The position numbers and the translations under genes were made by a program. Below the pieces are notes generated by a model. The model was not told the DNA's origin. It ran no database searches and was given only the letters and a program-made list of their open reading frames with translations. A DNA stretch of 64,000 nt from Desulforudis sp. (GTDB taxonomy: Bacteria > Bacillota > Desulfotomaculia > Desulfotomaculales > Desulforudaceae): NCBI GenBank assembly GCA_019084485.1, contig JAHRFU010000050.1, forward strand, positions 62,001 to 126,000. The letters run 5' to 3'. Positions 1 to 64,000 of this stretch are shown piece after piece (position 1 is the first letter of the stretch; each line of letters begins with the position of its first letter).

Positions 1-131
1 GATCGGCTCCCCGGAAGAGTACCCCCAAAGTGAGCGGAGGGCACCCGTCCTGTCAATTTGCTTATTGATTAGTACTGGAATAGAGGATAATTTATGCTCC
101 TGTACAATTCTAGAGGAAAAGGAGGGAGCGT

Positions 132-983
132 ATGCTGGCGGTAAAGGCCTACGCCAAGATTAACCTTACACTTTCCGTAGGTCGGAAGCGTTTGGACGGC
201 TATCACGAACTGGAGTCCGTAATGCAGCAGCTGGCACTGCACGACCTGCTTGAGTTCGTTATTTCGGAAGAGGACATCTCGCTAACTACCGAGAACACCC
301 AGGTGCCCGCTGGTTCCGATAACCTGATCGTACGGGCGGCGGAGCTGTTGCGCCGTCACACCGGATGCCTTTGGGGGGCACGTATCCACCTGACCAAGAA
401 CATCCCCGTGGCAGCAGGTCTGGGGGGGGGTTCAGCGGATGCCGCAGCCACCCTGATCGGTTTGAATAGCTTGTGGGGGCTGGGCCTGTCGATGGACAAG
501 CTCATGGAATGGGGTGCGCGTCTTGGCTCAGATGTGCCGTTTTGCCTGTTCGGCGGGACGGCCTTGGCCCGGGGCCGGGGTGAAGTGTTGGAGCGTTTGC
601 CTGAAGCCCCGCCGATGGGTGTGGTACTCGTTAAGCCAGCCTTCAGTGTCAGCACCGCAGGGGCTTATCGCATGTTCGACGATTTGCCCGAGCCGGAGGC
701 CTTTGATGCTCAGAAAATGGTTGAGGGCCTCCGTGACGGGGGTATTGAACAGATTGCCGAGGCGCTTCATAATGACCTGGAAAGAGCCACTTTTACAATG
801 CACCCGGAACTGCAGTTGATAAAGGATGACTTGTGGAAGGCGGGAGCCAGCGGGATATTGATGGCCGGTAGCGGCCCGACGATTTTTGGTCTTGCACCCT
901 CCACCGATGAAGCCCAGGAAATCGCGGATCGTCTGCTCAGTACGGAGGTCGGTGTGTGGGTCACCTCAACGGCCGCAATTTGA
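132..983 (+). CDS. ispE: 4-diphosphocytidyl-2-C-methyl-D-erythritol kinase (IspE)
   Basis: GHMP kinase motifs (AYAKINLTLSVGRKRLDGYHELESVMQ, PVAAGLGGGSADAAATL); RBS aggaggg upstream. Confidence 0.95.
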   Translation: MLAVKAYAKINLTLSVGRKRLDGYHELESVMQQLALHDLLEFVISEEDISLTTENTQVPAGSDNLIVRAAELLRRHTGCLWGARIHLTKNIPVAAGLGGGSADAAATLIGLNSLWGLGLSMDKLMEWGARLGSDVPFCLFGGTALARGRGEVLERLPEAPPMGVVLVKPAFSVSTAGAYRMFDDLPEPEAFDAQKMVEGLRDGGIEQIAEALHNDLERATFTMHPELQLIKDDLWKAGASGILMAGSGPTIFGLAPSTDEAQEIADRLLSTEVGVWVTSTAAI

Positions 984-1034
984 GTTGCTGTTGGGGTGGC
1001 CCAAGCGTTACAATGTCATAAATGAACGAAAGGG

Positions 1035-1736
1035 GTGCTCTTTTTGGAAAAGCAGGGACGTTTGCTCCCCGTGAAACTGGACAGCTACAAGCCATTACGG
1101 GAAGTCGTTTTTGAGTCTTTACGGGAGGCGATCATCCAGGGCATCCTGAAACCCGGTGAACGGATGATGGAACTACAGCTCGCCGAAGAGCTGGGGGTGA
1201 GCCGAACCCCGGTGCGTGAAGCCATCCGAAAGCTGGAACTGGAGGGCTTCGTGGTGATGGTGCCCCGCAAGGGGGCCTACGTGGCCGGCATCACCTACAA
1301 GGATATCACCGATGTCTTCGAAGTGCGGGCGGCGCTGGAGGCCTTGGCTGCAGGCCTGGCCGCACAGCGTATCACCGAGGAGGAGCTGGAAAAGCTGGAG
1401 CGCTCCGTGGTGCAGATCGGGGAAGTGGTGGAAAACGAGAACATTAACGCCCTGGTCGAGTATGACTCCGAGTTCCACGAGATTATTTACCAGGCCAGCC
1501 GCAATAAACGGCTTAAGTTGATTGTGGTACACCTGCATGAACAGATTCATCGTTTCCGTCAGATTACCCTCTCCCAACCTGGTCGGAACAGGCTGGCTCT
1601 GGAGGAACATAAGAAACTGGTCGACGCAATTTCGGACCGCAACGTGGAGTTGGCGATGACCCTCGCCCGGGAGCATATCGAAAACGCGGAGAACAGCTTC
1701 CTCTGTGCGGTTGAAGAGGACTTAAAGGGGAGCTAG
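1035..1736 (+). CDS. GntR-family transcriptional regulator (FCD-type)
   Basis: wHTH LREAIIQGILKPGERMMELQLAEELGVSRTPVREAIRKLELEGFV plus helical FCD-like C-terminus. Confidence 0.9.
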   Translation: MLFLEKQGRLLPVKLDSYKPLREVVFESLREAIIQGILKPGERMMELQLAEELGVSRTPVREAIRKLELEGFVVMVPRKGAYVAGITYKDITDVFEVRAALEALAAGLAAQRITEEELEKLERSVVQIGEVVENENINALVEYDSEFHEIIYQASRNKRLKLIVVHLHEQIHRFRQITLSQPGRNRLALEEHKKLVDAISDRNVELAMTLAREHIENAENSFLCAVEEDLKGS

Positions 1737-1741
1737 GTTTT

Positions 1742-2497
1742 ATGATAGACTGTGTACTCCTAGCCGGCAGTCCCAACAACGGGCCGCTTCAGGACGTGAG
1801 TACTTCCAGGTATGAGGCCACTATTCCGGTGGGCGGCAGGCCGATGTTCAGCTTCGTACTGGATGCCCTGCGGGGCTCGGACCGGATCGGGCAGATTGTC
1901 ATTGTCGGCCCACCCGAACTGGAGCACTACATCAATCATCCGGACACCCGTCTGGTGCCGATGAAGCAGGGTCTGATGGACAACATCGCCGAAGGCTTCG
2001 CGGCATTGGGAATGCCTGACGCGCCGGTGCTGGTTGCTACTTCAGACATTCCTCTACTGACCGTGGCTGCATTGGATGATTTCCTGGTACAGTGCGGAGC
2101 CATGGACGCCGACATTTATTACCCAGTGGTATCCGAGCCGACGGTTTCAAAGGTTTTTCCTGGGGTGAAGCGCACCTACGTCCGCCTGAAGGATGGCCGG
2201 TTCACCGGAGGCAACATTTCCATCTTCCGCCCTTCGGTGTTTGCCCAGTGCCGTGCCAAAGGAGAAGAGTTCACCCTCTACCGGAAAAAGCCGTTGAAGC
2301 TGGCCATGGTCGTGGGGAGCGGGTTTCTGGTGTGGTTTGTCGTCGGTGCCCTCTCTCTGGCTGACGCCGAGGAGAAAATCACCGGGCTGGTCGGGGTGCG
2401 CGGTCGGGTGATTGTATCGGAATACCCTGAGATTGCTGTAGACGTAGATAAGCCGAGCGACTACCACCTAGTCAAGTCTCTGTTGAACGCCGGTTAG
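1742..2497 (+). CDS. MobA-like NTP transferase domain protein
   Basis: N-terminal LLAGS...RPMFSFVLDAL nucleotidyltransferase-like pattern; adjacent to the gntR-type gene. Confidence 0.8.
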   Translation: MIDCVLLAGSPNNGPLQDVSTSRYEATIPVGGRPMFSFVLDALRGSDRIGQIVIVGPPELEHYINHPDTRLVPMKQGLMDNIAEGFAALGMPDAPVLVATSDIPLLTVAALDDFLVQCGAMDADIYYPVVSEPTVSKVFPGVKRTYVRLKDGRFTGGNISIFRPSVFAQCRAKGEEFTLYRKKPLKLAMVVGSGFLVWFVVGALSLADAEEKITGLVGVRGRVIVSEYPEIAVDVDKPSDYHLVKSLLNAG

Positions 2498-2529
2498 AAA
2501 GAACCAAGGGCATTATATCGATAACGAAG

Positions 2530-2558
2530 GACGCAGAACGTAATGCACGTTCTGCGTC
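2530..2558. terminator. perfect 12-bp hairpin between convergent genes
   Basis: GACGCAGAACGT-AATGC-ACGTTCTGCGTC. Confidence 0.6.
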
Positions 2559-2606
2559 TTACGATCTTCCGTCACGGCTGAACCACCCGAGCAGGTCGAA
2601 CACCAG

Positions 2607-2846
2607 TCAATACCGGGCGGCAGCCTCCACAAACTGAAATACCGCCGCAAAAACCAGGATCGCAACCCAGAACGTGTTGAACAGTCCGGAAGCGGCCAGG
2701 GCCAGTAGTCCGATGCCGGTGATGATCCGAAGGGCCCGCTGGGTCGGGCCGGTGTTTGGTTTAAAGTCCAGTCTCCAGTCAGGTTTCGGTTTGGTTTTCA
2801 TAACGAGGTTAGTATTCTTTGGCCGCACCCTAATGATTACGTCCAT
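2607..2846 (-). CDS. DUF2892-like small membrane protein
   Basis: NTGPTQRALRIITGIGLLALAASGLFNTFWVAILVFAAVFQFVEAAARY, typical of YgaP-TM/DUF2892. Confidence 0.75.
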   Translation of the reverse strand: MDVIIRVRPKNTNLVMKTKPKPDWRLDFKPNTGPTQRALRIITGIGLLALAASGLFNTFWVAILVFAAVFQFVEAAARY

Positions 2847-2887
2847 CCTCGTCGTAGGGCTACACTACCCGGCGATTCTTTTGTTCC

Positions 2888-3100
2888 CTATTTGGTTAGG
2901 GTCAGGATCCATTCCTCGTCCCGGTCTTCGACCTGCACCGTCCAGCCCTGGCTGGTTGCCAGGCGCTTGATGTTTTCCCGGGCGGCCTCCGAATCAGCAA
3001 TCGCAACTACCGTTCCCTTACCCTGGACCTCGATTTGCTTTTTGACCATCAGCATTGGCTCCGGGCAACCCAATCCCCGGCAATCTACAGTGTTAACCAC
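2888..3100 (-). CDS. TusA/SirA/YedF-like sulfurtransferase family protein
   Basis: VDCRGLGCPEPMLMVKKQIE motif, 70 aa. Confidence 0.9.
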   Translation of the reverse strand: MVNTVDCRGLGCPEPMLMVKKQIEVQGKGTVVAIADSEAARENIKRLATSQGWTVQVEDRDEEWILTLTK

Positions 3101-4175
3101 CTTCAGTCACCCTCCTCTGCTGCAGTACTCTGGCTCCGGACAGCGCAAATCCGATGATTAGAACGACCACCAAGCCGGCAACGACTGCGATCTGCCCGTT
3201 TGGCGAAACCCCGGCCGGACTGGCGGCAAGCCCGAAGTTATGGGCAGCGGCGCCACCGAGAATGATGCCGAAGATCGTTACAGCCGAATCAGTGTTTCCT
3301 TCGGAAGCCGAGATCATTTGGCGCAGGGGGCAACCGGCGATCATGGTGAAACTGAGCCCCGCCAAGGCCATCCCGAGGAAATTCCACAATCCGTCGCTGT
3401 GGGCGATCGGCTGACCCTCAAAGCCGACTGTGAAGTTTCCAAGTACCAGATTACCAATCAGCGCTGCGATGAAGATACCGACCATTCCGAACATTAGGTA
3501 GGGATCCCGGAACATAATCAGGTCACGGATTGGGCCGATCAAGCACATCCGGGTACGCTGGGCCAGGATGCCCACTACCAAACCCGCGCCGAGTGAGAGC
3601 AGGAGCGGGGCGCGCATTGAGGCAGGCCCTTCGGAACTGTACAAGAAAATCGTAGAATTAAACAACAATAATCCTAGCAGAACCAGAAAGATACCAGGGA
3701 GTACGTAACCGTGGGCAGCGTTTTGGCGGACAGCCCGTCCCAGGGTAAAGCCCCGATTGATAAACCAGATTCCAGCGACAATACCCGCTATCAGCCCAAC
3801 GAGTCCGACCCAGGCGTTCAGGTCTCCGGCGGACATCCGAAGCAGCATCCGGAGCGGGCAACCTAGGAAGACCAGCAAGCCGATCATGCCGATAAATCCG
3901 AGGAGAAACCGGGTCAGGGTGCTGGAACCGCCGACAGACCGATACGACCGGGTAACCAGCGCCGCAGCGAAAGCCCCGAGGATAATGGCCGGGATTTCCG
4001 GCCGAATGTACTGCAGTTTGTCAGCACTGTGCAGACCCAAACCACCAGCGGTGTCTCGTAGAAAACAAGCGATACACAGTCCCATGTTGACTGGGTTACC
4101 GAAGACCATTAAGATAATCGCCAGTGCACCAACCGTAAGCCCGGCTACGGTGATAAGTCCTTTTCCCTTTAGCAT
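3093..4175 (-). CDS. yedE: YedE-family putative selenium/sulfur transporter
   Basis: Multi-pass YeeE/YedE protein with GCPLRMLLRMSAGD and GCPLRQMISASEGN motifs; start re-set to MLKGKGLITVAGL after RBS agaggtgatcc; overlaps the tusA-like ORF. Confidence 0.85.
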   Translation of the reverse strand: MLKGKGLITVAGLTVGALAIILMVFGNPVNMGLCIACFLRDTAGGLGLHSADKLQYIRPEIPAIILGAFAAALVTRSYRSVGGSSTLTRFLLGFIGMIGLLVFLGCPLRMLLRMSAGDLNAWVGLVGLIAGIVAGIWFINRGFTLGRAVRQNAAHGYVLPGIFLVLLGLLLFNSTIFLYSSEGPASMRAPLLLSLGAGLVVGILAQRTRMCLIGPIRDLIMFRDPYLMFGMVGIFIAALIGNLVLGNFTVGFEGQPIAHSDGLWNFLGMALAGLSFTMIAGCPLRQMISASEGNTDSAVTIFGIILGGAAAHNFGLAASPAGVSPNGQIAVVAGLVVVLIIGFALSGARVLQQRRVTEGG

Positions 4176-4198
4176 TGGATCACCTCTTGCTATTAAAA

Positions 4199-4291
4199 TG
4201 GAGGAGGGAAGTGGGAATCGAACGCCACCCCCGCCGTTAGGCATGGCCAGCGGATTTGCATTCCGCGGGGAGCACCAGCTCCATTCCCTCC
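4199..4291 (-). tRNA. tRNA-Sec-like tRNA with Cys anticodon GCA (U73, CCA encoded)
   Basis: GGAGGGAA/TTCCCTCC 8-bp acceptor, T discriminator and CCA; D-arm GGAGC-TGGT-GCTCC; anticodon arm GCGGA-ATGCAAA-TCCGC (GCA); long variable arm CCATGCC-TAAC-GGCGGGG; T-arm GTGG(c)G-TTCGATT-CCCAC with one bulged C. Confidence 0.9.
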
Positions 4292-4566
4292 AGGTTAAGA
4301 GTTTGAACTGACCACAGTACCCCCTTTCCGATAGATCCTTACAGAAGATCTTATTTCCCGCATCTCATATAAGAATCCTTTATTGTACTAATTAAATTCT
4401 GTTATAGATAGAGCGACGGAAAGCAAGACAGCAGCAGGAAACGGGGATAGGCTGCTGTTTCCCGCATAAGGACACACAGTTCCTTGTTGATGCAATGTTG
4501 CATATAAGGGATTGGTTAGAAACCTCGGTAGAGAAAAGATGCTACCTTCAAAGCACCAACACTTGC

Positions 4567-4857
4567 AGGTGCAGTGCGCGCTGAGGGATTGCCGGAACAA
4601 ACGATCGGGAGACTTGTAATGACAGTACGCCTTCGGGGCTTTCGAACTCTGAAAAGCTTGTATTTTGATACAAAATCTAGAGACGTCTCAATTGGACTGT
4701 GTCCAATCAAAAATGCACAGTGAGCCGCGGATCAGCGTCGACCGCCTGTCTGAGTGAGCGCAGCAAGCGAGTTCGGCGACGCCCGAGGCGAATGAGCAGA
4801 TTCATCTGTCACGTACGTGTTTGCGTAGGCAATCCCTCAGGAAAGCGTACAGCACCA
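4567..4857. repeat. dispersed element with ~40-bp imperfect terminal inverted repeats, copy 1 (carries a ~90-bp internal insertion)
   Basis: AGGTGCAGTGCGCGCTGAGGGATTGCCGGAACAAACG ... CGTGTTTGCGTAGGCAATCCCTCAGGAAAGCGTACAGCACCA; core shared with 13242-13442. Confidence 0.85.
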
Positions 4858-4892
4858 CACACAGTATGCTTGGAAGAGGAGTGTGTTGAAAA

Positions 4893-5141
4893 GTGGCGCG
4901 GATCGTGGACCGGCCCGTCGAGGTCACCGGTGCGGAGGGTAAACGCCCTGACCAGTTTTGCTGGCGGGGGCGGTGGTATCGGGTGAGCCGGGGGCTGGAT
5001 TACTGGAAAGAGGCCGGCCGCTGGTGGGCGGGAGAGGCCGAGAAGGGGTTTTTGCGTGTCCAGACCGCCACCGGCGGCGTCTTTGAGATCTACCGGGATT
5101 GTGCTTCCAAGCGCTGGTACCTGTACAAAGTCTATGACTAG
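4893..5141 (+). CDS. small conserved protein upstream of dnaE (DUF6504-like)
   Basis: IVDRPVEVTGAEGKRPDQFCWRGRWYRVSRGLDYWKEAGRWW...FEIYRD...WYLYKVYD; GTG start; just upstream of dnaE. Confidence 0.6.
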   Translation: MARIVDRPVEVTGAEGKRPDQFCWRGRWYRVSRGLDYWKEAGRWWAGEAEKGFLRVQTATGGVFEIYRDCASKRWYLYKVYD

Positions 5142-5157
5142 GGTTTCGGTTAAAGCC

Positions 5158-8100
5158 ATGTCCAACCCGAAGTTTGTGCATTTACACGTCCATTCCCCTT
5201 TTTCCTTCCTGGACGGGGCTTCCTCCATCGAAGACCTGGTCGCCGCGGCCGCCCGTTACGGTATGCCCGCCCTGGCCCTAACCGACCACAACAACGTCAG
5301 CGGGGCGGTGCGTTTTTACCGGGCCTGCGTGGCTGCCGGGATCAAGCCGTTGCAGGGAGTTGAGATTACCCTGGAGGGTGGGGCCCACCTGACGCTCCTG
5401 GCCGACGGGCCGGAAGGTTACGCCAATCTCTGCCGTTTGTTGAGCCGTGCCCACCTGGACTTCCCGTGCGGTGAGCCGCAGGTGGCCGAGACTGTGCTTG
5501 CAGCCCACAGCACTGGCTTGCTGGCCCTTTCCGGTTGCCGCCGGGGGGAAATCCCGGCGCTACTGCTGGCCCGGCGTTTTGCCGAGGCCGAAAAGGCGGC
5601 CCGCCACTATGTGGAGGTCTTCGGGCGGGACCGGTTCTTTATCGAGTTGACTCACGACCTGCTCCCGGGCGGGTCAGCCCTGAACCGTTCTCTGGCGGAA
5701 CTGGCAGAACGACTGGACCTCGGCCTCGTGGCTACTAACAACGTCCATTACCGGGCGGGGACGGACTTTCCCATACACGACCTTCTGACCTGCATCCGCA
5801 ACGGGCTTACCGTGGAGGAGATCCACCCCGAGCGGCGGCTGAACGCCGAGCTTTACCTTAAATCACCGGAAGAGATGGAGAGGCTCTTTTCCGCCTATCC
5901 CGAGGCCTTGGCCCGGACCCTGGAAGTGGCCGAACGCTGTCGCCCGGCACTGGACTTTGAGCACTGCCGCCTGCCCAGCTATCCCCTGCCGCTGGGCAAA
6001 AACGCCGCCGTACTCCTGCGTACGCTGGCCTACCGCGGGGCTCGTAAGCGCTACGGACAGTTGAACGCCAGAATCGAGGAACGTCTGGAGGGTGAACTGC
6101 ACGTCATCTGCAGCCTGGGCTACGAGGACTATTTTCTGATCGCCTGGGACGCCTCGAACTGGGCCTCCCGCCAGGGCATCCGCCACGCCGGGCGGGGCTC
6201 GGCTGCGGACTCGGCCGTGGCCTACTGTCTGGGGATCACCGAGGTCGATGCCTTTGGCCGCGGTCTTTTGTTTGAACGGTTCCTCAGCCTGGAACGGGCT
6301 GGCGCGCTCGACATTGATATCGATTTTGACGCCCGCCGCCGGGATGAAGTCTCTGCCTATGTCTGCAGTCGGTACGGCCCCGAGCATACAGCCTGGGTAG
6401 CCACCTACAGCACCTTCCGCGCCCGTTCCGCAGTACGCGAGATCGGCAAAGTCCTGGGGTTTCCAGCGGCGGAACTCGACCGCCTGGCCAAGCGGTTTCC
6501 ACACATCGCCGCCGATGACATCGGGCAGGCGCTGGAATTCTACCCTGAACTGCGGCACCCCGATTTTCGACGCCCCGAATACCTGGAACTCTACCGGTAC
6601 TGCGCCGCGGTGGCTGGTTTCCCCCGGCATCTGGGCACCCATCTGGGCGGGATTGTGATCAGCCGTCAGCCGTTGGCCGAGATTTCGCCCCTGCAACAGG
6701 CCGCCAAAGGGGTGACTACCGTCCAGTTTGACAAGGATGACGTGGAGGACCTCGGACTCCTGAAATTTGATATCCTGTCGCTGCGTACGCTGGGGGCGGT
6801 TGATGAGGCCGTTAGTTCCATCCGCCGCCGGGATCCGGGTTTCAGCTATGACCGGATTCCGGACAATGATGCCGAGACCTACGGACTTCTGCGTAGCGCT
6901 GAAACGGTGGGGGTTTTCCAACTGGAGAGCCCGGCGCAGCGGGCGCTGCAATCGCGCCTGGGGGCCGACAATATGGAAGACGTGGTGGCCAGTGTGGCGC
7001 TGATCCGGCCCGGTCCGGTCCAGGGGAACATGGTTGAGCCTTATATCAACCGCCGCCAGGGGAAAGAGACCGTAACCTACCTGCACCCGAAGCTTGAGCC
7101 GATCTTGGAGAAGACCTACGGGGTGGTGTTGTTCCAGGAACAGGTGATCGCCATTGCCAAGGCGGTGGGTGGTTTCACACCGGGTGAGGCTGACCGGCTC
7201 CGGCGGGTGATGAGCAAGCGTCGTTCGATGCAGGAGATGCAGGCCATCGGCGGGGATTTTGTGACGAAGGCTGTAGCTAACGGGGTTGAAATCGGTACGG
7301 CACGCCGGATCTTCGAGTGCCTCAAGGGGTATGCCGGCTACGGTTTTTGCGAGGCGCACGCCGCGGCTTTCGCGACCACGGCCTACCGCACCGCCTACCT
7401 AGCCCAGCACCATCCAGTCGAATACTTTGCGGCCATCCTCTCCAACCAACCCATGGGCTACTATCATCCGGACACGATCTGTAACGTGGCCAGGAGCCGC
7501 GGTGTGGAAATTCGGCCGCCGGATATTAATATCAGTGGAGCCGGGTTTGCGGTTGAGGACGGGGCGATCCGGGTGCCGTTGTCACGGGTGCGGGGGATGA
7601 CCGGACCGGTGCTACAGGATATGTTGCAGTCACGGGAAGGCCAGGGCCCCTTTGGTTCTTTCGGCGACTTCAGGGAGCGGGTGCGGGCACCGGCGGATAT
7701 CCTCGTGAATCTGATCCTGTGCGGCGCTTTTGACTCTCTACACCCGAACCGGCGGGTACTCCTCGCCGGGCTGCGGGAAGCACCGGCCTTAAAGGAAGGC
7801 CTGTTTCCGGATCACCGGGGGACGGCGGGTGAAGGCGAGAAATGGCCGGATTTCAGCCCAGGGGAGAAACGCGCTTATGCCTACCAGGTGCTTGGGATCA
7901 ATACCGGTCTGCATCCAGTCGCCTCGCTGCGGCAGAAACTGGCCGCACATGGCTGTCTGAGCAGTGCGGAGTTGAAGAATGTGCCTGACGGCCGGGAGGT
8001 CAAGGTGGCGGGGATCGTGATCCAACCGCACCGGCCCCCCACACGCAGCGGACGCATCGTCGTCTTCTTCTCCCTGGAGGATGAATGCGGCCTCACCGAC

Positions 8101-8259
8101 ATCACGATGTTTGAGGAGTGTTACCGCAGAAGCGGTTGGATTCTCTTCGCCGGGGCCGGGGCTGTGATCGTGCAGGGAACGGTGCAGCGGCGGGGAGGGG
8201 TCGCCGTTATCGCCAATCAGGTAAACAGTCTGTGGCAAACAAAAAACCGGCACTTTTAG
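5158..8259 (+). CDS. dnaE: DNA polymerase III alpha subunit, DnaE family
   Basis: PHP domain FVHLHVHSPFSFLDGASSIEDLVAAAARYGMPALALTDHNNVSGAV; polymerase motifs DIDIDFDARRRDEV, GVVLFQEQVIAIAKAVGGFTPGEADRLRRVMSKR. Confidence 0.95.
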   Translation: MSNPKFVHLHVHSPFSFLDGASSIEDLVAAAARYGMPALALTDHNNVSGAVRFYRACVAAGIKPLQGVEITLEGGAHLTLLADGPEGYANLCRLLSRAHLDFPCGEPQVAETVLAAHSTGLLALSGCRRGEIPALLLARRFAEAEKAARHYVEVFGRDRFFIELTHDLLPGGSALNRSLAELAERLDLGLVATNNVHYRAGTDFPIHDLLTCIRNGLTVEEIHPERRLNAELYLKSPEEMERLFSAYPEALARTLEVAERCRPALDFEHCRLPSYPLPLGKNAAVLLRTLAYRGARKRYGQLNARIEERLEGELHVICSLGYEDYFLIAWDASNWASRQGIRHAGRGSAADSAVAYCLGITEVDAFGRGLLFERFLSLERAGALDIDIDFDARRRDEVSAYVCSRYGPEHTAWVATYSTFRARSAVREIGKVLGFPAAELDRLAKRFPHIAADDIGQALEFYPELRHPDFRRPEYLELYRYCAAVAGFPRHLGTHLGGIVISRQPLAEISPLQQAAKGVTTVQFDKDDVEDLGLLKFDILSLRTLGAVDEAVSSIRRRDPGFSYDRIPDNDAETYGLLRSAETVGVFQLESPAQRALQSRLGADNMEDVVASVALIRPGPVQGNMVEPYINRRQGKETVTYLHPKLEPILEKTYGVVLFQEQVIAIAKAVGGFTPGEADRLRRVMSKRRSMQEMQAIGGDFVTKAVANGVEIGTARRIFECLKGYAGYGFCEAHAAAFATTAYRTAYLAQHHPVEYFAAILSNQPMGYYHPDTICNVARSRGVEIRPPDINISGAGFAVEDGAIRVPLSRVRGMTGPVLQDMLQSREGQGPFGSFGDFRERVRAPADILVNLILCGAFDSLHPNRRVLLAGLREAPALKEGLFPDHRGTAGEGEKWPDFSPGEKRAYAYQVLGINTGLHPVASLRQKLAAHGCLSSAELKNVPDGREVKVAGIVIQPHRPPTRSGRIVVFFSLEDECGLTDITMFEECYRRSGWILFAGAGAVIVQGTVQRRGGVAVIANQVNSLWQTKNRHF

Positions 8260-8268
8260 TGCCGGTTT
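8244..8268. terminator. bidirectional terminator overlapping the dnaE stop codon
   Basis: AAACCGGCAC-TTTTA-GTGCCGGTTT between convergent genes; A-run upstream and T-run downstream. Confidence 0.75.
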
Positions 8269-8285
8269 GAATGTGCAGGGTATAA

Positions 8286-8591
8286 TTATCTGCCGTAGCT
8301 CTGACGATTCGCCTGGAAGCAATCCCGGCAATAAACCGGACGGCTACCTGTGGGCTCAAAAGGAACCTCGGTCTCGACGCCGCAACTAGCACAGACAACA
8401 GTATACATCTGACGCGGGGCGCCATAGCCACCACCATTGGTTCTGCGGGTAGCTCTTTTCGCTGCACGGCATTCCGGGCAACGGGCAGGCAGATTCTCGA
8501 AGCCTTTTTCGGCGTAGAATTCCTGTTCTCCTACTGTGAACACAAAGTCGGCTCCGCAATCTCTGCACTGAAGGGTCTTGTCCTCGAACAC
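8286..8591 (-). CDS. zinc-ribbon protein with three CxxC-type pairs
   Basis: CRDCG...CPECR...CASCG...CRDC; GTG start at 8591 preceded by AAGGAGAG. Confidence 0.8.
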   Translation of the reverse strand: MFEDKTLQCRDCGADFVFTVGEQEFYAEKGFENLPARCPECRAAKRATRRTNGGGYGAPRQMYTVVCASCGVETEVPFEPTGSRPVYCRDCFQANRQSYGR

Positions 8592-8862
8592 TAAACTATC
8601 TCTCCTTAGAAAATTTGTTCTCTCCAAAGTCGCCACGGGCCCCACTAATTTCCAAGCATTCCCTGAGAGATAGGTCAGCTTTCCGATAGTAGTCCTCAAT
8701 GTGCACACTTTCAGAGGCACTAATAGTATACCCCAGTTAAGTAGGAAATGTAAACATTTTTCTGCAACATTTTTCCTGTACCATTTTTCCGAACAAACTA
8801 CAGGGGTCGTACTAACATAATCTAAGGATAATGCTGATAAACTATCAACGAGGTGAGACGTC

Positions 8863-9159
8863 GTGGAAACAGACATCGAGTGGCACGCCTGGAAGAAACT
8901 TCTCGGTACGGCCGTACACGCCGGTGAAGCGCTGGGGGTTTCCGAAAAGAACATTGCTGACCTGGCCTACCGGATCGGTGGAGTCCTGGCGGATCACTTC
9001 GACCCCGGCAACCGCGAACAACGCCTCATTAAGGAATTGTGGGAGCAGGGAGACGAGAGTGAAAAGCGGGCACTTACGACCCTCATAATGCGCATGGTCG
9101 ATAATGACGCTGGGCGTCCCGGACCGGCCATCCGTACTGAAAAGCCCGACACCCACTGA
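8863..9159 (+). CDS. DUF3243-family protein (YmfJ-like)
   Basis: WHAWKKLLG...VSEKNIADLAYRIGGVLADHFDPGNREQRLIKELWEQGDESEKRALTTLIMRMV. Confidence 0.75.
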   Translation: METDIEWHAWKKLLGTAVHAGEALGVSEKNIADLAYRIGGVLADHFDPGNREQRLIKELWEQGDESEKRALTTLIMRMVDNDAGRPGPAIRTEKPDTH

Positions 9160-9187
9160 CTTTCTACTGCAGGTGAGATGAATAAGG

Positions 9188-9607
9188 ATGGATGCCGAAA
9201 CCAGATGTCACGAATGGAAGGAACTGATCGGGAGAGAAGTAAAGACCGTTCCTTCGTCCAGGTATGTTCACAGCCGTTTTGAAAACCTGGCCTGCTGGTT
9301 CGGTGTGGGTATGGTTATAACCGAACGGTTCAACCCGCAGAACAGGGAACAACGCCTGCTCCAGGAATTGTGGGAGCGGAGCACGGATAATGAACAGCGT
9401 AATCTCTCCGTCCTTCTGAAACGGATTGCCGACCATCACTCGGGTCACCAGGGGCCGGTCACCAGGGGAGAAAAACTCTACTTCCGCCCCGAGTTTTCCT
9501 TAAAACAGGTACAGATCGATGTAGTTACGGGTATTAGATCAGCCATTGGCAGGACTCTTCGACGCTTGAGACCCAGTTTTCAGAAGAAATCCAATGTTAG
9601 CCGTTAA
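9188..9607 (+). CDS. DUF3243-family paralog with C-terminal extension
   Basis: FNPQNREQRLLQELWERSTDNEQRNLSVLLKRI parallels the preceding protein. Confidence 0.65.
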   Translation: MDAETRCHEWKELIGREVKTVPSSRYVHSRFENLACWFGVGMVITERFNPQNREQRLLQELWERSTDNEQRNLSVLLKRIADHHSGHQGPVTRGEKLYFRPEFSLKQVQIDVVTGIRSAIGRTLRRLRPSFQKKSNVSR

Positions 9608-9640
9608 GTCTTTTCATAAGAAAACCGGATGTTAGTCCTT

Positions 9641-9666
9641 GAAAGCCCGGAATATTCCGGGCTTTC
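9641..9666. terminator. perfect 26-nt palindrome between the DUF3243 pair and tsaD
   Basis: GAAAGCCCGGAATATTCCGGGCTTTC; no strong T-run on the + strand. Confidence 0.5.
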
Positions 9667-9705
9667 GTAATGTGTGTTAGAATGTTGCCTGAAAGGGGCA
9701 TTGCC

Positions 9706-10731
9706 ATGAGTGTGATCATTCTGGGCATAGAAACGTCCTGCGACGAAACCTCGGCCGCCGTTGTGGCCGATGGCTGTGTTGTAAAGTCGAACGTTATCGC
9801 CTCCCAGGTCGAGGTCCACCGGAAGTACGGAGGCGTGGTACCGGAAGTTGCTTCCCGGCGGCACCTGGAGTCTGTTAACGTGATCGTGGCGGAGGCACTG
9901 GAGCAGGCGGGAATCGGTTTTCCCGACCTTAACGCCATTGCCGTGACCTATGGGCCGGGGCTGGCCGGTTCCCTGCTGGTTGGGCTCATGTCGGCCAAGG
10001 CCATGGCCTATGCCCGCGCGATTCCGCTGGTTGGCGTCAATCACCTGGAAGCGCACATCTATGCTAATTTTCTCACCCGGCCGGACTTGGAATTCCCCCA
10101 GCTCTGCTTGGTGGTCTCCGGCGGTCACACCGATCTCTTCTATACTACTCATCACGGAAACTATAAATTGCTCGGGCGTACCCGGGACGATGCGGCCGGA
10201 GAGGCCTTTGACAAGGTGGCCCGGGTAATGGGTCTGGGTTATCCGGGCGGTCCGCTTATTGAACGGCAGGCGCAGGACGGCAACCCCAAAGCAATAGACT
10301 TCCCCAGGGCTTATCTTGAGGAAGGAACCTACGACTTCAGCTTTAGCGGCCTTAAAACCGCAGTGCTTAACTATCTGGAACGGGCCCGTCGGACAGGGCA
10401 GGAAGTGTCCATCCCAGATGTCTCCGCCTCCTTCCAGAAGGCGGTTACTGACGTCCTGGTGGACAAGGTTATGGCTGCCGCCGGGGAGTATCACCCCGTC
10501 GGGATCATGCTGGCCGGTGGGGTCGCCGCGAACTCCGCCTTGCGTGAAGCCTTGGGTGTAAGGGCCAGGGCCGGTGGTTATGAACTGACCGTACCCCCGC
10601 TGGTTCTATGCACGGATAATGCCGCGATGGTAGCCTGTGTCGGTTACTACAAATACCTGCGCGGCGAGTTTGCCGGTCCCGAACTGAACGCCGTAGCGGC
10701 TAAGGGTCTGGGCCTGTTCGTAAAGCGGTGA
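9706..10731 (+). CDS. tsaD: tRNA N6-adenosine threonylcarbamoyltransferase (TsaD)
   Basis: ILGIETSCDETSAAVV, HLEAHIYANF, SGGHTDLF, GGVAANSALREAL. Confidence 0.95.
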   Translation: MSVIILGIETSCDETSAAVVADGCVVKSNVIASQVEVHRKYGGVVPEVASRRHLESVNVIVAEALEQAGIGFPDLNAIAVTYGPGLAGSLLVGLMSAKAMAYARAIPLVGVNHLEAHIYANFLTRPDLEFPQLCLVVSGGHTDLFYTTHHGNYKLLGRTRDDAAGEAFDKVARVMGLGYPGGPLIERQAQDGNPKAIDFPRAYLEEGTYDFSFSGLKTAVLNYLERARRTGQEVSIPDVSASFQKAVTDVLVDKVMAAAGEYHPVGIMLAGGVAANSALREALGVRARAGGYELTVPPLVLCTDNAAMVACVGYYKYLRGEFAGPELNAVAAKGLGLFVKR

Positions 10732-12086
10732 ATGCTTTGCCGGAATCCGCAGACTATCTAAATGCCCTGATCATGCGCACGGTACAGGAAACGAACATCC
10801 TGCCCGTCTCCTCAGCCTGCAACGTTTCCTGCGTCTTCTGCAGTCACCACCAGAATCCACCGGGGGTTCTGGCCTACCGGATGCCCCCACGCTCCGTGGC
10901 CGAGATCCTGGACCTGGCGCAGTGGCTGGATCCGCAGCAAACAGTGGTCATCGGCGAGTCCGCCACCCGCATTATCGAAGGGGAGCCCCTGCTCCATCCG
11001 GAGATTGCCGCCATCCTGACCGTTCTGCGCCGCCGGATGCCGCATACCCCGCTGCAAATCACCACGAATGGAAGTCTGCTGACTGCGGAAATAGGTCGTC
11101 TGCTGGATAGTGTCCGGCCGGTGACGGTGTATTTATCGCTCAACTCCAGCGATCTGGAAAACAGAAGGCTTCTGATGCGCGACCCGGAGCCTGCCCGTGC
11201 CTTGCGAGGGTTGGGGCTACTGGGAGCGGCCGGGATCCCGTTCGAAGGCAGTATCGTCGCCATGCCTGAATTGACCGGATGGGAAGACCTGCGGCAGACG
11301 ATTGCCGACTTGGCCCGAGCCGGTACCCGTATGGTACGGGTGTTCACCCCTGGTTTCACCCGCCTGGCTCCGGATAACTTACGTTTTTCGGTTGATTTCG
11401 CGCAGAAGCTGGCCGCTTATCTGAACCAGGAATGCCGGAACCTAGGAGTGCCCGTTGTTCTGGAGCCGCCGCTACTCACCGACCTGACACCGGAAGTGCG
11501 AGGCGTAATCTCCGGATCACCAGGCCACACAGCAGGCATCCGAGCCACAGATGTGATCCGGCGGGTGAACGGGTGTGAACCATATTCCCGCGTGGATGCC
11601 CACCAACAACTACTTCAGGCACAAAGCCCGGAGGTGCTGCTGCTTCGCGGAGGCGCGGAAAAGACCATAAGCCTGGACAAGCGGACGGGGCTGTCCGCCG
11701 GTCTGGTCTTTGATTATGACTTTGACCCGCATCAGGCGGAGGCACTTAAGCACTCAATTCGCCGAGGGGTAGGGCAGGGGCTGGTAGTTACCGGCACCTT
11801 AGCCGGTGCATTAATGGCACGCGTTCTGGAGCAGGATATTGAAGAAGGTCATTGCCGGGTGCTTCCCATCGAAAACCGGTTTTTTGGCGGCTCGATCGGC
11901 TGCGCCGGTCTGCTGGTGGTTGATGACATGCTGGATGCCTTAAAACAGGATCGTTCCGCAAACCCCAACAAGGTGAAGCGTGTCCTCCTGCCGCAAAAGG
12001 CCTTCGACTACCGCGGCCTAGACCTAACCGGCCGCCACTACCGTGAAATCGCGGACGCCCTAGACCTAGAAGTCCGCCTGTTATAA
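10728..12086 (+). CDS. radical SAM protein with C-terminal PDZ-like and DUF512-like segments
   Basis: CNVSCVFC cluster motif; internal SGSPGHTAGIRATDVIRRVNG PDZ-like; C-terminal IENRFFGGSIGCAGLLVVDDMLDAL DUF512-like; ATGA-type overlap with tsaD. Confidence 0.8.
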   Translation: MNALPESADYLNALIMRTVQETNILPVSSACNVSCVFCSHHQNPPGVLAYRMPPRSVAEILDLAQWLDPQQTVVIGESATRIIEGEPLLHPEIAAILTVLRRRMPHTPLQITTNGSLLTAEIGRLLDSVRPVTVYLSLNSSDLENRRLLMRDPEPARALRGLGLLGAAGIPFEGSIVAMPELTGWEDLRQTIADLARAGTRMVRVFTPGFTRLAPDNLRFSVDFAQKLAAYLNQECRNLGVPVVLEPPLLTDLTPEVRGVISGSPGHTAGIRATDVIRRVNGCEPYSRVDAHQQLLQAQSPEVLLLRGGAEKTISLDKRTGLSAGLVFDYDFDPHQAEALKHSIRRGVGQGLVVTGTLAGALMARVLEQDIEEGHCRVLPIENRFFGGSIGCAGLLVVDDMLDALKQDRSANPNKVKRVLLPQKAFDYRGLDLTGRHYREIADALDLEVRLL

Positions 12087-12090
12087 ACAT

Positions 12091-12252
12091 TATCCACAAA
12101 GGGGGACATATCCACAAAGGGGGACAGGCTACTTTTTGAGATAAGCCATTTACAAGGTAGCACTATATAGTGGAACTCAGCGAGTCACCCCGTTTCCGCC
12201 TGAGTTATCCACATTATTCTATGTTATCAACAAAAGTAGCCTGTCCCCTTTT
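12091..12252. repeat. REP/MITE-like inverted-repeat element (GGGGACAGGCTACTTTT family)
   Basis: Two direct TATCCACAAAGGGGGACA units, then AAAGGGGGACAGGCTACTTTTT; inverted copy AAAAGTAGCCTGTCCCCTTTT at 12232-12252. Confidence 0.8.
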
Positions 12253-12271
12253 CTTTATGGAGGTGATAGTG

Positions 12272-12907
12272 ATGGGGAAGAAGCAGGAGTTGCGGGAAGA
12301 GTTGCTGAAGCAGCGGGCGGCGATGGATCCGGCGGACGTGGCTGCCCACAGTGCGGCCGTGGCAAAGCGGGTGTTTGAATTCAGGCACTTCCAGGATGCT
12401 CAAACCGTGATGGTTTACGCCGACTTTCGGAACGAGGTACAGACCGGGGAAATTATCGCTGCAGCGATGGATGCCGGGAAACGGGTGGGGTTGCCCCTGG
12501 TCGACCGGGAGCAGAAGAGGCTGACCGTACTTCAGATAACCAACCTTCCGGGGGATCTGCAAGTCGGAGCCTACGGCATCCCTGAGCCGAATCCGGCACT
12601 GCCGGTGATTGATGTTAAAGAAATCGATCTAATCCTGGTGCCCGGTGTGGGTTATGACCTGGACGGCTACCGCTTAGGCTTTGGCGGCGGCTATTACGAC
12701 CGCTTCTTGCGGGGTATCCGGCGCCGGGCGGTGAAGGCCGGTCTGGCTTACGACTTTCAGGTTCAGGAAACGGTACACCCTGATTCCCATGACCGGGGCG
12801 TAAACTACATCATCACCGAGTCGCGTACGCTCAAGGTCCCGCGGCGCAACATTACGATGCCGATTTTGTTCCGCTCCGGGGGTAAAAGGCTGTCTCTGCG
12901 GAAGTAA
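12272..12907 (+). CDS. 5-formyltetrahydrofolate cyclo-ligase family protein
   Basis: GKKQELREELLKQRAAM...LILVPGVGYDLDGYRLGFGGGYYDRFL; start re-set after ggaggtgat RBS; upstream ORF extension lies in a repeat. Confidence 0.9.
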   Translation: MGKKQELREELLKQRAAMDPADVAAHSAAVAKRVFEFRHFQDAQTVMVYADFRNEVQTGEIIAAAMDAGKRVGLPLVDREQKRLTVLQITNLPGDLQVGAYGIPEPNPALPVIDVKEIDLILVPGVGYDLDGYRLGFGGGYYDRFLRGIRRRAVKAGLAYDFQVQETVHPDSHDRGVNYIITESRTLKVPRRNITMPILFRSGGKRLSLRK

Positions 12908-13015
12908 GTCATCTGGACGGGCACCACCGCATTGCTCTATGATAGGGGCAGGCGTACCTTCGTCAACAGACTGATTAATCCGATTCCAAGACCAGGTCAG
13001 AGAGGAGACGGCTTT

Positions 13016-13219
13016 ATGGGAGAAAAGAGAGAGTATGCGCTGGAAGAACCATCGTCTGAGATTATGAAGGCTGTGCGCGAGGCTGCTCCCGGCGGGAAGA
13101 TGACCTGCACCCTGGCGCGCAAGCTGGCGGCAGACTTCGGTGTGCCGCCCCGGGTCATCGGCCGGGCCTGCGACCGCCAGGATATCAAGATCCATAGCTG
13201 TGAGCTGGGTTGTTTTTAA
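13016..13219 (+). CDS. small conserved protein ending in CELGCF
   Basis: EIMKAVREAAPGGKMTCTLARKLAADFGVPPRVIGRACDRQDIKIHSCELGCF; RBS agaggaga. Confidence 0.65.
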   Translation: MGEKREYALEEPSSEIMKAVREAAPGGKMTCTLARKLAADFGVPPRVIGRACDRQDIKIHSCELGCF

Positions 13220-13241
13220 GCACAACTTGAAAATACCAAAA

Positions 13242-13442
13242 AGGTGCAGTGCGTGCTGAGGTATTGCCGGAGCAAACGATAGGGAGTAAGATCAAAAATG
13301 CGCAGTGAGCCGCGGATCAGCGTCGACCGCCTGTCTGAGTGAGCGTAGCGAGCGAGTTCAGCGACGCCCGAGGCGAACGAGCAGATTCATCTGTCACGTA
13401 CGTGTTTGCGTAGGCAATCCCTCAGGAAAGCGCGCTGCACCT
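13242..13442. repeat. dispersed terminal-inverted-repeat element, copy 2
   Basis: Near-identical core to 4707-4857; termini AGGTGCAGTGCGTGCTGAGGTATTGCC ... GGCAATCCCTCAGGAAAGCGCGCTGCACCT. Confidence 0.85.
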
Positions 13443-13750
13443 CACAACAAGTTTCATCATTGGTGGTGCCGGTCGTTGGAATGGCCGACATCTAAGGAAC
13501 TACAGTACGGGGCCTTCGGTAAATGCCGGGGGCTTTTTCTTTTGGCAGGGTGTGCCTTAGTTGTATAATCCAGCTTTAGGCCGGAAAAAATTAACCCAGA
13601 GGCGCCAACCCCTGTGAATAATGGAAAAACAAGCAATAGGCAGAAAAATGCCGGAATAGCTTGTCTGGCACCCAAATTTGTGGTGCAAGGCTGAATTCGC
13701 TGAAAATCCAAGGTTTGCGTTTGGGGGCCAGCCTACGTATCATAAAGGTA

Positions 13751-13777
13751 TTAGCACTCACCATGAATGAGTGCTAA
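13751..13777. promoter_or_regulatory. CIRCE operator (HrcA binding site)
   Basis: Perfect TTAGCACTC-N9-GAGTGCTAA directly upstream of groES. Confidence 0.97.
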
Positions 13778-13828
13778 TAATTAGTGAGATAATATGGAAT
13801 AGACCATCAGCACAAGGAGGGGTACTTA

Positions 13829-14113
13829 GTGATCAGACCATTGGGAGACCGGGTAGTGGTGAAGGCGCTGCCGCTCGAAGACAGAACAAAGGGAGGCATC
13901 GTGCTTCCGGATACGGTTAAGGAAAAGCCGCAAAAGGGTGAAATAGTGGCTGTCGGTTCCGGGCGTTTGCTGGACAGTGGCCAGCGTGTGGCCATCGATC
14001 TGAAGCCTGGGGACCAGGTTCTCTATTCAAAGTATGCCGGCAACGAAGTCAAAATTGACGATGTTGACTACCTGATTCTCCGTGAGACCGATGTTCTCGG
14101 CGTCTTGGAATAA
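13829..14113 (+). CDS. groES: co-chaperonin GroES
   Basis: [28 protein letters not shown]...[24 protein letters not shown]. Confidence 0.98.
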
Positions 14114-14127
14114 TTAAGAGGGGGTAA

Positions 14128-15789
<1,662 letters not shown>

Positions 15790-15829
15790 ACAACCCTGAT
15801 GGGTTGGGTGTTTACTCCCAGGTAACACT

Positions 15830-15870
15830 AAAACCGGATTCCGGTCAATCTGATCGGGATCCGGTTTTTT
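15830..15870 (+). terminator. groESL terminator
   Basis: AAACCGGATTCCGG...CGGGATCCGGTTTTTT. Confidence 0.75.
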
Positions 15871-15901
15871 GTTACCTTACTTCAAGGATGCTTCAGCTTT
15901 G

Positions 15902-17332
15902 CTATTTGCGCCAGAACCCGGGGTGTAAGAGGGCGAGCACGGTGAACAATTCCAGGCGGCCGGCAAGCATGTTGAAAGAAAGGATCAGTTTGCCGACCAC
16001 CGGGATCGTAGCGTAGTTAGCCATTGGGCCGACAATCCCGAGTCCGGGGCCGATGTTGCTGAGCGTGGCGACCGCCGCGGTAACTGCGCTGATGAGATCA
16101 AGCCCGAGCATACCCATCAGCACCACGCTTGCGACAAAAAGGCCCATGTATAGGATCAGGAATGATTGAACAGTGTCGGTAACCTCGGTTGGAATCACTG
16201 AACCGCCGATTCTTACCGGAATTACCGCCTGCGGGTGGATCAGTTTTTGGAGCTGTCGGGTGCCGAGCTTCCAGAGAACCATGATGCGGATGACCTTAAT
16301 GCCGCCACCGGTTGACCCTGCACAGGCCCCGACAAACATCAGGAGCACCAAAACCAGGCGGCTTAGGTCAGGCCACTGGTCGTAGTCGGCGCTGGCGAAA
16401 CCGGTGGAGGTCGCGATGGACGAAACCTGGAAAAGGGACTGCCGCACCGATGTCCCTGTGGTCATTTCGGTTACGGTGATCAGGTTGACGCTGATCACGG
16501 CCACTGCTGCCACCACCACGGCCAGGAAGACCTGGGTTTCACGGTCTTTCCAGAGCACCTGGGGCCGGCCCTGCATCGCCTTGATGTGCAGCGCGAAGCT
16601 GATCCCGCAGAGGAGCATGAAGAAGGCGATGATCAGCTCTACCGCCACGCTGTTGTAGGCTCCGACACTTAGATTCCGGGTTGAAAAGCCGCCAGTAGCA
16701 ACGGTTCCGAAAGTATGGGTCAGACTGTCGAACCAGGGTAGCCCGGCCAGGCGCAGGGCCACGACCTGCAATAGGGTGAAGACCAGGTAGACCTTGAACA
16801 ACTGGCGCGAGGTCTGAGCCACCCGGGGGAGAACCTTGGCCTTAGTGGGGCCGCTGACTTCCGCCCGGTAAAACTGCATCCCGGCGATGCGTAGCGAGGG
16901 GATTATGGCAACGAGCAGGACGACGGTGCCGATACCCCCGATCCAGTGGGTCAGGCTGCGCCAGAACAGGATTCCCATGGGCAAGGCTTCGATGTCGGTG
17001 AGAATCGAGGCCCCGGTGGTAGTGAAGCCGGACATCGTCTCAAAGAAGGCGTCCACGGGGTGGGGAATAGCACTGCTCAGGACAAAGGGCAGCGAACCGA
17101 AAACAGCCGTCACGAACCACCCCAGAGCGGCAACGGCGAAGCCCTCACGATAACCAATGTCCTGATAGTTGACCTTGCGGACAGCCAGGGCGGCCCCGGC
17201 CAGAGCCGTAATCACCACGCTTAGGGCCAGGGCTGAGACATCCGGGCCGCGGTAATACAGGGCTAGCCCCAGGCAGACCAACATGGCTACCGCTTCGCCC
17301 AACAGTAGAATACCGAGGATCTTGCCGATCAA
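15902..17332 (-). CDS. trkH: TrkH-family potassium uptake protein
   Basis: SGFTTTGASILTDIE, ATGGFSTRN, ACAGSTGGGIKVIRIMVL selectivity-filter motifs. Confidence 0.92.
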   Translation of the reverse strand: MIGKILGILLLGEAVAMLVCLGLALYYRGPDVSALALSVVITALAGAALAVRKVNYQDIGYREGFAVAALGWFVTAVFGSLPFVLSSAIPHPVDAFFETMSGFTTTGASILTDIEALPMGILFWRSLTHWIGGIGTVVLLVAIIPSLRIAGMQFYRAEVSGPTKAKVLPRVAQTSRQLFKVYLVFTLLQVVALRLAGLPWFDSLTHTFGTVATGGFSTRNLSVGAYNSVAVELIIAFFMLLCGISFALHIKAMQGRPQVLWKDRETQVFLAVVVAAVAVISVNLITVTEMTTGTSVRQSLFQVSSIATSTGFASADYDQWPDLSRLVLVLLMFVGACAGSTGGGIKVIRIMVLWKLGTRQLQKLIHPQAVIPVRIGGSVIPTEVTDTVQSFLILYMGLFVASVVLMGMLGLDLISAVTAAVATLSNIGPGLGIVGPMANYATIPVVGKLILSFNMLAGRLELFTVLALLHPGFWRK

Positions 17333-17336
17333 GAGC

Positions 17337-18695
17337 TTATTCAGACAGACCTCTCCCTACGTTGAACAGACCGTCGATCTCACCGGGGTTATGGCCGACA
17401 GTGAAGACCACCAGCCGGTCTTGACCATTGAGCACGACATCGCCCTTGGGTATAAGAATCTCGTTATCCCGTTTGATGGCCCCGATGATGATCCCCTGGG
17501 GCAGACCGAGTTTGCTGACCAGCTTACCGACTTTACGGCTATCCGGGTGCAGGATCAACTCGATGACTTCGGCCTGGCCGTTGAGCAGCAAGACCAAGGA
17601 GAGCAGCCGACCACCACGGATGTAGCGAAGAATAGCGCTGGCCATGATCAGGCGCGGGCTGATGGCGGCATCCACGCCCAGTTGTTCGATGAGGGGCGCA
17701 TAGCTTGGACGCCCGACCTTCGCGATCACTTGCTTTGCACCTAGTTGTTTAGCTAACAGGGAAAGGAGCAGGTTTTCCTCATCGAAGCCGGTGACCGCTA
17801 CAAAGCCATCGGTGTCCCTGATTCCCTCCCGCTTCAGGAGTTCAATATCCGATCCGTCTCCCTGCAAGACGAGCGCGTCCGGGAGATTCTCTGCCAACTC
17901 CTGGCAGCGCCTTGGGTTTTGTTCGATGATTTTGGGTCTAATACCAAGCGAGCAGAGTTTTTCCCCCAGGTAAAAGCCGATCCGCCCGCCGCCCAGGATG
18001 ATTACGTTGGTGGCGCCGTGGTTGCGCTTGCGCTTAAACTTCGCCGCGAACTTCTTGATACTGTCCACGTGTCCGATCAGGTACAGGGTGTCCCCGGTCA
18101 GAATCCTGTCCGCCCCGCCCGGGACAATCATCTTCCCTTTGCGTGAAATACCCACGATCAGACAGGATCGGGGGATGTCAATATCCATTACTTTGTGGTC
18201 AACAATATGGTGATGGGAGTCGTCCACGATGAAGTCGACCATCTGCACCTTGCCGTCGGCAAACGGTTCGGTATGCATCGGGAGCGACACGGTCAGTAGT
18301 CGGGCGATCTCCAGGGCAGCGCTGTATTCGGGGTTAATAATCAGGTCTAAACCCAGATCCTCCTTGGAGAGCACCAGATCCCGGGCGTAAACGGGGTCTC
18401 TGATGCGCGCCACAGTCCGGGGCACCCCGAGCTTTTTGACCATCAGACAGGCGATCATATTCACCTCATCTGAGTTTGTCACCGCGGCCACCAGTTCGCT
18501 CTGCAGGACCTCGGGCAACTTGAGTACCGAGGCACTGGAGGCGTTGCCCTTCACGCAGAGAACGTCCATCTGCTGCTCGATCTGTACCAGTCTTGTTTCA
18601 TCACGGTCGATGATCACTAGATCGTGGTTGTCCTTATCCAGGCGGCGAGCGATTTCCAGGCCCACCTTGCCGGCTCCGATGATGGTGATGCGCAC
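17337..18695 (-). CDS. trkA: Trk system potassium uptake protein TrkA
   Basis: Two RCK_N domains (ITIIGAGKVGLEIARRL; VIILGGGRIGFYLGEKL); GTG start. Confidence 0.93.
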   Translation of the reverse strand: MRITIIGAGKVGLEIARRLDKDNHDLVIIDRDETRLVQIEQQMDVLCVKGNASSASVLKLPEVLQSELVAAVTNSDEVNMIACLMVKKLGVPRTVARIRDPVYARDLVLSKEDLGLDLIINPEYSAALEIARLLTVSLPMHTEPFADGKVQMVDFIVDDSHHHIVDHKVMDIDIPRSCLIVGISRKGKMIVPGGADRILTGDTLYLIGHVDSIKKFAAKFKRKRNHGATNVIILGGGRIGFYLGEKLCSLGIRPKIIEQNPRRCQELAENLPDALVLQGDGSDIELLKREGIRDTDGFVAVTGFDEENLLLSLLAKQLGAKQVIAKVGRPSYAPLIEQLGVDAAISPRLIMASAILRYIRGGRLLSLVLLLNGQAEVIELILHPDSRKVGKLVSKLGLPQGIIIGAIKRDNEILIPKGDVVLNGQDRLVVFTVGHNPGEIDGLFNVGRGLSE

Positions 18696-18848
18696 CGCAA
18701 AAGTCCCCTCACTGATTTCGTATCTGCTATATGTATAATCCTGCGTCAACAAAATAGCAAGCACAAAGAATTTGGGGAAGGGCTGACATCGGTATCGGCG
18801 GTGTTATACTAAAGCTAGCGTTTCCAGTATATTCTTAGTAGTAAGCCG

Positions 18849-19877
18849 ATGTATCAGTTGCGGCTGAGCAGTATTGTGGAGGGGCGGGTAAACCTGGGAA
18901 TGCAAAAAAGGGCCGTTACATCCGCAAACGATCTTAAGAAAATTCGGGCGGCTAAGGTTTCTGTGGCGTCCAACAGTTTCCTGGTGGTTGGCAAGCTGAC
19001 CGCCGGTTTCTATATGGGTTCGATCAGTGTGATCTCGGACGGGATTCATTCAGGTCTCGACCTGGTGGCGGCACTGATCGCCTTTGCCGCCGTCCGCAAG
19101 GCCGCCCAGCAAGCCGACCATACGCACCGCTTCGGTCACGGCAAGTTTGAAAACCTGGCCGGAACGGTTGAGGGTTTGCTGATCTTTGCGGCAGCGGTGG
19201 CTATTATCGCGAACGCCTTGCCGCGCTTGTATAACCCGGTTGAAGTGCAGGCTCTGGGGCTCGGCGGCGTGGTTATCGGCACGGCGATCGTATTGAACAC
19301 CTTGGTTTCGCGTCATATAATGCGGGTCGCCGTCGAGACTGACTCGCCCGCGCTGAAGGCGAATGCCTGGCATCTACGGAGTGATGTGTACACGTCGGTG
19401 GGAGTGTTGGCCGGTCTCGGGCTGATCAAATTGACCGGTCTGACCATCCTTGACCCCTTGGTTGCGATTGCCGTATCGCTGATCATCTTACGCGCCGCGT
19501 ATGGAGTGGTGCGGGACTCCGTGCGCGGTCTTCTGGATGCCCGCCTGCCGGAGGACGATGAGACCAAGATCCACCGGGTGCTACAACAGTTTGCCACGGA
19601 GTTTCCGGACTATCATGCCCTAAGGACGCGTAAGGCCGGTTCGGAACAGCACATCGACCTGCACCTCGTGACCGCCTCGGCACTGCCGGTCGCCGAGGCC
19701 CACTCTCTCTGTGTCCGCGTGGAGCGTGAGATTGTCAAGGTATTTCCAAACTCCCAGGTTTTGATCCACATCGAGCCCTGTGACGATGATTGTGTGGTAT
19801 GCGGGCAGGGCCGTACCTGTACCTATTCGGATCTCGACCTACAGGATGAGAATAACAGGCCGCCGCGGGAAAGATAA
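18849..19877 (+). CDS. cation diffusion facilitator family transporter
   Basis: [63 protein letters not shown]; Cys-rich C-terminus. Confidence 0.92.
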
Positions 19878-19911
19878 GGGAATAGCGGCTTTGCGGAAAG
19901 GATTTGTAGTT

Positions 19912-20847
19912 TTGAACAGCGCAGGAATTGCACCCAGCCTCACAAGGCTCATCGGCAATACGCCCCTCTTAAGGCTGGAGCACATTGGCCGGGGACTGCC
20001 TGCCACCATGGTGGCCAAGCTTGAGTTTTTCAACCCGGGGGGGAGTGTCAAGGATCGAGCGGCCTTGTTCATGCTGAAAGCGGCAGAACAAGCCGGGCTG
20101 ATCGGCCCCGGAAGTACGATCATTGAGCCGACGAGCGGCAACACCGGGATCGGACTGGCCTGGATTTGCACCCTCAAGGGCTACCACTTAGTGCTGACTA
20201 TGCCGGAGACGATGAGCATTGAGAGGCGCAGAATGGTCGAGGCCTTCGGAGCCGAGGTCGTGCTTACACCCGGTAAGGACGGTATGAGCGGTGCGATTAG
20301 GGAGGCCGAAGCACTGGCCAAGAGTCGCCCGGGCGCATACATCCCCCAGCAGTTCCGAAACGTGGCGGTGCGCGAGGCCCATTACCAGACCACTGGGCCG
20401 GAAATCTGGTCAGACACTCGCGGAAGAGTGGACATCTTTGTGGGTGGGGTCGGCACCGGGGGAACGGTAAGCGGTGTTTCCCGTTACCTGAAGGAGATGA
20501 AACCGGAGGTTCGTACCGTGGCTGTGGAACCCGCCGAGTCACCCGTGCTTTCCGGCGGAAAGGCCGGAGCCCATCCGATCCAGGGTATCGGCGCCGGGTT
20601 TGTGCCGGAAATCTTCGTCAGGGAGGTCGTGGACGAGGTGATTACCGTGGAAGGGGCGGCGGCCATGGATACAACCAGGCGGCTGGCCCGTGAAGAGGGG
20701 CTACTGGTGGGCATTTCATCTGGGGCGGCCTGTCACGCGGCGCTTCAAGTAGCCGCCCGACCCGAAAACCGGGACAAACTGGTGGTGGTGTTACTACCCG
20801 ACAGCGGTGAACGCTACCTGTCCACACCACTGTTTACAAATCCCTAG
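19912..20847 (+). CDS. cysK: cysteine synthase A
   Basis: [54 protein letters not shown]; likely TTG start. Confidence 0.92.
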
Positions 20848-20891
20848 CTTGAATGGCCCTCGACGATTCCCCTTAATAACACAATGGGGTG

Positions 20892-21293
20892 TCACTCCGG
20901 CCAGTAGTCTACGTTGGGATCGGCGCGTTCCCACTTAAACACGATTTCCCCCTTGATCAAGACCTTCAGGCGTTCACCTTGACGGACCTTGCCCATAATG
21001 ACATCCCGATTTAGGGCAGGGGCTTGATAGCTCCGTTCCGAATGATCTGAGAAGCGCAACTTCACGTGCCCGCCCGGCTCAATCCCCGCGAGTGAGGCCT
21101 CGGCCCGAGTGGTTGGTGAAGAATATACCTTTAAGGCGACCAGGATACCGGGTAAGACGACCAGAGCAAAGATAAACCCGTAGATGAAGAGGTTTCGCGG
21201 TAACTGCGGTTGAGTTACTCCGACGATAGCGATTACCATGCCCACGACCATCGGGATGATAACGGTTGCGGGCCAGTTTAAACGTTGGAACAA
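20892..21293 (-). CDS. hypothetical two-TM protein
   Basis: Two N-terminal hydrophobic helices and a soluble C-terminal domain. Confidence 0.6.
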   Translation of the reverse strand: MFQRLNWPATVIIPMVVGMVIAIVGVTQPQLPRNLFIYGFIFALVVLPGILVALKVYSSPTTRAEASLAGIEPGGHVKLRFSDHSERSYQAPALNRDVIMGKVRQGERLKVLIKGEIVFKWERADPNVDYWPE

Positions 21294-21346
21294 TCCGATT
21301 CCTCCTCAAGTACAAGCCATTGGGTCTATAAATCCAGTTTACCCAT

Positions 21347-21919
21347 CTAGGGCTTTTTTGCCCAGGCCCTGAGCGCAGAGATAACGTTGAATCCCGTTAC
21401 CTCGTCCATGTATGTTTGGTAGGACTTCCCGAACTTCTCTAGGTTCAGCTTGTCCTCCAGCCTGGCACCGGTGAGGAAACAGGCGATACTCACCGGAAGG
21501 GTGATCGCCTTGATTATGGTTGGGCCGAAGGCAAAAGCCAGGATTACCCAGAAAATCGCCCCCAGGTATACCGGGTGGCGCAGATAACCGTACAAGCCGA
21601 TGCGCACGAGTTCGGGGTGTTTCACATTCTCTGCTTCCCGGGTAAACTCACGCATCTGGTTGTAGGCGTAGACAAACAGAATCACCAGAACCAGAGCCAG
21701 GATTCGCAACGGCAATTCCAGCAGCGCCGGTAGGGCAAACAGCATCAGCGGGGGCGTCCCCAGCACTTCAAAAATCGACTCTACAAACATCGAGGCAAAA
21801 AAGAAGAAAAAGCCCACGGCGATCAGGACTTCATCTCGCCGGTGCCGGCGATTTTCGCGCCGCATCCAGTAGACCGTATAGGCCAGGGCCGCAGCCGAAA
21901 GCAGCATCAAAACAGTCAA
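21347..21919 (-). CDS. isoprenylcysteine carboxyl methyltransferase-like / PEMT-like membrane methyltransferase
   Basis: IGLYGYLRHPVYLGAIFWVILAFAF...ARLEDKLNLEKFGKSYQTYMDEVTGF. Confidence 0.75.
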   Translation of the reverse strand: MTVLMLLSAAALAYTVYWMRRENRRHRRDEVLIAVGFFFFFASMFVESIFEVLGTPPLMLFALPALLELPLRILALVLVILFVYAYNQMREFTREAENVKHPELVRIGLYGYLRHPVYLGAIFWVILAFAFGPTIIKAITLPVSIACFLTGARLEDKLNLEKFGKSYQTYMDEVTGFNVISALRAWAKKP

Positions 21920-21953
21920 ATTATCAATCCCCCTCTACATCTATAATTAGCGA

Positions 21954-22106
21954 TTGAACCAACAATTCCTGCTGTTATTCTTACCGTTGGGGACTATGCT
22001 GACACCTGGCGGACAAACTAGGCACAAAGCTCCCCCAAGGGAGGCGCCACGGCCTTAAATCCGCTGATCCGAAGGAAAGGCGAACTCGCCTGACTGTCCC
22101 CTTTTT
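21954..22106 (+). ncRNA. candidate small RNA with own sigma-A-like promoter and T-run
   Basis: TTGAAC-N16-TATTCT promoter; predicted transcript ~21988-22106; GGGGAC pairs with GTCCCC followed by TTTTT; nested GCGGA/TCCGC, AGGC/GCCT, CTCCC/GGGAG, GGCG/CGCC. Confidence 0.45.
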
Positions 22107-22107
22107 G

Positions 22108-22557
22108 CTAGATGTAGATGATGCTGTCCGGATCTACCTCCGGGTCGCCGACCTGATCCAAGGGGATCTTGTCCACCCAGTCTTCGCCGTACTCCAGGTC
22201 GATCTGCCGGATGCGGGCGAGCCCGTCTTCGGTAATCGAGCGCTGATCTCCTATCGATCGCATACTCGGTTTGGATCCGGTAAAATACCCGGCCACGCCC
22301 TTCGGGTTCTTGCCATACTTGCGGCAGAACCAGCTCAGTTCCAGGGGGGTCACCACACCACCGGCACGCTCAACCTCCGCGAGGGGGGCTACCCAGCGCA
22401 CGGTGTGTACCATAATCTCCTTTTCCCCGAGGGTATACAGGTTCCGGATCTGCAGTTTGACAGCCCTCAATTCCTGTTCGATCGACGCCAGTCGGCTGGT
22501 CAGGAGTTCCAGGGTCTTCTGCGGGACTTCTATGCTCCTGGTCACTGCTCTATCCAC
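22108..22557 (-). CDS. hypothetical protein
   Basis: 149-aa ORF with N-terminal heptad-like helix; no recognised family. Confidence 0.55.
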   Translation of the reverse strand: MDRAVTRSIEVPQKTLELLTSRLASIEQELRAVKLQIRNLYTLGEKEIMVHTVRWVAPLAEVERAGGVVTPLELSWFCRKYGKNPKGVAGYFTGSKPSMRSIGDQRSITEDGLARIRQIDLEYGEDWVDKIPLDQVGDPEVDPDSIIYI

Positions 22558-22587
22558 CCCATCTACACTTTGTCAGCTTGTCCACAA

Positions 22588-22737
22588 TTACAGGTTCCCG
22601 CCAGCTAAGTAGTAGAGCAACGCCACCCCGCTGAACGAAAGAACCAGGGCCACCAGCAGCATTGGTCTGCTGTTTGTAATGTGCCCCTTGTACAGAAGCC
22701 CGGTGGCGATGACCACCATCAGGATTGAAATTAGCAT
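22588..22737 (-). CDS. small hydrophobic membrane protein (49 aa)
   Basis: MLISILMVVIATGLLYKGHITNSRPMLLVALVLSFSGVALLYYLAGGNL read directly; below ORF-track cutoff. Confidence 0.5.
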   Translation of the reverse strand: MLISILMVVIATGLLYKGHITNSRPMLLVALVLSFSGVALLYYLAGGNL

Positions 22738-22816
22738 CAACAATTTCCGGTCACTTCCTTAAATTGTCCTACGTCCATTATACAGGCAGCCCTTGGAAAA
22801 GGAAACGAACGGTATC

Positions 22817-25048
22817 TTAGGCCGCCCGGGCGAGACCCGGCGACGGTCCGCGGGCCTTGGTGTGTTGTCCGCCGAGCAGTCGCATGCTGTTGGCGATCAC
22901 GATCAAGGCCGCACCGGTGTCTGCAAAGACCGCCATCCAAAGGGTGGACAGTCCCAGCACAGTGAGGAGGATGAAGACGGCCTTCACGGTTATGGCGAAG
23001 ATGATGTTCTCCTTAATTATCCTCAGGGTGCGCCGGCTCAGCCGCAACGTGTAGGGCAGTTTGGCGAGGTCATCATTCATCAGGGCGATGTCCGCTGTTT
23101 CCAGAGCAGTGTCCGTGCCTGCGGCACCCATGGCGATCCCCACGTCAGCGGCCGCTAGGGCGGGAGCATCGTTCACACCCTCGCCGACCATGGCCACCGA
23201 TCCGTATTCCTGCCGCAATCGCTTGATGGCGTCCAGTTTCTGCCCGGGCAACAGTTCCGCTTTTACGTTGCCGATACCCAGTGCTGAACCTACGGTGCGT
23301 GCCGTGGCTTGGTTATCCCCGGTGAGCAACACCAACTCGCGAATGCCCTCCTGCCGGAGCGCCTTCATCACGCTGCTACTACCGGCACGGGTCTGGTCGG
23401 CGATGGCGATCAGAGCCAGAACCCGGTTTCGGGTACCCAGTACGACCACGGTCTTGCCTTCTCCCTGCAGTCGGCCGAGGTCGGTAGAGAACGGGGTCTG
23501 ATCGACGCCCAGCCGCCGGAAAAGACGGGGACTGCCGATGTAATGAGTCTGTCCGCATACAGAGGCCTGTGCCCCTTCGCCGATCAGAGACTCAAACTCG
23601 GTGCACTCGAGCGGCGCAATCCCCGATTCCACCGCATACCGGACAATAGACTCACCCAGCGGATGTTCTGATAGGGCTTCCACGGAAACGGCCAGACGCA
23701 CCGCTTCGGCACCGGTGATATTAGTGGCGGTAATCACGTCCGTAACCGCCGGTCGTCCAATAGTGACCGTACCCGTCTTGTCGAGGGCCACAGCCCGGAC
23801 CTTTGCCAAAGCCTCCAACTGAGCACCACCCTTGATTAACACCCCGTTCCGAGCGGCATTGCCGATAGCCGAGACAATTGCCACCGGGGTTGAGATGACC
23901 AGAGCACAGGGGCAGGCAATCACCAGCAGTATCAGGGCCCGGTAGAACCATTCCGCAAACTCCAGACCAAGCAGCAGAGGCGGGAGTGCCGCGATACCCA
24001 GCGCGGCTAGTATTACCACCGGCGTGTAATACCGGGCAAACACGTCTACAAAGTGTTGGGCCGGAGCTTTCTGGGCCTGAGCCTCCTCCACCATGTGGAT
24101 AATTCGGGCCAGGGTGGTGTCCGCAGCCAGCTTCGTAACCCGTACTTCCAGGCTGCCCCGTTCGTTCAGGGTTCCGGCATACACTGTTCCGCCGGGGTAC
24201 TTGGCAACAGGCAGGGACTCGCCCGTGATCGGAGCCTGGTTCACCGACGAGCGTCCGGCGACAACCACGCCGTCCATCGGAATCCGATCCCCCGGCCGTA
24301 CCAGGATAATGTCGCCGACCACCAGTTGCTCCACAGGCAACGTGAACGTCTGCCCCGCACGCTTCACAACGGCTTCTTTCGGCGACATATCCATCAGGTT
24401 CCGGATTGAACGTCGGGTGCGGCCGATGGTATGAGCCTGTAGAGCATTGCCCACGGCAAACAGAAACACCACAGTGGCCCCCTCAGCCCACTCGCCGAGT
24501 AATATGGCACCAATCACGGCCACAGTCATCAGCACGTTCATATCCAATGTGAATACGCGGAGAGACTGCCAAGCGCCGCGTACGATCATATACCCACCGG
24601 CCAGAATCGCTAACGCAAACAGGGACGCGGTCACCGAGTCAGTAGTCCCCGCCACCGTTGCGGCAAACCCCAGGCCGAGCGCAATTCCGGAAAGGATGGT
24701 CAGCATCACCCGCGGGTTCAGACGTGGCTCTGAAATCGAAACCCGGTCGTGATTCCGGTCGGGCTCGACCCGGTAACCAGCCTGCTCTACGATGCGCACA
24801 ATGGTTTCCAGAGGGGCGCTGTGATCCACGGTAAGCCGGGACGCGCCAAAATTAACTTCGGCTTTGGTGATGCCCTTGGTCCCCTGAATTCGACGGGCGA
24901 GCTTTGCAGCACAATCGGCACAGTCCAGGCCGGAGAGGCGCAGGACAGTCTCGCGGGTTTCGTTGCCAAAGGCCGGTTTCTCGGTACGCTCGTTAACGCC
25001 CCGGGGTTGTTTGGCTTCCTCTAATGCCGGTGTTCTTAGTTCAATCAT
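22817..25048 (-). CDS. heavy-metal translocating P-type ATPase (Cd/Zn/Pb type)
   Basis: HMA GLDCADCAAKLARRI; CPC motif VIACPCALVISTPVA; DKTGTVTIGRPAV; GEGVNDAPALAAADVGIAMG. Confidence 0.95.
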   Translation of the reverse strand: MIELRTPALEEAKQPRGVNERTEKPAFGNETRETVLRLSGLDCADCAAKLARRIQGTKGITKAEVNFGASRLTVDHSAPLETIVRIVEQAGYRVEPDRNHDRVSISEPRLNPRVMLTILSGIALGLGFAATVAGTTDSVTASLFALAILAGGYMIVRGAWQSLRVFTLDMNVLMTVAVIGAILLGEWAEGATVVFLFAVGNALQAHTIGRTRRSIRNLMDMSPKEAVVKRAGQTFTLPVEQLVVGDIILVRPGDRIPMDGVVVAGRSSVNQAPITGESLPVAKYPGGTVYAGTLNERGSLEVRVTKLAADTTLARIIHMVEEAQAQKAPAQHFVDVFARYYTPVVILAALGIAALPPLLLGLEFAEWFYRALILLVIACPCALVISTPVAIVSAIGNAARNGVLIKGGAQLEALAKVRAVALDKTGTVTIGRPAVTDVITATNITGAEAVRLAVSVEALSEHPLGESIVRYAVESGIAPLECTEFESLIGEGAQASVCGQTHYIGSPRLFRRLGVDQTPFSTDLGRLQGEGKTVVVLGTRNRVLALIAIADQTRAGSSSVMKALRQEGIRELVLLTGDNQATARTVGSALGIGNVKAELLPGQKLDAIKRLRQEYGSVAMVGEGVNDAPALAAADVGIAMGAAGTDTALETADIALMNDDLAKLPYTLRLSRRTLRIIKENIIFAITVKAVFILLTVLGLSTLWMAVFADTGAALIVIANSMRLLGGQHTKARGPSPGLARAA

Positions 25049-25075
25049 TATAAATTCACAGCTTTCATCCTAGCG

Positions 25076-25444
25076 TTAGTCGTGAAGAACGTGGGCCAAA
25101 CCCTCCCGGAAGAGGTTGATGATGTGTTGGTCGTCCAGGGCATAGAAAACAATCTTGCCATCTCTTCGGAATTTCACCAGCCGGTGGTCTCGTAATACCC
25201 GCAGTTGGTGCGACACGGCCGACTGCGTCATCCCCAGGACGGTCGTCAGGTCGCAGACACACAGTTCGTGCAGGAATAGAGCCTTGATGATCCGGATTCG
25301 GGTTGGATCACCCATCACCTTGAACAGGGCGGCCAGTTGCTCCACTTCATGCGTCGCCGGCATTCGGCTCCGAACTTCCTGCACCACGCTCTCGTGGACG
25401 TAGTTGACCTCACAGATATCGTTTTCTTTAACGTCCAAACCCAT
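25076..25444 (-). CDS. ArsR/SmtB-family metalloregulator (CadC-like)
   Basis: ELCVCDLTTVLGMTQSAVSHQLRVLRDHRLVKFRRDGKIVFYALDD; internal start MGLDVKENDICEV preferred over the ORF-track start. Confidence 0.85.
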   Translation of the reverse strand: MGLDVKENDICEVNYVHESVVQEVRSRMPATHEVEQLAALFKVMGDPTRIRIIKALFLHELCVCDLTTVLGMTQSAVSHQLRVLRDHRLVKFRRDGKIVFYALDDQHIINLFREGLAHVLHD

Positions 25445-25609
25445 TCCTACCTCTACCCCCACGACTATAAATGAGCATCCATTCATATGTTTCTCCCCCA
25501 TTCTATGTCGCCGGTGCTTGTCTGTCAACTAACGATAAGGTATAATTTACCTGGACGTACCGTTCTTTGACAGTTGAATAGAGACTTCTCCAGAGACGAG
25601 TAGGAGGAA

Positions 25610-26365
25610 ATGTCGTTGCAGACGAAAAACGAAACGCCTAAACCGTTGACAGTTGTATTTGTGGATTACGAGTCGTGGTTTTGGGGATTGCGTGATTACG
25701 GGCTGTCCCCGGATCTAAAAGAGTTTGTTCAGGATGTGAAGCAGGTCGGTAATCTGGAGCAGATTTACTTCTTCGCCGATTTTGCCAAGCCCGATCTGGA
25801 GCCGGAAAGGTTTAAACTAAGGACGATTACGACAAACATCATTGATTGTTCCCATCCGGACAACAAATCAAAGAAGGACTATACCGACTTCATTATGCTG
25901 GATCACATCTACCGAACCATCATCCAACGGCCGGAGATTATGCAGTACGTCCTGGTGACCGGTGACGGGCACTTCCATAACGTGGTTGCCTTTCTGACCA
26001 CCTTTATGGATAAGACGGTCGGGGTCTATGGAGTCCACGGCTCATTCAGCGCTCAGCTCCGGGAGTGTGCAACCTGGTTTAAAGTAATCGGAACCGAACG
26101 GACGGTAGAGTACAGGTACCGCGAAGTATTAGCCACGCTTAATGTGGCCAGGCTCAAAAAGCTTGATCCGACTTTTGGGACAACCGTTGGTCGCTGCTCT
26201 GAGTACTACCGCATCGACCGTGCGGCGGTGGCGATGACCCTGAGCAAACTGATAGACGAAGGTTACATAAAACAGACAATAATCCATTCCGAAAACGGAG
26301 ACAGAATGATACTGATCACCGATTGGCAGTGCCTCAAGGAAAAAGGACTTTGGAAAAGTGACTAA
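25610..26365 (+). CDS. NYN-domain (PIN-like nuclease fold) protein
   Basis: VVFVDYESWFWGL...KDYTDFIMLDHIY...VLVTGDGHFHNVVAFL; promoter TTGTCT-N17-TATAAT upstream. Confidence 0.75.
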   Translation: MSLQTKNETPKPLTVVFVDYESWFWGLRDYGLSPDLKEFVQDVKQVGNLEQIYFFADFAKPDLEPERFKLRTITTNIIDCSHPDNKSKKDYTDFIMLDHIYRTIIQRPEIMQYVLVTGDGHFHNVVAFLTTFMDKTVGVYGVHGSFSAQLRECATWFKVIGTERTVEYRYREVLATLNVARLKKLDPTFGTTVGRCSEYYRIDRAAVAMTLSKLIDEGYIKQTIIHSENGDRMILITDWQCLKEKGLWKSD

Positions 26366-26406
26366 CTAAGCAACGGTCCTGCTTAAGCTTTGAACATCAG
26401 CATCCG

Positions 26407-26443
26407 GAAACCGCCTGCCCTAGATAAAGGGTGGGCGGTTTTT
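26407..26443 (+). terminator. rho-independent terminator
   Basis: AAACCGCCTGCCC-TAGATAAA-GGGTGGGCGGTTTTT. Confidence 0.75.
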
Positions 26444-26542
26444 CTCTGCCTGGTGTGGAGTTCAATTGGTTCGTGCGGCGGAATTTGGTTTCTGTTATCA
26501 TATATCTAACCAAAACGCCACCCGCTGTTACGGGAGAACAAT

Positions 26543-27253
26543 ATGGCCAGAGAAGTATTGCTCCAACTCAAGGGTGTTTGGAAAACATACCGGATGGGCG
26601 AGGTGGAGGTCCCAGCCCTGAAACCGACCGACCTGAACGTGTTCCGGGGCGAAATCTTAGTTATCCTCGGCCCTAGCGGTTCCGGCAAGAGTACGCTGCT
26701 CAACATCGTGGGCGGCATCGACCAGCCCAGCGGCGGACAGTTGCTCTACGAAGGGAAAAACCTGACGGGTGTCAGTGATAATGCCCTGACCGCCTACCGC
26801 CGTCACCATGTCGGGTTTATCTTTCAGTTCTTCGACTTAATTTCCAACCTCACTGTATCTGAAAACGTGGCTCTGGGTGCCGAGATCGCTGGGCGGCGTT
26901 CGGCCTTTGATCCCATCCTGGAAGGTCTCGGGCTCGACGGTAAGCAGAACAGTTTCCCGGCGCAGCTTTCCGGCGGGGAGCAGCAGCGTGTGGCCATTGC
27001 ACGGGCTCTAGCCAAGGAACCGGATCTGTTGCTGTGTGATGAACCGACCGGTTCGCTGGATTTCCGGACCGGAATCCGGGTGCTCCGCCTGCTGCATATG
27101 GTCAGTCGGGAAATGGGCAAGACGGTAGTGATCATCACCCACAACGTGCCGATTGGAGCAATGGCGGACCGGGTGATCACCATGCGCGACGGGCTCATCG
27201 ATCGTATTGTTGTGAACGAAAAAACGGTTGATCCCTCTGTAATCAGTTGGTGA
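26543..27253 (+). CDS. ABC transporter ATP-binding protein (MacB/LolD type)
   Basis: LGPSGSGKSTLLNIVGG, LSGGEQQRVAIARAL, LLLCDEPTGSLD. Confidence 0.94.
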   Translation: MAREVLLQLKGVWKTYRMGEVEVPALKPTDLNVFRGEILVILGPSGSGKSTLLNIVGGIDQPSGGQLLYEGKNLTGVSDNALTAYRRHHVGFIFQFFDLISNLTVSENVALGAEIAGRRSAFDPILEGLGLDGKQNSFPAQLSGGEQQRVAIARALAKEPDLLLCDEPTGSLDFRTGIRVLRLLHMVSREMGKTVVIITHNVPIGAMADRVITMRDGLIDRIVVNEKTVDPSVISW

Positions 27254-27257
27254 TGAT

Positions 27258-29624
27258 ATGCTGATACGCAAGCTATTACGCGACCTCTTACGTTATAAAG
27301 GCCAGTTCGCCGCTCTGGTGCTGCTGGTTACCCTCGGCATTTCCCTTTTTAGTGCGATGTATCTGTCCTACGTTAACCTTCGGGATTCTGCGGAGGCCAG
27401 CTTCGATCGGCTCAACGCCGCCCACCTCACCGCCTATTTTGCGTCGGCACCGGACGGTCTGGTGGCTCAGGCCCGCCGGATTGACGGGGTGCAGATGGCA
27501 GCAGGCCGCGTGGTGGAAGACGTGGCCCTAGATCTGGATGGCAGTCGGGAACGGATCACGGCGAGGCTGATTTCCCTTCCCGGTCCCGGAGAGGATCCGG
27601 TAAACGACCTGCATTTCGTGCAGGGCCGTCCGCTTGATGGGGGAGACCGGCGCGGCGTCTTGGTGTCCAGTGATTTCGCGGGCTTCCACGGGCTGGGACC
27701 CGGCGACCGGATCTACCCGGTGATCAACGGAATTCGGCAGGAACTGACTATCCAGGGTTTGGTGATCAGTTCCGAATACCTCTTCCCCGCTCCCGACGCG
27801 GGGCAACTGTTCTCGACGGCTCGTACTTTCGGAGTGCTGTTCGTGACCCGGGAGACCATGGCCGAGATCATGGGTACCGGGGGGCAGATTAACGAAATTC
27901 TGCTGCTGCTTAACCCCGGGGCGGATCGGCAGAGCGCCAAGGACGCCCTGCGCACACTTGTCTCGGGGTATGGCTACCGGACGATTGTCGAACTTGAGGA
28001 TCAGACGAGCTACCGCCTGCTAGAGAGCGAACTCAGGGATCTTTCCACTTGGTCCGTGATGCTGCCCACCCTGTTTCTTGGTGCCGCAGTGATGATCATC
28101 CTGGTGCTTCTGGCTCGGATTGTGCGCCAGCAACGCCCCCATATCGGGCTTCTGCGGGCCCTGGGGTACAGCCGGGGGGACATCCTGCGCTATTATCTGG
28201 GTTTTTGCTTTCTGGTGGGCGTCAGCGGTTCACTGCTCGGAATCCTGCTTGGACACTGGATGTCGGTCGGGCTAACCGACATGTACGGCCAGTATTACAA
28301 TATCCCCTATTTGACCGGGGCCTTTCACTGGGACGTCCAACTCTCCGCCGCCCTTCTCGGGATCGGCACCTGTCTGCTGGCGGGCCTGTTTTCCGCCTGG
28401 CAGGCGGCCGCCATTCAGCCGGTGGAAGCCATGCGCCCGCCCGCCCCGCCTCCAGGACGTCGTTTTTGGGGGGAACGCTGGGTGCGCATGATGCGCGAGA
28501 TGCCCGCCCTGTGGAAGTTCCCGATCCGCAACATTACCCGCAACCCCTGGCGGTTCAATTTCTCTGCAATCGGGGTAGCGGTGGCCTTAAGCTTCCTGAT
28601 TCTGGTCGGTTCATTTTACAACCTGTTCGACAGCGTGATTAACCGTTACTTCGGCCAGATGGTGGCCTATGATGCCCGCATCAGTCTTACCGGCCCCACC
28701 GGGTGGGACGCAGTTAATGAAATCGTCCTCTGGCCCGAGGTGAACCGGGCGGAAGCGCTGATCGAGATCCCGGTACGCTACCGCAACGGGCACATTGTGC
28801 ACGAGAGCGTACTCACCGGTCTGCAGGAAGAAGCCCAACTCTATGCCCTGCAGGACGCGGACGGAAACCGGGTTTTCCCGACCCCAGACGGCGTGTTGCT
28901 TTCCTCCAACCTCCAGGAAATCCTCGGCGTAGGGGTTGGGGAGGCGATTATCCTGGAGCCAATGATTGAAGGACTACCATCTCGGACGCTGCCGGTGGCG
29001 GGGACGGTGGAACTGTTCATTGGGGCCGGTGGCTTCCTGCCGTTGGATGAGGTGCGCACCATCCGCGGACCGGGCTCTCCGATTTCTGCGGTACTGGTTA
29101 CGACCACCCCGGGCGGGCTGGAACAGTTGCGGGAACGCACCCGAACGCTGCCGTTGGTGGCCGGTGTGCAGGACATCAGCCAAATGCGAGCCGAGATAAT
29201 GGAAAGCCTCGATATCATGTATGCCTTCATCGGGATTTCCCTGCTCTTCAGCATGCTGCTATCTGGCGCCATCGTGTACAGTATGACCTCGATTACCGCG
29301 CTGGAGAGGATGCGGGAATTGGGCATCTTCCGAATGCAGGGTATGAGCCGGAAGGGAACCGGCATCCTGGTGGCCGCCGAGGGCGTGCTGCCGGCGCTGC
29401 CGGGTCTTGGGCTGGGAGTATTGCTCGGATATGCGTGGGCTGGGGCCTTTGCGGCGGCATATGCGTCCCAAAGTGACATGTTTACGATTCGACTGGTGAT
29501 TTATCCGGCGACCATCTTTATAGCGCTCATCGGAATTATCCTGGCGGTGGCACTGGCCCAGATCCCAGCCATCCGTAGTGCCGGCGGTATCGACCTGGCG
29601 GAAGCATCAAAACAGCGGGAGTAG
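27258..29624 (+). CDS. FtsX-like permease
   Basis: Two FtsX-type TM blocks with large extracytoplasmic domains. Confidence 0.9.
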   Translation: MLIRKLLRDLLRYKGQFAALVLLVTLGISLFSAMYLSYVNLRDSAEASFDRLNAAHLTAYFASAPDGLVAQARRIDGVQMAAGRVVEDVALDLDGSRERITARLISLPGPGEDPVNDLHFVQGRPLDGGDRRGVLVSSDFAGFHGLGPGDRIYPVINGIRQELTIQGLVISSEYLFPAPDAGQLFSTARTFGVLFVTRETMAEIMGTGGQINEILLLLNPGADRQSAKDALRTLVSGYGYRTIVELEDQTSYRLLESELRDLSTWSVMLPTLFLGAAVMIILVLLARIVRQQRPHIGLLRALGYSRGDILRYYLGFCFLVGVSGSLLGILLGHWMSVGLTDMYGQYYNIPYLTGAFHWDVQLSAALLGIGTCLLAGLFSAWQAAAIQPVEAMRPPAPPPGRRFWGERWVRMMREMPALWKFPIRNITRNPWRFNFSAIGVAVALSFLILVGSFYNLFDSVINRYFGQMVAYDARISLTGPTGWDAVNEIVLWPEVNRAEALIEIPVRYRNGHIVHESVLTGLQEEAQLYALQDADGNRVFPTPDGVLLSSNLQEILGVGVGEAIILEPMIEGLPSRTLPVAGTVELFIGAGGFLPLDEVRTIRGPGSPISAVLVTTTPGGLEQLRERTRTLPLVAGVQDISQMRAEIMESLDIMYAFIGISLLFSMLLSGAIVYSMTSITALERMRELGIFRMQGMSRKGTGILVAAEGVLPALPGLGLGVLLGYAWAGAFAAAYASQSDMFTIRLVIYPATIFIALIGIILAVALAQIPAIRSAGGIDLAEASKQRE

Positions 29625-29637
29625 GAGGCGTGAAATC

Positions 29638-30822
29638 ATGCTGACAAGAAAGTGGAAAATCGGGCTCGGGGTGGCGCTGGTCTCAGCGGTGATCGCCGGG
29701 GTATCCCTGGCGGGCAGCCTGAAAGGGGTTCCGGTGGAAACAGCGCGGATATCCGAGGGCGATCTGGCGGTCACCGTACGGGGTACAGGGGAGGTCAAGT
29801 TACGAGACCCGGTCTATGTTGTTTCCGAGGTGGGCGGCCGGGTGGCGACCGTTCCGGTCAAAGAAGGGGATCGCGTGGCTGCCGGCGACTTAATAATCGC
29901 TTTGGATACGGCGTTCCTTGAAGGCCGCTTAACCCAACTGACCGCGGAACGCCGGGCTTTGGAGGCGCAGCTGGCCGAAGCGCGGGAACAAACCGGCATT
30001 GCGCTGGAACTGGCGACCTTCGCGCTGAAGCAGGCCGAGACCGACCTGGAGCGGGCGGTTTTCCTGCACGAGCAGGCGGCCATAAGCAACAGGGAACTGG
30101 AAGCGGCACAGCTGGCCCGGAATGTAGCCGAACGCACGGCAAAACAGTCCGAAGTGGGACAATTGGGCGTAGCAACCTTGGCCGCTCAAGTGCAGGCCGC
30201 TACTGCCCTGGTTCGCCAGGCTGAACGGGAACTGGCTCTGGCCCGGGTCAGTGCCGGTATCGACGGCGTGATCCTGGCTCGAAACGTAGACCCGGGAGTA
30301 GTCATTGCTCCGGGGACCGCTTTGTTCACTCTTGGTGATCCTGAAGCACTGACCATAGAGGCCCGCATTGAACCGCGGGATGCAACTGCGGTGAAGAATG
30401 GACAGACAGTCCGGGTCACCCACCTGGCGGGTGGGGCCAGCGTGGCAACCGGTGTGGTAAACCGGGTGGCCACGACCGGGATCACCACGGTCTCTCCCCT
30501 GGGGGTGAAAGAGGCCAAGGCTGAGATCGAGATCGATGTTACGGACGGGATTGAGCATCTCAAAGCGGGCTATGGGGTAAACATCGAAATTCTGGTCGAC
30601 CAGACGGCGGCTGCGGCTGTCGTTCCGGAGTCGGCTGTGTTTCGCCAGGCTGGTCGGACGGTGCTGTTTGTGGTTCGGCAAGGGCAGGCGCAACTGGTCG
30701 AAGTGGTACCCGGCCGGCGCGCGGGCGGTTTGATCGAAGTCAGCGGTGAGATTAAGACCGGTGAGACGGTAATCGTCAACCCGCCGCCGGAGGTCAAGGA
30801 CGGCACCCGCGTCTCCCCATAG
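29638..30822 (+). CDS. efflux periplasmic adaptor/HlyD-family protein
   Basis: N-terminal TM helix, VKEGDRVAAGDLIIALD lipoyl-like motif, coiled coil, barrel domain; start re-set to MLTRKWK. Confidence 0.88.
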   Translation: MLTRKWKIGLGVALVSAVIAGVSLAGSLKGVPVETARISEGDLAVTVRGTGEVKLRDPVYVVSEVGGRVATVPVKEGDRVAAGDLIIALDTAFLEGRLTQLTAERRALEAQLAEAREQTGIALELATFALKQAETDLERAVFLHEQAAISNRELEAAQLARNVAERTAKQSEVGQLGVATLAAQVQAATALVRQAERELALARVSAGIDGVILARNVDPGVVIAPGTALFTLGDPEALTIEARIEPRDATAVKNGQTVRVTHLAGGASVATGVVNRVATTGITTVSPLGVKEAKAEIEIDVTDGIEHLKAGYGVNIEILVDQTAAAAVVPESAVFRQAGRTVLFVVRQGQAQLVEVVPGRRAGGLIEVSGEIKTGETVIVNPPPEVKDGTRVSP

Positions 30823-30932
30823 TTCAGCAGGGCAAGTGGGTATCATCCCTGCATAGCACTCTTCAGTTCAGAAAGACTAGTATTATCTAGGGTATCAGAA
30901 ATAGAAGAGGGTTTGAAGGGATTGATCCAGCG

Positions 30933-31382
30933 TTGAATCTCAATGACAGAGTGGCCATGGGCTTGATCGCGGGACTAACCGCCGGTGTGGCTATGAACGT
31001 CGTGAACCTAGCTGCTTTCTACTCGGGCATCGGAGAACTCCGCTACCTGGACTGGGCCGCTATCGTCATCTACGGCACAAAGCCGGTGAGCTTTGCCGAG
31101 GCTATTTTTGCCCTGATGGTTCAGATCATCTTCGTCGGTATCCTCGGTGTGGTATTTGCTTACCTGATTCGGGCCATCTCCAGCCGGAATCTCCTTCTTC
31201 GGGGATGGCTTTTTGGGGCTGCCGTATGGTTTTCGCTGTATGGCATTACCCTTTTGTTTAACGTGCACCAGACCATTCCGGTCAGGCTGGATACCGCACT
31301 AAATGACTTCGTGGGTGCTTCTGTGTTTGGCCTGGTGTTGGCGGCAGTGCTCCGCCGGCTTGCAGAAAGAACTACAGTTTAG
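30933..31382 (+). CDS. YqhR-like four-TM membrane protein
   Basis: Hydrophobic 149 aa; resembles the protein at 62453-62920 (both have FAYLIRAISSRNLLLRGWLFGA / AYIIAFTGRDYLLLKGLIFGA). Confidence 0.55.
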   Translation: MNLNDRVAMGLIAGLTAGVAMNVVNLAAFYSGIGELRYLDWAAIVIYGTKPVSFAEAIFALMVQIIFVGILGVVFAYLIRAISSRNLLLRGWLFGAAVWFSLYGITLLFNVHQTIPVRLDTALNDFVGASVFGLVLAAVLRRLAERTTV

Positions 31383-31432
31383 GCCCAGTAAGGATGTGGC
31401 ATATTATTGGCTACAGTACGGACTCTGGAAGG

Positions 31433-31466
31433 TGCAAAAAAAGGCTTCGATAAATCGGAAGCCTCG
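31433..31466 (-). terminator. terminator downstream of tRNA-Ala
   Basis: Minus strand AGGCTTCC-GATTTATC-GAAGCCTTTTTTT. Confidence 0.8.
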
Positions 31467-31475
31467 TGTTTACTA

Positions 31476-31551
31476 TGGTGGACCCGAGGGGGATCGAACC
31501 CCTGACCTCTAGAATGCGAGTCTAGCGCTCTCCCATCTGAGCTACGGGCCC
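31476..31551 (-). tRNA. tRNA-Ala (CGC)
   Basis: GGGCCCG...CTAGA-CTCGCAT-TCTAG...CGGGTCC-ACCA; G3-U70 pair present. Confidence 0.95.
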
Positions 31552-31648
31552 GTGCGAAAACCATTGTAGCATAGAAAGACCGGGGGCGCAAGCTGTACAG
31601 GTTGCATGGCTTGGCCCCTGGTCTTTCATCTTCGGTCGGCTTTAGCTC

Positions 31649-32218
31649 TTAGTGAGCGAAGACGTGCCGGTCAATCTGCGTGATGATGTCACGGCTCCAA
31701 ACCCAAGGATTGACCTTCACATATGGGTTCCAGAAGTACAGGGCACCTCCGCTCGGATCTTGGCCGGCGATGGCCTGCTCCGCGGCGCCCATCGATTCCG
31801 TACTGACAGAACGCCAAATGCTGCCGTTCGACACCGTACAGAAAGCCTTGGGCTGGTGCACAACACCCTTGACGGTGTTCGGGAAGTCCTTATGTTCCAC
31901 TCTGTTCAATATCACGGCACCGACTGCGACCTTGCCGGGCTGAGACTCCGTAGCTGCTTCCGCTTCGATCACTCTGGCCAGCAGTATCTTGTCATCCTGG
32001 TTTACCTTGATTCCACGGCTTGCTGCGGATTCGTTTCGACTCGCGTCGGCTTCCACTGCCTCCTCCACGGCTGCGGCCGTCTGAACAGGCACCACCCGTT
32101 CATTGGCTGCGGCGTAGCCGGCGATACCAATCGTCAGTGAGAACGCAAACAGGTACGCAACACAGGCTGTGGCAATGCGTCTATGGGTTGAATTTTGCCA
32201 CATAAAGTTAATAGCCAT
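31649..32218 (-). CDS. cell-wall hydrolase, SleB-like
   Basis: LLARVIEAEAATESQPGKVAVGAVILNRVEHKDFPNTVKGVVHQPKAFCTV. Confidence 0.9.
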   Translation of the reverse strand: MAINFMWQNSTHRRIATACVAYLFAFSLTIGIAGYAAANERVVPVQTAAAVEEAVEADASRNESAASRGIKVNQDDKILLARVIEAEAATESQPGKVAVGAVILNRVEHKDFPNTVKGVVHQPKAFCTVSNGSIWRSVSTESMGAAEQAIAGQDPSGGALYFWNPYVKVNPWVWSRDIITQIDRHVFAH

Positions 32219-32335
32219 CGTTTTTACTCCCCTTCGTTTGTTAGACGTGGCTCAGTTGAAGAGTATAAACGAATGTTCCTAGTAAGGTCAACGGTAAGTG
32301 GTGGGACTCCAGGAAAGGTTGTGAAACGGGGGCTG

Positions 32336-32372
32336 CAAAAAAAGAGCCCCGCGCCGAGGCACGGGGTCGCCT
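32336..32372 (-). terminator. rho-independent terminator
   Basis: Minus strand GACCCCGTGCCTCGGCGCGGGGCTCTTTTTTT. Confidence 0.7.
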
Positions 32373-32405
32373 GAAGGTATTCAATTTAATGGTGAAAACT
32401 AACCC

Positions 32406-32744
32406 CTATAATCCAATTGTATGCGCGGGTTCTGCGTTATGATTCTTTTTATTGCGAATTACGGCGTCTTCTGCGTAGTCACTCGAGACCAAGTAAAGGT
32501 TGACCCACAGTTCGTGCTCATTGGTCTTGCCGACCAACTCGCCGGCTAGGTTCTTGAACTTGCGATGCACCCGATCCTTGAAGGATGAAAAGTCGATGAG
32601 CATGTCCATTACATCCTTCTGACTGTAGGTCGCACCCTCGCGCAGGGCCTTAGTCAAAGCACCCACCCCCTGGGTCAGATTATACCACAATATCCATAAT
32701 ATGTTAATAGTAAATACAGAAATAATGGACCCGACCGGGCCCAT
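32406..32744 (-). CDS. hypothetical protein
   Basis: Coding-like C-terminus MLIDFSSFKDRVHRKFKNLAGELVGKTNEHELWVNLYLV; true start probably downstream of the ORF-track start. Confidence 0.5.
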   Translation of the reverse strand: MGPVGSIISVFTINILWILWYNLTQGVGALTKALREGATYSQKDVMDMLIDFSSFKDRVHRKFKNLAGELVGKTNEHELWVNLYLVSSDYAEDAVIRNKKNHNAEPAHTIGL

Positions 32745-32777
32745 TATTTTCTATCAAACGTTGTTGTAAGCCGGGGT

Positions 32778-33521
32778 TCAGAAACTGGTGTTTCCGGCAC
32801 TGCCGATGTTCTGTCCCATAAGGCTACCGGAAGCCATGTTCTGGTTGGCCATTCCGCTCATTTGATTGGAGCCGAAAGTACCGCTGAGGTTACTCATGTT
32901 CGCAGCGTTGGTGCCGATGTTGCTGTAGTTCCCCAGGTTCGCGTTGTTGCCGAAAGATCCCAGGTTGGCGTTGGTCGCAAAGGCGTTGCTGTAGTTTCCA
33001 AGATTACCGAGTGAGGACGCCCCAAGGTTCGGACCGTACTGACCGCCGAAGTTTTGACCGGCCGAGATTCCGTAGTTGGCACCCGCATAGGGGCTACTCT
33101 GTGCAGTTCCGATGTTCTGGCCGTAGATGTTGCTACTGTAGGGGCTGGCAAACGCGGAGCCGAAGGTGCCGTAGCCGCCCTGATTACCAAGCTGGCCGGT
33201 TCCACCGTACTGACCGTACTGACTGTACGGCTGCGCGCCAAACTGATGCTGGCCGATACCGTAATTGGGCGTGGTCTGGTAGCCTGCTGCTCCGGTACCG
33301 GCTCCGAACTGGGTGTTCTGCGTCATGGGGGACAACTGTTGGGCCATGCTGGAGAGCTGGTTAATGCTCGTGCTCATGCTGTGCGCGATCTGATTCAGCC
33401 GCTGGAGCTGTGCCGCATTGTGCTGTTCGGCCTGTGAGAGTTGGTTGGCCATGCTGGTAATGTTGTTAAGATCCTGACGCATGTTGCTCAGCTGCTGCTG
33501 AATCTGGTTCATTTGGAACAT
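32778..33521 (-). CDS. low-complexity Q/N/G/Y/S-rich protein with coiled-coil N-terminus
   Basis: MFQMNQIQQQLSNMRQDLNNITSMANQLSQ... then NYGIGQHQFGAQPYSQYGQYGGTGQLGNQGGYG...; RBS-like aaggaggcc upstream. Confidence 0.8.
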   Translation of the reverse strand: MFQMNQIQQQLSNMRQDLNNITSMANQLSQAEQHNAAQLQRLNQIAHSMSTSINQLSSMAQQLSPMTQNTQFGAGTGAAGYQTTPNYGIGQHQFGAQPYSQYGQYGGTGQLGNQGGYGTFGSAFASPYSSNIYGQNIGTAQSSPYAGANYGISAGQNFGGQYGPNLGASSLGNLGNYSNAFATNANLGSFGNNANLGNYSNIGTNAANMSNLSGTFGSNQMSGMANQNMASGSLMGQNIGSAGNTSF

Positions 33522-33603
33522 AGTTGAAGGCCTCCTTCTTGCCGTTTTTCTTATTATTCACTTTATTACCAGCAATATTAGTGGAACATCATGGTCAAAT
33601 CCG

Positions 33604-35127
33604 CTATTTCTTGTAAACATCGGCAAGATAGAAGCCACCGGTCGGTTGGAGGATCAGGCCGTGTATCTCCGGTCGGTAGGCGGCGGAGTGGATGCTGTGA
33701 TTCAGTACCACCCATGGAATGTCATCAATGATTATCTCTTGAGCCTGCTCGTATAGATGCGCTCGGGTTTCCCGGTTCGAAACCTGCCGGGCCCGGGTCA
33801 GCAGCGCATCCACATGGGCGTTGGAATACCGAGCCCCGTTCATCCCGTTGGCAATCTGTGGGGTAGAAAGGAGGTTATAAAGGAAGTCATCCGGGTCACC
33901 GTTTTCACTGATCCAGCCAAACAAAAAGGCGTCTCCGTCCTGATTTTTGATCGCTTCCTTGCATTCCTCCCAGTCGTATGCCGTAATCTTCACCTTAAAA
34001 CCGACTTTTTCTAACTGAACGGCCACGGCATCGGCCAGCGCAAGACCGCCCGCCGGATTGTAGGGACGGGTGCCGTGATAGGTAATCAGGGTGATTTCTG
34101 TACCGTCATAGGCCTCCTCAGTGAGTAACTGCTTAGCTTCCTCAGGGTTGAAGGTCATTTTGGTCTTTGAAGTATGTCCCAGGACCCCGGGCGGCAGGTG
34201 AGTGCGTGCCGGGACGACTTCGCCCGGGTAGAGTTCCCTGATAATCGCATTGCGGTCAATCGCGTAAGCCGCGGCCTGACGTAGCTGTAGATTGTCAAAG
34301 GGCTTGCGGTTGGTATAAAATGCAAGGTAACTCAGATCCAGGGCGCCTAATTCCACAGTCTCTAGTTGGCGGCTGCCGATGGTGTCAACCATTCCAAGAC
34401 CCTCGGCAACGTCCGCCTTCCGGTCGTTGAGCGCCTTGAGGCGGGCTTTTGGCTCAGTTATGGTTTTGAAGATGATGTGTTCGGTACGCGGGGCGCCGGT
34501 TCGATATTCCGGAAAGGCCTCTAACAAGACCATTTCGGCATTAGCCTCTGCGATCCGATACGGACCCGATCCTACCGGCCGATCCGGTTCCGACCCGGAC
34601 TTTACGATTGCGGCCGCGGGCATGGCCAGGTTCTGGGACAGAGGTGCATAGGGATAGCGCAGCTGCAGCACTAGGGTCAGGTCGTCCTTGGTTTCAGCCT
34701 TTTCGATCGGTTCGTAGATGATCCCGGCATAGGGATACAATTCACTTCCGGCGTTCAGTTGCTGTTCGATACAGGACTTAACACTGTTGGCATCCAGAGG
34801 CGTACCATCATGAAACCGGAGGTTTTCGCGGATCTGAAATGTCCAGCGTCGACCGTCGCCTGAGATCTCGTATTTGCTTGCGATAGCCGGTTCCACCTCG
34901 CTGCTGCCCGGCTTAAAACGTAGCAACCCCTCGTACACGTTAATTAGAACCGGGATCGGGGTTTCGTCGCTAATCCGCCTGGGATCCAGCGTCGCCGGCT
35001 CCGCCGTTAGAATGTAAACCAGGCTGTCGGGTGCTTCCATCGGTAGTTCGCCGTCCGGCTTGACTAATAAGGCAATAGCCGACAGCAACAACACTGCGGC
35101 CAGGATGGCACGGAAGGTCAAACGCAT
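33604..35127 (-). CDS. ABC transporter substrate-binding protein, family 5
   Basis: EPATLDPRRISDETPIPVLINVYEGLLRFKPGSSEVEPAIASKYEIS...WTFQIRENLRFHDGTPLDANSV. Confidence 0.9.
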   Translation of the reverse strand: MRLTFRAILAAVLLLSAIALLVKPDGELPMEAPDSLVYILTAEPATLDPRRISDETPIPVLINVYEGLLRFKPGSSEVEPAIASKYEISGDGRRWTFQIRENLRFHDGTPLDANSVKSCIEQQLNAGSELYPYAGIIYEPIEKAETKDDLTLVLQLRYPYAPLSQNLAMPAAAIVKSGSEPDRPVGSGPYRIAEANAEMVLLEAFPEYRTGAPRTEHIIFKTITEPKARLKALNDRKADVAEGLGMVDTIGSRQLETVELGALDLSYLAFYTNRKPFDNLQLRQAAAYAIDRNAIIRELYPGEVVPARTHLPPGVLGHTSKTKMTFNPEEAKQLLTEEAYDGTEITLITYHGTRPYNPAGGLALADAVAVQLEKVGFKVKITAYDWEECKEAIKNQDGDAFLFGWISENGDPDDFLYNLLSTPQIANGMNGARYSNAHVDALLTRARQVSNRETRAHLYEQAQEIIIDDIPWVVLNHSIHSAAYRPEIHGLILQPTGGFYLADVYKK

Positions 35128-35312
35128 GATTCCAGCCCCTTTGCGGTTTAACTATAGTATTCGTCCCATATATGGAAATACCTTCCTGAATGTAATGTTA
35201 TGGATGGGGGATAATCCCGGCGGTTTATTTTCCGGGAAGTGGTCAATGCTAAAATGTCAGGCATTCATTAACTATTTGGGGCAGATTGCGAATCGAGTGG
35301 AGGTAGTTTAGG

Positions 35313-36161
35313 GTGGGTATATTGTTCGGACCGGGCGGGAATTCTCAGTCCTTCTATGAAGCTCATAAGTCCTCGCTCGACGCGCCGCAATGGATTCGGA
35401 AACAGGGGTTGGGCGCCTATGAGTACCAGTGTGTCCGGGGCGTAAACATCGGAGAGGCCATGGCGGTTAAGCTGGGTGAAGAGGCCGTCCGCAACGGAAT
35501 CGCGCTAAGCATTCACGCCCCTTACTATATCAATTTCGCGACGAGTGACCCGGCTCTGCTCGTCAAAACAAAAAAGCACCTCCTGAATTCGTTACGGGCG
35601 GCACGGTGGATGGGGGCGACCAGGGTGGTTTTCCATCCCGGGGCGGCCGGCCCGGACCGTGTGGCTGCGCTTGAACGGGCCAAAGAGGGGGTCGCTCAAG
35701 TCATCGACCAGGCTGCCGACGAAAATCTTGATGATATTGTTCTGGCCCCGGAAACCCTTGGTAAAATGTCTTATCTGGGACTGCTGGACGAGGTGTTGGA
35801 GCTGTGCACCCTGTCTCCGACAATGCTTCCCACCATAGACTTCGGCCACATCCACGCCATCACTCAGGGATCCCTCACCGACCGTCAGGCGTACGCAGCC
35901 GTCCTTGACCGGGTCGTGGGGCGCCTGGGTGAAGAGCGGGCCAGGCGGATGCATATGCACTTCAGCCCGGTTGAATTCACAGCGGTCGGCGAACGGAAGC
36001 ACTGGTCGATCAAAGACGGCTATGGGCCGGACTTCTGGCCGCTGGCGGAGGAGTTGGCGGAGCGTGGTTATGCCCCCATTCTGATCTGCGAGTCAAAAGG
36101 AACCCAAGCAGAAGATGCACTTACTTATCAGCAGACATATTATGCAGCCATAGGGGCATGA
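35313..36161 (+). CDS. endonuclease IV-like TIM-barrel protein
   Basis: LSIHAPYYINFATSD..., RVVFHPGAAG, LAPETLGKMSYLG, PTIDFGHIHA, MHMHFSPVEF metal-ligand pattern. Confidence 0.85.
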   Translation: MGILFGPGGNSQSFYEAHKSSLDAPQWIRKQGLGAYEYQCVRGVNIGEAMAVKLGEEAVRNGIALSIHAPYYINFATSDPALLVKTKKHLLNSLRAARWMGATRVVFHPGAAGPDRVAALERAKEGVAQVIDQAADENLDDIVLAPETLGKMSYLGLLDEVLELCTLSPTMLPTIDFGHIHAITQGSLTDRQAYAAVLDRVVGRLGEERARRMHMHFSPVEFTAVGERKHWSIKDGYGPDFWPLAEELAERGYAPILICESKGTQAEDALTYQQTYYAAIGA

Positions 36162-36280
36162 AACTGAAAAATTGCTTGCTTTTTGGTTACCTTACTATAT
36201 AATAGTTTCCGTTGCAGAATTTCTCTCACCAGGTAAACGGGTTTCCTAATTCGACCCGTTTGAAAGGGGGCTTATTGGCG

Positions 36281-36736
36281 GTGCTACCTACTCCTAAGAA
36301 ATACATGGTAACTGCGGCCGGTGCCGAGGGTACCAGCAAACTGAATGCTTTTGACAACGCTCTCCTCCAGGCCGGAATCGGAAACATTAACCTGATCCGG
36401 GTTTCCAGTATTTTACCTCCGGATGCTGAGTTTGACGCCGATCTCCGGTTTCCACTAGGCGCGTTGGTCCCGACGGCTTACGGTTCCATCACCAGTGACA
36501 TTCCCGGTGAACTGATTGCGGCGGCGGTTGGTGTGGCCGTTAGCGAGACCTTCGGAGTGATTATGGAATTCGCCGGGAAATGTAGCGGCCAGGAGGCCCA
36601 TGCGGCTGTCAGCGGGATGCTGGACGAGGCCTTTGCCACGCGCGGACTGAAAATCGTGGAAAGGAAGATTGCAGCCTGTGAGCACCGGGTGAACCAGGTA
36701 GGGTGCTGCTTAGCTGCTGTTCCATTGTGGTATTAA
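36281..36736 (+). CDS. pyruvoyl-dependent arginine decarboxylase
   Basis: IRVSSILPPDAEF self-cleavage motif; EFAGKCSGQEAHAAV; upstream of speE and speB. Confidence 0.9.
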   Translation: MLPTPKKYMVTAAGAEGTSKLNAFDNALLQAGIGNINLIRVSSILPPDAEFDADLRFPLGALVPTAYGSITSDIPGELIAAAVGVAVSETFGVIMEFAGKCSGQEAHAAVSGMLDEAFATRGLKIVERKIAACEHRVNQVGCCLAAVPLWY

Positions 36737-36784
36737 GAAGACATTGACCATCCTATAAATGTTTGCCGCAGGGAGGGAAATACA

Positions 36785-37624
36785 TTGGATTTATGGTTCA
36801 CAGAAAAACAGAGTGACTTTTTGGCGACCAGTTATCGTGTCCGCCGGACGCTGCACGCAGAGCAGACCCCTTTTCAGGACCTTGCGGTGCTGGACACCGT
36901 GCCGTTTGGGCGCATGCTGGTGCTCGACGGATTCGTCCAAACCACAATCGGTGATGAGTTTATCTACCACGAGATGATCACGCACGTGCCGTTGAACAGC
37001 CATCCGGCCCCGAAGAAGGTACTGATCATCGGCGGCGGCGATGGCGGAACCATGCGTGAAGTGGTGAAGCACTCAGCGGTCGAGAAATGCATCCAGGTTG
37101 AGATCGATGAAAGAGTAGTGGAGGTCTCCAAGCAGTACCTTCCCGAGATTGCCTGCGGTTTTGAGAGTCCCAAGGGTGAGTTGATTATTGATGACGGGAT
37201 CAAGTATGTCCAGGATCACCCGGACACGTTTGACGTGATCATCATCGATTCCACCGATCCGGTAGGTCCTGCCGTCGGTCTTTTCAGCCGTGAGTTTTAT
37301 GCTTCAGTACACCGTGCGCTCAAAGAGGACGGGCTCTTTGTGGCCCAGAGCGAGTCACCGAACGATGAACTGAAACTGATTGCCCGGATCAACCGGGATC
37401 TGAGGGAGTTATTCGGGCTGAGCCGTACCTACCTGGCGCATATCCAGACCTACCCCGGAACGATGTGGAGTTTCACCATCGGTTCCAAGAAATACGACCC
37501 GAAGAAAGTGGACCCCGCCAAGATTGAGGAAATCAAAGGCCTTCGGTACTATACACCGGAACTGCATGTAGGTGCCTTCGTGTTGCCGCGCTTTGTTCTG
37601 GATGGACTGAAGGAGCAGGGTTAA
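36785..37624 (+). CDS. speE: spermidine synthase
   Basis: LDGFVQTTIGDEFIYHEMITHVPLNSHPAPKKVLIIGGGDGGTMREVVKH. Confidence 0.95.
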   Translation: MDLWFTEKQSDFLATSYRVRRTLHAEQTPFQDLAVLDTVPFGRMLVLDGFVQTTIGDEFIYHEMITHVPLNSHPAPKKVLIIGGGDGGTMREVVKHSAVEKCIQVEIDERVVEVSKQYLPEIACGFESPKGELIIDDGIKYVQDHPDTFDVIIIDSTDPVGPAVGLFSREFYASVHRALKEDGLFVAQSESPNDELKLIARINRDLRELFGLSRTYLAHIQTYPGTMWSFTIGSKKYDPKKVDPAKIEEIKGLRYYTPELHVGAFVLPRFVLDGLKEQG

Positions 37625-37628
37625 GACC

Positions 37629-38540
37629 GTGCTGAAATGGACCACCAAACAATGCGATTTTATGGCTGCGGGATCGGACTATCAGCGTTCTTCCATGGTT
37701 ATCGTCGGGGCACCGCTGGACAGTACCACTTCTTTCCGCGGCGGCACCAGGCTCGGACCGCGGGCGATCCGTGAGATGTCCTACAATCTTGAGGATTACA
37801 GCATCGAGTTAGGCAGCGAAATCTCGAACGTCACCTTTTTTGACGCGGGCGATCTGGAATTCCCGTTGGGCTACCTGGAGGAAAGTCTAAATCGGATCGA
37901 GCAGGTGGCCGACCGAATCGTGGGCGACGGCAAGATTCCGGTTTTCCTGGGCGGAGAACACCTGATCACCCTGCCGATCGTCAAGGCCGTGGCCAAGCAC
38001 TATCCCGAGTTGGTAGTGATCCACCTTGACGCCCATGCTGACCTGCGCGAGGAGTACTTGGGTGCCAAGCTCTCCCACGCCACGGTGATGCGCCGGGTGA
38101 GTGAGATCGTCAGCCCGTCCAACCTGTTTCAGTTCGGAGTGCGTTCGGCCACCCGGGAAGAGATCATCTTTGCCCGGGACAACGGGTACATGTCCATCGA
38201 CGATGTCCTCGGCGGTCTGGAGGAAGTGACCCCGATCCTCAAGGGCCGGCCTGTGTACCTTACCCTGGACATCGACGTGGTGGACCCGGCCTTTGCGCCC
38301 GGTGTCGGCACACCGGAGCCGGGCGGCATTGATTCCCGCGAGTTGTTGCAATCGGTATACTATCTATATGATCTCAATGTGGTGGGGCTGGATATTGTCG
38401 AGGTTAACCCCACTTATGACGTGTCCGGACGAACCGCGGCACTGGCGGCTAAAGTACTTAGAGAGGCCATAATTTGCTGTGGTGCGGGCAGACGGGGGAA
38501 AATCAAAATTGTGGAGAACAATAAACATCATAACAGTTGA
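37629..38540 (+). CDS. speB: agmatinase
   Basis: VIHLDAHADLREEYLGAKLSHATVMRR, LTLDIDVVDPAFAPGVGTPEPGG. Confidence 0.95.
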   Translation: MLKWTTKQCDFMAAGSDYQRSSMVIVGAPLDSTTSFRGGTRLGPRAIREMSYNLEDYSIELGSEISNVTFFDAGDLEFPLGYLEESLNRIEQVADRIVGDGKIPVFLGGEHLITLPIVKAVAKHYPELVVIHLDAHADLREEYLGAKLSHATVMRRVSEIVSPSNLFQFGVRSATREEIIFARDNGYMSIDDVLGGLEEVTPILKGRPVYLTLDIDVVDPAFAPGVGTPEPGGIDSRELLQSVYYLYDLNVVGLDIVEVNPTYDVSGRTAALAAKVLREAIICCGAGRRGKIKIVENNKHHNS

Positions 38541-38565
38541 CTTTTATTTGGGCCTTCGGTATACT
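38537..38565 (+). promoter_or_regulatory. sigma-A-type promoter for the tRNA cluster
   Basis: TTGACT-N17-TATACT ending 15 nt upstream of tRNA-Asp. Confidence 0.85.
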
Positions 38566-38579
38566 AAGGCTTGCGGCAC

Positions 38580-38658
38580 GGAGCTGTGGTGTAGTCAGGT
38601 CTAACATGTCTGCCTGTCACGCAGAAGATCGAGGGTTCGAATCCCTTCAGCTCCGCCA
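38580..38658 (+). tRNA. tRNA-Asp (GTC)
   Basis: GGAGCTG...TCTGC-CTGTCAC-GCAGA...CAGCTCC-GCCA. Confidence 0.95.
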
Positions 38659-38802
38659 CTTTAAGTCACTAATGCAAGGCTAAATGCCTTGCTTATTTTT
38701 GGGGACCGGGAGCAGAGTTGGCACTTGCAAAAAAGCGTGAACGGTGCTAAAATGAGTTCTGCGGTACGTCCGTTGGCAGACAGTGGGCTGCCGGTATTTT
38801 AG

Positions 38803-38878
<76 letters not shown>

Positions 38879-38892
38879 TAATGGTTTTAAAT

Positions 38893-38967
38893 GCGGAAGT
38901 AGCTCAGTGGTAGAGCATCGCCTTGCCAAGGCGAGGGTCGAGGGTTCGAATCCCTTCTTCCGCTCCA
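38893..38967 (+). tRNA. tRNA-Gly (GCC)
   Basis: GCGGAAG...TCGCC-TTGCCAA-GGCGA...CTTCCGC-TCCA. Confidence 0.95.
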
Positions 38968-38978
38968 TAAGATTAAGG

Positions 38979-39008
38979 GAACCTCCTCTGATGAGGAGGT
39001 TTTTCTTC
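38979..39008 (+). terminator. terminator after tRNA cluster
   Basis: AACCTCCTC-TGAT-GAGGAGGTTTTTCTT. Confidence 0.85.
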
Positions 39009-39330
39009 TGTGTAAGCTGTTTGTGTTTGCTTCGTTGGGTAACGGATCGGCCACAGGCAGGGCAAGCGCACAACCCTTTCCGTCGAACGTGTTGCCGTTA
39101 ACTCAAAATTAAGACTGGTATAATGGTTTCTTCACATTCCGCAGCTATCATTACCCTTGGAAACGACTGGCGGGTAGGTGGTGGGGTAATGCGGGTGCTA
39201 GTGGTTGACGGATGAACCGTTTCAAAGCGGATTATCGACAAAGAAACCAGTAGCATATACCGAGGGTTAGCGCATAGAATAGAGTTATGTTCTTTAAGGT
39301 TACGTCCGGACTATAAGGAGGTGGAACTCA

Positions 39331-39558
39331 TTGCATCATCCGTACCGCAGTATCATGGCTGATCTGCTCCGGGAGCGGCAGAACCTGCTGGAAACGCTCT
39401 ACTACTACGCACCCAAGCATCAGGAGCCGATCCTGGATAGGCTCAGGGAACTGGAGGCACTCATTGCTCTGGAAGAGGACAACGGACCGCGCTCCTATCT
39501 CGACCACATTATGAACCGCGCCAATTTCGCCGTCAATTCCCCGCTGCCGCCGCAATAG
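39331..39558 (+). CDS. small hypothetical protein
   Basis: 75 aa, RBS taaggaggtgg directly upstream; terminator follows. Confidence 0.65.
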   Translation: MHHPYRSIMADLLRERQNLLETLYYYAPKHQEPILDRLRELEALIALEEDNGPRSYLDHIMNRANFAVNSPLPPQ

Positions 39559-39593
39559 CGCCAGACCTAAGAAACGCAGGACAGCCCCAACGG

Positions 39594-39621
39594 AGGAGGC
39601 TCATATCAAGCCTCTTTTTTC
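39594..39621 (+). terminator. rho-independent terminator
   Basis: GAGGCTCATATCAAGCCTCTTTTTT. Confidence 0.75.
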
Positions 39622-39647
39622 GTGCCCTGCTGCCACCCAACGGCTCC

Positions 39648-39691
39648 TTTACACAAAGTTAACACGCCGGCAACGTTGTTTTAACATTGGT
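39648..39691 (+). promoter_or_regulatory. Pho-box-like array upstream of pstC
   Basis: 11-bp phased units TTTACACAAAG/TTAACACGCCG/GCAACGTTGTT/TTAACATTGGT. Confidence 0.7.
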
Positions 39692-39699
39692 TGATTACG

Positions 39700-40581
39700 A
39701 TGAAGGAAACCATTCCGGTGGGTGACGCAGTGCGACGGAGAATTGAGTGGCTAATTGAAAAGAGTTTACTGCTCAGCGCGATTGTAGGTACCTTGATCGT
39801 TATGCTGATTGCGGTTTTCACTTTCCTGGAGGGTTTCCCCTTCCTGGCGAAGTACGGGATCACGAGCTTTATCACGGGTAAGGTCTGGGACCCTGCTTAC
39901 GGCGAGTTTGGAATCCTCTCGATGATTATTGGAACCTTTTACGTCACTATCGGGGCACTGATCATCGGTGTCCCGATCGCAGTTGCCTGTGCTATTTTTT
40001 TGGCCGAAATGGCTCCGCAACCCCTGGCCCGCCTGTTCCGGCCTATCATTGAGCTCCTGGCGGGCATCCCCACTGTGGTATACGGCTTCTTCGGTCTGAT
40101 AGTGATTGTCGGCTTCATCAAATCCCATTTTGACGTACCGGGTTTCAGTATCCTGGCTGCCTCTATAATGCTGGCGATTATGATTTTGCCTACCGTCATC
40201 AATATCTCCGAGGACGCGATCCGAGCTGTTCCAAAGCAGTACAAGGAGGGCTCTCTGGCACTGGGGGCGACGCACTGGCAGACCATCCGGTACGTGATTT
40301 TGCCTGGTGCCCGCTCAGGCCTGATCAGCGCCATCTTCCTGGGTATGGGACGAGCTATAGGGGAGACAATGGCCGTGATTATGGTCGCCGGAAATACGGC
40401 CCTGATTCCGACCTCGATGCTCGACCCGGTTCGCACTTTGACCATCAACATCGCCTTGGAAATGGGTTATGCCTACGGCGACCACTCCTCGTCCCTGTTT
40501 GCGACCGGAATTGTGTTGTTTGTTCTGATTATTTGTCTTAACGCCCTGGTCACGCGGTTAAAAAGGCGGGTGACGGAGTGA
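39700..40581 (+). CDS. pstC: phosphate ABC transporter permease PstC
   Basis: IGVPIAVACAIFLAEMAPQPLARLFRPIIELLAGIPTVVYGFFGL; EGSLALGATHWQTI; start could also be TTG 39691 or further downstream. Confidence 0.93.
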   Translation: MKETIPVGDAVRRRIEWLIEKSLLLSAIVGTLIVMLIAVFTFLEGFPFLAKYGITSFITGKVWDPAYGEFGILSMIIGTFYVTIGALIIGVPIAVACAIFLAEMAPQPLARLFRPIIELLAGIPTVVYGFFGLIVIVGFIKSHFDVPGFSILAASIMLAIMILPTVINISEDAIRAVPKQYKEGSLALGATHWQTIRYVILPGARSGLISAIFLGMGRAIGETMAVIMVAGNTALIPTSMLDPVRTLTINIALEMGYAYGDHSSSLFATGIVLFVLIICLNALVTRLKRRVTE

Positions 40582-41438
40582 AAATGCAAAGGCGCAGCTT
40601 GAGGATCGAGGAGACCCTGGTCAAGGCCTTTATCTACTTCTCCGTAATCTGTGTGGTCTTCGCGCTGTTTAATATCCTGTGGCACATCCTCTCGCACGGA
40701 GTGGGGCTGATCACCTGGGAGTTCATTTCTTCCTACCCGCGGGATATGGGCCGCGCGGGTGGCATCCTGCCCTCCATTGTGGGTACTGCTTGTCTGGTGG
40801 CGCTGGCGGTGGCCGTGGCCGCACCGATCGGGATCCTGACTGCCACCTACTTGGCGGAGTATGCTGGGAAGAGCGGTGTCATGAGAGCGGTGCGCTTCTC
40901 CATCGACACTCTGGCCGGGGTGCCGTCCATCGTCTTCGGATTGTTCGGCTTTGCCTTCCTGGTGATCTTCTGCGGCTTCCGCTGGTCCATTCTCTCCGGC
41001 GGTCTGACACTGGCCTTTATGATTCTGCCGGTCATCGTGCGCACCTCCGAGGAAGCGATCAAGAGCGTACCCTACGAATACCGCGAGTGCAGCCTGGCCC
41101 TCGGTGCCACCAAATGGCAGACTGTGGCGCGGGTGGTACTGCCCGCCGCCGCCCCGGGCATCGTGACCGGGATCATCTTGGGTATCGGGCGCTCGGTGGG
41201 TGAGACCGCGGCAATCATGCTGACCGCCGGTAGCTCTTTGGGACTGCCCACGTCCATAATGGACCCCGTGCGTAGCCTCTCCCTGCACCTGTACATCCTG
41301 GTTTCGGAAGGAGTATCTTTTGAGATGGGATATGCTACAGCCAGTGTGTTGATTATCCTCATCTTCTGCGTAAACCTGATTACCAACCTTCTGGTACGCT
41401 ACATGATTACCAAACGGATGGGGGCCGGGGCTCACTGA
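40578..41438 (+). CDS. pstA: phosphate ABC transporter permease PstA
   Basis: GILTATYLAEYAGKSGVMRAVRFSIDTLAGVPSIVFGLFGFAF; overlaps pstC. Confidence 0.93.
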   Translation: MKMQRRSLRIEETLVKAFIYFSVICVVFALFNILWHILSHGVGLITWEFISSYPRDMGRAGGILPSIVGTACLVALAVAVAAPIGILTATYLAEYAGKSGVMRAVRFSIDTLAGVPSIVFGLFGFAFLVIFCGFRWSILSGGLTLAFMILPVIVRTSEEAIKSVPYEYRECSLALGATKWQTVARVVLPAAAPGIVTGIILGIGRSVGETAAIMLTAGSSLGLPTSIMDPVRSLSLHLYILVSEGVSFEMGYATASVLIILIFCVNLITNLLVRYMITKRMGAGAH

Positions 41439-41530
41439 GAAGTGTGAGGTGTGAGATACTCGATGGAATTCGCACTACGAATTCCAACCTTTAAGTCTCA
41501 CTTTCAGATTCTCACGTCCCACCTCTCATT
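41439..41530. repeat. CTCAC/GTGAG-rich imperfect inverted-repeat element with central perfect hairpin
   Basis: gaagtgtgaggtgtgagatac ... GGAATTCG-CACTA-CGAATTCC ... gattctcacgtcccacctctcatt. Confidence 0.55.
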
Positions 41531-41562
41531 AGAGATCGGTAAATCATATTGAGGTGAGAACA

Positions 41563-42288
41563 ATGGAACGGATTGCAGTGATATCGGATATCCATGGGAA
41601 CCTCCCGGCCCTTGAGGCCGTCCTTGAGGAGATCGACCGCATCGGGGTGGACGGGGTGTTTTGCACGGGAGACTTGGTCGGGTATGGGCCATTCCCGAAT
41701 GAAGTGGTGGCACTAATTCGGAAGCGTGCTATTCCAACGGTTTTGGGCAACTATGACGATGGAGTGGCCTTTGACCGGTTGGCTTGCGGCTGTGACTATC
41801 CGGACCCCGAGACCATGGCCGTCGGCGTCGCCTCCATGCATTGGACAAAGGCTAATCTTTTCAAAGAGAACAAGGACTTCTTACGCAACCTTCCGGCTAA
41901 AACCTGGGTATCGCTGGGAATGTCGGATATCCTGCTGGTACATGGATCCCCCCGGGCCCTAAACGAGTATCTGTATGAGGAGAACATCTCAGGCCTGTTT
42001 CCGGAACTCAAGCAGGAGTTCTACTTCGATGTACTTGTAGCCGGGCACACCCACCGCCCTTACGTGCGGAAGGCTGATTCCGCGATGGTAGTCAATCCTG
42101 GCAGCGTCGGCCAGCCCCGGGACGGCGACCCCCGCGCGGCCTTTGCGCTGTTTAGCACAGACGGCCAGGACCAAGTGAGCGCACGTATCTATCGGATAGA
42201 CTACGACATCGAGCGTGTGATCCAGGCGATTTGGACCGTCGGTTTACCGCCCAGCCTCGGCGAAACCCTGATCCACGGCCGACGTTGA
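41563..42288 (+). CDS. metallophosphoesterase (YfcE/MJ0936-like)
   Basis: IAVISDIHGNLPALEAVLEEI, CTGDLVGYGPFP, LGNYDD, VHGSPR, VAGHTHRPY, NPGSVGQPRDG. Confidence 0.92.
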   Translation: MERIAVISDIHGNLPALEAVLEEIDRIGVDGVFCTGDLVGYGPFPNEVVALIRKRAIPTVLGNYDDGVAFDRLACGCDYPDPETMAVGVASMHWTKANLFKENKDFLRNLPAKTWVSLGMSDILLVHGSPRALNEYLYEENISGLFPELKQEFYFDVLVAGHTHRPYVRKADSAMVVNPGSVGQPRDGDPRAAFALFSTDGQDQVSARIYRIDYDIERVIQAIWTVGLPPSLGETLIHGRR

Positions 42289-42303
42289 GCGCCGCTTCGC
42301 GAA

Positions 42304-42347
42304 TTAACCCAATCTTAAAACTCCGATAACAGCTATTTAACATCTAC
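42304..42347 (+). promoter_or_regulatory. Pho-box-like array upstream of pstS
   Basis: 11-bp phased units TTAACCCAATC/TTAAAACTCCG/ATAACAGCTAT/TTAACATCTAC. Confidence 0.75.
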
Positions 42348-42473
42348 CGATTAGTATTGTCTCTAAGAGATAAGTTTCGGTGGTTTGGATTGAAGGAGGG
42401 GAGATGAAAGGAATAGTTTGACCCCGAACGGGAATGTGCTGATCAAGACATTTAATTGATTGAGGGAGGAAGA

Positions 42474-43346
42474 ATGATGATTAAGATCGGTTTCAAATCC
42501 AAATGGATGCTTATTATGATCGTGAGCCTGCTAGCTGCTTTCGTTGTCGCGGGTTGTGGCGGCGGAACCCCGGATCCCGGCGCGGACAACCAGCAGCCCG
42601 GTGAGGAACCCGCCATCAAAGGTACCCTGACCACGGCCGGTTCAACCTCGGTTCAACCGTTGTCGGAAGAGTTTGCCCAGGCCTTCATGGCCAAGTATCC
42701 CGGCACCAACGTAATGGTCCAGGGCGGCGGATCCAGCCAGGGAGTCAAAGCGGCAAATGAAGGCATCGCGGACTTCGGTGCCTCTTCCCGTAACCTGAAA
42801 GACGAGGAAAAGGCCTACGGACTGACCGAAGTGGTTGTTTGCCTGGACGGTATCGCCGTGGTGGTACACCCCGAGAACAGCTTTATTGAAGATCTCTCCA
42901 TCGAAGACGTGCGTAAGGTTTTTGCCGGTGACATCACCAACTGGAAAGACCTCGGCGGTCCGGACAGCCGGATTATGGCGGTCACCCGTGAAGCCGGTTC
43001 CGGTACCCGTGGTGCATTTGAGGAAATGATAATGAAGGACGCCAAGATCTCCGACGCCGCCATCGTCCAGCCGTCCAACGGCGGTATCCACCAGGCCGTG
43101 GCCGGTGACAAGAACGCTATCGGTTACCTGTCGATGGGTTATCTGGACGACAAGGTCAAGACGATTAAGATTGACGGTGTGGAAGCATCAGTGGATAACA
43201 TCAAGGCCGGAACCTACAAAGTTTCTCGTCCGTTCATCTTTATGTACAAGGGTGAAGCCAGCCCGCTGCTCCAGGCCTTCACGGACTTCTGCCTGAGCGC
43301 TGAGGGCCAGGCCATCGTAGCAAAACACTACATCACTGTGAACTAA
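42474..43346 (+). CDS. pstS: phosphate-binding lipoprotein PstS
   Basis: Lipobox VVAGCGGG; TTAGSTSVQPLSEEFAQAF...GGGSSQGVKA; TREAGSGTRGAFEE. Confidence 0.93.
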   Translation: MMIKIGFKSKWMLIMIVSLLAAFVVAGCGGGTPDPGADNQQPGEEPAIKGTLTTAGSTSVQPLSEEFAQAFMAKYPGTNVMVQGGGSSQGVKAANEGIADFGASSRNLKDEEKAYGLTEVVVCLDGIAVVVHPENSFIEDLSIEDVRKVFAGDITNWKDLGGPDSRIMAVTREAGSGTRGAFEEMIMKDAKISDAAIVQPSNGGIHQAVAGDKNAIGYLSMGYLDDKVKTIKIDGVEASVDNIKAGTYKVSRPFIFMYKGEASPLLQAFTDFCLSAEGQAIVAKHYITVN

Positions 43347-43402
43347 CCACAAACGAAAAGAGGGGCCCCCCTCCTCATATATGTTGCCTCCTTAAATTAT
43401 TT

Positions 43403-43437
43403 GGCCTACCGTCACAAACGGTAGGCCGCTTTTTTTG
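43403..43437 (+). terminator. pstS terminator
   Basis: GGCCTACCG-TCACAAA-CGGTAGGCCGCTTTTTTT. Confidence 0.85.
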
Positions 43438-43506
43438 CCCCACGTATGTCGATGTGATGGGTGGAAAACGTCCGGCGGTCTTATGCCGAGCAACTGGCTG
43501 GATCGT

Positions 43507-44469
43507 TTAGAAGAAATACTGGGTGATATAGCGTACCGCCAGGAAAGTGACCAGGGCCCCGAGTACCCCGCGAATCAAGCGGTCGGGAAGGTAGCTTTGC
43601 AGGCGGGCACCGGCGTAAGTACCGAGGAAACCGCCAACCCCAAAAAGGATCCCCAGCCCCCAGTCCGGGGCTACCGCCATCTGCTCGCCAACGTGGGCGG
43701 CGAGGCCGGTGTAGACGATGACTCCGGCGACCGAGGTTAACAGTGTGCCGGCCAGAGCGGCCGCCGCTACGGTGTATACGGGCAGGCCCAGAACGGAGAC
43801 CAGAAAGGGGGCGATGATCGCGCCGCCGCCAATGCCGTAGATGCCGCCAATGATGCCGACGAAGAAGGACAGGATCCCGATGGTGATGGGCTTGAAGGAA
43901 AAAGTCTCACCCCAGAAGGTGTATGTAACACTGCGCAGAGAAGCCGACTCCGTCTTCACCACCGCATCCGCTGGTAGGCCAGCCACAATTCGGGACTGCT
44001 GACTTTGCTTAAGCTCTTTAACCCGTTCCCGGAACTTATTTTGCACGGCCTGCATCTGCTTGCGGCTTCTGAGGTATCGTCCGCTGGATTCATAGAGCAG
44101 GCGCACACCCAAGTACAGGAGGACCAGTCCTACGAACAGCTTGAAGGTGCGTGGATCGGGCATAATAAAAACCCGTGCAAAAGCGCCGAGGAAAACACCG
44201 GGCGAGGTGGCGATAATCACCACCCAGGCTAGGGGCCAGGCCATCCGGCCCTCGCGAATGTATCGTGACAACCCTCCCGGGATGGCCACGATGTTGTACA
44301 CCAGGTTGGTTGCGCTAACCGCCGGGCTTGTGAAGCCGAGAACACTCATTTGAAAGGGCAGGAGCAGAAAGGCACCGGAAACACCGGCCGGTGTGGTACA
44401 GGTCGCAAGTACAAATCCTACAAGCAGAGGGATCAGGGGATGGACCTCGACACCCGAAACCGGGAACAC
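43507..44469 (-). CDS. TauE/SafE-family sulfite exporter-like permease
   Basis: SFFVGIIGGIYGIGGGAIIAPFLVSVLG and VGFVLATCTTPAGVSGAFLLLPF repeats. Confidence 0.88.
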   Translation of the reverse strand: MFPVSGVEVHPLIPLLVGFVLATCTTPAGVSGAFLLLPFQMSVLGFTSPAVSATNLVYNIVAIPGGLSRYIREGRMAWPLAWVVIIATSPGVFLGAFARVFIMPDPRTFKLFVGLVLLYLGVRLLYESSGRYLRSRKQMQAVQNKFRERVKELKQSQQSRIVAGLPADAVVKTESASLRSVTYTFWGETFSFKPITIGILSFFVGIIGGIYGIGGGAIIAPFLVSVLGLPVYTVAAAALAGTLLTSVAGVIVYTGLAAHVGEQMAVAPDWGLGILFGVGGFLGTYAGARLQSYLPDRLIRGVLGALVTFLAVRYITQYFF

Positions 44470-44615
44470 CATGGGCTGCACACTCCTCTCAGGTTCCTCT
44501 TTTTTTCGTGGGTGTAGGTTTGTAGTTTGCTTGGGTTGTTGCTGCAACTAAGTGCAGCTTGCATATAGAATAACAGATAAAAATGTCACCTGCAATCCTT
44601 ATTTCCGGTGGATGA

Positions 44616-45434
44616 CTAGTAAACCACGAGGCCGCATTCTTCCAGGATCCTTTGTCCCGTATGGCTGAGGGTCAGCTGCAGGAACTCGTTGGCTTCCTTG
44701 GGGTGTGGGGCGTTTAACGGAACAGCCGCCGCAAACTCGATCGGCTCACCGATGAGGATGGTTTTCGAACCGGGTGTTTTCCCTTCAACCTCCACCGTGG
44801 CGTGGCCGTAAAGACCGGCCCAACGCGGATTGGACAGGTTAATCTTTTCCGGCAGGGTTACATAATCCAGGCCATACTGCTTAGCCGTGCAAAGGTACTG
44901 GAAGGCGTAGTCGGCTTCCCGGCCTTGCAGGACGGCACCCAGATCCAGAGACTTGGGGTAGACGTACGCGGCCGTGCACTTGGAGTTCAACTGCTGGTAC
45001 AGCCCCGGAACACCGTAGTGTTTTTCCGCCAGTTGCCAGACCATCAGCGTCCGGTAGCCACAGGGGTCGAGGTTTTCGTCAGACCGGACGAAGGACACCT
45101 CGTCACGCAGCAATATCTGAGTCCAGTTCTGGGGGTTGATGTCTGCTGATCCCCGGGCACCGGTTTGGTGCGTGATTACGATCTGATCCGTGGCAAAGAT
45201 GTAGTATTTCTGAACGGGATGGGGGAGAAGCAGTTCGTCGAAGAGCAGCGGGTCGGCCAGGGCAATGATATCCGCCTGATAACCACCCAGGAGTTTCCGG
45301 GCGCAGGCCCGGGATCCGGCTGATTCCAAACGCACTTCCACCTCCGGAAAGAGGCTCCGAAACTCGCGGGCAAAGCGCTCCATCGGGTGTTGCAGCGCGC
45401 CGGCGTGCAGAATAAGCAGAGGTATCTTATTCAT
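44616..45434 (-). CDS. tungstate/molybdate-type substrate-binding-domain protein without evident signal peptide
   Basis: LLILHAGALQHPMERFAREFRSLFPEVEVRLESAGSRACARKLLGGYQADIIALADPLLFD; start MNKIPL overlaps the end of the padR gene. Confidence 0.8.
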   Translation of the reverse strand: MNKIPLLILHAGALQHPMERFAREFRSLFPEVEVRLESAGSRACARKLLGGYQADIIALADPLLFDELLLPHPVQKYYIFATDQIVITHQTGARGSADINPQNWTQILLRDEVSFVRSDENLDPCGYRTLMVWQLAEKHYGVPGLYQQLNSKCTAAYVYPKSLDLGAVLQGREADYAFQYLCTAKQYGLDYVTLPEKINLSNPRWAGLYGHATVEVEGKTPGSKTILIGEPIEFAAAVPLNAPHPKEANEFLQLTLSHTGQRILEECGLVVY

Positions 45435-45837
45435 TGGGTGGTTTCTCCTTTCCGATGTCCGTGCTGACGGCGGAGTAGTTGTGCAGGAACCTTTCCAGGC
45501 TGTCCTTCCGGCTGTCGACGAGCGGAACACACAGATGCAGCGCCAGTTCACCCCGTTCGGTCAACTGGTACAAACGCCGGGCCGGACCAGCCGCACCACT
45601 TTCCCAATATGAAGAGACCAGGTCGTCCTCCTCCATACGCCGCAAGTTGCGGTATACAGTGGCCGGATCGAGATCACCCTCTATCGTATCCATTTCGTGC
45701 AGGGCGCGAATCAGCTCGTAACCGTGGGCGGGCTTGGCTACGAGAAGCAACAACAGCGTAGGCCAAACCATCTTATCGATGTAGCCAGCCATCAGGTTGC
45801 GAAGTTCTGTTTCACGGACATCGTTACGTTCCGACAT
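45427..45837 (-). CDS. PadR-family transcriptional regulator
   Basis: LLLLLVAKPAHGYELIRALHEMDTIEGDLDPATVYRNLRRMEEDDLVSSYWE. Confidence 0.9.
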   Translation of the reverse strand: MSERNDVRETELRNLMAGYIDKMVWPTLLLLLVAKPAHGYELIRALHEMDTIEGDLDPATVYRNLRRMEEDDLVSSYWESGAAGPARRLYQLTERGELALHLCVPLVDSRKDSLERFLHNYSAVSTDIGKEKPPNE

Positions 45838-46021
45838 TGTTCATCCCCATCGTGCAAATCCTTATTGTCAAGATAACATTTCCATATGTATCCGGACAAG
45901 TATTGGCGAGGCTGTTTCGGCAAATGACCAGCTTTTTCAAAGTGTATGCCCGATTCGGACAAATAACTCGGCATCGGCAGGAAGTAATTCCCCGGCAAGG
46001 AATACTAGGATGGTGAGGTGA

Positions 46022-46468
46022 GTGGAATTGCGACCGAGCTGGGATGAGATCTTTATGGAACAGGCCCGCCTGATGGCGCGCCGCTCGACATGCCTGAGGC
46101 GACAGGTGGGAGCCGTGCTAGTGCGGGATAACCGAGCCGTGGCCAGTGGTTACAACGGGCCGCCTTCACGGTTGTTGCACTGCGAGGAGAGGGGCGGGTG
46201 CCTGCGTGCGAAGCTGGGAGTGCCCAGCGGACAGCGACAGGAGATCTGCCGGGCGTTGCACGCCGAGCAGAACGTGATTCTCCAGTTGGCCATCACCGGC
46301 CTTTCCGGTTCCGGCACCACCCTGTATGTGACCCACTTCCCCTGCTTCACCTGTGCCAAGCTCCTGGTGCAGCTGGGGGTGCAGAGAATTGTCTTTGCCG
46401 AGGGCTACCCGGACGAGTTTTCCGGTGACCTCCTAAAGGAAGCGGGAGTAGAGGTCCTGCCTTACTAA
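46022..46468 (+). CDS. dCMP deaminase (ComEB-like)
   Basis: HAEQNVILQLAI and PCFTCAKLLVQLGVQRIV zinc motifs. Confidence 0.93.
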   Translation: MELRPSWDEIFMEQARLMARRSTCLRRQVGAVLVRDNRAVASGYNGPPSRLLHCEERGGCLRAKLGVPSGQRQEICRALHAEQNVILQLAITGLSGSGTTLYVTHFPCFTCAKLLVQLGVQRIVFAEGYPDEFSGDLLKEAGVEVLPY

Positions 46469-46471
46469 CCC

Positions 46472-46876
46472 CTACTCAATGACGATCTCCTGGCCTTCTT
46501 CCCGTTGTGCCTTCTGCAGCCTGATCACCAAGACCCCCTGTTCGAGGCGGGCCTTAATGTTCTGGTCTAGCACCGTGGCGGGCAGTTCCACTTCCTCGTT
46601 AAACTCAGACAGCCGGCGTTCACTTCGGAAATAGTCTTGCCCTGTCTGTTCCCCCACCTTCCGGGTACCCGAAATGTGGAGCACTCGACCCGCCAACCGC
46701 AGGGAAAGCGCTTCCTTTTTCCACCCCGGCAGATCGGCCTCAACCACGACCTCCTGGCCCGTTTCGTGCACATCCACCGGAACCCGACGGTAGCGGAAGG
46801 GCGCATTATCATCCAGCATCCGCAGAAGTTCCACCAGTGCGTTCGGACGAGGAAAGAAATCAAATTTACTCGTCAT
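46472..46876 (-). CDS. Hsp20-family small heat-shock protein
   Basis: VDVHETGQEVVVEADLPGWKKEALSLRLAGRVLHISGTR...ELPATVLDQNIKARLEQGVLVIRLQK. Confidence 0.9.
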   Translation of the reverse strand: MTSKFDFFPRPNALVELLRMLDDNAPFRYRRVPVDVHETGQEVVVEADLPGWKKEALSLRLAGRVLHISGTRKVGEQTGQDYFRSERRLSEFNEEVELPATVLDQNIKARLEQGVLVIRLQKAQREEGQEIVIE

Positions 46877-46977
46877 TTTCCAACACCTCCATTTACCCTC
46901 ATGCTAGCATCAGAAACCCAACCCCGCAACGTGTTAACAAAGGGGGCCAGGACACTAACTTAACAAAGACCCTTTAG

Positions 46978-47781
46978 TTAACTTAACAGGGTGTTCCGGA
47001 TGATTTGGTTCGCTTCGGCGGTGTTTCTTGGGCGGTGGGGGGTGTCCCGGAAAACCTGAAGTAGGAGCGGCGGTTCGAGGGAAGCCTTGTCCAACAAGGC
47101 CTCGTCCTGAAGCAGGGTGATGTCTCCGCTCGCCAGAACCTGGCCACGGTGCAGGATGATCACCTGATCCGCCCACTGATAGGCAAAGTCCACGTTGTGG
47201 GTGGCCAGGATGATGGTACGGCCCTGACGGTGCAGGGTGTGGAGGAGTGTGGTCAGGTGACGTACCGCCAGCGGGTCGAGGCTGGCCGTGGGCTCGTCCA
47301 GCACCAGCATTTCCGGTTGCATAGCGAGTACTCCGGCGATGGCGGCGCGTTTCTTCTGGCCCAGGCTCAGGTTGTGTGGCGGCCGGTGGGCTAGGTCCAG
47401 GATTTCCAGCTCGTTCAGAGCCTGGTGGACGCGCTCCTGGACAGTGGATTCGTCCAGACCCAGGTTGCGCGGTCCAAAGGCAACATCGTCCGCCACCGTC
47501 GTGGCGAACAGTTGGTCGTCGGGATCCTGGAAAACCATTCCCACGCGTTCACGCAGTCGGCGCATATCGTTTCCGGCCCATTCTTGACCCAGAACCTGAA
47601 CCCGGCCCCGTTTAGGCGGCAGGAGTCCGTTGGTGTGGAGGAGCAGGGTGCTTTTCCCGCTTCCGTTGGCACCGAGCAGCACAGTTCGGGCGTAGTGAGG
47701 GATGGTCAGCGATACTCCGTCCAATGCTTTGGTGCCGTCGGGGTAGGTGTAGTGAAGATCTGTGATCTCGAGCGCGTTCAA
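46978..47781 (-). CDS. cbiO: cobalt/nickel ECF transporter ATPase (CbiO-like)
   Basis: LGANGSGKSTLLLHTNGLLPP, GMVFQDPDDQLFATTVADDVAFGPRNLGL, LSLGQKKRAAIAGVLAMQPEMLVLDEPTASLD. Confidence 0.93.
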   Translation of the reverse strand: MNALEITDLHYTYPDGTKALDGVSLTIPHYARTVLLGANGSGKSTLLLHTNGLLPPKRGRVQVLGQEWAGNDMRRLRERVGMVFQDPDDQLFATTVADDVAFGPRNLGLDESTVQERVHQALNELEILDLAHRPPHNLSLGQKKRAAIAGVLAMQPEMLVLDEPTASLDPLAVRHLTTLLHTLHRQGRTIILATHNVDFAYQWADQVIILHRGQVLASGDITLLQDEALLDKASLEPPLLLQVFRDTPHRPRNTAEANQIIRNTLLS

Positions 47782-48530
47782 ATAGGGAACCCCCGGTCAA
47801 CCAGGAGCAGCAGGGTGACCGACGCCACAGAGAACACGCCCTTGGCCAGGTCGGTGTAATTAATGGCCCGCGGAGGTGAAGTGCGCAGCCGGCCGTCAAA
47901 ACCGCGGGCGACCATTGCCCGGTGCACTTGTTCCGAACGGTCCAGGGCACCCAGGAGCATGGAGGCCGTGGTCTCCCCGTACACCGAGACCGTCCGGCGG
48001 TTCGGTTTGGGCTGGAAGGCCCGGGCGGCGAAAGCACGCTGTCTCACCTGAAGCTCATCACGGAAGCAAAACAGGTAGCGGCAGGCGAGCAGGAGAGCCA
48101 TCACCGGCAGGTGCGGCAGGCGCATCTGGGTAAAGGCGTTCATCAAAGCGGAAAGGGGTTGGGTTCCGACCAGGGTGATCATTATCGTCAGGGCGGTCAG
48201 TGCTTTCATAGATACGAGGAAGGCCAGCGTCAACCCTTCCCCAGAGGCTCCCAGTCCACCGCCCATCGAGAGGCTAAGTGCCATTATCGCCAAGAAGGGG
48301 AGCACCCACAGCCACCTAGTGATCAGGAACGAGAGCGGGAGGCGGGAAGACACTGCGGCAGCGACCGCTATGCCCAGGGCGACCGCGGCCAGCAGCGGCG
48401 ACTGCAGGAGCACCACACCGACAACGAATACCAGCCCGGCCCCGATTTTCAGCCTTGGTTCCCACCGGTGCATCCAGGAATCTAAACCGGCGTAGGTGTC
48501 AACCTCTTGTTGGATGTGCAGAGTGCTCAA
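47778..48530 (-). CDS. cbiQ: energy-coupling transmembrane protein CbiQ-like
   Basis: ECF-T TM protein; overlaps cbiO. Confidence 0.88.
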   Translation of the reverse strand: MSTLHIQQEVDTYAGLDSWMHRWEPRLKIGAGLVFVVGVVLLQSPLLAAVALGIAVAAAVSSRLPLSFLITRWLWVLPFLAIMALSLSMGGGLGASGEGLTLAFLVSMKALTALTIMITLVGTQPLSALMNAFTQMRLPHLPVMALLLACRYLFCFRDELQVRQRAFAARAFQPKPNRRTVSVYGETTASMLLGALDRSEQVHRAMVARGFDGRLRTSPPRAINYTDLAKGVFSVASVTLLLLVDRGFPI

Positions 48531-48606
48531 CGGATCAATCCCTTTCGAAGCGTTCTAAGCCTTCATTGTTCATCTACGCGACTAAATCTTCAAGTATGAT
48601 TCCCCG

Positions 48607-49236
48607 TTATTCGGCACGATTCTCTCTCCGTTGCTCTTCAATTCCCAGCACTTCCGGCCGGGTACGGTAGAGCAGCCTGGCCGCAAAACCGGTCAGGAAT
48701 CCTTCAATGATCACAATGGGCAGGTGGGTGAGGAGTACTAGGTTGATGAGCGAAAACGGGCCCTGGCTGTACATTTCACTACTCAGACTGAGAAAGGCCA
48801 CGACCAGAAGGGTGCCACCGATCACACCGACCACTCCCGCCATGAATCCGCGGGGTAAGACCGGGTACCGGCGGGTAGCCGCAAAGGCCCAACCCGCAAA
48901 GAGCGCTGGCAGGCCCATGATCAGGGTGTTCACGCCGAGGGTGGTCAGGCCGCCGTGACCGAACAGCATCGCCTGAAGCAGGAGCCCCAAGAAGATGGCC
49001 AGCGGAGCCCGCCTACCCAGCATTACTCCGGTGAGGCCGATCAGAACCGGATGGACGCTAGTTATGCCCATTGGGATCCGGAACAGGGAGGACACAAAAA
49101 AGGCGGCAGCCAGCAGGCCCACCCGCGGGACATCCTCAGATTTCATGCCCCGTGCGGCGTAAACCAGCGTACCGGCAGCGACCACTGCCGCCGCGGCTAC
49201 CACAGGTGTGCCCAGGACTCCGTCTGCGATGTGCAA
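48607..49236 (-). CDS. cbiM: CbiM-like substrate-specific component
   Basis: TTG start gives M-H-I-A-D-G (N-terminal His motif); IPMGITSVHPVLIGLTGVMLGRRAPLAIFLGLLLQAMLFGHGGLTTLGVNTLIMG. Confidence 0.88.
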   Translation of the reverse strand: MHIADGVLGTPVVAAAAVVAAGTLVYAARGMKSEDVPRVGLLAAAFFVSSLFRIPMGITSVHPVLIGLTGVMLGRRAPLAIFLGLLLQAMLFGHGGLTTLGVNTLIMGLPALFAGWAFAATRRYPVLPRGFMAGVVGVIGGTLLVVAFLSLSSEMYSQGPFSLINLVLLTHLPIVIIEGFLTGFAARLLYRTRPEVLGIEEQRRENRAE

Positions 49237-49261
49237 CCGCCTTGCTCCCTTCCGAAAACAA

Positions 49262-49325
49262 GAAAAACCACGTGTTTGCGCCCCCGCTGCTGGGGGACAT
49301 AAAACCTTCGTGGTTTTGGTTCGTA
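49262..49325 (-). promoter_or_regulatory. candidate cis-regulatory leader/attenuator of cbiM
   Basis: Minus strand AAAACCACGAAGGTTTTATGTCCCCCAGCAGCGGGGGCGCAAACACGTGGTTTTTCTTGTTTT: terminator stem ACCACG/CGTGGT with nested hairpin, 25-90 nt before the TTG start. Confidence 0.5.
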
Positions 49326-49689
49326 GTATTGAAATTGGCGGATCGGGAAGGGATCGGTGGCCGTCTCCATGACTGCCTTTATGTGTGCAGTTTAGCACGT
49401 ACTCCGCCCTCGGTCAACAGGTTCGTTCCAGAAGCTACGCGGATACTATTGACGCTGCGCAGAAACCCGTGATAATCTTGGTTCACAATGCGTTATGAAG
49501 GCCGTTCTCCCCGGAACCCCTTTTCAACAGACAGCTGAAAGCGGATACTGAAGCCACGGAGGCTTTTGACGTTCCCATTGGGGAATGCCGGGTCGACTGT
49601 GGTTTTGTTATTGTGCGGTCGACTTAAAGAGGGGGTGAAAGTGGTTACTATCGGTTGCCTAAAACACTTTAAATGATGGAGGTTAGAAA

Positions 49690-50256
49690 ATGATCTTTCA
49701 AAAGATATCCCTGCGGTTACTCGTTTTGGTCCTGTCCGTGATGCTGGTCAGCGTTGCAGTGGTGGGTTGCGGACAGTCTCAGCTCAATCCCAGCGCCTCG
49801 GAAGACCCGGGTGCCCCACAAGAGCCGCAAGGCGAACATCATCATGAGGGACTAGTGGAATGGAGTGCGATGTACGACCTGGAGGCTGGCACCTATGATC
49901 TGGTTTTTCAGGAGAGTGAGGGTGATCCCTCCATTATGGTTGTTTTCCTGGACGCCCGAGACTACAATGCCGAAGGTGACGACTTGGTAGCTCAGCATAC
50001 TGCTGAACACCTAATGGAGGCTGTCCCGGCGATGGTTTCCCCCGGAACGGAGATCCAGGTGGTTGACGGCGCAGCCTACAATCTAGCCCTTGAACCCGCC
50101 GGAACCACCTACAAACTGCAGGTCCCGGAGTCCGCTTCCTTCATTGTGATGACCGAGCACTTCGCCTGGGAATTCGATATGCAGATCGTGAACGAGGCAG
50201 GCACGGCCGTTGAATCCTACAATGCCGTGGAATACGCAGAACCCCACTCCCACTAG
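49690..50256 (+). CDS. His/acid-rich putative lipoprotein
   Basis: Signal/lipobox VAVVGCGQS; GEHHHEG and C-terminal EPHSH; RBS ggaggt. Confidence 0.7.
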   Translation: MIFQKISLRLLVLVLSVMLVSVAVVGCGQSQLNPSASEDPGAPQEPQGEHHHEGLVEWSAMYDLEAGTYDLVFQESEGDPSIMVVFLDARDYNAEGDDLVAQHTAEHLMEAVPAMVSPGTEIQVVDGAAYNLALEPAGTTYKLQVPESASFIVMTEHFAWEFDMQIVNEAGTAVESYNAVEYAEPHSH

Positions 50257-50265
50257 AAAAAGGAG

Positions 50266-50316
50266 AAAGGGGGACGGGTTACTTTTGTGGATAACCGCCA
50301 ATTTCTGTGGATAAGC
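50266..50316. repeat. degenerate relative of the 12.1-kb REP-like element
   Basis: AAAGGGGGACGGGTTACTTTTGTGGATAACCGCCAATTTCTGTGGATAA. Confidence 0.55.
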
Positions 50317-50415
50317 CACTGATATTCCATTAGGATGATAACATCCTTGATTAAGTTTTTGGATCTGATCGCCCGTGCGGACAAGGTTCTAACTTTTTAA
50401 CCTTCGGAAATGGCC

Positions 50416-51972
50416 TTAGGATTGTGGTTTACGATCTGGCCCTGGCGGAGGCAGTACACCGGTTGGAGAGATGGGTTCAGGCTTAACCTGCTGTTGTTCG
50501 AAGCGAACCAGGAAGGTTGATCCCGTGGGGCTGGTCTTGACGTTCACTGAGGCCTTGTGCCGATGCGCGATACAGAAACACACAGCCAGCCCCAATCCGG
50601 TGCCTTGCTCCTTGGTTGAAAAGAATGGTGTGCCCAACTTGCCCAGGATCTCCGGCTCCATTCCCGGGCCTTGATCCTGCACGGTCAGTACAATCTGACC
50701 CTTATCGTCAACGTGTGTGCCCAGAGTCAAAACCCCTCCTGGAGCCATCGTATCCAGGCCGTTAGAGGCGAGGTTTAATATAAGTTGGCGGATCTCTCTT
50801 TCATCGAGGAGCAGATCCGGGACGGGTTGAAGGGCCGTTTCGACCTGCATGTCGCGAGTTGCGGCATCTGCTTGCACTATTGGAGCTAGCGATTCTAAAA
50901 TAGAACCGAGATTATGGGGGCGAAGAAAGACAAGATTATGTTTTGCCAGCGATAGGAACTCGGTGATGATTGAGTTGGCCCGGTCTAGTTCTTCGGTAAT
51001 CAGGTCATAATAACCCTTGACCGGTTTAGACTCCTCTCTTTCCCGGAGCAGTTGGATAAATCCGCGGGCGGCAGTCATCGGATTCCTGATCTCGTGGGCT
51101 ATCCCGGCCGCCATCTTCCCGACCAAGTTTAGACGGTCCAGACGGGCAATTTCCATCTCCATGTTCTTGCGCTCAGTAATGTCTCTGATAATGCCGATGA
51201 AGCCTTTGGGTTGTCCAGTACGGTCCAGTACTAGGGAGGCATTCAGTTCTACCGGGAACGGCGTGCCGTTAGGGCCGATCAGATGATACTGAGCATTGCG
51301 GACAGTCCCGGTTTCCAGGGCCCGCTGCATTCCTTCCATGGTCCGCTCTCGTTCTTCAGGAACAATAAAATCAAAGACATTTTGGCCCTTCAAATCGCTG
51401 GCACTGGCATAACCGTGCGCCAGTGCTGCCTGATGATTTGTCATTTCGATATTGCCCTGAAGATCGATCAGTACAATAATATCGGGAAGGGCATCCACCA
51501 GGCTTTGATACAGTTCCTCGCTTTCCCGAAGTGTACCCTCGGTCCGCCTGTGGTCGGTGATATCGATTCCGGTGGCGATAGTGTATTCAGGGAGACCCTC
51601 TTTTCCAAACAGAGCAGTGTTGGACCAGCTAATCAACCGCAGACTTCCGTCTCGCGCCATCCAGTGACTCTCAAACTTGTTGTGAGGTATCCCGATACCG
51701 AGTTCTTCGACTGCGGCCTTGACCGGTTCCATTTCCCCCGCAATTAGGAGAAAGTCCCAAGGGCACTTCCCCCTTGCTTCTTCAAGGGTATAGCCCGAGG
51801 TTATTTCACAGGCCCGGTTGAAGCGGATAATGCGCCCTTCCTGATCCATTACCATAACCAGCGCATTAATGGTATTGAGGACGGAGGAGAAACTGTTCGG
51901 TGCTGTCCGCATTAACTCATTTAGCTTACTATTGTTTTGAAACCCTCGTACCGATGATGCTGCAACTGCCAC
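50416..51972 (-). CDS. PAS-domain sensor histidine kinase
   Basis: Two PAS domains; MAAGIAHEIRNPMTAARGFIQLL (H box); GTGLGLAVCFCIAHRH (G box). Confidence 0.93.
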   Translation of the reverse strand: MAVAASSVRGFQNNSKLNELMRTAPNSFSSVLNTINALVMVMDQEGRIIRFNRACEITSGYTLEEARGKCPWDFLLIAGEMEPVKAAVEELGIGIPHNKFESHWMARDGSLRLISWSNTALFGKEGLPEYTIATGIDITDHRRTEGTLRESEELYQSLVDALPDIIVLIDLQGNIEMTNHQAALAHGYASASDLKGQNVFDFIVPEERERTMEGMQRALETGTVRNAQYHLIGPNGTPFPVELNASLVLDRTGQPKGFIGIIRDITERKNMEMEIARLDRLNLVGKMAAGIAHEIRNPMTAARGFIQLLREREESKPVKGYYDLITEELDRANSIITEFLSLAKHNLVFLRPHNLGSILESLAPIVQADAATRDMQVETALQPVPDLLLDEREIRQLILNLASNGLDTMAPGGVLTLGTHVDDKGQIVLTVQDQGPGMEPEILGKLGTPFFSTKEQGTGLGLAVCFCIAHRHKASVNVKTSPTGSTFLVRFEQQQVKPEPISPTGVLPPPGPDRKPQS

Positions 51973-52576
51973 AAAAGGGCTCCTTTGCGTTGATCAGGAT
52001 AGGTAGAGTTGTTTGTTAATGCATCTACATTTGCATATTTATCAACAAATACCACCTTAGACATTGTATGATTTAGCAGCACATTTCAACAAGGGGGACA
52101 AAATGACGAAATGGGACGAATTCTGTAGAACGTCTATCGGTCTTCAGGTAATCCGCAGATTCAGTATACACAATGCTGTTCGTACGGGCTGGCAAAGGTA
52201 ATGCGGCCGGCCCTGTATCTACGGCTTACTCGACTTGTCCTCAAAGATTCGGTTGGAACATCTGAAGGCCGCTTTGGCGGCATGGGTAGTACATTGAAGA
52301 TCCTGCACGGTTCATCTTTAGTGACTCCCTGGGCGACCCTGTAGACGACGAACTCTTGAGGCGTAACTTAGTGCCGGAGCCCTGTTATCCAACGTGCAGG
52401 GAAATTATGTAAACCTGACAGGAAACTGGGAGTTCTGTGAGGAAGTATTGGGAACTAGCATCGCCGGCAGTCCGGTAGCGGGGTTTAGGGACTTTCACAA
52501 CTAATGTGAGGCAAGGCAACAAAAGAAAAAGGTAAGGTCTTCCAATCTCGGAAGCCTTGCCTTCACCATTTTCATA

Positions 52577-52652
52577 TGGAGGCGGCGGGCGGAATTGAAC
52601 CGCCGAATAACGGTTTTGCAGACCGTCGCCTTAGCCACTTGGCTACGCCGCC
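52577..52652 (-). tRNA. canonical tRNA-Cys (GCA)
   Basis: GGCGGCG...ACGGT-CTGCAAA-ACCGT...CGCCGCC-TCCA. Confidence 0.95.
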
Positions 52653-52817
52653 ACAAAGAGTATTATACACAAACGGGCCGAAAAGATCAATAGCTCTTAT
52701 GAGAATTTGCTATGACATCAACCCATCTCAAACACGCTTCGGAGGCGTGGTGACAAACTCCCACAGCACCCGTGCTGAGGCTTGGACCTTTTTGTTAAAA
52801 ATTATCTTGTCCGCCCC

Positions 52818-52845
52818 TTGACTATCCCCGCCATGGGAGTATACT
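52818..52845 (+). promoter_or_regulatory. sigma-A-type promoter
   Basis: TTGACT-N16-TATACT upstream of 52903 CDS. Confidence 0.7.
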
Positions 52846-52902
52846 AAAAGTCTACCGGGGCTGCCGGTAAGCAGCCAAATTATGATGGGAGGCATCTGGT
52901 AA

Positions 52903-53277
52903 ATGGCAGACGTCGTGTTTTCCGTAAAAATGAATCAGGAGACACGGGATCGCTTAACGAAACTCGTAGAGCGATCGGGAATGAGCACCAAGGATTTTCT
53001 GGCGCAAATGGTGATGCACCATGAGATCAACCAAATCCGGAGCGTTGGACCGGTTAAGGAGTTAGACGAACTGCATCGTCACTTGTACAAGATCGAAGAC
53101 ATCTGTGTCCGACTGGTTCGCTCCAGGAATGGTGAAGCAACGGTGTCCGAAGGCTCGGCGCAGGTGGCCGAACTGCAGGCCACCGTGAAGCGCCTGAAAC
53201 GGGAAAGAAACGAATTGGCCAGTCAGTTGGCAGCTCACACCAGCGAATTTGAGAAATACGGGCTGGAGGAGTGGTAA
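52903..53277 (+). CDS. hypothetical RHH-like plus coiled-coil protein
   Basis: VVFSVKMNQETRDRLTKLVERSGMSTKDFLAQMV then coiled coil; RBS gggaggc. Confidence 0.65.
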   Translation: MADVVFSVKMNQETRDRLTKLVERSGMSTKDFLAQMVMHHEINQIRSVGPVKELDELHRHLYKIEDICVRLVRSRNGEATVSEGSAQVAELQATVKRLKRERNELASQLAAHTSEFEKYGLEEW

Positions 53278-53296
53278 GGCTCCGCTCCCGAACGGC

Positions 53297-53343
53297 AGGT
53301 GTTTTCGAACGGCAAGGGTTCTTCATAAGAGCCCTTGCCGTTT
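53297..53343 (+). terminator. rho-independent terminator
   Basis: AACGGCAAGGG...CCCTTGCCGTTTTC. Confidence 0.7.
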
Positions 53344-53417
53344 TCATGGGGGGGGTTGCCTAGCGACAGGGTATCCGCAACCAAGGGCTCAATCATAGAA
53401 TGGATGAGGAATGCGGC

Positions 53418-54086
53418 TCAGGCAATGATGTCGCCCCACACCGCGGGTGAGCACACACTCCTTAGCAGCACTTCATCATAGGCTTTTTTGCCGCTAAACG
53501 GGGTGAGTGGCCAATCATCCAGCCTAACCCGGTGTCTGCCGGATGTTTCGTCGATATGCGGCGTGGTGTTCAGACGCTGGTTTTCCATAAGCCATTGACG
53601 AACCAGTTCGTCCTCGCCCACGTTGACGATCTGTTCGCGAAGCCTACGGGCGCGCTTGGTTTGAGGACAGCAGATGAAAGTCTGGCAAACCAAGGGACGG
53701 AGGTCGTAAATACGGCAGGTCCCTTCACCCGGACGCAGGAAGAGGCAGCGTCCCTGACGGTCCCGGCGTAGGGTGATATCCACGGCACCACCGTCTACGG
53801 ATATATGAGCGTGTTTGCGAATAAACGCGGTCAGTGGCTCCGGTACAAGCGGGCTGTACAGCCGCAGCACATCTATGGAAGTCAGGGGAATCCGCTCTTG
53901 GCAGCAGAGATCACAGCCCAGACAATCGGCCCGTTCGGCCCGCCCACGGAATAGTCTACCGCGTTCAATAGCCTCATTTACCACGTCCAGGTAGTCTTGA
54001 ACGGTGGCCGCGGGGTCGGAAACACGGACACCGTAACCGTTGACCCCTTTGATAACGACGGTTGTGACGGATACTCGACCGATCAT
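53418..54086 (-). CDS. YkgJ-family cysteine-cluster protein
   Basis: ADCLGCDLCCQERIPLT...GRCLFLRPGEGTCRIYDLRPLVCQTFICC. Confidence 0.85.
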   Translation of the reverse strand: MIGRVSVTTVVIKGVNGYGVRVSDPAATVQDYLDVVNEAIERGRLFRGRAERADCLGCDLCCQERIPLTSIDVLRLYSPLVPEPLTAFIRKHAHISVDGGAVDITLRRDRQGRCLFLRPGEGTCRIYDLRPLVCQTFICCPQTKRARRLREQIVNVGEDELVRQWLMENQRLNTTPHIDETSGRHRVRLDDWPLTPFSGKKAYDEVLLRSVCSPAVWGDIIA

Positions 54087-54162
54087 ACGTCGAGTATAGC
54101 AGAAACCGCGGGTCAGGGTTTAGTTGTTTTAGTTTTTGCAGTGAACCAGGGGGTGAAGGCTG

Positions 54163-54378
54163 TTGCGTTGTGTTCATTGCGAAGCACAGATTGAGAATGT
54201 CCTGCCGATGTGGAAAACGGCTTTCTTGAGCGGAGCGGGTGGGAGCCTGGGGTTTATGGCGATGGGTTTCCTTTACCCGCCGCTGTGGCTTGGGGTACCC
54301 GGCTGCCGGACTCTCGGCCTGCTCCTGGGCCGTCTGGGGGCACCGCTCTGTCCCGGTTGCCGGGAACTATTTGATTGA
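54163..54378 (+). CDS. small protein with terminal CxxC pairs flanking a hydrophobic segment
   Basis: MRCVHCEAQ...FLSGAGGSLGFMAMGFLYPPLW...APLCPGCRELFD. Confidence 0.5.
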   Translation: MRCVHCEAQIENVLPMWKTAFLSGAGGSLGFMAMGFLYPPLWLGVPGCRTLGLLLGRLGAPLCPGCRELFD

Positions 54379-54600
54379 CTAGGCATACCCACAAGAGCTC
54401 TTTTGTATCCGATTGGCATCTAACAACTTGTCCAGCCACCGCTGTGGAGCAGTCCGGATGGTAACCAGGCACTACTATGCTCCTGGAGCAGGCAATACTG
54501 ATTCAGACTCCTGTTTACATACCCCGGCTAATCTTTGATAAGAATAAAAAACAACCGCAGTACTGTGAGTGGTACCACTTCGCAAGGGAGGTTTCGGGAA

Positions 54601-55443
54601 TTGCGTACTGTCGAGGCCATGTTGGTCGCCGAGGTGGTGGCGAGGCTCTGTGAAGAGGCGAACTTCGTGTTAGAGGAGAACATCCACTCAGCCTTTCAAA
54701 GAGGATTCGAGGAGGAGATCTCCCCCTACGGGAAGGAGGTCTTTGCCCAGTTACTGTCCAACGCGGCTATTGCTGCCAAAAACAGGCTGCCTATCTGCCA
54801 GGATACAGGTATCGTCGTTGTGTTCATCGACCTGGGGCAGGACGTGCAAGTGACCGGGGGTAGCCTATACGGGGCTATTACCGAGGGCGTGCGGGACGCC
54901 TACCAGAGAGGCTACCTCCGCAAATCTGTGGTTAACGACCCCATTGAGCGAACTAATACCAAGGACAATACCCCTCCCGTAATTCACTGCCGCATCGTTG
55001 ACGGAGACCGGATTAAGATTTCGCTCATGCCTAAGAGTGCGGGCAGCGAGAACATGAGCACGGCCAAAATGGTCAACCCGTCGAAAGGGTGGGAGGTAAT
55101 CAAGGAATTTGTTGTTGACACCGTGGAACGGGCGGGGCCGAACCCCTGCCCTCCTTTGGTCGTGGGCGTCGGGATCGGCGGGACACTGGAAAAGGCGGCC
55201 CTGATTTCCAAGGAAGCCCTGTTTCGCCCCGTTGGGCATAGGCACCCCGAAGAGATCAAGGCGCACATGGAAGATGAACTGCTCGACGCCGTTAACAAGC
55301 TGGGTATCGGTCCGATGGGCCGCGGGGGCAGGATCACGGTACTGGACGTCCATATTGAAACCTACCCCACCCACATGGCCTCCATGGCGGTGGCGGTGAA
55401 CCTGCTGTGCTGCGCGGCCCGCTACAAGACAGCGGAAATATAG
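54601..55443 (+). CDS. fumarate hydratase, Fe-S class I alpha subunit
   Basis: RLPICQDTGIVVVFIDLGQDV, SAGSENMSTAKMVNPSKG; TTG start after gggagg RBS. Confidence 0.92.
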   Translation: MRTVEAMLVAEVVARLCEEANFVLEENIHSAFQRGFEEEISPYGKEVFAQLLSNAAIAAKNRLPICQDTGIVVVFIDLGQDVQVTGGSLYGAITEGVRDAYQRGYLRKSVVNDPIERTNTKDNTPPVIHCRIVDGDRIKISLMPKSAGSENMSTAKMVNPSKGWEVIKEFVVDTVERAGPNPCPPLVVGVGIGGTLEKAALISKEALFRPVGHRHPEEIKAHMEDELLDAVNKLGIGPMGRGGRITVLDVHIETYPTHMASMAVAVNLLCCAARYKTAEI

Positions 55444-55459
55444 ACCGCAAGTTTAGGAG

Positions 55460-56029
55460 GTGGATTTGGTGATTAAAAGGGTCAACACACCCCTAACCGA
55501 CGAAGTGGTGCAAACCCTGGCAGCGGGCGATCACGTGGCGCTCAGCGGGAAGATCTACACGGTCAGTGACGCCGCCCACAAGAAACTGGTACAGTATCTC
55601 GGCTACGGCCGAAAGCTCCCCGTAGATCTGTCCAATCAGGTCATCTACTACGCGGTGGCAACGCCGACGCCTCCGGGCCGCATATTGGGTTCGGCCGGCC
55701 CGACTACGGCGGAACGCATGGACGACTATACTCCGGCCCTGCTGGGCCAGGGCGTGAAGGGTGTTATCGCTAAGGGCTACCGTAAGGCCGAAGTGCTGCA
55801 GGCCATGCGTCATCACCGGGCCGTCTATTTCGGTGCCACCTGCGGCATCGCGACCCTCTTGAGCATGTACATAAAGAAGGTACGCCTGGCCGCATATCCT
55901 CAACTGGGGGCGGAAGCCATATACGAGTACACTGCCGTTGATCTCCCTCTAGTGGTGAACAATGATATTCACGGCGGAGACCTTCAACGGGAAGGCCGGA
56001 TAGCATATGCCATCACCCAGGGGAACTGA
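55460..56029 (+). CDS. fumarate hydratase, Fe-S class I beta subunit
   Basis: GRILGSAGPTTAERMDDYTPALLGQGVKGVIAKG. Confidence 0.92.
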   Translation: MDLVIKRVNTPLTDEVVQTLAAGDHVALSGKIYTVSDAAHKKLVQYLGYGRKLPVDLSNQVIYYAVATPTPPGRILGSAGPTTAERMDDYTPALLGQGVKGVIAKGYRKAEVLQAMRHHRAVYFGATCGIATLLSMYIKKVRLAAYPQLGAEAIYEYTAVDLPLVVNNDIHGGDLQREGRIAYAITQGN

Positions 56030-56047
56030 TGGAAGGAATGATCGACG

Positions 56048-56686
56048 ATGGTGCGGGCGAAAGCTTTGGATCAAAACCCCAGGACCGACATGTACTTGGA
56101 ACTCACGGGGTTTACCAGCGGTATTCTGCTGGTGGGTTTTCTCTGGGTCCACGCTTTTTTCGTGGTGACCGTCATTTTCGGAGCTTCGACCTTTAACACC
56201 CTTTCGAGGTTCTTGGAGCAATACTATTTGACTCAGGTGGGTATCGCGTTGGTATTCCTGATCGCCGTAGCTCATATCGGGAGTGTGGCGCGCCGGATTC
56301 CGACCGGTTTCAGGGAGCACCGGTCTGTCTGGCGGGTCGCAGGAATGATGAGACATACGGACACGTATGGCTGGGCTCTGCAAGTCGTCACCGGTTTGGC
56401 CATTCTCGTTCTAGCCGCGATTCACATCTGGGTTGTACTGATTGACTGGCCCATCGAGGCGGTCAAGAGCGCCCGGCGTGTTCAGGCCGACTATCTCTTG
56501 TTCTACATTATCCTGCTACTGGTTGCCGAGTACCACTCCGGGGTCGGCATATACCGCCAGTTTGTGAAGTGGGCGAAAATCCGCCGGCGTTCCCTCGGTC
56601 TTGCCGTGGGTGCGGCTATCGCCTTTATCTTAGCTGTGAACGTGGGGGCCCTCTGGGCGCTCTTCAGGCTGGGATGCATTCGGTGA
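56048..56686 (+). CDS. fumarate reductase/succinate dehydrogenase cytochrome b subunit (type B-like)
   Basis: Five-helix protein with His residues in TM helices; in frd cluster. Confidence 0.82.
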   Translation: MVRAKALDQNPRTDMYLELTGFTSGILLVGFLWVHAFFVVTVIFGASTFNTLSRFLEQYYLTQVGIALVFLIAVAHIGSVARRIPTGFREHRSVWRVAGMMRHTDTYGWALQVVTGLAILVLAAIHIWVVLIDWPIEAVKSARRVQADYLLFYIILLLVAEYHSGVGIYRQFVKWAKIRRRSLGLAVGAAIAFILAVNVGALWALFRLGCIR

Positions 56687-58485
56687 CAAAGGCCGATATC
56701 CATCTTACGGATGTCTTGATCATCGGGTCCGGGTTGGCGGGCGAACGCACGGCTATCGAAGTCTCCTCCCGCGGGTTGAAGACCACGGTTCTTAGCCTGG
56801 TTCCACCCAGACGCTCACATAGCACGGTGGCGCGGGGAGGGCTGCAGGCCGCGCTGGGAAACGGCACAATGGGCCTGGGAGACAGCCCGGACATCCATTT
56901 CAAGGATACGGTAAAGAGTGCCGATTGGGGCTGTGATCAGAACGTGGTGCGCCTGTTTGCCAATACGGTCCCCGCCGCCGTCCGGCAGACGGAGCAGTGG
57001 GGTGTGCCCTGGACCAGAATTACGGCTGGTCGGAGGGAGACACCGGATGCCAGCATCGTGGTAGAGCCTGAGGCCGGCGCCGGACTAATCGCCTCAAAGA
57101 AGGCCAAGGGTGCGACAAAGTGGCGGACCTGCTACGTTTTTGAAGGTACGGGGCACAGTCTGCTCTACGCTCTTGACGCGATGACACTCAGCTTGGGTGT
57201 TACCGTGCACGACCGTACGGAAGCGGTCTCGCTGATTCACAACGGTCAGAAATGCCTGGGGGCCGTAGCCAGATGCCTGAGATCGGGTGATTTGCGGGCT
57301 TACCTGGCGAAGGCGACCGTTATCGCCACCGGCGGCTGTGGACGCCTTTACGGCGTGTCCACCAATTCCGTCATCAACGAGGGCACGGGCCTGTCCCTGG
57401 CGCTGGATACCGGTCTGGCCTGCCTGGGAAACATGGAGGCCGTGCAATTCCACCCCAAGACAATGCCGCCGACCTGGATCCCCGTCAGCGAGGGGGGTGG
57501 CGGCTACTTGCTGGACCGTAACCGCGTCCGCTTTGTACCTGAATACGAGCCGGAAAACAAGAAACTGCCCTACCGGGATGAAACCGCCCGGTACATGCAG
57601 GAGCGTATCCGGGCGGGCCTGGGGGTGGACGGGCCGCACGGCCCTCACCTCTGGCTGGATATCCGTCACCTTGGGCCGGGACACATCGACCGACACCTGA
57701 AAGGCGTAGACACGGTTTGCCGGGTTTTCGGGGGCATCGACCCGGCCAGGGAACTGATCCCGGTATGTCCATCCCAGCATTACATAATGGGTGGGGTAAG
57801 AACAAACATCGACGGCGCGGCCTATGGTATTAGAGGGCTGTTCGCCGTGGGCGAGGCCGCCTGCTGGGATCTGCACGGGTTCAACCGCCTTGCCGGCAAC
57901 TCCCTGGCCGAAACGATTGTGGCCGGGATGGTTGTCGGGAAAAGGGTTGCCGAGTACGCCCTGGGACACACCCTGGAGTGGTCCTCGCGGATAGTGGAGG
58001 AATGCCTGGCGGCACAGGAGCATCGTATAAAGAGCATTGTCTCCGGAGAGAACGGGCGGGAAAACGTCTACGAGTTGAAGAGACGGATGGAGGGCATCCT
58101 GATGGAGCATGTCGGCATATTTCGAAAGGGTGGCGGGCTCAATAACGCGGTGGCCCAACTCCAGGAACTGCATCAACGTGCGGAAAGGGTTGAGCTTATT
58201 TCTACCGGCCGGGGGGCCAACCCCGAATTGGGTAGCGCCTTACGATTACCGGGCATGGTTCGCCTGGCCCTTTGCATCGCCTGCGGCGCTCTCGCCAGAA
58301 CGGAAAGCAGGGGCACCCACTTTCGCGAGGACTACCCGAACCGTGACGATGTCAACTGGCTGAAGCGCACCCTGGCCTACTGGCCGCCTGGGGCCGAACA
58401 GCCTGTTTTGAAATACGAACCCGTGGTCATTACCGAACTGCCGCCTGGTAACCGCGCGTCCACCCCGTCATTGGGGAGCGGTTAA
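56674..58485 (+). CDS. fumarate reductase/succinate dehydrogenase flavoprotein subunit
   Basis: DVLIIGSGLAGERTAIE, HSTVARGGLQAALGN, HYIMGGVRTNIDGAAYGIRGLFAVGEAACWDLHGFNRLAGNSL. Confidence 0.95.
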   Translation: MHSVTKADIHLTDVLIIGSGLAGERTAIEVSSRGLKTTVLSLVPPRRSHSTVARGGLQAALGNGTMGLGDSPDIHFKDTVKSADWGCDQNVVRLFANTVPAAVRQTEQWGVPWTRITAGRRETPDASIVVEPEAGAGLIASKKAKGATKWRTCYVFEGTGHSLLYALDAMTLSLGVTVHDRTEAVSLIHNGQKCLGAVARCLRSGDLRAYLAKATVIATGGCGRLYGVSTNSVINEGTGLSLALDTGLACLGNMEAVQFHPKTMPPTWIPVSEGGGGYLLDRNRVRFVPEYEPENKKLPYRDETARYMQERIRAGLGVDGPHGPHLWLDIRHLGPGHIDRHLKGVDTVCRVFGGIDPARELIPVCPSQHYIMGGVRTNIDGAAYGIRGLFAVGEAACWDLHGFNRLAGNSLAETIVAGMVVGKRVAEYALGHTLEWSSRIVEECLAAQEHRIKSIVSGENGRENVYELKRRMEGILMEHVGIFRKGGGLNNAVAQLQELHQRAERVELISTGRGANPELGSALRLPGMVRLALCIACGALARTESRGTHFREDYPNRDDVNWLKRTLAYWPPGAEQPVLKYEPVVITELPPGNRASTPSLGSG

Positions 58486-58527
58486 CCACGGTACGGCAAT
58501 TACCTAAACAACAGAAGAGGTCGAGAT

Positions 58528-59292
58528 ATGGGCCGTAAGCTTACCCTAGACATTTTCCGCTATAACCCGTCTGCAGGCTGGACAAAGCCGGGAATGCAGA
58601 CCTTTGAACTTGAAGAAACACCGGGTATGAATGTCTTTATCGCCCTGACCAGAATCCGTGAGGAACACGATCCGTCCCTTTTATTTGACTTTGTCTGCCG
58701 CACAGCGTTATGCGGTTCCTGCGGGATGCTGATCAACGGGAAACCCAGATTGGGGTGCAAGACGTTTACCAGGGATCTCCCGGCCCGGACGACGCTATTT
58801 CCGCTGCCCCTTTTTAAACTGATCGGGGATCTTTCGGTGGACACCGGTACCTGGTTTCGCCTTCTTGCCCTGCGAACCGGGGCCTGGCTGCACACATCAC
58901 GGGCATTCGCACACAGTATCCTAGAGGAACGCATGGATAATGAGACGGCACTGAAGATTTTTGAAGCTGATCGCTGTATCGAGTGCGGCTGCTGCATTGC
59001 GGCCTGTGCAAAGGTACACGTCCAGGATGAGTTCATCGGGGCAGCGGGCATCAACCGCCTGGCCCGTTTCTTGTTGGACCCGCGTGACGAGCGCAGTGAG
59101 GCACAGCACTACGAGGTGCTGGGGTCGGAAGACGGGATTTTTGGCTGCATGGGCTTGATGGGCTGCATGGACAATTGTCCCAAAGACCTGCCCCTGCGCG
59201 ATCAACTGGCTTACGTACGTCGTAGAATGACCGCCGCCGGGCTGGCTTGGGGAGGAAAAGAGGACGGAAGTAGGAACCGGAAGACTAAGTAA
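58528..59292 (+). CDS. fumarate reductase iron-sulfur subunit
   Basis: CRTALCGSCGMLINGKPRLGC [2Fe-2S]; CIECGCCIAAC; CMGLMGCMDNCPKDLPL. Confidence 0.93.
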   Translation: MGRKLTLDIFRYNPSAGWTKPGMQTFELEETPGMNVFIALTRIREEHDPSLLFDFVCRTALCGSCGMLINGKPRLGCKTFTRDLPARTTLFPLPLFKLIGDLSVDTGTWFRLLALRTGAWLHTSRAFAHSILEERMDNETALKIFEADRCIECGCCIAACAKVHVQDEFIGAAGINRLARFLLDPRDERSEAQHYEVLGSEDGIFGCMGLMGCMDNCPKDLPLRDQLAYVRRRMTAAGLAWGGKEDGSRNRKTK

Positions 59293-59317
59293 AACGCGCC
59301 TCAGCGCTAGTTTGACC

Positions 59318-59896
59318 CTACTGTTTTTGGGGGTTGAAGGAACCGATGAAAATCGACTTTAAAACCTCAATGCTGTGGGTGAGCCCGAAGAAGATGTGTC
59401 CGGATATGCTGGCGGCCATTACTACGGTGCCCAGGTGGATCAGACGGCGCGCATTGTTGAGTCCGCCGATCCAAGCCAGGGGGCGCATGAACAGGCGTGG
59501 CAGATACAGGAACAGGCCCAGGACAAGCAAGAAGGGGATCAGAAACAGCCAGAGGGTATAGAGGAATTTCTGCCCGGGGTTATACTTTTCAAACTTGGGT
59601 TTCTTCTTGGTCAGGAAAAACTCGTAGGACAGAAACTTGGGCAGCCCGATAAAGAGGTCCTTCGGTGTGGGGAAGATGTCCGGATACTTGCGCCGGTCGA
59701 AAAGGTACGCGATGTAGAGTCCGGCCAGGATGAACCCGACGGTAAAGTGGGCCTTCTTAACGGAACGCAGGTTGGGAAGGCCGGGAGCCGGATTGGGGTA
59801 GGAAAGGGACAGGCCAGTGATGACCTCCAGGATCATCGCGGGGGCAAACAGCCAGTGCCAGATGCGGATCGGGAAGGGGTGGCGGAGCGTTTTCAA
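59318..59896 (-). CDS. cytochrome b (hydrogenase/FDH gamma-type)
   Basis: LRHPFPIRIWHWLFAPAMILEVITGLSL...; downstream of hydrogenase large subunit. Confidence 0.85.
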   Translation of the reverse strand: MKTLRHPFPIRIWHWLFAPAMILEVITGLSLSYPNPAPGLPNLRSVKKAHFTVGFILAGLYIAYLFDRRKYPDIFPTPKDLFIGLPKFLSYEFFLTKKKPKFEKYNPGQKFLYTLWLFLIPFLLVLGLFLYLPRLFMRPLAWIGGLNNARRLIHLGTVVMAASISGHIFFGLTHSIEVLKSIFIGSFNPQKQ

Positions 59897-59937
59897 GGTT
59901 GACGCCCTCCTCTGCCTGGGCTACATAATACCTGAGA

Positions 59938-61347
59938 CTAGATAACAAAGCGCTGTACTAGACGGCTGGGAGTGTACACGTGGGTGACGCAGGCCATGCA
60001 GGGGTCAAAAGACCGCATCACACGCCCGATCTCGACCGGCAGCAATTCATCCTCAATAGGGGTTCCGATCAGTGCCTCCTCAAAAGGTCCCGGGTTCCCC
60101 CGGTCATCACGCGGGGAGAAATTCCAGGCCGAGGGGGTGATAATCTGGTAACTCGCGATTCGCCCGCCTTCTACCTTTATCCAGTGTCCCAGCGGGCCGC
60201 GCATTGCTCCGGTCAGTCCCAGACCTTCCCCTTCGCTGGGAACCTCAAAATGATTGAAGATCGGTTCCCCCAGCTTCAACTGGTCAAGCCATTCAATCAT
60301 CATCCCCGCAATAATCCGGGTATCCATCACCCGTGCCACCAGTCGATCCATCACCGATACTCCCTTACGGTAATCACCGGTGACCCAGAGCCGTGCCAGT
60401 GACCCCCCTTCCAAACCCATGCCGTCATAACGCGGTGCCTTGCTCCAGGAATAAGCACCTTCTTTGTTTGGCCGGGGTTTCGTACTGGCTGCCGTGGGGT
60501 GTTCAGGTTTACCCGGATCCTTAAAGTAAGCAAATCGAAAATGCTCGCGGATTTTCTTTGGATCTGGCGGCAAAGTCTTCCCGTCGAGGACAACGCCTGC
60601 CGGGAAATACCGGTCCTCCCTGTCTTCAGGTGTTTTGGGAAACATACTGAAGGCCAACAGCCTCACTGAACGGCTTCCGATCTGGTAGTATTCCGGATAG
60701 AATTGGGCCAGGGTATGCACGTCCGGAACCATAGATTCATCGATAAACCGCTTGATCCGGTTCAGTCTGGCCTGGATATCCATCAATACCGGAGCTGTCG
60801 GGGGAACGGTGCTCCCCCCGGGGAGAATGGAGTGGGGGTGGGGTCCCTTGCCGCCCAGCAGGGCATCCAATTCGTAAGCCATCCGGCTGTAGGTAAAGGC
60901 GTCAAAATAGTGGTTTAGCAGGCGTTTGTTGGCCGCTTTGTCCATCCGGTAGTCTTTGGTCGGCCGGGGCACAAAGGGAGGCTTTTCCGGCCCCGGGACG
61001 TAGTCCGGGATAACGTGAAAATAGAAGTGACGCAGGTGGTTCTGCAGTGTATTCCCGGCCAGGAGCAGGTTACGCAGGACGTTGCCGTTCCACGGAGGTC
61101 GTACCCCGGTGAGGTTCTCCAGGGCCAGGGAAGCCGCCGTACTGTGCGCCGCCGGACAGATGCCGCAGATGCGCTGGGTAATGTAGGGGGCATCCAGGGG
61201 GTCCCGGTCCTTAAGGATTAACTCAAAGCCACGAAAGACCCCGGTAGCACAGCGGGCGTCAACCACCCGGCCCTGTTCGACCCATACCTCCAGATTGGCT
61301 GGACCGAGGGATCTTGTTGTCGGACTGATTGTGATCTTGCTACGGGC
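59938..61347 (-). CDS. [NiFe] hydrogenase large subunit
   Basis: L1 QRICGICPAAHSTAA; L2 SFDPCMACVTH|VYTPSRLVQRFVI with C-terminal extension. Confidence 0.95.
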   Translation of the reverse strand, partial: ARSKITISPTTRSLGPANLEVWVEQGRVVDARCATGVFRGFELILKDRDPLDAPYITQRICGICPAAHSTAASLALENLTGVRPPWNGNVLRNLLLAGNTLQNHLRHFYFHVIPDYVPGPEKPPFVPRPTKDYRMDKAANKRLLNHYFDAFTYSRMAYELDALLGGKGPHPHSILPGGSTVPPTAPVLMDIQARLNRIKRFIDESMVPDVHTLAQFYPEYYQIGSRSVRLLAFSMFPKTPEDREDRYFPAGVVLDGKTLPPDPKKIREHFRFAYFKDPGKPEHPTAASTKPRPNKEGAYSWSKAPRYDGMGLEGGSLARLWVTGDYRKGVSVMDRLVARVMDTRIIAGMMIEWLDQLKLGEPIFNHFEVPSEGEGLGLTGAMRGPLGHWIKVEGGRIASYQIITPSAWNFSPRDDRGNPGPFEEALIGTPIEDELLPVEIGRVMRSFDPCMACVTHVYTPSRLVQRFVI

Positions 61348-61382
61348 CATAAGTGCACTAACCTCTCTGCGGGCCAGCGACA

Positions 61383-62456
61383 TCATTTGGGCTTGCCCTT
61401 CTTAATCCGGAACGAGCCGGAGAACCCCTTTTTGAGTGTCTTCTGTAGCCTGCCCGTGGCGATCTGTCCAGCCAGGTGCGCTCCGATCCCGAGGGCGGTG
61501 ACCGCCCCGGTGGCTAGAGCTGCCCGGTCCGAAGCCACCCGCACCCCGGGCAGTTGGATATCCGGAAGGTGCTTGAAGAACGGTGCCGTTCGTTCCAGAA
61601 ACTCCGGGCTGGTACAGCCGATGCACGGGGTGTTGGCCCCGACCGGCCAGTTTACGTGTTCCCCGTTCCACTGCCGACTGGGGCAGTCGGCATAGGTGAC
61701 CGGCCCCTTGCACCCGATCTTGAACATACACCAGGGCTCCCCGAGTTTTTTGGCGAAGATGCCGCTTTCGTAGTAGTGCCGCCGGGTGCACAGGTTATGA
61801 ATGGTCTCGCCGTAGAACATCACCGGTCGGTTCAGACTGTCCAGCTCGGGTTCACCGTACATAGCCAGGTGAACCAGAGTGCCGACCGCCCATTCGGGGT
61901 TGGTCGGACAGCCCGGCACGTTGATCACCTTCCGATTGATCACCGCCGACACTGGCTTTGATCCAGAAGGGTTGGGGTAGGCACCAAAGGGCAGTCCCCA
62001 GGCTGCGCAAGAGCCCACGGCGATGACATACTTCGCCTCAGGTCCCAGGTCGCGCACCGCCTGCAGGGCCGTGTAATTCTGTCCGTCTTTTAGGCCGATT
62101 ACACAGTAGATGCCGTTATCTTTAGTTGGTACGGTGCCCTCCACCACCAGGAAGTAGTCTTTGATCTCCCCGGCCATTACCGCCTCCAGTACTTCAATGG
62201 GCTGGCTGCCCTGTCCGAACATCAGGGTGTTGCTGTACCGTAGGTCGAAGATGTCTTCCATGAGTTCCGGGAAGGTGGGGTTGGCGATATTCATCACTGA
62301 CAAGATATTGCCGTGACAAGTGTTGGTCTCCAGCCAGACCAGGGGAGGCTTTTCCCGACCGGGCTGCGCTTTTGCATCACTAATTTGGGTACGGCCCTTT
62401 GAGGGTTGAAGACGTAGCCTGACCATATCCTTTAATTGCTCGGGTTTAATCTTCAT
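61383..62456 (-). CDS. [NiFe] hydrogenase small subunit (atypical proximal-cluster motif)
   Basis: GSCAAWG, VPGCPTNPEW, HNLCTRRHYYESG, NTPCIGC ligands present; N-terminal motif is NTCHGN; C-terminal hydrophobic helix. Confidence 0.93.
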   Translation of the reverse strand: MKIKPEQLKDMVRLRLQPSKGRTQISDAKAQPGREKPPLVWLETNTCHGNILSVMNIANPTFPELMEDIFDLRYSNTLMFGQGSQPIEVLEAVMAGEIKDYFLVVEGTVPTKDNGIYCVIGLKDGQNYTALQAVRDLGPEAKYVIAVGSCAAWGLPFGAYPNPSGSKPVSAVINRKVINVPGCPTNPEWAVGTLVHLAMYGEPELDSLNRPVMFYGETIHNLCTRRHYYESGIFAKKLGEPWCMFKIGCKGPVTYADCPSRQWNGEHVNWPVGANTPCIGCTSPEFLERTAPFFKHLPDIQLPGVRVASDRAALATGAVTALGIGAHLAGQIATGRLQKTLKKGFSGSFRIKKGKPK

Positions 62457-62920
62457 TGAGCATCGCACACTTCAGTCTGAAACTGGCCGATGACCAGGAA
62501 GGTCACCGCACCCAGCACCAGATGGGTCAAGAGAAACACAGCACTGGTAGCTAAGTCAGGCCGCAGCACGACCGTAGGCAAGAAGGCCTGGGCCACTAAG
62601 CCGTAGCCAAAGACATATAACAGAGCACCAAAGATCAGTCCTTTGAGCAGTAGGTAGTCCCGGCCGGTGAAAGCGATGATATAGGCGGCAACGATTCCCA
62701 GCGCCACCGCAATGCCCAAGTCCACAGCGACCCCCAAAGCCAGAGCGGACAGCGTGATTGCGGTACCGGTGGGCAAAAAGGCCTGCGCGGCTAAATGGGC
62801 CTCTGTGGTCTTAGCGATGCCCAGGATAAAAAAGGCCACATCAGCGGCGAGCTTGGCCAGTCCTCCGATCAGGCCTCCCAGGAATCCAACGAAAACGGTG
62901 TCTTGCTCTGTTCTCTGCAA
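62453..62920 (-). CDS. YqhR-like membrane protein, paralog of 30933-31382
   Basis: AYIIAFTGRDYLLLKGLIFGALLYVFGYGLVAQ; hydrophobic profile. Confidence 0.55.
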   Translation of the reverse strand: MQRTEQDTVFVGFLGGLIGGLAKLAADVAFFILGIAKTTEAHLAAQAFLPTGTAITLSALALGVAVDLGIAVALGIVAAYIIAFTGRDYLLLKGLIFGALLYVFGYGLVAQAFLPTVVLRPDLATSAVFLLTHLVLGAVTFLVIGQFQTEVCDAQ

Positions 62921-63171
62921 TTCCGTACCTCCTCAGAATCGTCGGCAGGATGAACGTTCCGCCGACTGAGCCGCTGTTCCTTAGTTTCAGCAACCGGGTA
63001 GGTAAGTATGCGTGCTAGCGAGTATTTCCGGCGGTTTAAAGGGGCTCGACAAGATACGCGGATGGGCCCTGTCAGGCGGCATGGTTCAGTTGGAAGCCTT
63101 TATTCTACTTTCACATTCTTCTGGCAGCAATGGGGAATGTTACCCGCTAAGAGGTTTTGTGGAGGCATTGG

Positions 63172-64000
63172 ATGAGCGAATCACCAAAAATCGGGCTGCG
63201 GGAGGCCGTGGGTCTCCTGACCATCTTCCTGGTGGCCAAGGCCTTTATTCCATACTTGGCATTCATCTTTGACTGGGGCCTGTCGGGCACCTGGCTGATC
63301 GTGTTGGCGCATCTTCCTCTGGGCGTGGTCGGGGTGCTGGTCCTGGTGTGGTTGCTCAACCGGCATCCCGGAAAAACGATCGTGGAAATCGGCGAAGAAC
63401 TGGTGGGCCCCATCCCCAATATTTTCCTAGCGCTGATGCTGCTAATCTTCTTGATCGGTTTGGTCGCCCTTGAACTGCGCCAGTTCGGCGAGTTTCTGCT
63501 GACCGCGTTTTTGCCGAACACCCCCCTCAGTGTAGTCTTACTAGCCTTTATGGCGGCCATGTTGGCGGTGGCCTATATGGGTATCGACACCCTGGCCCGG
63601 GTGGCCTGGCTCTTCTTCCTGCCCTTTCTGTTCGGGGTGTTTGTGCTCCTGGCCCTCACCGCAAACCTCTGGGAAAGCCACGGCTTGTATCCGCTACTGG
63701 GTCCCGGCCCCTGGGGACTGGTCAAGGGAGTGGGTAGCACCCTGGGGGTGGGTTCGGATATCATCCTGCTCGCTATTATCGCCCCCTTTTTGGCTTCCGG
63801 CGTGATGCGCACCGTTGGCCTGGCTACGGTTCTGATTTCCGGTCTGACCGTATTTTCCATCATCCTCGTGACCTCGATGGTATATCCGTTCCCGGTAGCC
63901 CACGAGCTGGTTCTCCCGATCTTCGAAGTCAGCAGGGCGATAAACCTCGGCCGGTTCTTGGTACGCCTCGAAACCATTTTCCTGCCGCTTTGGATGTTCG
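63172..64000 (+). CDS. GerAB-type spore germination permease (truncated at window end)
   Basis: ATG after tggaggcattgg RBS; MSESPKIGLREAVGLLTIFLVAKAFIPYLAF...; no stop in window, so absent from the ORF track. Confidence 0.8.
   Translation, partial: MSESPKIGLREAVGLLTIFLVAKAFIPYLAFIFDWGLSGTWLIVLAHLPLGVVGVLVLVWLLNRHPGKTIVEIGEELVGPIPNIFLALMLLIFLIGLVALELRQFGEFLLTAFLPNTPLSVVLLAFMAAMLAVAYMGIDTLARVAWLFFLPFLFGVFVLLALTANLWESHGLYPLLGPGPWGLVKGVGSTLGVGSDIILLAIIAPFLASGVMRTVGLATVLISGLTVFSIILVTSMVYPFPVAHELVLPIFEVSRAINLGRFLVRLETIFLPLWMF

Follow-up and report, generated by a model that had tools for sequence, protein, structure and literature searches.

A selC*-type cysteine tRNA upstream of the selenium gene yedE in Desulforudis sp.: a candidate for selenium-responsive Cys-for-Sec recoding

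The closest described relatives of the tRNA considered here form the selC*/tRNA-ReC family, which reportedly goes back to Mukai 2017 and Vargas-Rodriguez 2018, the latter being said to have supplied the name tRNA-ReC, and whose published UGA-recoding test was reportedly done in E. coli. In reviews, selC* tRNA-Cys are described from anaerobic Firmicutes and others (PMC7609411), and the tRNA-Sec-like tRNA-Cys(GCA) of Desulfotomaculum nigrificans decodes UGA with cysteine, being delivered by SelB and not by EF-Tu (PMC11415595). A tRNA-Sec reading UGC, which is a different tRNA, is known from Aeromonas salmonicida (PMC11415595). On the side of selenium physiology, YedE and LysR_Se follow the use of selenium (PMC5322559); selenium starvation raises yedE mRNA in an archaeon, where HrsM, the LysR_Se ortholog, keeps Cys isogenes repressed as long as selenium is available (PMC11097638). 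The tRNA family is therefore not new in itself, and the reviews leave its cellular role open; we found in them no mention of a yedE-yedF setting. What the present locus adds is a putative tRNA-yedE-yedF unit together with a candidate tandem operator common to lysR_Se, selD and yedE.

The window (the whole stretch of 64,000 nucleotides that was analysed) carries on its minus strand an intact tRNA gene with exact limits at 4199-4291, encoded CCA and U73 included, which reads GGAGGGAA U GGAGC UGGU GCUCC CC GCGGA AUGCAAA UCCGC U GGCCAUGCCUAACGGCGGG GGUGGcG UUCGAUU CCCAC UUCCCUCC U CCA. The 8-bp acceptor, UGGU D-loop, long variable arm, GCA anticodon and U73 that an earlier note on this DNA had listed are all present. 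The 5' strand of the acceptor stem, GGAGGGAA (4284-4291), pairs perfectly at eight of eight positions with the 3' strand, UUCCCUCC (4203-4210), which is followed by U73 at 4202 and CCA at 4199-4201. The D-arm (4269-4282) consists of five covarying pairs, GGAGC/GCUCC, closed by the UGGU tetraloop, and the anticodon GCA (4257-4259) sits in the loop AUGCAAA. The long variable arm spans approximately 4228-4248, its stem register differing among relatives, and the T-arm GUGGcG-UUCGAUU-CCCAC (4211-4228) has five pairs and a single bulged C at 4224, a detail missing from the earlier note, so that the acceptor branch is of the 8/5 type plus a bulge. Single-strand folding (z = -2.5) recovered the expected acceptor, D and anticodon stems. 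Scoring by covariance models, which the earlier note had recommended, places the gene above the cutoff of the Rfam tRNA-Sec model RF01852 (48.6 bits against 47, E=1e-6), and a model of its own family gives 97 bits, the window tRNA being one of the 16 sequences of that model. ARAGORN called five tRNAs in the window but passed over the Sec-shaped one; a standard tRNA finder can overlook genes of such build. An open frame running through the tRNA into yedE (ORF 3093-4244, 383 aa) is unconserved in relatives and was taken as chance.

We regard it as nearly certain that this gene belongs to the selC* tRNA-Cys/tRNA-ReC kind, with which it shares the tRNA-Sec-like body, the 8-bp acceptor, the long variable arm, U73 and GCA. 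It also resembles that kind in its occurrence beside Sec machinery and a canonical tRNA-Sec, and in its origin from anaerobic Firmicutes. The earlier note was thus right in seeing a tRNA of Cys identity with tRNA-Sec architecture, and this description fits the published family (reviews PMC7609411 and PMC11415595). Two differences should be mentioned: in place of the 8/4 build with A51a that the review gives for selC*, a bulge reported as dispensable, the window tRNA has 8/5 and a bulged C, and the gene appears to head a yedE-yedF unit and not selB*/cysS*. Canonical tRNA-Sec (selC, RF01852) resembles it in overall fold, in the 13 acceptor-plus-T pairs and in the UGGU D-loop, but the window tRNA has GCA instead of UCA, U73 instead of G73, a D-stem of 5 bp, one pair shorter than that of the genome's own selC, and a shorter linker. 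Allo-tRNAs likewise combine an unusual acceptor branch with a long variable arm; they differ by serine identity and a 12-bp branch (8/4 or 9/3), compared with 13 pairs (8/5) and U73 here. The Aeromonas salmonicida tRNA-Sec also joins a tRNA-Sec body to a GCA anticodon, yet it reportedly delivers Sec at UGC, while the window tRNA has Cys identity.

Fifteen other genomes of the order carry this tRNA, likewise with GCA, U73 and an encoded CCA. A covariance model built from these and the window tRNA (16 sequences) matches in 65 of 113 class genomes and in about 28 of the 399 genomes of a phylum sample, the latter count comprising matches of at least 78 bits plus two weaker ones, of which the one inspected has GCA and U73. 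Scanning genome contigs with a DNA pattern added Deltaproteobacteria, Actinomycetota and others. Two builds can be distinguished: a delta type, 8/4 with a bulged A, which agrees with the published description, and a Desulfotomaculia type, window tRNA included, which is 8/5 and has either no bulge or a single bulged base whose position varies. Of the 29 stem pairs, 16 show two-sided changes among the 16 relatives, six of the eight acceptor pairs included; for 74 distinct sequences the number rises to 22 of 29 and 96% of cells are paired, the alignment in this case having been fitted to the model. U73 is present in all 112 distinct family sequences scored (112/112); a script read the anticodon as GCA in 85 of them and as UCA in 16, the remaining 11 having GCA on the printed sequence. 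All 28 genomes of the phylum sample that were counted as tRNA-bearing encode SelA, compared with 256 of 399 overall (hypergeometric P 2e-6, uncorrected for kinship). Two other candidate correlates were discarded: the T-stem pairs 49-65/50-64 as a SelB signature are uninformative, G-C/U-A being common to selC, selC* and also tRNA-Ser, and a SelD with UGA offers no contrast, since nearly every SelD listed for the phylum has the TGA, tRNA or not. One genome holds three copies of the tRNA, two of them each ahead of its own yedE (loci L227 and L231; the third in G071). At five loci (L039, L043, L045, L048 and L218) a Shine-Dalgarno-like GGGAGGTG lies about 30 nt before the tRNA, and we found no purpose for it.

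The host organism is a selenocysteine user. A genome search suggested in the earlier note recovered selA, selB, selD and a UCA selC from the same 2.34 Mb assembly: the true UCA selC scores 76 bits, SelA adjoins SelB, and the SelD frame (locus L257 1405-2448, minus strand) contains a single TGA at the active-site Cys/Sec position, GGGUAAKIGP. The joint presence of selC, SelA, SelB and a UGA-containing SelD is the basis of this statement. There is one full-length CysRS, and the canonical tRNA-Cys(GCA) that had been noted at 52577-52652 is confirmed on the minus strand by ARAGORN and by RF00005 (68.5 bits). The genome has one LysR_Se (NF040786, 278.9 bits), near the end of another contig.

A position directly upstream of yedE, which the earlier note had missed, gives the tRNA its genomic context. 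The CCA is followed after 23 bp by the ATG of yedE (3093-4175, minus strand), a putative selenium transporter matching TIGR04112 seleno_YedE with 477.9 bits (cutoff 200), whose end is overlapped by a gene for a TusA/YedF N-domain-like protein (2888-3100, minus strand; TIGR03527 selenium_YedF, 4.7e-15, below cutoff). This spacing suggests a tRNA-yedE-yedF transcription unit headed by the tRNA. The arrangement recurs: among the 113 class genomes searched, 22 of the 50 having both place the tRNA within 400 bp of a yedE match, where about 0.04 would be expected, and in 21 of those 22 it lies directly upstream and co-directional. In a single genome outside the class the tRNA stands between yedE and yedF, delta-type copies have selB downstream, one copy is downstream of selD, and LysR_Se is upstream of the tRNA in several relatives. 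In three genomes (loci L055, L217 and L238) the tRNA adjoins a gene for a 2-hydroxyacyl-CoA dehydratase-like anaerobic reductase, of which the L055 copy matches NF040772 (double-cubane cluster) and the L217 and L238 copies are similar by eye.

An AT-rich block is conserved in the aligned upstream regions of the window's family, and inspecting the upstream regions of all copies pointed to a palindrome, in which we recognize a candidate operator. Its first palindromic half, ATAAAGGATTCTTAT (minus read, 4369-4383), is the only exact ATAA-N7-TTAT of the window, and a second half, ATAACAGAATTTAAT (4391-4405), lies 22 bp from the first. The exact core is upstream of 48 of 111 distinct tRNA copies, against about 4 in shuffles and 0-9 for other spacings, the latter being the fairer control as the motif was picked after inspection of the same sequences. 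A spacing of 22 bp dominates among second sites (48), most other offsets reaching at most 8, with lesser peaks at 13 and 31. Of the yedE-linked copies 18 of 20 have the core; the figure is 29 of 59 for the remaining non-delta copies and 1 of 32 for the delta type. The core is also present upstream of lysR_Se and selD in the host genome, with weak second halves there; a looser tandem site, a form that has no shuffle control, occurs at 26 of 40 yedE genes without adjacent tRNA, and the exact core at 1 of 10 lysR_Se genes tested in relatives. A sigma-70 promoter scan returned nothing convincing. Paired palindromic sites of such a layout are typical of LysR-type regulators. The tandem site is likely to be a LysR-type operator, and LysR_Se its likely regulator.

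Taken together, the activity reported for the D. nigrificans tRNA and the selenium-gene setting with its operator make a selenium-responsive substitution of Cys for Sec the simplest reading, and a recoding tRNA co-expressed with selenium uptake is the explanation that we favour, with moderate confidence. CysRS would charge the tRNA with cysteine through U73 and GCA, as reported for the family. By analogy with D. nigrificans, the tRNA-Sec-like body would be carried by SelB rather than by EF-Tu, and cysteine would be placed at SECIS-marked UGA codons; since a GCA anticodon forms no normal pairing with UGA, this reading would depend on SelB. LysR_Se, if it binds the tandem operator, would act through it on the tRNA-yedE-yedF unit: under low selenium, uptake of the element would be raised and the unit co-expressed, and selenoproteins, the UGA-containing SelD included, might be finished with cysteine instead of stalling. 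The evidence hence suggests that the physiological role of the tRNA is to let Cys replace Sec under selenium scarcity. It is more tentatively that we extend this proposal to a single LysR_Se-controlled operon which imports selenium and broadly swaps Sec for Cys at UGA, as part of a selenium-starvation regulon whose working arm would be the tRNA and which would parallel, at the level of translation, the way HrsM switches archaea between Sec and Cys isoenzymes; this wider version may hold, and we would lean slightly against it at present. Setting and operator nevertheless offer a concrete and cheap hypothesis, namely selenium-dependent Sec/Cys switching at the same UGA codons, which, if true, would amount to a stop-codon reassignment tuned by nutrient supply.

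Of the competing explanations, the one that survives best is improbable in our judgement: the tRNA could be a plain extra Cys isoacceptor, delivered by EF-Tu to UGU/UGC, with its adjacency to selenium genes a historical by-product. The GCA anticodon and U73 suit such a function, and in some genomes a family copy does lie beside ordinary tRNA genes. However, the genome already has a full canonical tRNA-Cys, the tRNA is limited to SelA genomes in the phylum sample, recurs beside yedE, selB or selD and shares the operator, and the reported D. nigrificans relative does not use EF-Tu (PMC11415595). We give somewhat less credit still to a tRNA-like element acting mainly in regulation or processing within the yedE leader, for instance by RNase P/RNase Z cutting or as a charging sensor. 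The short distance to the yedE start and the co-directional arrangement in 21 class genomes would agree with this; on the other hand, in many cases the family member is distant from yedE or its genome has no yedE, and U73 and the cloverleaf are kept throughout the family, CCA in nearly all.

Serylation of the tRNA by way of its long variable arm, followed by SelA conversion and entry of Sec at UGC/UGU, is very unlikely. SerRS in general reads long variable arms, which speaks for this option, as does the UGC-reading tRNA-Sec of Aeromonas salmonicida (PMC11415595). Against it stand U73 in place of G73, a D-stem with one pair fewer than the selC of this genome has, and Cys identity elements that the whole family conserves. 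The ambiguous Cys/Sec decoding of UGU/UGC entertained in the earlier note finds no support: U73 and GCA point to CysRS, the genome owns a complete UCA selC/SelA/SelB/SelD set, and in D. nigrificans the relative reportedly works the opposite way, placing Cys at UGA via SelB (PMC11415595). The interpretation of that note accordingly stands for Cys identity on a Sec architecture and is disfavoured for Sec at UGU/UGC. A pseudogene or assembly artefact, to which the missing ARAGORN call might point and which the earlier note had considered as a degenerate gene or base error, can practically be dismissed in view of perfect stems, covariation and near-identical genes in separate genomes and assemblies.

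Returning to the surroundings of the proposed recoding tRNA, a repeat of about 70-95 bp, whose copies are 94% identical, is found in the window at 4776-4870 and 13361-13446 and beside lysR_Se on another contig (L261 227-295). Because this near-identical repeat flanks both the window tRNA and the LysR_Se of the other contig, a rearrangement is plausible, and the repeat may mark the break that parted lysR_Se from the tRNA-yedE unit. Finally, window positions 5152-8256 encode a DnaE-type DNA polymerase III alpha subunit; the error-prone polymerase subfamily is among its best matches, and both scores lie under the curated cutoff.
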